A stretch of 24,311 nt of DNA, from the IMG/VR virus record IMGVR_UViG_3300023172_002559, positions 1 to 24,311 of that record. One strand, given 5' to 3'. Below the pieces are notes generated by a model. The model was not told the DNA's origin. It worked only from the letters and a program-made list of their open reading frames with translations, and did not search any database. A program made the translations under genes and the position numbers. How positions within the stretch are numbered: the first letter of the stretch is position 1; each line of letters begins with the position of its first letter. Positions 1 through 24,311 of the stretch are shown here, one piece after another. This DNA is from a virus.

Positions 1-722
1 TCGATGCTTTTAAAAATATCACGACTTGCAATATCAGTTGTCATTGAATCTACACGCATACTAACCAATGCTTCACTAAGTTCGAATGTTAGATACAATA
101 CATTCATACCCAGCAAACACCAGTTCACACCCAAGTTAGCCAAGAACAAACTCTTACCAGATCCACTACCACCTGCAAAGATGTTTAGTTCGCCTCTATT
201 GAATCCTCCAAACAGTTTCTTATCCAGTGCCGGCCAACCTGTGCTTACTTGTCCGTTTTTGTCTTTGATTCCTTCTAGTCGTGCTCTTGGATCTGCAAAG
301 TAGTCTGTACCCAAGTCTTTTTGCAAACCAATCTGTACAGCGTTCTTAACCAAGTCCTCACATGCACCATATTGCCCGCTTTCCAACAAGTCGGCACTCT
401 TTAAGATAGCTGCCTCTAGTGCTTTGTGTTTGCTGAATGTTTCAAAGTCCTGCAACAACCAGTCATAGTGATTCTCTTGCAGTTGTCCTGGATCTTTCAA
501 GTCACTGTTAGTAGCAGCATTGACCATATCAAACGTTGGAAGTGCATTGTGTTCTTCCACATAATCCTTAATAAACTTTGCTGGATCTGCTAAACGTCTA
601 TCAAATGTATTTGGATCAAACACACCCTGACAGCGTACAAAGCTCTCAGCATCTGTCATAAACATTTCTAAATATACTTTTTGGATATCATATCCATAAT
701 CAGTGTTCTGTCTTGTTGCCAT
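1..722 (-). CDS. 41: Replicative DNA helicase, DnaB/gp41 type (N-terminal part; runs off the left edge)
   Basis: This is the hexameric helicase that unwinds DNA ahead of the phage fork, acting with primase. The ATG is at 722 and 240 complete codons are present before the window ends, so the C-terminal part is missing. Residues 184-191 read GGSGSGKS, a Walker A motif followed by LFLANLGVNW, as in RecA-fold DnaB-family helicases. The residues before it form the expected N-terminal helical region. In T4, gp41 is 475 aa, so about half is here. A sigma70-like promoter lies 60 nt upstream, inside a small overlapping ORF. Family assignment is firm; equivalence to T4 gp41 is inferred from the neighbouring primase, UvsW and UvsX genes. 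Confidence 0.88.
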   Translation of the reverse strand, partial: MATRQNTDYGYDIQKVYLEMFMTDAESFVRCQGVFDPNTFDRRLADPAKFIKDYVEEHNALPTFDMVNAATNSDLKDPGQLQENHYDWLLQDFETFSKHKALEAAILKSADLLESGQYGACEDLVKNAVQIGLQKDLGTDYFADPRARLEGIKDKNGQVSTGWPALDKKLFGGFNRGELNIFAGGSGSGKSLFLANLGVNWCLLGMNVLYLTFELSEALVSMRVDSMTTDIASRDIFKSI

Positions 723-864
723 CTCTTACGTGCCTTACGTTTGTTGTTGTCTTTAGACTACCACAGTTCTTACAGTAGTGTATTGTAACACAATATGTAT
801 GCGTGTCAACACTAATATAATCTGTGTGTTTTTCGGGTATTACGTTTTTACAGCAGCCGTACAT
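700..864 (-). CDS. Small Cys-rich (zinc-ribbon-like) protein overlapping two genes
   Basis: This 54-codon ORF begins inside the 3' end of the carbamoyltransferase gene and ends inside the 5' end of the helicase gene. It starts MYGCCKN and carries HYCKNCGSL at residues 29-37, so it has a CC pair, a further Cys at 25 and a CxxC, a pattern like a small zinc ribbon. A GGAG ribosome-binding site sits 7 nt before the ATG. It fills the otherwise empty 117-nt gap completely without a stop. Function is unknown. The main doubt is that the helicase promoter lies within it, so the ORF could be fortuitous; the well-placed Shine-Dalgarno and the Cys pattern argue that it is real. Confidence 0.5.
   Translation of the reverse strand: MYGCCKNVIPEKHTDYISVDTHTYCVTIHYCKNCGSLKTTTNVRHVRDGNKTEH
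782..809 (-). promoter_or_regulatory. Sigma70-like promoter for helicase gp41
   Basis: On the minus strand, TTGACA (809-804) is followed by a 16-nt spacer and TACAAT (787-782). The -35 is a perfect consensus and the -10 matches 5 of 6. The helicase ATG is 60 nt downstream. A 6-bp inverted repeat, TATTGT-AAC-ACAATA (781-795), overlaps the -10 and could be an operator, although this is speculative. Confidence 0.55.
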
Positions 865-2345
865 ACTTTTACTCCATAATGCTGTTCAAATGCCTGTGCA
901 TCTTCTACTGTATTAACTATCGGTTTTCCTTTGATATTTAAACTGGTGTTTAACAGTATAGGGCAGCCTGTTTCTTCGTACCAACGCTCTAACAGTTTTC
1001 TAAAGCCCACGCTTTGATCTGCAGAAACTGTCTGTACCCTAGAGGTGCCGTCCCCGTGGATGATTGCAGGTAGTCCAGGATCCGTGCAAGTTGAAGTGTA
1101 TTGCATAAAGGGTCCTGTGGGTCCGGAGAAATAAGTGGAGGCGTGCTCTTCAAGTACGGCTGGAGCAAACGGTCTAAACTTTTGTCTGCGCTTGATTTCA
1201 TTGACTCGGTCTTTGATGTCTGTGCCTCGGGGGTCTGCAAGTAAGGAGCGGTGTCCAAAAGCTCTGGGCCCGAATTCTGCCCTACCGTTGGCCACACCAA
1301 CAATACCAGTAGTAAGTAGTTCTTGTAATGCTTCTTCAACTGGATAATCTCCTTCAATGTTATACCCTGTGTACATATGCTGCATGGGCATAAACTGTTT
1401 TTTATGGGCTAATACAGCACCTATACTAGACCCTGCATCTCCCGGGTTAGGCATTATGTGTACGTTGTCCCAATCACTAGTAAGTAGTCCGTTGGCCGAA
1501 CAATTTAGTGCACACCCTCCCATGAACACGAGATTAGAACTCGTACCTTGCCACTTGGTCCAGTTGCTGATTATCTTGAGTATATACTGATAAACTGCCT
1601 GGGTGGCAGCAGCAATGTCAAAGTAGTCTTGTTCGGTGGTAAGATCGGGTCGCCACCACGTGCACCCCCTATGCAGATTGTGTTTTAACTTGATACAGGG
1701 CTTGTCGTTGAATGTGTTTAATAGGTTGTCTTCTGGCGGCAAATAGAAAAAGTCAGTGAGGATATCGTTGAATAATCTGTGAGGGTCACCATATGCAGCC
1801 ATACCCATGAGGATATATTCGTCCTCTTGTGGCTTAAGACCTATTCTTTGCGTGATTGCCGAGTACCATAGGCCCACGGAGTGTGGGTATTGTTGTGAAT
1901 ATATTCTCCTGAGCCCTTTTTCTTCGTCCGCATTCCAGATAGTGAGTGTATCAAATTCTCCAATGCTGTCGCAAACAATAACGCTGGCTTCTGTAAAATC
2001 ACTAGTATAAAAGCCGGCAGCAGCATGGGCAAGATGATGATCAGTATACCTAATAGGAGCATGTATCCCATAAGATCCAAGATACTTACGAATATTGTTT
2101 TCACCCAACCGAAGTCCTTGGCCTGCTCTAAGTTGTCTAAGAGTTTTGATAAAGGGTCTTTCATACCAAATAACTTCATCAGGTTCTCCCCATTGTTTTG
2201 CATACTCTATTAATTTATCATTTAAATGTGCATCGTTTTTTACGCCACTGAAGCGTTCACTGTGACTTGCAAACTCTAATCCGTCATCTGTAAACACCGC
2301 TAATGCAGCATCGTGACTGTTAGCACTTATACCCCAAGTAATCAT
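840..2345 (-). CDS. Carbamoyltransferase, NodU/TobZ family
   Basis: The 501-aa protein belongs to the family that transfers a carbamoyl group from carbamoyl-phosphate, via carbamoyl-AMP, to a hydroxyl of a sugar or antibiotic. The N-terminal Kae1-like domain has DHHLAH at 102-107 (metal-binding His), a GGCALNCSANG loop at 276-286 and PNPGDAGSSIGA at 299-310. The C-terminal part has GRAEFGPRAFGHRSLLADPR at 354-373 and LNTSLNIKGKPIVNT at 465-479, both family signatures. Its start overlaps the stop of the tiny upstream gene by 4 nt (ATGA), which implies translational coupling. NodU-type proteins are usually 530-600 aa, so this one is slightly compact but all motifs are present. The substrate is unknown; a glycan built by the sugar genes in this window is a reasonable guess. 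Confidence 0.92.
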   Translation of the reverse strand: MITWGISANSHDAALAVFTDDGLEFASHSERFSGVKNDAHLNDKLIEYAKQWGEPDEVIWYERPFIKTLRQLRAGQGLRLGENNIRKYLGSYGIHAPIRYTDHHLAHAAAGFYTSDFTEASVIVCDSIGEFDTLTIWNADEEKGLRRIYSQQYPHSVGLWYSAITQRIGLKPQEDEYILMGMAAYGDPHRLFNDILTDFFYLPPEDNLLNTFNDKPCIKLKHNLHRGCTWWRPDLTTEQDYFDIAAATQAVYQYILKIISNWTKWQGTSSNLVFMGGCALNCSANGLLTSDWDNVHIMPNPGDAGSSIGAVLAHKKQFMPMQHMYTGYNIEGDYPVEEALQELLTTGIVGVANGRAEFGPRAFGHRSLLADPRGTDIKDRVNEIKRRQKFRPFAPAVLEEHASTYFSGPTGPFMQYTSTCTDPGLPAIIHGDGTSRVQTVSADQSVGFRKLLERWYEETGCPILLNTSLNIKGKPIVNTVEDAQAFEQHYGVKVCTAAVKT

Positions 2346-2443
2346 GCTGCGTCAATAGCCGCCTGTACAAGGCGTTCTGGCAACTTGCATACTTGATAGT
2401 ATACTGCCCAAAACAAGATATTATAAATCACGATTTCTATCAT
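2342..2443 (-). CDS. Tiny hydrophobic protein (33 aa)
   Basis: The 33-codon ORF begins MIEIVIYNILFWAVYY, a short hydrophobic stretch that could be one membrane segment, followed by a polar tail (CKLPERLVQ). Its stop overlaps the carbamoyltransferase ATG by 4 nt (ATGA), and its start lies inside the end of the 52-aa gene upstream, the same chain of overlaps seen across this cluster. No family is recognised. Support comes from gapless packing rather than similarity. Confidence 0.5.
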   Translation of the reverse strand: MIEIVIYNILFWAVYYQVCKLPERLVQAAIDAA

Positions 2444-2579
2444 TGTGCACTTTCTCCCAATACTCATCGTTGTCCATTGCAGGACGCTTTGCTAGTTCTG
2501 CTTCCCATGCTAATCTACGCTTGCGGGCTTGTCTTATGCCCCACCAGAAGTACAGTCTCCAAAACAATTTTGTACTCAT
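2421..2579 (-). CDS. Small basic protein (52 aa), unknown function
   Basis: The ORF begins MSTKLFWRLYFWWGIRQ and then carries a basic stretch (RKRRLAWEAELAKRP) before an acidic, polar C-terminus (MDNDEYWEKV). The aromatic N-terminus could be a short amphipathic or membrane-associated helix. Its ATG shares one base with the TAA of the DUF2061-like gene (TAATG), a typical coupling arrangement. No family is recognised. Confidence 0.6.
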   Translation of the reverse strand: MSTKLFWRLYFWWGIRQARKRRLAWEAELAKRPAMDNDEYWEKVHNDRNRDL

Positions 2580-2794
2580 TATGTATTTTTTGATATCCAT
2601 AACCTATCCAGTACAAAAAACCATACAGCATTTAGCAAAGGTTCTACTACAGCATCTGTAAGTGCAATGTAAAAAGGTGCACCTGTAAAATACATCACAC
2701 ACATTGCAGCAATAAGAAAGTGTCCTATTGTGTATACCATAGTGCGTAACAGTGTACCTTTTAGTGCTTGATATGATTTTGTAAACTCACTCAT
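2579..2794 (-). CDS. DUF2061-like small membrane protein
   Basis: The 71-aa protein starts MSEFTKSYQALKGTLLR and has two hydrophobic segments, about residues 19-38 and 42-62, followed by DRLW near the end. This layout (KS-R...T-hydrophobic...E-hydrophobic...ERxW) matches the DUF2061 family of two-helix membrane proteins, whose function is not established. An upstream GTG in frame would give 83 aa, but it lies inside the zinc-finger gene, so I chose the ATG at 2794, which overlaps the previous stop by a few bases in the same style as its neighbours. Confidence 0.7.
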   Translation of the reverse strand: MSEFTKSYQALKGTLLRTMVYTIGHFLIAAMCVMYFTGAPFYIALTDAVVEPLLNAVWFFVLDRLWISKNT

Positions 2795-2957
2795 TTTCTT
2801 TCCTATAAAACTTAATATCACAGTAACCACACACTACATAGCCATCATGTGGAACTTTATAGTATGTAAGAGGATGGTCATTATTATCACCACTGCACTT
2901 TGCAGTGTCGCCATCTACATACACAATACGTTCTTGGAAGCCTTTGATTCTTTTCAT
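2787..2957 (-). CDS. Small zinc-finger protein, zf-CHCC-like (56 aa)
   Basis: The ORF starts MKRIKGFQERIVYVDGD and continues with C21, H29-P30, a Gly-Tyr pair and VVCGYCDIKF at 41-50. The order Cys, His-Pro, Tyr, then CxxC followed by a hydrophobic residue and Phe is the pattern of the zf-CHCC (PF10276) zinc-finger family, also found in the mitochondrial complex I subunit NDUFS6. In this phage it may bind nucleic acid or a protein partner; the role is unknown. Its ATG overlaps the stop of the 37-aa gene upstream (AATGA), and its own stop overlaps the DUF2061-like start. Confidence 0.7.
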   Translation of the reverse strand: MKRIKGFQERIVYVDGDTAKCSGDNNDHPLTYYKVPHDGYVVCGYCDIKFYRKENE

Positions 2958-3067
2958 TTGTAGATAAACGGATCCTTTTTCCGTAACTCTTTCATGCGTT
3001 TTCTAAATGTAAGCTCTTCTTTGATTTTTCTATAAGGCCATAATATGATATTTTTTAACCAAACCAT
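2954..3067 (-). CDS. Tiny basic protein after primase (37 aa)
   Basis: The sequence begins MVWLKNIILWPYRKIKEEL and ends RKKDPFIYK. It has a short hydrophobic N-terminus and then a highly basic amphipathic helix. Its ATG overlaps the last codons of primase by 13 nt and its stop overlaps the next start. I recall similar short proteins (xPYRKIKEE...KDPFIY) in T4-like marine phages, but this is from memory and should be tested by search. The function is unknown. Confidence 0.65.
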   Translation of the reverse strand: MVWLKNIILWPYRKIKEELTFRKRMKELRKKDPFIYK

Positions 3068-4047
3068 TTCTTTGCTCTCAATCTAATTTTTAATGGGCTG
3101 CTTTCCGCAGCACTTGCTATGCTGTATAATGTATACAGTCTACCGTACTTAGCTACAGCATCACCTATGTCATTGATATCCTGATCCCACTCTGGCATGC
3201 TAACATGCCAACCTCTATCGATAGCCTGCTCTACAAGTTTACTACCTGCCTTGTCTCTATCAGGTACAACATAAATGTCTTTGTTAAGTTTGTTGAGTAG
3301 CAGTGCTTGTGCATCATTTATATCACTTCCAGTAAGTGCACAGCCTTCAACATGTAGTGCATCAATAGGTCCTTCGCATACTATACAAAATACCTTGTGC
3401 GGTCTTTGTGCATCCAAGTTAAACACATAACCCGGCTGTGAGTCAGTTAGATACTTTACTTTGTTATCCCCTACTGTACGGGCTGTATATCCAACTATAC
3501 GCCCCTCGTAGTAGAAAGGTATAATAAGTCTATCTCTATAAGCAAGTGTTGGCGACCAGTGATAATCTATGTCCTCGATACTTAAATCACGTTCTAACAT
3601 ATATTGAAAGCAACGTGTGATTCTTTCATCTAAATGACCAGCCTCTGCCCACATGTGTTTAGACAATGGCTCTGCACCTTCTGGTAGTTGTGTTGTAGCA
3701 AACTCAGGCAGTTCAACAGAATATTTTTGAACTTCTACACCTTCGTTTTCACGCATTACATCTAGTGCAAGTTTTGTAATATCACTGTCAGGAGTGTTTA
3801 ACCACTCCAAAAGTTTTTTGAACTTATAACTGAGATTACGTCCTGGTTGCCAACTTGCTTTGAAGCCGCAGTTAAAACAGTGATAACTGATAACTTCGCC
3901 TTCATAAATCACACCGCCTCTGCCTCTTGTATCTGCATTTTCATTATTGTGAACACAACAAGGCGCATTGAAACTGGTCCACCCACTAGGGGTAGTTTTG
4001 CGCTTTGCAGGTAGATATACATTCAAAAGATCAGATACGATGCTCAT
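3055..4047 (-). CDS. 61: DNA primase, gp61 type
   Basis: This 330-aa protein makes RNA primers at the fork and partners the gp41 helicase. The N-terminal zinc domain has APCCVH at 28-33 and HCFNC at 56-60, giving a CxH...CxxC set. The toprim catalytic domain has CEGPIDALH (224-232, with the acidic E225) and VVPDRDKAG (260-268, DxD), as in DnaG/gp61 primases. T4 gp61 is 342 aa, so the length fits. The start at 4047 has no Shine-Dalgarno and lies 6 nt after a promoter -10 box, which suggests a leaderless transcript. Confidence 0.9.
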   Translation of the reverse strand: MSIVSDLLNVYLPAKRKTTPSGWTSFNAPCCVHNNENADTRGRGGVIYEGEVISYHCFNCGFKASWQPGRNLSYKFKKLLEWLNTPDSDITKLALDVMRENEGVEVQKYSVELPEFATTQLPEGAEPLSKHMWAEAGHLDERITRCFQYMLERDLSIEDIDYHWSPTLAYRDRLIIPFYYEGRIVGYTARTVGDNKVKYLTDSQPGYVFNLDAQRPHKVFCIVCEGPIDALHVEGCALTGSDINDAQALLLNKLNKDIYVVPDRDKAGSKLVEQAIDRGWHVSMPEWDQDINDIGDAVAKYGRLYTLYSIASAAESSPLKIRLRAKKWFG

Positions 4048-4053
4048 ACAAGT

Positions 4054-4082
4054 ATATTAGCATCGTATATTTAGATTGTCAA
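4054..4082 (-). promoter_or_regulatory. Sigma70-like promoter at the primase start codon
   Basis: TTGACA (4082-4077), a 17-nt spacer and TAATAT (4059-4054) lie on the minus strand. The -10 matches TATAAT at 4 of 6 positions and the -35 is perfect. Only 6 nt (ACTTGT) separate the -10 from the primase ATG, so the transcript would start at or within a base or two of the A of the start codon. The -35 overlaps the stop of the upstream structural-like gene. Confidence 0.6.
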
Positions 4083-4441
4083 TGGTTAAGTGATATGCTA
4101 TTGACTGTTCCGTCTGTGTACTCAACAACAGCTCTCAACCATACATAGTTACCTGTAAAGTTGTATAAAAAAGATCCAGTGTTATAGGCACTGCTGTCGT
4201 TTGAACTTACTAGTTCGGCTGAAGATAAGGTAAACCAATCAGTTGCTGTTGGATTAGTAGATAGACTTGCTTGTATATTAATGCTACCAATAAACCCAGT
4301 CACATTATATTGCACAGTATGAAACCCGTCAGTTCTACTGTAATAACCGTCGCCTTTAAACGCATTGCCTTCTACCGTTTGAGTACTACTGTCTCCTGGG
4401 TGCGTTTGATTTGATAACATTGTTTCGCTTGTAGATGCCAT
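4079..4441 (-). CDS. Beta-rich protein, probably structural (120 aa)
   Basis: The protein is rich in Ser, Thr, Asn and aromatic residues in alternating patterns, typical of a beta-sandwich or fibre/decoration protein. From about residue 40 (HTVQYNVTGFIGSINIQASL) it is clearly related to the C-terminal domain of the next gene upstream (HTVAVYTNSYVGNIEIQATL), including the shared Trp and the later YNF..WLR / YNFLRF strands. It is therefore a stand-alone copy of that domain. A TAAGG ribosome-binding site lies 10 nt before the ATG. A virion or fibre-associated role is inferred from composition only. Confidence 0.65.
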   Translation of the reverse strand: MASTSETMLSNQTHPGDSSTQTVEGNAFKGDGYYSRTDGFHTVQYNVTGFIGSINIQASLSTNPTATDWFTLSSAELVSSNDSSAYNTGSFLYNFTGNYVWLRAVVEYTDGTVNSISLNH

Positions 4442-4453
4442 AACGTATTTACC

Positions 4454-5239
4454 TTAGTTTCTTATTAATATTTTTGTAACTTTTTCGTCTGGGTCGGCAC
4501 TTAGCTTAAAACGTAAGAAGTTGTAAACTCCGTTAAAGTTAGCCGGTACTGGTTCTGTTTCTGAACCTGTAAAAGTTAAAGTAGATACAGTTGTCCAGTT
4601 GTTATCTGTAGTGATTTGGTTATCTAATGTAGCTTGTATTTCAATATTGCCTACATAAGAGTTTGTGTAAACTGCAACTGTATGTAGTGCTTCGTTTCCG
4701 TTTAATCCTGGATCTGCTGTAATACTATCTGTAGTATCAGAGCCAGCTACCCAATAATCGCTTTCTTGATAAAAGTTTGTAACTTCTATACTAGCTTTTG
4801 GTCCTGCATAGGCATGCCCATCAACAAATATAGTGCCTGCACTACCAAAGTTTCTATCTGCATATGTAAGTGTATTTCCTGATGTTGATTTTAAATAGAT
4901 GTTATAATGTAGATATTGCTGTCTAACATTAAGTAAATCATTTTCAGTTACAGTAACATTAAATAAACCTTTTGTAGATGTAGTAGAACCGTCATCTGTT
5001 ACTGTACATTCTTTTTCAATAATCTTACTGTTGCTTTCGTCAAAAATAACAATCACAGGTGTGTCGGTGATTGTAACGGGCTTTTGATCACTGTTTAGCA
5101 TTCTAAACTGAAACTTGTTATCAATACCTCTATACATTTTAATTTGTCTACTATACACTGGTCTATACTCCACAAGGAATCCTGTATCATTTAAAAGAAT
5201 ATCTATTTTGTTATCGACTAAATATCTAGGTATAAGCAT
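4454..5239 (-). CDS. Beta-rich protein, probably structural (261 aa)
   Basis: The chosen start MLIPRYLVDNKIDILLND has AAAGG 8 nt upstream; an open frame extends further upstream to 5335 but would overlap the divergent gene. The N-terminal half has a domain with FQFRMLNSDQKPVTITDTP (polar strands, about residues 45-65), which resembles phage capsid, neck or fibre beta-domains. The C-terminal half (about 180-261) is the Ig-like domain duplicated in the neighbouring 120-aa gene. I recall similar proteins in T4-like cyanophages. Function unknown; likely a virion or baseplate-associated protein. Confidence 0.6.
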   Translation of the reverse strand: MLIPRYLVDNKIDILLNDTGFLVEYRPVYSRQIKMYRGIDNKFQFRMLNSDQKPVTITDTPVIVIFDESNSKIIEKECTVTDDGSTTSTKGLFNVTVTENDLLNVRQQYLHYNIYLKSTSGNTLTYADRNFGSAGTIFVDGHAYAGPKASIEVTNFYQESDYWVAGSDTTDSITADPGLNGNEALHTVAVYTNSYVGNIEIQATLDNQITTDNNWTTVSTLTFTGSETEPVPANFNGVYNFLRFKLSADPDEKVTKILIRN

Positions 5240-5256
5240 ACAGGAACCTTTTTTTA

Positions 5257-5270
5257 TATAAGTATTTATC
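5257..5270. promoter_or_regulatory. Possible opposed T4-like late promoter boxes
   Basis: In the 34-bp spacer between divergent genes, the plus strand has TATAAGTA (5257-5264) and the minus strand has GATAAATA (5270-5263), each one mismatch from the T4 late box TATAAATA. They face the two genes they would serve. With sequence this AT-rich, such matches occur by chance, so this is only a lead. Confidence 0.25.
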
Positions 5271-5273
5271 GGC

Positions 5274-5642
5274 ATGTTATTAAAAGAAATAGAACAACAA
5301 TATCCATATATTAGTGTAGTTGCATACGGCGGCAATGAGTACGTAGGTATTATAACAAATCAAGATCAATATGTTACAACAATGTATGTTTATACAGCAT
5401 TAAAGACTGATGATCATAAAAAACTACTTATTGATCTTGGAGAAATATGGTGGTGGGAATCTAATAGAATGATTCCTATAAACATTTTTTTAAAAAAAGA
5501 AATAGAACCGTTATCTTATAGTATGACTACTTTAAATAGTAAAACTGTAAAGTTAGTTATTGGTCCTTGTGTAAATATTAATAATCTAAGTATAAAAAGA
5601 GTAAAACGTAAAAGTGTTCAACTTGTTAAGAAGCCTCGCTAA
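5274..5642 (+). CDS. Conserved phage protein of unknown function (122 aa)
   Basis: This is one of only two genes on the plus strand. It starts MLLKEIEQQYPYISVVAYGGNEYVG-like, has a compact core with WWWESNR at about 60-66 and RMIPINIFLKK, and ends in a strongly basic tail (KRVKRKSVQLVKKPR). The basic tail suggests contact with nucleic acid. The start is separated from a divergent minus-strand gene by 34 nt, and the 3' end overlaps the convergent DnaE-like gene by 17 nt. I recall similar ORFs in T4-like cyanophages, but no function. No clear Shine-Dalgarno precedes the ATG. Confidence 0.75.
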   Translation: MLLKEIEQQYPYISVVAYGGNEYVGIITNQDQYVTTMYVYTALKTDDHKKLLIDLGEIWWWESNRMIPINIFLKKEIEPLSYSMTTLNSKTVKLVIGPCVNINNLSIKRVKRKSVQLVKKPR

Positions 5643-6192
5643 GTTGTTCACACACTAGATTCATATGCACTACAACACTTACAGCATATGCAATAGCGTG
5701 TGCTTTCTTAAAATAATAACTTCCGTCAGTGGGTGCGACCCACACATTTTCTAATATCGTTTGCCAAGTTTCGTTGACAAGATGGCGTTTGGCAGGCCGA
5801 ATCATCGCTAACACTGCTGCTAACTGCTCTACACTCTGAGGCTTTGTTGTGCGGAGTATATCTCCGTGACCGGAGATATGAAAGATAAGATCTGTGAAAT
5901 CGTTGTGTAATAGTAAGTCCCATTGTGGTTCACTTTCCATTAGTGTGTGTAAGTGTGCTTCATCTCGAACATCATTATAGATGTTAACATTAAGAAAGTC
6001 TAGTTTGAAGTAACCTCTATCTTCTGCTGTTTTATAATCAATAGTAGCAAGATTGTCCACAGGATTGTGTGGACACTCGGTTACATACACACCAGTGTTG
6101 TGCTTCTTTCCTGTATCAAGTTTTGCCACACGGTGTTGTATCTTAGATAAGATAACACTGCGATCAGCAAAGTCGATATCAATATCAGGCAT
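5626..6192 (-). CDS. Compact DNA polymerase III alpha (DnaE)-like protein
   Basis: At 188 aa this is tiny beside DnaE (about 1,160 aa), yet it keeps recognisable C-family polymerase motifs. Residues 2-8 are PDIDIDF, matching the PDFDVDF palm motif with its catalytic Asp residues. Residues 63-68 are KLDFLN, matching the KFDFLG motif that supplies the third Asp (D65 here). Residues 162-170 are KKAHAIAYA, matching the KSHAxAYA motif. The PHP, thumb, beta-binding and OB regions are absent. It may be a degenerate or repurposed polymerase core. Its ATG overlaps the stop of the nucleotidyltransferase gene (TAATG). I recall related ORFs in cyanophages without known function; polymerase activity is not established. 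Confidence 0.7.
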   Translation of the reverse strand: MPDIDIDFADRSVILSKIQHRVAKLDTGKKHNTGVYVTECPHNPVDNLATIDYKTAEDRGYFKLDFLNVNIYNDVRDEAHLHTLMESEPQWDLLLHNDFTDLIFHISGHGDILRTTKPQSVEQLAAVLAMIRPAKRHLVNETWQTILENVWVAPTDGSYYFKKAHAIAYAVSVVVHMNLVCEQLSEAS

Positions 6193-6599
6193 TAAAGTTT
6201 ACCTTCTTCTCTCATTTGTGCTCTGATCTTTGTAGCACTGATGTTGTGTATTTCTTCACCTAAGTCATGCTCAGTAAAAGTATACCCAACGCCACGACCA
6301 TAGCTAATATCTACAATGTTTGGGACTTGCATAATAACATATTCTTGTCCATTTGTAAAGCCTTCTTTATCTAGTGCTTGTTCTATGTTATTAAAAACAT
6401 CGTCGAAGCCAAAAGGATTATCGTCTTGAATCATTGTACGGCCACCGCTTACATCACCTTCTGCCATAAAAACACTTCGCACCATAATAATAACTTGTCC
6501 TGTTTCAAGCAATGCTTTTTTAAATAGTGCTGTGTGTCCATCATGCCAAGGTTGCCACCTACCTAGCATTTGTGCTGTAGGCTTTTTCCAATCAAACAT
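6192..6599 (-). CDS. NadM-like nucleotidyltransferase (HxGH family)
   Basis: The 135-aa protein has GRWQPWHDGH at 13-22, the (H/T)xGH nucleotide-binding motif of the cytidylyltransferase/adenylyltransferase superfamily, and ISATKIR at 120-126, the matching C-terminal ISxTxxR motif. The GRxQPxHxGH form is closest to NMN adenylyltransferases of the NadM/NadR type. It is at the short end for a catalytic domain. It is immediately downstream of an APS-kinase-like gene, with an 8-nt overlap, so a combined role in making an activated nucleotide (NAD-, sugar- or sulfate-linked) is possible. The substrate cannot be read from the sequence. Confidence 0.8.
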   Translation of the reverse strand: MFDWKKPTAQMLGRWQPWHDGHTALFKKALLETGQVIIMVRSVFMAEGDVSGGRTMIQDDNPFGFDDVFNNIEQALDKEGFTNGQEYVIMQVPNIVDISYGRGVGYTFTEHDLGEEIHNISATKIRAQMREEGKL

Positions 6600-7017
6600 T
6601 ATTTCTTTCCATCCAAGTTTTAACCACTTTTACAAGTACTTCGTGTGTATCGCTAAACCAGCCTTCTACGTGATAATCGCAATGCGGCGGCTCTACAAAC
6701 ATTTTATTTGTATCTTCAAATCTACCTTCTTTGATTGTATCCATCCACACAGTAAAGTCGGGGTTAAACTCCATACGTGCTTGTTCTGTAGGACATACAA
6801 AGTCAGCAACTGCAACTTTGCCTGCACGTACAACACCATCCGCTAGATAACGCATACGTGCTGCTTGACGCATACGTCCTTCTGATGAAAAGTCCCAGTC
6901 GGCATAATGTCCGCGGATTTCGTCTGCATTTAAATGCACACCTCCAATCAGTTCTGCAAATGGTTTTGCCAAAGTGGTTTTGCCACTACCTGGTAGACCA
7001 AAGATTAATACTTTCAT
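6592..7017 (-). CDS. APS-kinase-like P-loop kinase
   Basis: The 141-aa protein begins MKVLIFGLPGSGKTTLAKPF, with the Walker A motif at 7-14. It then has LNADEIRGH (about 29-37) and the segment VADFVCPTEQAR, which parallels the DGDNxR and AFxSPxxxxR segments of adenylylsulfate kinase (CysC). APS kinase phosphorylates adenosine phosphosulfate to PAPS, the sulfate donor. It is shorter than CysC (about 200 aa), and other small-molecule kinases share this fold, so the substrate is uncertain. Its ATG overlaps the upstream stop by 4 nt (ATGA), and the nucleotidyltransferase follows directly. Confidence 0.75.
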   Translation of the reverse strand: MKVLIFGLPGSGKTTLAKPFAELIGGVHLNADEIRGHYADWDFSSEGRMRQAARMRYLADGVVRAGKVAVADFVCPTEQARMEFNPDFTVWMDTIKEGRFEDTNKMFVEPPHCDYHVEGWFSDTHEVLVKVVKTWMERNNV

Positions 7018-7697
7018 AGCTTTGCTTCCTTTGCTACCGACTTTACAAGTTCAACATCACTAGGTTGTCTTTTAAAACGCAATGCCCAATGACTTGGATC
7101 TAATATATTCATAATCATTTGTAACTGTTCTTCATTTAGAGTGTTTAGTGCTGCTTTTCCTGTTTCACAGTTAAGCACAAGCCATGGAGATATTTTGCCA
7201 TCTTTGATATCCCAAGCTAGTTTGTTTGTGCTAACATATGCAAAGTAGTGATTGTATACACTGTCTTTTTCTTTTGCCCATTTAACCATGGTATTTATAC
7301 TGCGCTCTAATGCAGTTTCAACACCTTCTTTGCGAATAAGTTCAATGGCATATTTTTCATACATTTCTTCTCTACACCAATGATCAAGTTTTACATTACT
7401 AGTAACAACATAATCAATATACTTGTCAGGGTATAAAGGTCGAACATTATTAACAAAACTTCCAAACTTAACAAAAGCATTATAGAAACTGCTTTTGACA
7501 AAATCTTCATATGTTTTTTCTTTCTTATGCCCTGCACTTAGTTTGTAAAATCTTTGAAATGCATAAAATCCAATTTGTACAGGTTTGTCATCTTTTTGTA
7601 GCCAACGTCTTTTTGGCTCGCATACATGTGCAAGTAAAGTACTTTCTTTTACATAACTTTTTCTGCAATACTCGCAAGTGTGTGTTTTAGATGTCAA
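7014..7697 (-). CDS. Conserved phage protein with N-terminal C2HC zinc finger
   Basis: I chose the TTG at 7697 as the start; it overlaps the upstream stop by 11 nt. An upstream TTG at 7760 would overlap by 74 nt and there is no ATG near either. The protein then has C8, C11, H24 and C26 (TCEYCRKSY...LAHVCEPKRR), a single zinc finger, followed by about 200 residues with no family I recognise (including FQRFYKL, FVKFG, LDHWC and SPWLVLNC segments). I recall similar proteins in T4-like marine phages annotated as hypothetical. The position among replication and sugar genes does not reveal a role. Confidence 0.75.
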   Translation of the reverse strand: MTSKTHTCEYCRKSYVKESTLLAHVCEPKRRWLQKDDKPVQIGFYAFQRFYKLSAGHKKEKTYEDFVKSSFYNAFVKFGSFVNNVRPLYPDKYIDYVVTSNVKLDHWCREEMYEKYAIELIRKEGVETALERSINTMVKWAKEKDSVYNHYFAYVSTNKLAWDIKDGKISPWLVLNCETGKAALNTLNEEQLQMIMNILDPSHWALRFKRQPSDVELVKSVAKEAKL

Positions 7698-8157
7698 CTT
7701 TTTCGTAACCGTGTTCTCTAGCCAGTTCTTTGATTTCTTTTTTTGTAGATATTCTAGCAAGTGTTTCGACCTCGTCCATTTTCATATTTGGATATATTTG
7801 TGACAATAACTTTACTGCTTTGCTGCTGTCGTCTTTTTTCTTTTTAAGTCCAATCCAAGGATGAAATTCTTTTTTTCCTGTGTTGCCAGCAACACATAAT
7901 AGTTGCCATTGAAGTTTTATGTGATTAGTACCACCTAACACATTCCAGTTTTTGTTATAGTATTCATTAACTTTAAACACAGCCAATGCTTGTTTATCAT
8001 AGCTGCCTTTGACACTGCTTATATATCGATTTAGATTCCACAAGTCTCCTTTGATATCTTTCTTACCATCTTCACCAGCAGCATCATACAGCTCTTTGAA
8101 GCCCATGTCTATGCTTGGAATAAGTTCCTTGAATAAGTCTAGTTCCTTGTTTGCCAC
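7687..8157 (-). CDS. Conserved phage protein of unknown function (156 aa)
   Basis: The start is a GTG at 8157 that overlaps the kdsB stop by 19 nt; the next in-frame ATG would remove a conserved-looking N-terminus (ELDLFKELIPSIDMGFKEL). The centre has LWNLNRYISSVKGS and NEYYNKNWNVLGG, then LLCVAGNTGKKEFHPWIGLKKKK. The C-terminus is helical and charged. I recall close relatives in T4-like cyanophages, where the function is not known. The density of Trp, Tyr and Lys would suit a nucleic-acid-associated protein, but nothing diagnostic is visible. Confidence 0.7.
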   Translation of the reverse strand: MANKELDLFKELIPSIDMGFKELYDAAGEDGKKDIKGDLWNLNRYISSVKGSYDKQALAVFKVNEYYNKNWNVLGGTNHIKLQWQLLCVAGNTGKKEFHPWIGLKKKKDDSSKAVKLLSQIYPNMKMDEVETLARISTKKEIKELAREHGYEKVDI

Positions 8158-8804
8158 TTTTCTAAATCCTCTGGCGTGTTAATCTCAATACCGTCAAACT
8201 CAACTTCTACTACACCGATCTTGATACCGTTTTGTATCCAACGTAGTTGCTCTAGTTTTTCAATATCCTCTTCTACAAACTTTCTACTGGTAGTGTACAT
8301 TGCTTTGGCTTCTCTGTTGTAGCCATACACACCCAAGTGGTGATCACCGTATGTGAGACTTGCACGTAAGAACCAATGTGCTCTACCTCTGCTGTGTATC
8401 ATTTTAACACTGTTTGGATCATTTCGCAAGTTAAAATCCATCGGTGTATATGCTGTTGCTACATCACTTCGTTGTAGTTCGCCTTCAACTGCACGTATAA
8501 TACTTTCTGTTATATCTGGCATATCGCCTTGTACATTTATATATCTATCATATTGTAACACTTCGTCAATAACTTGCATACAGCGTTCTGTGCCATTTTC
8601 TGCCTCACGTGTCATGAGACATCTATTGGCACCCATATAGTTGTAAATGTCTTGATGATCAGTTAGCACATAAGTATCAAGGCCTGTAGCAGCACACTTG
8701 TTGTAAACGTGTTCCACCAATGGCACACCTTTTAGTATTGTCATCATCTTACCAGGAAAACGTGTGCTTGCATATCGTGCAGGTATTAGTATTGCCGTTG
8801 TCAT
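8139..8804 (-). CDS. kdsB: CMP-Kdo synthetase (3-deoxy-manno-octulosonate cytidylyltransferase)
   Basis: The enzyme activates Kdo with CTP to give CMP-Kdo, the donor for lipopolysaccharide inner core and Kdo-containing capsules. The N-terminus has IPARYASTRFPGK (7-19), the CTP-binding signature of KdsB. Later segments NVQGDMPDI, HLGVYGYNREA and the end INTPEDLEKWQ match the NxQGDxPxI, HxGxYxY and NTPEDL motifs of the family. At 221 aa it is a little shorter than E. coli KdsB (248 aa). A good ribosome-binding site (AAAGG, 6 nt before ATG) is present. It follows the PP-loop gene by 11 nt, and kdsA is just upstream of that, so the three form one operon. Confidence 0.92.
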   Translation of the reverse strand: MTTAILIPARYASTRFPGKMMTILKGVPLVEHVYNKCAATGLDTYVLTDHQDIYNYMGANRCLMTREAENGTERCMQVIDEVLQYDRYINVQGDMPDITESIIRAVEGELQRSDVATAYTPMDFNLRNDPNSVKMIHSRGRAHWFLRASLTYGDHHLGVYGYNREAKAMYTTSRKFVEEDIEKLEQLRWIQNGIKIGVVEVEFDGIEINTPEDLEKWQTRN

Positions 8805-8815
8805 TTGTTGCCTTT

Positions 8816-9466
8816 CTATAATCTACCAAATGCCCATTTTCTTTCTTCGCACCACCAACAGTTATCACAATGAGATTCAAATGTTGTTGTTGGTGTAGTA
8901 CAACTTCTTGTTTTATCAAATAAATCTTCTATGCCTAGAATACGGTATGCGGTTGCAACATCACGTTTATCATGATTTTTCATAGGTGAAAAATGTTTAC
9001 CATTTATTACGTGTGAATGTTTTTTGCTCCTATCGTCATCTAATTTGTCGTATTTTTTTGCAAGTTTGTTAAAACTATGATCTTGAGGTTTTGCAGTTAT
9101 TGCTGTTATAAATCCTTCAATACCTTCTTGGTAATGTCTACGTTTTTGTTTTTTCATAAAATCAAGTTTTTCAAAACCTGTTCCTGAAAAGTTATGTACT
9201 AAGTGTTTTCCTAACTTTATCGGATATCTTGCTATTGTATACTGTATTATATTTTTTGAAAATATTTCTTGAAAAGGTGCCTCAGATTCTAATATAGTGA
9301 ATGGAAAGATTGTTTGATTAATACTATTTTCAAAAATATATTTTGCTGTATAATAAAACAATAACGCAGAATCTGCACCACCACTTATACTAAATGCCAA
9401 GTTTTTTTTATTTCTTGGATAGTGTTCATTATAAATATCATCTAAAAATAGTACACCTGGTATCAA
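8816..9466 (-). CDS. QueC-like PP-loop ATP pyrophosphatase
   Basis: The 216-aa protein has the PP-loop SISGGADSA at 26-34, which binds ATP and releases pyrophosphate. The C-terminus carries four Cys at 189, 200, 203 and 206 in CTT...HCDNCWWCEER..AFG, matching the zinc site and CGxCxxCxxRxxAF ending of QueC, the enzyme that makes 7-cyano-7-deazaguanine. Length fits QueC (about 230 aa). However, no other deazaguanine genes (folE, queD, queE, dpdA) are in the window and it sits between kdsA and kdsB, so it may instead amidate or adenylate a sugar. The start is a TTG that overlaps the kdsA stop (TTGA). Confidence 0.75.
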   Translation of the reverse strand: MIPGVLFLDDIYNEHYPRNKKNLAFSISGGADSALLFYYTAKYIFENSINQTIFPFTILESEAPFQEIFSKNIIQYTIARYPIKLGKHLVHNFSGTGFEKLDFMKKQKRRHYQEGIEGFITAITAKPQDHSFNKLAKKYDKLDDDRSKKHSHVINGKHFSPMKNHDKRDVATAYRILGIEDLFDKTRSCTTPTTTFESHCDNCWWCEERKWAFGRL

Positions 9467-10260
9467 CGAAAACTCCGTACAGTTTGATTGATGTGATATA
9501 GTTGACGCACTGTTTCTGCAAAGTCTTCCAAGCGTAGCATATTAGGCCCATCACTTGGTGCATTATCTGGATCAGGATGTACTTCTAAGAAGAAGTTATC
9601 AACACCCATGCCAGCGGCAGCATTAGCAAGAGCTGGAACATAAGCCCTATTACCACCACTGCTGTCACCTTGGCCTCCTGGCTTCTGGACTGAGTGTGTG
9701 ACGTCAAATACCACAGGAACAGGAAAGTTGTCACGCATATACTGGATGCCAGTAAAATCAGTGACCAAAGTATTATATCCAAAACTAGTACCTCTTTCTG
9801 TTATCCAAACTTCTTTTGCACCATAGTGTGCTGTTTTACTTAGTATTCCTTTGACATCCCAAGGTGCTAGGAACTGTCCTTTTTTAACATTTATAATACA
9901 GCCACTATCACAAGCTGCTTTGATTAGATCAGTTTGTCTGCACAAAAACGCAGGTATTTGCAGCACATCAACACTGCTGGTCATTCTATTCCAGTCTTTG
10001 ATTTGATACACTTGTGACACATCATGCACATCAGTTAGTGTTTTTATTTCTAAACTTTTTTTGATTATATCAAAATGTTTTAGTGTATCTTCTAAACCAA
10101 TGCCACGTTTGCCTGTTATGCTTGTGCGATTGGCTTTGTCAAAACTTGCTTTAAAGATATATTCAATATCAAATAAATCACATACACGTTTGCATTCTTT
10201 AGCAATATCAAAACTATGTGATAAACTTTCGTGCTGACACGGTCCGGCAATAATTCTCAT
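9463..10260 (-). CDS. kdsA: Kdo-8-phosphate synthase
   Basis: The enzyme condenses phosphoenolpyruvate with arabinose-5-phosphate to form Kdo-8-phosphate. The 265-aa sequence has AGPCQHES at 5-12, FKASFDKANRTS (phosphate site), TDVHD, IPAFLCRQTDL, NVKKGQFLAPWD, ERGTSFGYNTLVTDF and FDVTHSVQKPGGQGDSSGG, all hallmarks of KdsA, and the length is close to the usual 280. The GGAG ribosome-binding site is 6 nt from the ATG, and a strong sigma70-like promoter lies just upstream. Arabinose-5-phosphate isomerase (KdsD) and Kdo-8-P phosphatase (KdsC) are not in the window. Confidence 0.95.
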   Translation of the reverse strand: MRIIAGPCQHESLSHSFDIAKECKRVCDLFDIEYIFKASFDKANRTSITGKRGIGLEDTLKHFDIIKKSLEIKTLTDVHDVSQVYQIKDWNRMTSSVDVLQIPAFLCRQTDLIKAACDSGCIINVKKGQFLAPWDVKGILSKTAHYGAKEVWITERGTSFGYNTLVTDFTGIQYMRDNFPVPVVFDVTHSVQKPGGQGDSSGGNRAYVPALANAAAGMGVDNFFLEVHPDPDNAPSDGPNMLRLEDFAETVRQLYHINQTVRSFR

Positions 10261-10261
10261 G

Positions 10262-10540
10262 TTAGTCTCCGTCTCTTATAATATAATAGAGATCCAGTGT
10301 TTTGTCAAGTTGTTTCCGCAGTGTAGGATGTGTATCTGCCAATGCAAATAGTTCTCGCCAACTGTCGTATCCTAAATATCCTTGTGCTTTTGCTACGCCC
10401 TCTGCATCTCCACCTATGATCCATCTTCCTGGATAAATGCTTTTTTTAGGCTCATCTCTAAACCGTGCATAAACTACACCTTGAGCTCTCTCATATATAA
10501 GAGCTTCGCCTGCTAGGTCTTCATTTTTTGGTCTAAGCAT
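10262..10540 (-). CDS. Small conserved phage protein (92 aa), unknown function
   Basis: The start MLRPKNEDLAGEALIYERAQ is an ATG at 10540 that overlaps the upstream stop by 8 nt; a longer frame reaches 10597 but lies inside the dehydrogenase gene. The centre has VVYARFRDEPKKSIYPGRWIIGG and the end is helical (TLRKQLDKTLDLYYIIRD). It looks like a compact alpha/beta protein. I know of no function. The kdsA promoter lies within its 3' end. Confidence 0.65.
   Translation of the reverse strand: MLRPKNEDLAGEALIYERAQGVVYARFRDEPKKSIYPGRWIIGGDAEGVAKAQGYLGYDSWRELFALADTHPTLRKQLDKTLDLYYIIRDGD
10280..10308 (-). promoter_or_regulatory. Strong sigma70-like promoter for kdsA
   Basis: TTGACA (10308-10303), a 17-nt spacer and TATATT (10285-10280) lie on the minus strand, 20 nt before the kdsA ATG. 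The -35 is perfect and the -10 matches 5 of 6. The resulting leader would be about 12 nt and would still contain the GGAG ribosome-binding site. Confidence 0.65.
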
Positions 10541-11327
10541 CACGCATTCCGTTAAACACTGTTTTTGTAAACTGTTGATTATCGTTATCAATATCACCGA
10601 TTAAGTTGTATGGTAAATCCAAGTTTTTCAACAGTGTGTTAAAAGCCTTTACATCTTTGGGCAAACACATGCCACTGTATCCACGCAACTGTTTATTAAC
10701 ATCTAAATACAAATCGTTAGTCTTACCTGTTGTTACATATGCATCTTTTATTTTACTGTAATCACATTCAAACTGCTCTGCAACTTCGTAAAAAATATTT
10801 GCAAAAACAATACGCAATGCAGCATACGTGTTGTTATAATATTTAAGTATTTCAGCTTCTGTAGGTGATAGTTGTTTTGTATTTTTTGGCAAGTGTCCAT
10901 GTGCTTCAACAATCTTTTTGTATACATACGGATCGTTTGTGCCCACAGCCAATAGTTCGTGATTGTTAATAAAGTCGTCGGCTGCACAGCGTTCACGTAA
11001 AAACTCTGGAGCAAAACAGATACGCAAATCTGCATATCTTGCAATCATAGATTCTGTAAATCCAACACTAACTGTGCTGCGAATGCAAACAATTCCTTTA
11101 TAATCAAGACTGCTTAAATCGTCAACTACTTGTTCTACAATTTCTGTGTCACAATCATTTTCTAGATTTGGTGTTGGTACACAAACAAAAACTATTTCTG
11201 TATCTAATACATCTTTGATTTCTGTATCAAACTTAATATCGTGCGTGATAACTTGATGTTGTAGTAACGTAAAACCAGCACTGTTTGCACTGCCCACAAC
11301 ACCCATTCCTATGATTCCTAGTTTCAT
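10533..11327 (-). CDS. UDP-glucose/nucleotide-sugar dehydrogenase, short form
   Basis: The NAD-dependent enzyme oxidises a UDP-sugar (usually UDP-glucose to UDP-glucuronate). The N-terminus has GIIGMGVVGSA (4-14), an NAD-binding GxGxxG. VCVPTP, RSTVSVGFTE, CFAPEFLRER and GYSGMCLPKDVKAF (216-229, catalytic Cys221) are classic family motifs. Family members are usually 390-450 aa, while this one is 264 and ends 43 residues after the catalytic Cys, so the C-terminal UDP-binding domain is missing. It directly precedes an SDR gene upstream in the same operon, which would use or make the same sugars. Activity without the third domain is uncertain. Confidence 0.88.
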   Translation of the reverse strand: MKLGIIGMGVVGSANSAGFTLLQHQVITHDIKFDTEIKDVLDTEIVFVCVPTPNLENDCDTEIVEQVVDDLSSLDYKGIVCIRSTVSVGFTESMIARYADLRICFAPEFLRERCAADDFINNHELLAVGTNDPYVYKKIVEAHGHLPKNTKQLSPTEAEILKYYNNTYAALRIVFANIFYEVAEQFECDYSKIKDAYVTTGKTNDLYLDVNKQLRGYSGMCLPKDVKAFNTLLKNLDLPYNLIGDIDNDNQQFTKTVFNGMRDA

Positions 11328-12187
11328 AATAAACTTTCCACTGTTTTCTTTAATCCTTCTTCCAAAGGCGTATAATCTGTAAATCCTGTTAGTGTTTGAA
11401 CAAGAGTAGTATCAGGACATCTACGAGTAGCACTACCTTTAAGTCCAGGCAAGATTTCTAATCTATCTGGGTTAATGCCCATGTAACCCATTATCATTTT
11501 TGCAACTACTGAAATACTTATTTCATTGTCGTTACCGACATTTACGGTTTTGTTACTGACATTATTTACAAGCATGTCTGTCATAGTAACAGCATCATTT
11601 ACATAACAAAAACTGCGTGTGTCATTGCCGTTGATATAGTACAATCCGTTTTTGCATCTTTCAATAAACTCGTTTACAAAATGATCAGTTTGTCCTGGAC
11701 CGTACACATTAAAGTAACGAATAATCAAATAGTCAAGTCCACTGTTTGCAACTAGATTCTCTCCTAGTGCTTTTGGAATACTGTAACTCCAACGAGGATT
11801 GGTAATATCGTTGTACATAATAGGCACTGCTTCATCTGTAGGCACATGATAGTATCCGTTGTCAATAGTGCTGTTGAATATTTCACAAGTACTAGCAAAC
11901 ACAAACTTTGTGTTGGTATTTCTGTAGCGTTCAATAAGATTTACAGTGGGCAATGTGTTGTTGATTAACACATCTGTAGGATGATCGTAAAACAACCGTG
12001 TGCCATTAGTTGCAGCTAGATGCACTATTACATCAGTATCGGGCATGAGTTTTGTTGTATTTGAATCAGCTAAGTCTTCGCCTCTAATCTTTTTATCATA
12101 TGGAACAACATGTCTTTGCTGTTCTTGCAAAAACTTATAGTAATGACTGCCTATAAAACCATGCGATCCTGTAAGTAACATTTTCAT
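11324..12187 (-). CDS. NAD-dependent epimerase/dehydratase (SDR, nucleotide sugar)
   Basis: An extended short-chain dehydrogenase/reductase of 287 aa. LLTGSHGFIGSHYYKFL (4-20) contains the GxxGxxG NAD site, VHLAATNG follows, and YSIPK (135-139) is the catalytic YxxxK with STCEIF before it. NVYGPGQ and DDTRSFCYVNDAV-type segments are typical of UDP-glucose 4-epimerase, UDP-glucuronate decarboxylase and dTDP-glucose dehydratase relatives. Next to a UDP-sugar dehydrogenase, a UDP-glucuronate decarboxylase or epimerase is plausible but not distinguishable from sequence alone. The stop overlaps the next start by 4 nt. Confidence 0.88.
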   Translation of the reverse strand: MKMLLTGSHGFIGSHYYKFLQEQQRHVVPYDKKIRGEDLADSNTTKLMPDTDVIVHLAATNGTRLFYDHPTDVLINNTLPTVNLIERYRNTNTKFVFASTCEIFNSTIDNGYYHVPTDEAVPIMYNDITNPRWSYSIPKALGENLVANSGLDYLIIRYFNVYGPGQTDHFVNEFIERCKNGLYYINGNDTRSFCYVNDAVTMTDMLVNNVSNKTVNVGNDNEISISVVAKMIMGYMGINPDRLEILPGLKGSATRRCPDTTLVQTLTGFTDYTPLEEGLKKTVESLL

Positions 12188-12927
12188 TTTCTATTGTACC
12201 ATTTCTTTTTTTCAGGGCCTTTGTCGTGTGTAAAATAGTAGTTAAGTGGACAATGATTTAGCGGAGTGTGAGTATCTACATTTTTGTATTTCATGCTAGA
12301 CAGATTGAAAACATATTTTTCAAAATGACTTGCTGCTAACATACACACCTGTCCATCATACCATCTTTGTATTTGTTTTGGCTTACTATTCATTGTATAA
12401 TACATTTCGTATTTGTCAACAAAGTTGTTGTATTCCGGATGCTTTTTGTTGAATACTACATAGCCACTTTCTGCACTATAGCCAGTATCACCTAAATAAC
12501 TGTGATCAAATAATCCAACAAGTTTTTCTTTTTTCAAAGTATTGTCAATGATGCTGCCATCAAACTTGTTATGAAATATTATGTCACTGTCTATCCAAAT
12601 CAACCTATCTGCGATAATATGTTTCAGTGCATATAAAAAAGCAAAACCTTTTTTAGCAAACTTTTGTTCTTTACTGTTGTTGGTTTTAGTGCAAAAGTTT
12701 TGCCAATCGGGTTTACAAATATAGTTCCAATCATAAACTTTTATTCTGCTATCAAAGTTTGATTCAACATTTTCTGCAATAACACAAAGTTCAAAACTTG
12801 AATCAGCATATTGATAAAAAGTATCCATCATTCGTTTACCACATAAATCATAATAATCTTGATTCATTGTGGTAACGAATGTGTACTTGCGTTTCTTGGT
12901 GCCTAGTGTTTTATACTTCCGTGCCAA
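12184..12927 (-). CDS. Glycosyltransferase, GT-A fold with DxD motif
   Basis: The 247-aa protein starts at a TTG (12927) that overlaps the cupin stop by 17 nt; starting at the next ATG would delete the first beta-strand (YTFVTT). DSD at 113-115 (LIWIDSDIIF) is the metal-binding DxD of nucleotide-sugar-dependent transferases. The order of strands and the phrase FDSRIKVYDW match the plus-strand glycosyltransferase at 17839 (NDSRITILDQ), so the two are paralogues. Donor and acceptor are unknown. Confidence 0.8.
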   Translation of the reverse strand: MARKYKTLGTKKRKYTFVTTMNQDYYDLCGKRMMDTFYQYADSSFELCVIAENVESNFDSRIKVYDWNYICKPDWQNFCTKTNNSKEQKFAKKGFAFLYALKHIIADRLIWIDSDIIFHNKFDGSIIDNTLKKEKLVGLFDHSYLGDTGYSAESGYVVFNKKHPEYNNFVDKYEMYYTMNSKPKQIQRWYDGQVCMLAASHFEKYVFNLSSMKYKNVDTHTPLNHCPLNYYFTHDKGPEKKKWYNRK

Positions 12928-13255
12928 CCGATCGTCTTACAATATCGTTATGATTAAACTCTGCCCAGTATAGTTCAAACGCTACACCATCTTCAAGTCC
13001 TTCAAACTGATGAATAACACCTGGCTTGACTTGTGTAAAATCGCCTGGACCTAAAATAGTTTCATCAACTAAATCATAATCTTTCTGCCAAACACGCACA
13101 AGCATTTTACCCGACTCTACAAAGAAGCCATTCCATTTGAACCTATGTTCGTGTTCGCTACATTTATAACCTGCTTTATATTCAATACGATGAAACTCTA
13201 GTACACCGTTAGCGTGGATAAGTTCAGTCTGTCCCCAAATCTTTCCTGCTTTCAT
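12911..13255 (-). CDS. Small cupin protein
   Basis: The 114-aa single-domain cupin has motif 1 around CSEHEHRFKWNGFFVESGKM and motif 2 around PGDFTQVKPGVIHQFEG, with metal-ligand His residues at HEH and IHQF. Small cupins with this layout occur in sugar-nucleotide and mannose-6-phosphate isomerase-like roles, and this one sits between sugar genes. It is similar in kind to the cupin domain fused to a nucleotidyltransferase at 21232-21996. The substrate is not determinable. Its ATG follows the upstream stop directly (TAATG). Confidence 0.8.
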   Translation of the reverse strand: MKAGKIWGQTELIHANGVLEFHRIEYKAGYKCSEHEHRFKWNGFFVESGKMLVRVWQKDYDLVDETILGPGDFTQVKPGVIHQFEGLEDGVAFELYWAEFNHNDIVRRSVGTEV

Positions 13256-13824
13256 TATTCTTCTCCTTCAAAAAAATCAGCAAACAATCTTAAGCCTGTT
13301 TCCCAACTAATAGGCTTATTACCTATTTGTGGTTTAAAACATATTGTCCATCTACCTGGAGCATCTTCTGGATTGTATGTATCGTGCCAAACACCAGTGT
13401 TTACTAGTGTAGGTTTATTAGTATTTGCCTCTCCAATTTTTACACAATCTTCAATATTTGCGTACTCAACTAAACCATCATACATACGCTGATCGTCTGA
13501 AATATGAGGCTGTTCTTTAAAACTTTTAGTTGCATCATACCATCTAATAACACCACCGTCAACTCCGTAGCTAATGTTGATTTTACATAATCTATCACCG
13601 TCGTGATGAATAGGAATACTTTGACCTGGCGATGTATAAAATGCTTCAACCTCGTCTAATCCAGCACCGCACATTGCGACAAACTCCTCCATTTGTTCAT
13701 CGAAATATCCATACTTTTCTGTGATATTTTCTTCATTAAAAGGATGTGAATACGTTACTTCTAGTAGTGCATCAGGTCGTTTTATTTCAAACGGTAATTT
13801 TAAATATCTGTATAGGTTATTCAT
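13255..13824 (-). CDS. 2OG-Fe(II) oxygenase-like protein
   Basis: The 189-aa protein carries H73-x-D75 (PIHHDGD) and H147 (TGVWHDTYNP), a spacing expected for the HxD...H iron triad, and R158 (GRWTICFKP) in the place of the 2-oxoglutarate-binding Arg. The strand NISYGVDGGVIRWYDA between them fits the double-stranded beta-helix. I recall similar proteins in T4-like cyanophages. Such enzymes hydroxylate proteins, nucleic acids or small molecules; here a glycan or lipid substrate is possible because of the neighbours. The triad reading is from sequence only. Confidence 0.65.
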   Translation of the reverse strand: MNNLYRYLKLPFEIKRPDALLEVTYSHPFNEENITEKYGYFDEQMEEFVAMCGAGLDEVEAFYTSPGQSIPIHHDGDRLCKINISYGVDGGVIRWYDATKSFKEQPHISDDQRMYDGLVEYANIEDCVKIGEANTNKPTLVNTGVWHDTYNPEDAPGRWTICFKPQIGNKPISWETGLRLFADFFEGEE

Positions 13825-14327
13825 AGTAGCTTTCCAAAATCAATTATTTCGCTTTGTCTATTTACATCTTTCACAAAAAATGCACACAAACTATTTTCTT
13901 TTTCTTCTATAGGAATACTTAGTAAATGTCCATTTCGCATTTTAGGAAAAAACCATTTTACATCGTTGTAAAAGTTTGTTATTTCAACTGTGCCAAACTT
14001 AGGATGGGTACTAGTTAAGGGATTAAATAAAAACGCTTCAAATCCTCTTTCGTTTAAACTAGTTAAAGGTAAAACTTCTAAATCACTACCTGCTTGACTA
14101 CATCCAACAGCTAAACACCAATCTAACGGCATTGTTATTTCATTACCGTTTATTTCTAAAACTACAGCAGGCGAGTTAAAGGACTCTAAAAAGATTAAAG
14201 GATTAAAAAAGAAATCTGGTTCTTTAGGATTACTGTTATCTAATATAGAAAATCTTATTTCGTCGTCTATTGTTTCGGGTATTTTATTCAAAGAAAACGA
14301 TGTGTTTTCAAGTGTTAATATTCTCAT
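13821..14327 (-). CDS. Conserved phage protein downstream of uvsW (168 aa)
   Basis: The sequence begins MRILTLENTSFSLNKIPETI and has a well-defined core PLDWCLAVGC and LTSLNERGFEAFLFNPLTS, then VEITNFYNDVKWFFPKMRNGHLLSIPI. The aromatic, beta-rich composition suggests a globular protein, but no family or catalytic motif is recognised. The ATG directly follows the uvsW stop, so the two are co-transcribed. I recall relatives beside uvsW in other T4-like marine phages; role unknown. Confidence 0.7.
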   Translation of the reverse strand: MRILTLENTSFSLNKIPETIDDEIRFSILDNSNPKEPDFFFNPLIFLESFNSPAVVLEINGNEITMPLDWCLAVGCSQAGSDLEVLPLTSLNERGFEAFLFNPLTSTHPKFGTVEITNFYNDVKWFFPKMRNGHLLSIPIEEKENSLCAFFVKDVNRQSEIIDFGKLL

Positions 14328-15791
14328 TTATTTCCAATCCACTTTTTCTATAGTGAATGGGTACTGCGCCTCTTTGTAAAACTTTTTACGTTGAGTAAGG
14401 TGCCGCTTCGCAAACTTACAAGTGCTTGTAAGATCCCATATTTGCACGAAGTCTTTGTCCTTTGCCTTTCTAACGCCTCTACCTATAGATTGAATAACTC
14501 TAACAAAACTTTTTCCAGGTTCAATAAGTACAAGGTTAAAAATACGAGGGATATTAATACCAACAGCAGCGACACCATAAGTGGCAATAACCACTTGATT
14601 ATCTGCCGTGTTGATTTCGTCATACGCATCTTTTCTATCCTTTAGTTTTACATCGCCTTTTACGAATGTTGATCCTGGTATAAGTTCTTGTAGCATCTCG
14701 CCTGCACTAATCCTATCTACAAGTATTAGAGTATTGCCTGATTGTTTTACACTGTTTAATAGTTTGCCTATATATTCGATTCTTGCTTGATTTGTTGTTA
14801 AATATTTTAATTCTTCTTGATAGTTTGTATGTGCTACTGTGTCAATAAGTTGCACAATATTAACATGACATGCTGAAAGCACTCCTTTGTCTTGTAGTTC
14901 TTTTGCAGTAATCTCGCCAATGACTGGACCTAAACTTGCGTGTATACTTTCAAACTCAAACTTTTCTTTAGGTACAGTGCCTGTTAGTCCCCAACGTATC
15001 GGAGCATTACGCAAGTTACGTGTTAACAAGTTTTTAAGAACTTCTGCTTTTGCTTGGTGTACTTCGTCCACAATAACTGTGCTTACACCTTCTAAAAACT
15101 CTGCAAGACTTAAAACTGCTTCGCCATCCTTGTGTCTTTTGTCTAAAATGTTTAAACTTTGCCATGTACAAATAGTATGTGTTTTGTTTAACATCTTTCT
15201 ATCGCCAAAATACACACCTACATCTAGTCCACAGTTAATATAGTCTTCTTCAGTTTGTTCAACTAGACTTTTGTTAGGAACAATAACAAGACTACGACCG
15301 TACTTTTCACTCATGTGTGACAGTGTAGCAGTTGTAATAGTTTTACCTGCACCTGTTGCAATCTGTTGCAGGCTTTGTGGATTGTTTGCAAAGTTGTTGA
15401 TTGCTTCGACTTGATAGTCACGCAGAATGATTTCTTCACCTTCTGCAGGATGTCCTTTAGGCCAGCATACACCTTGGTCAGCCCAATAGCGTTCTGTTAC
15501 TGGTGCAAAGCTCAAGTCGATTGGATGACGTCTGTCTTCAATATCAACTATTTGAACATTGTTTTTAGCAAGTACTTCAGTAACAATATCCAAGTGATTA
15601 ACATAGCCAGTACCGCCAATACCAAAAAAAGCAACTTTGCCGTCCCACCTGCCAAGTTTATACTGTGGCATATATCGTGCGTATGGCACATCAAACTTGA
15701 GAGCATTTGATAACTTTCGCCGTACATCTACATCTAATCCTTCTAGTTTGATGTTTACTTCATCTTCTATGATAAGTTTACATGTTGCCAT
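14328..15791 (-). CDS. uvsW: RNA-DNA and recombination helicase UvsW
   Basis: A superfamily 2 helicase of 487 aa (T4 UvsW is 587, or 502 in the older annotation). In T4 it removes R-loops and migrates recombination branches, helping to switch from origin- to recombination-dependent replication. The N-terminus (residues 1-100, including MPQYKLGRWDG) is the UvsW DNA-binding domain. QQIATGAGKT at 142-151 is Walker A, VDEVHQ at 241-246 is the DExH box, and QSIGRGVRK near the C-terminus is motif VI. A strong promoter-like site lies in the gene upstream. Confidence 0.92.
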   Translation of the reverse strand: MATCKLIIEDEVNIKLEGLDVDVRRKLSNALKFDVPYARYMPQYKLGRWDGKVAFFGIGGTGYVNHLDIVTEVLAKNNVQIVDIEDRRHPIDLSFAPVTERYWADQGVCWPKGHPAEGEEIILRDYQVEAINNFANNPQSLQQIATGAGKTITTATLSHMSEKYGRSLVIVPNKSLVEQTEEDYINCGLDVGVYFGDRKMLNKTHTICTWQSLNILDKRHKDGEAVLSLAEFLEGVSTVIVDEVHQAKAEVLKNLLTRNLRNAPIRWGLTGTVPKEKFEFESIHASLGPVIGEITAKELQDKGVLSACHVNIVQLIDTVAHTNYQEELKYLTTNQARIEYIGKLLNSVKQSGNTLILVDRISAGEMLQELIPGSTFVKGDVKLKDRKDAYDEINTADNQVVIATYGVAAVGINIPRIFNLVLIEPGKSFVRVIQSIGRGVRKAKDKDFVQIWDLTSTCKFAKRHLTQRKKFYKEAQYPFTIEKVDWK

Positions 15792-16957
15792 CTAGCATAT
15801 CTTTCAGTTAGTGGAATCTCTTCGTCATAATATATAAATAGATCACTATTTACTATATACTTTTTTACATGTTTAGTTGTTGGTATACTACTCAAACTTA
15901 ACACACACATTGGCATCCACTTTGTTCTCAATAATAACTTTGGTAGTTTATTCTTTTTAATATACACTATTTCAGTGGTGTTGTCAACCCAGTTGTTTAA
16001 TCTATTGTCTTTTACAAAGGTATTAATATTTTCAGAATCGTCTTTGTTATCAGTTCTAAACAAAACACTTTGTTTTTCATCACTTATAAAGTATTTAAAT
16101 GCATTATATACATTATATACTTGATTGTATTCTTCGTTATCGTCTATTAAAACTAGTATAGGAAATCTATTAAGATGTAATATAGATTCTGCTAGATTTT
16201 GAATCGTATACTGACTTGGTTTTACTAGACATTTAATATCTTCTCTTGATGCAATAACAGCAGGCAATGATGAACTAATATTATACTCTACAAAGTCTAA
16301 TCCGTATCTTCTTTTCCTATCTAGTAAATGTAATCCTGTGTACTCTTTTCCAAGTTCTTTTTCGATCAAACTTTTACTATCGTCTTTGATATTTGAAAAA
16401 AGTTGATTATTATAGCAGGTTTTGTACTCAAATTCGTTTGACAGTACATAACAGATTTGGTTGTAATAATCTAATAGTTCTTGATCTATTTCAAACGATG
16501 TGTCTTTGAACAGTTTTATAACTTGAAAAATCATATCTTCATTTAGTCTATAAAAATGCTCATGCGATCCTTTTCTATGCACATATTCTTTATGCTTGAA
16601 CTGTATGCTGTTTATCTTCATTATATCTTTTTTGCTAAAAGGAAATCTTACTTTAATCCATTTCCAGTCAGATTTTGAAGATTCGTATACCATATTAGAA
16701 TATACATCTTCTGTATCTACTATTTTAATATATTTAGAACGATCAATAGTACGCAAAGGTTGTTTGGATAAAATATCAGTAGGCATTTCTGGAAACACAC
16801 TAGACAGAATGGTTTTGCACAAGTTGTATTGCCTATCTGTAAGTGCTGTTCCTTTTGCACATTGGCGTTCTATGCTTTCTAATATTTGCTTGTTTTTATC
16901 TTCAACACCAATGTCTCTTACATAGTGAGTGAGATATTGTTCTATATATTCAAACAT
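15767..16957 (-). CDS. Large conserved-looking protein of unknown function next to uvsW (396 aa)
   Basis: I do not recognise this protein. It is helical and charged at the N-terminus, has HRKGSHEHFYRLNE at about 133-146, and a C-terminal half with alternating hydrophobic strands (ILVLIDDNEEYN, VLFRTDN, MCVLSLSSIPTT) like a RecA- or Rossmann-type domain. No Walker A or other nucleotide-binding motif is visible. Its 3' end overlaps the uvsW start by 25 nt, which is a long overlap and implies tight coupling, so a helper of UvsW or an inactive helicase-like partner is a fair guess. Codon composition is AT-rich like the neighbours. Confidence 0.65.
   Translation of the reverse strand: MFEYIEQYLTHYVRDIGVEDKNKQILESIERQCAKGTALTDRQYNLCKTILSSVFPEMPTDILSKQPLRTIDRSKYIKIVDTEDVYSNMVYESSKSDWKWIKVRFPFSKKDIMKINSIQFKHKEYVHRKGSHEHFYRLNEDMIFQVIKLFKDTSFEIDQELLDYYNQICYVLSNEFEYKTCYNNQLFSNIKDDSKSLIEKELGKEYTGLHLLDRKRRYGLDFVEYNISSSLPAVIASREDIKCLVKPSQYTIQNLAESILHLNRFPILVLIDDNEEYNQVYNVYNAFKYFISDEKQSVLFRTDNKDDSENINTFVKDNRLNNWVDNTTEIVYIKKNKLPKLLLRTKWMPMCVLSLSSIPTTKHVKKYIVNSDLFIYYDEEIPLTERYARWQHVNLS
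15959..15987 (-). promoter_or_regulatory. Sigma70-like promoter inside the gene upstream of uvsW
   Basis: TTGACA (15987-15982), a 17-nt spacer and TATATT (15964-15959) lie on the minus strand, about 170 nt before the uvsW ATG. The two hexamers and spacing are identical to those of the kdsA promoter. Because the site is inside a coding region, it could be a chance match. Confidence 0.45.
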
Positions 16958-17804
16958 TTATTTGTCCTAAAAGTCTATCTAAAGGTAATCCTGCTGATAT
17001 TTCTTCAACCGTATACTCTGTCCAAGCATAATCATTTAACCATTGTTGTCTATCAGGATAAGGAATATTTTGTAACTGTCTTACATTATTCATAGCAACT
17101 GGATATGCAAGACTGCTTGGTCCTACAAGAGCAGGAACTCCATTTATTACGCTATGTATACCAGGGTTACTGCTATAACTTACAGTAGCGTGTATTCTTT
17201 CAAAGTTCAAATCGAAATCATCATATGTATTGTCAATATGTCTAGGTTCTTGTCTGATAACATTTTTATATTGATGTTCTATTGCTTCTAATCTGCAACG
17301 AGGGTGCGGACGAAATATAATAGGCAAATCAGAAACAGTTTGGAGTGCCCATATTGTATCCATTACCCATTTGCTCATTCGAGGCATGTCTCTCCACTGA
17401 AGACTCTTTTCGTGTTGTCCGCAGATTAGTAAGTATTCGCCTTGTTTACGCCAGGGTCTTAAAAATAACCCCTGACTTTCAGCTCTACTATTATCCATAC
17501 CAGTAGGACCGAAATAAGCATCACGATTAATTCCATTTAATCCTACCTTCCAAGTTGTGCCACGTTTTATGCCACCTACTTCTAAAACAATCACAGGCTT
17601 ATCGTGTTTTTGACATGCATCCCATACTTCTTTGTTTCTTAACATACGTCCGTGAAATAACACACTCCATATTACATGTACATCAGCATCTTCTATTCCA
17701 CCTTTAATAGATGTAAATCCTTTGTTTAAAAGACTTTTTTCAAATGCATCAAATATAGGCTTGCTATTTAAAGCACCGTATTCTCTCCACAATCTAAACT
17801 TCAT
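16950..17804 (-). CDS. KpsS-like capsule polysaccharide glycosyltransferase, copy 1
   Basis: The 284-aa protein resembles the Kdo-transferase-type domain of capsule biosynthesis proteins KpsS/KpsC. RPHPRC (about 181-186) follows the helix TIWALQTVSDLPIIF, and SYSSNPGIHSVINGVPALVGP lies near 212-232, the typical donor-site loop with a nearby His. The layout is shared with the two proteins at 18648 and 19564. The ATG is 6 nt after a promoter-like -10 box and has no Shine-Dalgarno. KpsS/KpsC add beta-Kdo from CMP-Kdo, and kdsA and kdsB are in the same window; donor identity is inferred. Confidence 0.75.
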   Translation of the reverse strand: MKFRLWREYGALNSKPIFDAFEKSLLNKGFTSIKGGIEDADVHVIWSVLFHGRMLRNKEVWDACQKHDKPVIVLEVGGIKRGTTWKVGLNGINRDAYFGPTGMDNSRAESQGLFLRPWRKQGEYLLICGQHEKSLQWRDMPRMSKWVMDTIWALQTVSDLPIIFRPHPRCRLEAIEHQYKNVIRQEPRHIDNTYDDFDLNFERIHATVSYSSNPGIHSVINGVPALVGPSSLAYPVAMNNVRQLQNIPYPDRQQWLNDYAWTEYTVEEISAGLPLDRLLGQINV

Positions 17805-17810
17805 GAGTAA

Positions 17811-17839
17811 ATAATAACATATTTTAAAAGGAACGTCAA
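17811..17839 (-). promoter_or_regulatory. Sigma70-like promoter at the start codon of the KpsS-like gene
   Basis: TTGACG (17839-17834), a 17-nt spacer and TATTAT (17816-17811) lie on the minus strand in the divergent spacer. Only 6 nt (TTACTC) separate the -10 from the ATG at 17804, the same geometry as primase. The -35 overlaps the ATG of the plus-strand gene. Confidence 0.5.
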
Positions 17840-18660
17840 TGTCAATTACAGTAGTATCAACATTTCATAAACCGGTTTTAGATTTATATGGACAAAGATT
17901 TGTTGACAGTTTTAGCCAAAACATAGATAAAAATATTAAACTACTGTTGTATGCGGAAGATTGTGTTCCTGGGAGTAATGATTCTCGTATTACCATATTA
18001 GACCAAAAAACTAGTTTACCAAAACTTTTAGCATTTAAACAGCGTTGGAAAGATGTGCCAAAAGCAAACGGCAAATGTCCTCCAGAAATCAAAGCTCGTC
18101 GTCCAAGAGATTGGCACAAAGAGTTTAAATGGGATGCTATAAGATTTGCTAATAAAGTATATGCAGTATTTGATGCTGCCGAACGCTGTGATACAGATTG
18201 GATTGTGTGGATGGATGCAGATACATTTGTACACTCAGCTTGGTCATATGAAAACTTTAAATATTTCTTACCTGAAAAAACTTGGCTTGCTTATATGGGC
18301 AGGGGTAAAAAATGGCCAGAATGCGGTTTCTATGGTATCAACTTAAAAACAAAAGTTGGAAAAGAGTTTTTAAAAGAGTTTGAACATGTATACGAACATG
18401 CTGAATATGGAATATTCAGAATGGAAGAATGGCATGACAGTTATGTTTTTGATGAAGTTTTAAAAAAGATTAAAAACAAATATCCAAATGAACTGATTAA
18501 TAATATAAGTGGAAACTTGATAAACGGCGAAGGACACCCTATCATTAATAGTGATTTAGGAAAATACATTGATCACTTAAAAGGCGATAGAAAAGAAATA
18601 GGCAAGAGTAATAAACCAAAAGATCTTATTGTAAAACGCAAAGAAGCCTATTGGCAATAG
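17839..18660 (+). CDS. Glycosyltransferase with DxD motif, plus strand
   Basis: The 273-aa protein begins MSITVVSTFHKPVLDLYGQRF, has VWMDADTF at 124-130 with the DxD at 126-128, and later ECGFYGINLKTKVGKEF and WHDSYVF, which fit the acceptor half of a GT-A-fold transferase. It shares the N-terminal pattern and DxD position with the minus-strand protein at 12184. AAGGA is 7 nt before the ATG. It is the second of only two plus-strand genes here, facing the KpsS-like gene on one side and converging with another on the other, with a 13-nt 3' overlap. Confidence 0.82.
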   Translation: MSITVVSTFHKPVLDLYGQRFVDSFSQNIDKNIKLLLYAEDCVPGSNDSRITILDQKTSLPKLLAFKQRWKDVPKANGKCPPEIKARRPRDWHKEFKWDAIRFANKVYAVFDAAERCDTDWIVWMDADTFVHSAWSYENFKYFLPEKTWLAYMGRGKKWPECGFYGINLKTKVGKEFLKEFEHVYEHAEYGIFRMEEWHDSYVFDEVLKKIKNKYPNELINNISGNLINGEGHPIINSDLGKYIDHLKGDRKEIGKSNKPKDLIVKRKEAYWQ

Positions 18661-19577
18661 TTTCTCATATGTTTCCAGCAAGAGCCGTTTGCAAGTTCCT
18701 CGAAGTTCCAATGGAACATACTAATACGTTGTAACCAACGTTCTCTATCATACAAGTTTGGATTTTCAATCAATCTAAAATCAGTATTACTTACTTCTCT
18801 ATTTTGGCTGCTTTCAGGATCTGTTACAAACGAATGATAACCTTGTATAATAGGTCCAACTGCTGCGCTGCTATTATGATTTACAACTGCCCATGCTTTT
18901 GAAAGTTCTTCTTCTAAAGATTTTCCTTGTAAACTTATTTTGACATTAGGTAGATTTTTAAGTCTAGTTTTGTTTACGTTTAGATATATTGGTGCTTTTT
19001 TATCTCCAGGATGTGGTCTAACTAAAATAGGTCTATCGCTGTGTTGTCTAATCTTGCTTATTGTATCTAGTGCCCATTGTTCGACGTCATATCCTTTCAT
19101 GCTCCAGCCGCCTTGACGCTGAAGCATTAATATAATCCATTTACCTTGTTGTTTTGTATCTTCTATTTTTATGCCAAGATGCTTGCTTATTTGTCTCCAA
19201 CGTTTTGGATTAATATTATCATCGCAGTACAATCCTGTTTGTGGAAATACACCATTAAAACTATACCTTAAATAACCAAAAGGATTTGTTTTATCTTTAT
19301 AGTTAAACAAACTTGCATCTGCACAAGCAACAAATTTTTGTTTTTGTATTTGTGTATCTATTACAGTTTTACGTAATCTTAAATGAGGAGAGCTAATGTT
19401 GTCGTATACCCATCCTTGTATAACTCCTACATCGCAATCTTCTATAGTATTTCCTGTGTGCAGTATGCCTTGATCTCCTGCGGCATTTACTCCTTGTGCA
19501 AACTTAATAAGCAGCTCTGTTTTTTGTTTATTACTATTTCGAGCTGGAACACTATTATAATAACTAACTACTTTCAT
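18648..19577 (-). CDS. KpsS-like glycosyltransferase, copy 2
   Basis: The 309-aa protein has VRPHPGDKKAP after the helix WALDTISKIRQHSDRPIL, and VNHNSSAAVGPIIQGYHSFV further on, the same order as copy 1 (RPHP, then a Ser-rich loop before a Gly-containing turn). The N-terminal domain differs more, with GVIQGWVYD and FVACADASLF. The C-terminus has WLQRISMFHWNFEELANG, parallel to copy 1's WLNDYAWTEYTVEEISAG. It follows copy 3 with a 14-nt overlap. A role in adding Kdo or a similar sugar is inferred from family likeness. Confidence 0.72.
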   Translation of the reverse strand: MKVVSYYNSVPARNSNKQKTELLIKFAQGVNAAGDQGILHTGNTIEDCDVGVIQGWVYDNISSPHLRLRKTVIDTQIQKQKFVACADASLFNYKDKTNPFGYLRYSFNGVFPQTGLYCDDNINPKRWRQISKHLGIKIEDTKQQGKWIILMLQRQGGWSMKGYDVEQWALDTISKIRQHSDRPILVRPHPGDKKAPIYLNVNKTRLKNLPNVKISLQGKSLEEELSKAWAVVNHNSSAAVGPIIQGYHSFVTDPESSQNREVSNTDFRLIENPNLYDRERWLQRISMFHWNFEELANGSCWKHMRNYCQ

Positions 19578-20376
19578 TTACTATATTCCATGCATAACCA
19601 CTTACCATTTCCGCTGCGGTAAACTGACAATAGGAAAGATGTTTTGCAAATGCTAGTACTTCTCCTTTTGTAGGAATATGTAAACTTCTAACATCGGATA
19701 TATGTGTGTTACATAAAACTGTTGCTGCATTTGGTGCTAATGCAATAGCAGGTTTGCTCATTAATAATGCCTCTGTTGCAGCAATACTATTAAATGTTAC
19801 TAAACAAACAGCATCTTCTAATGCTTGCCATATTGTATCATTATTAACTCTGTCTTCTCTACTAGGTTTTAGCCTTACCTTAATGGGTATATTTGTATAA
19901 GTTTTAATCTGGTCGAGTGTTTCTTCCATCCATTGATTTAAATCTCTACCATAAAACTTCATTACCTTTTCACTAGGAGGACAAACCAATATATAACTAC
20001 CCCCTGTTGGTTTTGTATAACTCCAATTTAGTTTACGTAATCTGTCCATTGATCTATCTTTTATTGGACCTAGATTTTGTAATGCATTTTTTGTAATGCG
20101 ATGATATTCTTTTTTCTTGCCAGGTTGAATATAACCTGTATCTATCGCATAAAATGTTCTGCCTATTGACATACATTGTTTTAGAGCTTTTTGACTAGTG
20201 CCTCCTAAGCCTCTTATAACTAAGTCGTTATCGGTATTTTCTTCGGTTTTCCAATCACTAATGATTCCGCCAGCACCTAAAATAAAATCTCTACAATACG
20301 GATCGTAAATGTCGCCTTTTTTATCGTAGTTAAAATCACCTGGATCAGGTATAATGCTTGCAACTTTTACACCCAT
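19564..20376 (-). CDS. KpsS-like glycosyltransferase, copy 3
   Basis: The 270-aa protein has VRLKPSRED after helix WMEETLDQIKTYTNIPI, and VTFNSIAATEALLMSKPAIAL near 194-214, the same arrangement as copies 1 and 2, but the RPHP His is replaced (RLKP). An ATG at 20376 has a good ribosome-binding site (GAGG, 8 nt upstream). The reading frame stays open a further 147 nt upstream without a start codon, up to an A9 tract at the end of the preceding gene, so a frameshifted fusion is possible. Donor and acceptor are unknown. Confidence 0.72.
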   Translation of the reverse strand: MGVKVASIIPDPGDFNYDKKGDIYDPYCRDFILGAGGIISDWKTEENTDNDLVIRGLGGTSQKALKQCMSIGRTFYAIDTGYIQPGKKKEYHRITKNALQNLGPIKDRSMDRLRKLNWSYTKPTGGSYILVCPPSEKVMKFYGRDLNQWMEETLDQIKTYTNIPIKVRLKPSREDRVNNDTIWQALEDAVCLVTFNSIAATEALLMSKPAIALAPNAATVLCNTHISDVRSLHIPTKGEVLAFAKHLSYCQFTAAEMVSGYAWNIVNESS

Positions 20377-20533
20377 GTTTTTTACCTCTATTTTATCTTC
20401 ACTTGTAAACCATTTTTCTTGTGGATCAATCTTATCATATAAACTTGCATTTAGATTTGCTTTTATAACATCAGAGTAAGTAGTATTATTAATATACCTA
20501 GGACGTTCTTTCTCTAGTCTGACCTTTTTTTTT
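20377..20533 (-). other. Open frame with no start codon after an A9 tract; possible -1 frameshift
   Basis: The glycosyltransferase at 20514-21254 ends GAT CAA AAA AAA AGG TCA GAC TAG. A slip of -1 on the slippery A AAA AAA heptamer in the nine-A tract (20533-20525 on the minus strand) gives ...AAG GTC AGA CTA GAG and an open frame of 49 codons that runs without a stop into the ATG of copy 3. The encoded peptide (EKERPRYINNTTYSDV...) looks like ordinary protein. It could be a programmed frameshift, an assembly or sequencing indel, or a real mutation that split a longer gene. Confidence 0.5.
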
Positions 20534-21254
20534 GATCTTCTAGTTCCTTGGTGAGATACAAGCGTTCTGCTTTGTAATACTCATTTGCATATTCGCAGTC
20601 TTGATAATCTTCAAACCAAGGACCACCTTCTGTGTAATGTAGTGCTTTTGGTTTACCATCGTCTGGCTCTTTGTACCAGCCAACTAGCCAGTTCCACTCG
20701 TGACTGATTGCTCCAATCTTGTCATCGTCTAACCAACTAAATCTATGAAACCATGCACCAGTTTTGTGTTCATCATTTACACACTCGGGTGTAAGAATAC
20801 TATTGTCAGGATGGCCTGCGTTAAACAAAACTGCACTACTCCAGTTTTTTCTTGGATAAATGTGCTGATCTTTTCCATCCATCTTTGTGCCAGCTTTTGG
20901 AGTGTAATCGTGTTGCGCACACATGACTGCAAACTTGTCATTTGTTTTGGCAAACAACTTTGCAACATCATCTAGGAAAATAAAATCACAATCGATAAAC
21001 AAAGCCCATCCCTCAAAGTTTGCAAGTCTAGGAACTAAGAATCTTGTAAAAGTAAATTCTGTGCTTGCAAGTGTATCTACTGCACGAGTATACATTCCAT
21101 CTCTGCGTAAGTTATGTTGTTTTAATGGTATTACTTTTACAGGCACAGATGCATGTTTCAAAATACTTGCTTTACATGCTTGAAATGCAATATCTTCTCT
21201 ACTGTCCCATCCAACATATATTCTAAGTGGTTCAATCTCTTCGCTCAATATCAT
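20514..21254 (-). CDS. Glycosyltransferase, GT-A fold, DxD motif
   Basis: The 246-aa protein begins with IYVGWDSREDIAFQACKAS, carries the metal-binding FIDCDFIFLDD (DxD at 88-90), and has HYTEGGPWFEDYQ near residue 217 where GT8-type enzymes have a catalytic-site His-containing loop. KNWSSAVLFNAGHP is typical of the acceptor half. I recall very similar proteins in T4-like cyanophages. The ATG at 21254 overlaps the upstream cupin end; a TTG at 21248 is also well placed after GGAG. The 3' end holds the A9 tract described separately. Confidence 0.85.
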   Translation of the reverse strand: MILSEEIEPLRIYVGWDSREDIAFQACKASILKHASVPVKVIPLKQHNLRRDGMYTRAVDTLASTEFTFTRFLVPRLANFEGWALFIDCDFIFLDDVAKLFAKTNDKFAVMCAQHDYTPKAGTKMDGKDQHIYPRKNWSSAVLFNAGHPDNSILTPECVNDEHKTGAWFHRFSWLDDDKIGAISHEWNWLVGWYKEPDDGKPKALHYTEGGPWFEDYQDCEYANEYYKAERLYLTKELEDQKKRSD

Positions 21255-21996
21255 TCTCCGTTAGTTCTTTTCCCATCCAAACTTCAACTACTTTAGCATC
21301 TTTGTTGTCAATGTTAACTGCCTTGTGCCACCAGCCAACAGGAATATCAATACTGTCTCCTGGTGTTAGTAGTGTGCTAGTTCTTCTGCCTATTTTATCT
21401 TCAAGGAACATATTTATAACACCGTCAACTACATGCCAATGTTCACTGCGTTTGAAGTGGCGCTGATCGCTTAGTGCCTTTCCTTGATAAAATGTAAGTT
21501 CTTTAACCTGCCATTCGCCGTTGCGATCTAATATTTTATATTCGCCCCAAGCACGTTTGGTTACAGGCTTTTCCCAGTTTTTTAATATCCAACTCGAACT
21601 GTTCTTTTTATCTTCTCCGCCAACACCAAATACAAAATCTACGTCTTTGTGATCGCCATATATTTTTTGTTCAGGTATTTCTCCGTCAACTCTATCTCCA
21701 CCGTTAGCGACAATCAACTTACCCCTGTTTGTAGCCAGCAAATAGCCAATGGCTTGTGTTGTACCTCCGGTATCATCGTCTTTAACAAGTATAACCTCGT
21801 CTACCATATCTAGATGCTTAACGATATTTGCTCTTTCAACAAGTGGCATAAATGGCTTGCCTTTTTTATTAACAAGCCATTCGTCACTGTTGAGTCCAAC
21901 AACCAGTTTATCTCCTAGTTGCTTTGCTGCTTTGAAATATTCAATATGTCCGCTATGTAGTGGATCAAATCCGCCTGTAACTAATACTGTGGTCAT
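21232..21996 (-). CDS. Cytidylyltransferase-like domain fused to a cupin
   Basis: The N-terminal part starts MTTVLVTGGFDPLHSGHIEYFKAA, a GGFDPxHxGH nucleotidyltransferase motif like the adenylyltransferase domain of HldE/RfaE or glycerol-3-phosphate cytidylyltransferase. The C-terminal part has SEHWHVVDG and WWHKAVNID, the two metal-binding halves of a cupin. I chose the ATG at 21996, which follows the stop of the upstream methyltransferase gene; a longer frame to 22041 overlaps that gene by 35 nt. The fusion suggests that one protein both activates and isomerises or binds a sugar phosphate. Substrate unknown. Confidence 0.8.
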   Translation of the reverse strand: MTTVLVTGGFDPLHSGHIEYFKAAKQLGDKLVVGLNSDEWLVNKKGKPFMPLVERANIVKHLDMVDEVILVKDDDTGGTTQAIGYLLATNRGKLIVANGGDRVDGEIPEQKIYGDHKDVDFVFGVGGEDKKNSSSWILKNWEKPVTKRAWGEYKILDRNGEWQVKELTFYQGKALSDQRHFKRSEHWHVVDGVINMFLEDKIGRRTSTLLTPGDSIDIPVGWWHKAVNIDNKDAKVVEVWMGKELTENDIERRD

Positions 21997-22006
21997 ACGG
22001 TATTTA

Positions 22007-22630
22007 CTACTTCCAACCGAATATGTAATCTTTTCTGACATTACCTAAGGACACTGCACCTAGTTCTCGCAAATAGTCTGCTGCTTGATATTTTGATTCA
22101 GGATGCTGTTCTACTATAACAATAGGTTTGTATTTTAGTATTGTATCTTTACCGCCTTTGACTACTTCTAGTTCGTGACCTTCACAGTCAATTTTTAACA
22201 TTCCAAACTTAGGTAAATCTAAACTATCTAATGTCTTAATATCAATAGTGCCTTGTCCTACTTTGCTTACAAAACTACCGCCTGTGTTTTCACTATCATA
22301 GGTCATAGTAACTTTGCTATTGGTAGATCCAAGTGCAAACTTATTAATCTCTACAGGTAAATCTTTACAGTTCATTTCTAAACAACTATAAACTTGTTCA
22401 AGTGGTTCGAATGCAATAACTCGATTAAACTTTTCTACTAAATGTTTAGACCATAATCCAACGTTTGCACCCACATCAACTGCAATATCAAAGTCTTTTA
22501 CATATTTGTATGCTTCTGCTCTAGTATCGTCTTGGTATTGTGGAGGCCCACCTTTTTTTATTCTTTTTGCTATAAGACGTTCAAAATGCTCATCGGTATC
22601 GGGCATCCAATATTCAAAAACTTTTTTCAT
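22007..22630 (-). CDS. FkbM-family methyltransferase
   Basis: The 207-aa SAM-dependent O-methyltransferase has VDVGANVGLWS at 51-61, the SAM-binding loop, then FEPLEQVYSCLEMN, and KIDCEGHELEVVKGG, all typical of FkbM. Members methylate hydroxyls on sugars and polyketides, and cyanophages often carry copies. Here the likely targets are glycans made by the neighbouring glycosyltransferases. The ATG overlaps the stop of the next methyltransferase upstream by 4 nt (ATGA), implying coupling. Confidence 0.88.
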   Translation of the reverse strand: MKKVFEYWMPDTDEHFERLIAKRIKKGGPPQYQDDTRAEAYKYVKDFDIAVDVGANVGLWSKHLVEKFNRVIAFEPLEQVYSCLEMNCKDLPVEINKFALGSTNSKVTMTYDSENTGGSFVSKVGQGTIDIKTLDSLDLPKFGMLKIDCEGHELEVVKGGKDTILKYKPIVIVEQHPESKYQAADYLRELGAVSLGNVRKDYIFGWK

Positions 22631-23181
22631 GATTTTTCCAATACAACAATATATTTTACAACATGTCTTGGAGGTCCTTTTTTAACTTTGGCATATCTTT
22701 CAGTTATTTCTTCATGAATAATATTCCATCCATTTAATGATTCTATTTTTTTCTTCCACCATTTAGGATTTTCAATAATTAAATGGGCATTACGACCGTC
22801 ACTTAATGCTTTCTTTGCAGGATGACATGCTATTAAATGATATTGATATCTTGTAGATCTAGCACACAAATCATTAAGTGTTTCATCAATCAAATCAGGC
22901 TCAACATGTTCTAAAACATCACTGCTATAAGTTAACTCAACTTCCTTAGGTAAAGGATTAGGAAATGTAGCAGGATCGAATGTATGTAAATCTATTTCAG
23001 GATATGTTTGAGATATAGTAGCACTGGTATGTCCTTTACCTGCGCCAAAATCTAAAAAACTTTTTATATTATTTTCTTTAATAATCTTATGAACTATTTC
23101 GGGAATATTTCTATTTAACCCAAATGTTTTTTTATTGTGTAGAGTTTTTAACTCTTCTAAATACTCTTTTGAATATGACAT
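22627..23181 (-). CDS. Class I SAM-dependent methyltransferase
   Basis: The 184-aa protein has FLDFGAGKGHTS at 42-53, the SAM-binding motif I, and SSDVLEHVEPD near 84-94, typical of the DxLEH motif of methyltransferases. A short helical N-terminus precedes the fold. AGGAAG lies 4 nt from the ATG. The target is unknown; its position next to the FkbM gene suggests joint modification of a sugar or lipid. Confidence 0.82.
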   Translation of the reverse strand: MSYSKEYLEELKTLHNKKTFGLNRNIPEIVHKIIKENNIKSFLDFGAGKGHTSATISQTYPEIDLHTFDPATFPNPLPKEVELTYSSDVLEHVEPDLIDETLNDLCARSTRYQYHLIACHPAKKALSDGRNAHLIIENPKWWKKKIESLNGWNIIHEEITERYAKVKKGPPRHVVKYIVVLEKS

Positions 23182-23189
23182 TTAACTTC

Positions 23190-23645
23190 CTAAAGTGTTG
23201 CATCTTCCATGCCTGCTACTCTTAACTTTACTATATTAGTTATCTGCCATTGCTTTTGATCTAGAGCTTTTAGAACACCTAACCATTTATTACGCATTAA
23301 TGCAAACTCGTTTATAATTTTTTCATAGTCGCAAACATCTTTTTCTCCATCGACATATTTTTCTACATCGCGACTGCTTAATGCACGTTGATAGTTTTCA
23401 AGATATTTTTTAAAATATGAGCTGCGTAGTTTTCGCAGCTCAATATTCATATATTCAAGGATTGCTTCTATCTCTTGAAGCTGATTAAAACGATGTTCAA
23501 CAATACCTGGCATTTCAGATGCTGCTTTTTCAACATTGCCTTTTAACTTTACCTCAGTTTTTGCTGTTGCTAGTTCAGTTTCAAAATGTTGTATTGCTGC
23601 AGGTATTAAACTAATATCTCTGCTAACACGGCTATACCAACCCAT
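23190..23645 (-). CDS. Conserved phage protein, possibly UvsY-like (151 aa)
   Basis: The 151-aa protein is largely helical and charged, with LRKLRSSYFKKYLENYQRALSSRD-type helices in the middle, then KWLGVLKALDQKQWQITNIVKLR, and a predicted coiled-coil tendency. In T4, UvsY is a 137-aa helical recombination mediator with a similar late segment ending in an Arg-rich helix, and it works with UvsX. Location beside uvsX fits. The sequence identity I can judge by eye is weak, so UvsY is only a suggestion. Confidence 0.55.
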   Translation of the reverse strand: MGWYSRVSRDISLIPAAIQHFETELATAKTEVKLKGNVEKAASEMPGIVEHRFNQLQEIEAILEYMNIELRKLRSSYFKKYLENYQRALSSRDVEKYVDGEKDVCDYEKIINEFALMRNKWLGVLKALDQKQWQITNIVKLRVAGMEDATL

Positions 23646-23646
23646 A

Positions 23647-23868
23647 TTAATCCCAGTCGTCTTCGTCGTAATCGTCGTCTACATCTAAGTAATATTGAAT
23701 AGCATTATCTAAATCTTTATCATTACCTAGTGATTCTTTTAGTACGATATCATCAACTCCATAGTCTGCAAGTAGATCAACAAACTTTTCTGCTGTTATT
23801 TCTACTTGTTTTTTATCTAAGTTTGGCTTAAACAAGTTCCAGATATCAACAATCTGTTCTTCATTCAT
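23647..23868 (-). CDS. Small acidic protein after uvsX (73 aa)
   Basis: The sequence begins MNEEQIVDIWNLFKPNLDKKQ and ends in an extreme acidic tail (DVDDDYDEDDWD). The start overlaps the uvsX stop by 8 nt, so it is translated from the same mRNA. A protein this acidic could mimic DNA or bind a basic partner such as UvsX, but nothing shows it directly. No family is recognised. Confidence 0.7.
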   Translation of the reverse strand: MNEEQIVDIWNLFKPNLDKKQVEITAEKFVDLLADYGVDDIVLKESLGNDKDLDNAIQYYLDVDDDYDEDDWD

Positions 23869-24311
23869 TCTCGGCTAACTCCTCGTTATGATCAATCACT
23901 GCTTCTTCGTCAGCGTTAGCGATATTTACCATTTGTTCTTCTTTTGCCGGTAAATCGGCCATGATCATTTCGAGTTTGTCACCTGTCCAATTCTTACGAT
24001 ATTCTAGTGTTTCAACACCTGTACTATCAATGTATTTGTAACGATTACCTTGTTTCTCAAGTAAGCCTTTTGCTTCAAGCAAATCAAACATACCTGAATA
24101 TGGATCCATACCTGTTTCGTATGGAATCTTAACTTGTACACCTTCAAACGGTTTTGCGTAACGTGTTTTCATAACTTTACACGCTGCACGAATACCATTT
24201 ACTGTGCTGGTTTTGTTACCATCTGCATCCTCTTTTAGTTTTAGTTTTTTCATTGCTACAACCATTGAGCTTGCATAGATAAAACCGCTACCGCCTGAGA
24301 TCTTATCATCT
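23861..24311 (-). CDS. uvsX: RecA-like recombinase UvsX (C-terminal part; runs off the right edge)
   Basis: The frame is open from the window edge (residues ...DDKISGGSGFIYASSMVVAM) through to a TGA at 23861. The text KISGGSGFIYASS, the Lys-rich KKLKLKEDADGN loop and the KMKTRYAKPFE-like segment are characteristic of UvsX, the T4 recombinase that pairs single-stranded DNA with duplex during repair and recombination-dependent replication. The C-terminus is acidic (NADEEAVIDHNEELAENE), as in RecA-family proteins. The nucleotide-binding half lies outside this window. Confidence 0.85.
   Translation of the reverse strand, partial: DDKISGGSGFIYASSMVVAMKKLKLKEDADGNKTSTVNGIRAACKVMKTRYAKPFEGVQVKIPYETGMDPYSGMFDLLEAKGLLEKQGNRYKYIDSTGVETLEYRKNWTGDKLEMIMADLPAKEEQMVNIANADEEAVIDHNEELAENE

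Follow-up and report, generated by a model that had tools for sequence, protein, structure and literature searches.

A viral kdsA-kdsB gene pair with an altered KdsB metal site as a probable module for CMP-Kdo supply

The gene cluster around kdsA and kdsB

The window, that is, the whole stretch of viral DNA analysed (24,311 nucleotides), belongs to an 87.7-kb contig of a myovirus; among named phages, jumbo phages are its nearest relatives. Its UvsW protein is nearest to those of Phosso, Atu_ph07 and PA5oct-type phages. The virus is a large bacterial virus known from environmental DNA only. On the minus strand, a kdsA-like gene (9463–10260), a PP-loop gene (8816–9466) and a kdsB-like gene (8139–8804) follow one another; the PP-loop gene overlaps kdsA by 4 nt and is separated from kdsB by 11 nt. 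These coordinates agree with the sequence-only reading of the region, which had described the three genes as one Kdo activation operon. The set is embedded in a large cluster of glycosyltransferase and nucleotide-sugar genes, with the following features:

8139–8804, minus strand: kdsB-like gene, putative CMP-Kdo synthetase from a viral subfamily that has Asn209 (221 aa; best family matches are KdsB models; PDB relatives)
8816–9466, minus strand: PP-loop ATPase, distantly QueC-like, variable cargo (216 aa, TTG start; weak PF06508 match; model fold)
9463–10260, minus strand: kdsA, 3-deoxy-8-phosphooctulonate (Kdo-8-P) synthase (265 aa; NCBIfam cut-offs, PDB relatives, invariant residues)
10262–10597, minus strand: small conserved ORF directly upstream of kdsA, containing promoter-like hexamers
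10280–10308, minus strand: promoter-like TTGACA-N17-TATATT inside ORF 10262–10597, probably coincidental codons
10533–11327, minus strand: nucleotide-sugar dehydrogenase-like gene, short form (TIGR03026 133.8 bits, below the cut-off of 189.8; PF03721 and PF00984 above cut-off)
11324–12187, minus strand: NAD-dependent epimerase/dehydratase (PF01370, 118.9 bits)
12911–13255, minus strand: small cupin, recurrent kdsA neighbour (Cupin_2, 30.4 bits)
16950–17804, minus strand: KpsS-like 1, with the RPHP CMP motif and Ser in place of the nucleophile (fold predicted to be that of retaining beta-Kdo transferases)
18648–19577, minus strand: KpsS-like 2 (RPHP kept, no QXXXD; 22% identity to KpsS-like 1)
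19564–20376, minus strand: KpsS-like 3 (neither QXXXD nor HP motif; 18% identity to KpsS-like 1)
21232–22041, minus strand: fusion of an HldE-like nucleotidyltransferase with a cupin of the mannose-6-phosphate isomerase type (PF01467 and PF01050 both pass their cut-offs)

KdsA, KdsB and their pairing

KdsA and KdsB had both been called near-canonical. For KdsA this description holds: the protein passed the equivalog cut-offs of NF003543 (350.6 bits, cut-off 242) and TIGR01362 (335.4 bits, cut-off 314), missed that of NF009109 (238.2 vs 457), and has KdsA relatives in the PDB at E 7e-80. C8, N44, R45, K127, H189, E226 and D237 are invariant across all 18 aligned viral KdsAs, and the aligned PDB KdsAs shown have the same letters at the catalytic and metal sites, including the KANR motif. 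We take C8, K127, H189, E226, D237 and KANR to have their respective catalytic or metal-binding roles, and C8 presumably marks the viral enzyme as the metal-dependent type. Viral contigs gave 295 KdsA-encoding stretches, of which the best 80 were retained. All six motif checks hold in 77 of 80 full-length distinct viral KdsAs (7 further ones are partial). The catalytic Glu and Asp are present in the three exceptions as well: in two, the failure comes from the spelling of the search pattern alone, and the third has SDGSN for SDGPN. The assignment of the window's kdsA product as Kdo-8-P synthase is well supported by these sequence comparisons.

For KdsB the same wording is too strong, because the protein is below the cut-offs and one Mg-binding Asp is missing. 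It scored under all five KdsB cut-offs (165.7/193, 149.8/255, 144.1/234, 140.6/281 and 116.4/155.2), matched the cytidylyltransferase family PF02348 at 85.9 vs 22.6 bits, and has PDB KdsB relatives at E 3e-30. The Mg-A ligands of KdsB are E. coli Asp100 and Asp235 according to the passages seen of PMC2901514 and PMC3149649, and the latter calls the ligand Asp strictly conserved. The first Asp is kept in the viral protein (D94). It turned out that the second is replaced by Asn (N209) in all 15 aligned viral KdsBs, and the same position is Asn in all 70 complete distinct viral sequences (7 more are cut). Both positions are Asp in 80/80 bacterial KdsB relatives among the matches listed, which come from two patterns and may miss a nearer bacterial relative. 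In addition, QGDMP replaces QGDEP in 71 of 73 readable viral KdsBs, and the Glu is present in 80/80 of the bacterial relatives listed. The viral KdsBs were reached via the window's KdsA or UvsW and by similarity to the window's KdsB, so they represent one side of viral KdsB diversity. Q92 (NVQGD motif), D94, H156, Y160 and L184-E185-Q186 are invariant in the 15 aligned viral proteins. The catalytic residues are all present in KdsA, and in KdsB Q92, D94, H156 and Y160 are kept and the second Mg-A Asp is lost. As judged from the alignments, KdsB in this virus group is a distinct form, with a Mg-binding residue changed relative to the bacterial relatives examined. Since the change from Asp to Asn is found in 70/70 viral KdsBs, the activity or the substrate may have changed.

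The two genes overlap or abut in 76/92 loci, and in 61 of the 74 distinct viral loci when repeats are removed. The pairing occurs in both jumbo-type and other genomic contexts. The dN/dS values are 0.09–0.22 for kdsA (16 unsaturated of 18 pairs) and 0.06–0.19 for kdsB (15 unsaturated of 19 pairs), which indicates purifying selection on both. Neither gene is present in 32 of 60 clade (uvsW) loci, and so the function is dispensable. By its distribution, the conserved unit is the kdsA-kdsB pair, of which the PP-loop gene is not a part.

Genes and sites near the pair

The PP-loop protein, read as QueC-like, has a distant likeness to QueC and misses the family cut-off (PF06508, 21.0 bits against 22). 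It has an SGGADS motif and a C-terminal Cys cluster. An NCBIfam search gave no match, and a sequence search for PDB relatives found none (best E 0.29, unrelated). The predicted model is of moderate confidence (pLDDT 68) and was therefore used for fold class only; PP-loop enzymes top its Foldseek list. Among loci L001–L081 and 80 uvsW loci, the gene stands between kdsA and kdsB in L001 (the window), L002 and L003 only, i.e., in 3 of 92 kdsA-kdsB loci; L002 and L003 come from close relatives of the window's virus. In L169 and L170, distant homologues are present while kdsAB is not, and another, in a 330-kb contig, adjoins a radical SAM/SPASM-type gene. On these grounds we rejected the PP-loop protein as a Kdo enzyme and as the pathway member it had been taken for. 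Despite the tight junctions with kdsA (4-nt overlap) and kdsB (11 nt), this distribution makes it very improbable that all three genes serve a single pathway with the PP-loop ATPase as a sugar-modifying enzyme, acting, e.g., by amidation. To judge by the loci compared, the gene is unrelated cargo that landed between kdsA and kdsB.

The operon had also been given its own promoter. The TTGACA-N17-TATATT sequence is present, and the dedicated promoter is doubtful because the hexamers are codons of the conserved upstream protein. Of 27 distinct upstream regions, counting the window's, 4 keep the 11/12 match. Two further 11-of-12 sites lie in the same 10 kb, where promoter-like sites number 48 in all, compared with 37.3 (sd 5.7) in shuffles. 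We therefore set the dedicated promoter aside. Four more of the 27 regions keep 10/12, and there may be a promoter in the window's nearest relatives. The upstream ORF itself gave no Pfam match above cut-off and no PHROG match.

Of 54 jumbo-type kdsA loci, 53 have the small cupin gene within 6 kb of kdsA; in other contexts, 18 of 26 kdsA loci have it within 1 kb. Among uvsW loci, the upstream ORF is present in 25/25 with kdsA vs 9/35 without it, and the cupin in 24/25 vs 16/35; the loci are related, so both associations carry this caveat.

The three ORFs read as KpsS-like transferases exist, and one of them has a predicted fold like that of Kdo transferases. Pfam Capsule_synth gave no match in any of the three at E up to 1. 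Across the 12 virus contigs searched, Capsule_synth gave two sub-threshold matches. The model of KpsS-like 1 has a pLDDT of 92.4, and its best structural matches are KpsC, WbbB and KrkA. The match to KpsC has Z 14.0 and rmsd 3.7 over 232 aligned residues; KrkA (10.8) is tied with the best non-Kdo enzyme (10.2) in this list, which is a second look at Foldseek's own matches. The Foldseek TM-scores are only 0.40–0.57, and a sequence profile of KpsS-like 1 against the PDB gave chance-level matches only. The modified GT-B fold of GT99, GT107 and GT140 is present in the predicted model of KpsS-like 1, the one protein of the three that was modelled. Retaining beta-Kdo transferases carry a QXXXD nucleophile motif (PMC10148158, PMC12887879). 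In KpsS-like 1 this motif reads QH[DE][KR]S, with Ser for the nucleophile Asp, and the RXHP CMP motif is kept, both in 25/25 rows (the window's protein plus 24 selected from 87 homologues). The (K/R)XHP CMP-binding motif is present in the window's KpsS-like 1 and 2 and absent from KpsS-like 3. From the predicted fold, KpsS-like 1 is plausible as a CMP-sugar transferase.

The KpsS-like 1 gene adjoins uvsW and is present in 19/19 loci with kdsA and 21/23 without it, and a special tie to kdsAB was rejected (Fisher p 0.49). KpsS-like paralogues with full QXXXD occur elsewhere in the clade, in 8/27 kdsA-carrying vs 1/23 kdsA-lacking loci (p 0.028), or in 8/22 vs 0/19 (p 0.004) when the count is limited to 8.5 kb upstream, which omits the kdsA-lacking L137; these p values are not true probabilities, because the rows are related. 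A motif scan found no such paralogue in the window's contig among the ORFs of at least 130 aa listed.

CMP-Kdo supply and known systems

Kdo is one of the core sugars of Gram-negative cell surfaces. We consider it probable (about 0.6) that kdsA and kdsB are a small viral supply module that boosts CMP-Kdo for a surface glycan together with host KdsD and KdsC. KdsC and KdsD gave no match in the window's contig or in 11 other virus contigs of 51–383 kb; kdsA is present in 9 of these 12 contigs, any of which may be a fragment. Both genes had been noted as absent from the window, and both activities would have to come from the host. A WaaA-type transferase was not found in the same 12 contigs, nor was an ABC2-type exporter (a search for KpsM/T-like export had been suggested as a check); E. 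coli and other control genomes gave matches in these searches. Viral KdsA would use host arabinose-5-phosphate and PEP to form Kdo-8-phosphate, host KdsC would strip the phosphate, and viral KdsB would activate Kdo with CTP. The passages seen of PMC3149649 describe the formation of CMP-Kdo as rate-limiting for LPS synthesis. The virus would bring the aldol and the rate-limiting activation steps, and the rest would come from the host. The CMP-Kdo would feed host glycosyltransferases and/or the phage KpsS-like and other cluster transferases, which would change the surface glycan of the infected cell or the virion. The earlier proposal that the phage makes CMP-Kdo for a surface glycan is well supported as regards the synthesis and activation gene pair, by the KdsA motifs and the pairing; we infer that the Asn-type KdsB is active as a CMP-Kdo synthetase. 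The part played by the host, the acceptor and the advantage to the phage are putative. The glycan may mask receptors, and masking and virion decoration would look alike in sequence.

It is unlikely that KdsA and KdsB just sustain ordinary host LPS or capsule synthesis in a long infection with no new glycan. Two points favour it: the aldol and rate-limiting steps are the only ones encoded, and the search for a WaaA-type transferase gave no match. Against it, the genes lie inside a large cluster of glycosyltransferase and nucleotide-sugar genes. Also unlikely, and placed next, is a shift of viral KdsB to another 3-deoxy-2-ulosonic acid or nucleotide, so that a different activated sugar would be derived from the KdsA product. 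The Asn and QGDMP replacements and the scores below the KdsB cut-offs are consistent with such a shift, whereas the invariant Q92, D94, H156, Y160 and L184-E185-Q186 and the adjoining clear KdsA argue against it. GlmU has Asn at the corresponding metal position, which also counts against it. Quite doubtful is a virus-adapted octulosonic-acid module that combines KdsA, an Asn-KdsB making a different or retuned CMP-sugar, a dedicated cupin (12911–13255) and KpsS-fold transferases, and yields a glycan found on the infected cell or the virion only. In this reading, the KpsS-fold transferases would mostly have lost the covalent nucleophile of the known retaining beta-Kdo enzymes and would therefore act by another mechanism. 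The cupin might take over from KdsD in supplying the pentose phosphate, or it might tailor the sugar.

Supply of CMP-Kdo remains the reading we prefer. A KdsA-KdsB pair kept by phages with a changed KdsB metal site offers a biochemical test of viral retuning of sugar activation. The results also indicate a larger set of KpsS-fold transferases. Any change that the pair makes to the infected-cell surface would bear on superinfection exclusion and phage-phage competition.

Earlier publications on marine viromes list viral kdsA and kdsB as auxiliary metabolic genes (PMC5332604, PMC10653327, PMC9529941, PMC11018836), and the passages seen of PMC5332604 and PMC9529941 offer a surface-modification reading. 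One of the viruses, of 179 kb and with T4-like structural genes, has KdsA and NeuA among six glycan enzymes (PMC5332604). These reports share with the window KdsA and/or KdsB in viruses; in the passages seen they list genes, with no mention of the kdsA-kdsB overlap, the Asn-type KdsB subfamily or the cupin neighbour. Jumbo cyanophages of the P-SSM2 group have capsule/LPS clusters in which, as in the window, epimerases, cupins, nucleotidyltransferases and glycosyltransferases occur together, with carbamoyltransferases in a second cluster (PMC7824862, section 3.4.10). They differ in that KdsA, KdsB and Kdo are absent from the main text of that paper, and the window's UvsW is nearest to the Phosso, Atu_ph07 and PA5oct type. 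KpsC (GT107), WbbB (GT99) and KrkA (GT140) share with KpsS-like 1 the predicted fold and the (K/R)XHP CMP motif, but their QXXXD nucleophile Asp is Ser in the viral protein, and the sequence profile finds no link. The large cyanophage Synechococcus phage S-SCSM2R has KdsA and KdsB side by side, like the window's virus. However, its genes are on opposite strands, and its KdsB has the ordinary Asp (VDVPEDL) and QGDQP. Judging by these differences, the S-SCSM2R genes are probably a separate acquisition.

The kdsA-kdsB pair and its cargo

The sequence-only reading described kdsA, a PP-loop gene and kdsB as a Kdo activation operon with its own promoter. The genes concerned are as follows.

8139-8804, minus strand, kdsB-like gene
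8816-9466, minus strand, PP-loop gene
9463-10260, minus strand, kdsA-like gene
10262-10597, minus strand, small ORF upstream of kdsA
12911-13255, minus strand, small cupin gene
16950-17804, minus strand, KpsS-like 1
18648-19577, minus strand, KpsS-like 2
19564-20376, minus strand, KpsS-like 3

Scanning viral contigs for KdsA gave 295 related stretches, the best 80 of which were retained. The UvsW scan gave at least 80 loci; 60 of the 80 listed extend to the downstream flank. Pooling both scans, the window's record included, we obtained 92 loci with both kdsA and kdsB. The two genes overlap or abut in 76 loci; a gap of 2-60 nt separates them in 3, and a wider one in 13. Some contigs occur twice; among the 74 loci of distinct DNA the counts are 61, 3 and 10. 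The conserved unit is kdsA-kdsB. The wider gaps carry differing cargo, including the PP-loop gene (the window and related loci L002 and L003), uroporphyrinogen decarboxylase, an OmpA-like protein (L048, by Pfam) and others. In L094 (5108-6085) and L052 the uroporphyrinogen decarboxylase-type gene stands between kdsA and kdsB; in L120 it follows kdsA. The L094 copy, the only one tested by Pfam, matches PF01208 with 217 bits. Upstream of kdsA, L006 (4925-6001) and L034 (4481-5149) carry inserted genes for an S-adenosylmethionine synthetase and a Vut_1-family transporter.

The QueC likeness of the window's PP-loop protein is distant only. Its gene is absent from all 80 UvsW loci among the matches listed, and homologues occur without kdsA or kdsB in L169 and L170, which run from uvsW to a helicase. 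The most fitting reading of the PP-loop gene is thus that of cargo unrelated to the Kdo pair. On a 330-kb virus contig (L083 and L084), PP-loop homologues adjoin a radical SAM/SPASM-type gene in L083, the one neighbour tested, which scored above the cut-off for SPASM and below it for Radical_SAM; in L084 two PP-loop genes stand in tandem. These genes possibly form a phage modification cluster.

Among the matches listed, the 60 UvsW loci hold both kdsA and kdsB in 24 cases, kdsA alone in 1, kdsB alone in 3 and neither in 32. The small upstream ORF occurs in 25/25 loci with kdsA versus 9/35 without, and the cupin in 24/25 versus 16/35 (among the matches listed; rows related). Outside the jumbo-type arrangement (our own label for the clade, not a measured size of the window's virus), 18 of 26 kdsA loci likewise have the cupin no more than 1 kb from kdsA; of the other 8, 3 have fewer than 300 bases downstream. 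Three loci (L076, L079, L080) show another viral order, namely cupin, kdsA, glycosyltransferase and two consecutive KpsS-like genes, with no kdsB match within them.

The promoter hexamers are present (TTGACA-N17-TATATT, 10308-10280), but a dedicated promoter is doubtful: the site falls within the upstream ORF and encodes conserved residues there, only 4 of 27 distinct upstream regions match at 11 or more of 12 positions (4 more at 10/12), and two further 11-of-12 sites lie inside the same 10 kb. In most of the compared loci the junctions with the upstream ORF overlap, which suggests transcription of kdsA by read-through from upstream genes.

KdsA and a viral KdsB subfamily

Both enzymes had been called near-canonical, which holds for KdsA. 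It passes two equivalog cut-offs of curated family models, and its residues 2-254 of 265 align to a solved KdsA structure. C8, N44, R45, K127, H189, E226 and D237 do not vary among 18 viral KdsA sequences. The window's KdsB is most similar to KdsB models, yet falls under all five KdsB cut-offs. Published work names Asp100 and Asp235 of E. coli KdsB as two ligands of one Mg ion and describes the equivalent Aquifex pair as strictly conserved (PMC2901514, PMC3149649). Viral KdsBs retain the first Asp. The second is Asn (Asn209, hence Asn-type) in 70/70 complete distinct sequences, 7 further ones being cut, and QGDEP is changed to QGDMP in 71 of 73 readable ones. When 80 bacterial relatives were aligned with the window's protein, every one had Asp at both ligand positions and Glu at the Met position. 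By these residues, the KdsB of the window and its relatives is a viral subfamily. Phage S-SCSM2R and a 462-kb uncultured phage encode KdsBs with the ordinary Asp, which probably stand apart from this subfamily.

The dN/dS was 0.09-0.22 for kdsA (16 unsaturated of 18 pairs) and 0.06-0.19 for kdsB (15 of 19; pairs share sequences in both sets), so both genes are under purifying selection. In GlmU, the metal is bound by an Asn at the place corresponding to the second Asp of KdsB. By this analogy, it is plausible that the Asn-type KdsB is active. The kdsA-kdsB pair is real and conserved in viruses and most likely supplies CMP-Kdo; this core of the earlier proposal is well supported.

KpsS-like transferases and missing steps

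We modelled KpsS-like 1 from 27 aligned sequences (pLDDT 92.4). Retaining beta-Kdo transferases filled the top 28 rows in Foldseek, with TM-scores by query of 0.40-0.57, and also the top 15 in VIA. The best VIA match was KpsC (Z 14.0, rmsd 3.7, 232 aligned); WbbB reached at best 12.5 and KrkA 10.8. Another type of enzyme follows at 10.2, which ties with KrkA, not with KpsC or WbbB. According to PMC10148158 and PMC12887879, these transferases carry a QXXXD motif, the Asp of which is the nucleophile, and a (K/R)XHP motif that binds CMP. KpsS-like 1 retains the Gln and RXHP, but Ser replaces the Asp in 25/25 rows, made up of the window's protein and 24 sequences selected from 87 homologues. KpsS-like 2 keeps RPHP alone and KpsS-like 3 has neither motif. 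The predicted fold and RXHP make a CMP-sugar transferase plausible; with Ser at the nucleophile position, it is doubtful whether KpsS-like 1 transfers Kdo by the standard double displacement.

Paralogues with the full motif occur in 8/27 kdsA-positive versus 1/23 kdsA-negative loci of other clade members (p 0.028, rows related), and in none of the ORFs listed from the window virus's own contig. Among the listed matches that extend over 4 kb upstream, a KpsS-like gene adjoins uvsW in 19/19 kdsA-positive and 21/23 kdsA-negative loci. This gene is therefore not tied to kdsAB.

The sequence-only reading found no KdsC or KdsD in the window, and a wider search agreed. KdsC, KdsD, a WaaA-type transferase and an ABC2 exporter gave no match in 12 virus contigs (51-383 kb, possibly fragments; 9 with kdsA), so the suggested export partner did not appear there either. 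Control genomes were positive in 11/14, 14/14, 3/14 and 14/14 cases, respectively. Since the contigs gave no KdsC or KdsD match, the virus would need to draw both from its host.

The virus and known systems

The window takes up the whole of a 24,311-base virus record; at 99.9% identity it corresponds to 82661-58351 in a viral contig of 87,751 bases. This contig encodes portal, major head, terminase, tail sheath and tail tube proteins, as well as gp32-like and UvsX-like proteins. Thus the window's kdsA and kdsB belong to a myovirus with T4-type replication genes; a marine habitat is inferred. By UvsW, the nearest named phages are without exception jumbo phages, namely Sinorhizobium phage Phosso (55.7%), Agrobacterium phage Atu_ph07 and Pseudomonas phages of the PA5oct type; related contigs reach 330-383 kb. 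Within the replication module, a NodU-type carbamoyltransferase (840-2345) stands between primase and a DnaB-like helicase, and holds the same place in a number of relatives. A 188-aa DNA polymerase-like fragment (5626-6192; phrog_11778, 205 bits) keeps one position in many relatives.

Viral kdsA and kdsB themselves are already in print. Earlier work reports KdsA from a marine virus of 179 kb (PMC5332604), both viral genes from surface waters (PMC10653327), viral kdsB from Challenger Deep (PMC9529941), viral kdsA from seamount sediments (PMC11018836) and glycan clusters of jumbo phages (PMC7824862, section 3.4.10; PMC9123017). Our searches of open-licence papers brought up no account of a viral KdsB of the Asn type. 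The KdsB of S-SCSM2R carries Asp, whereas that of the window's subfamily carries Asn.
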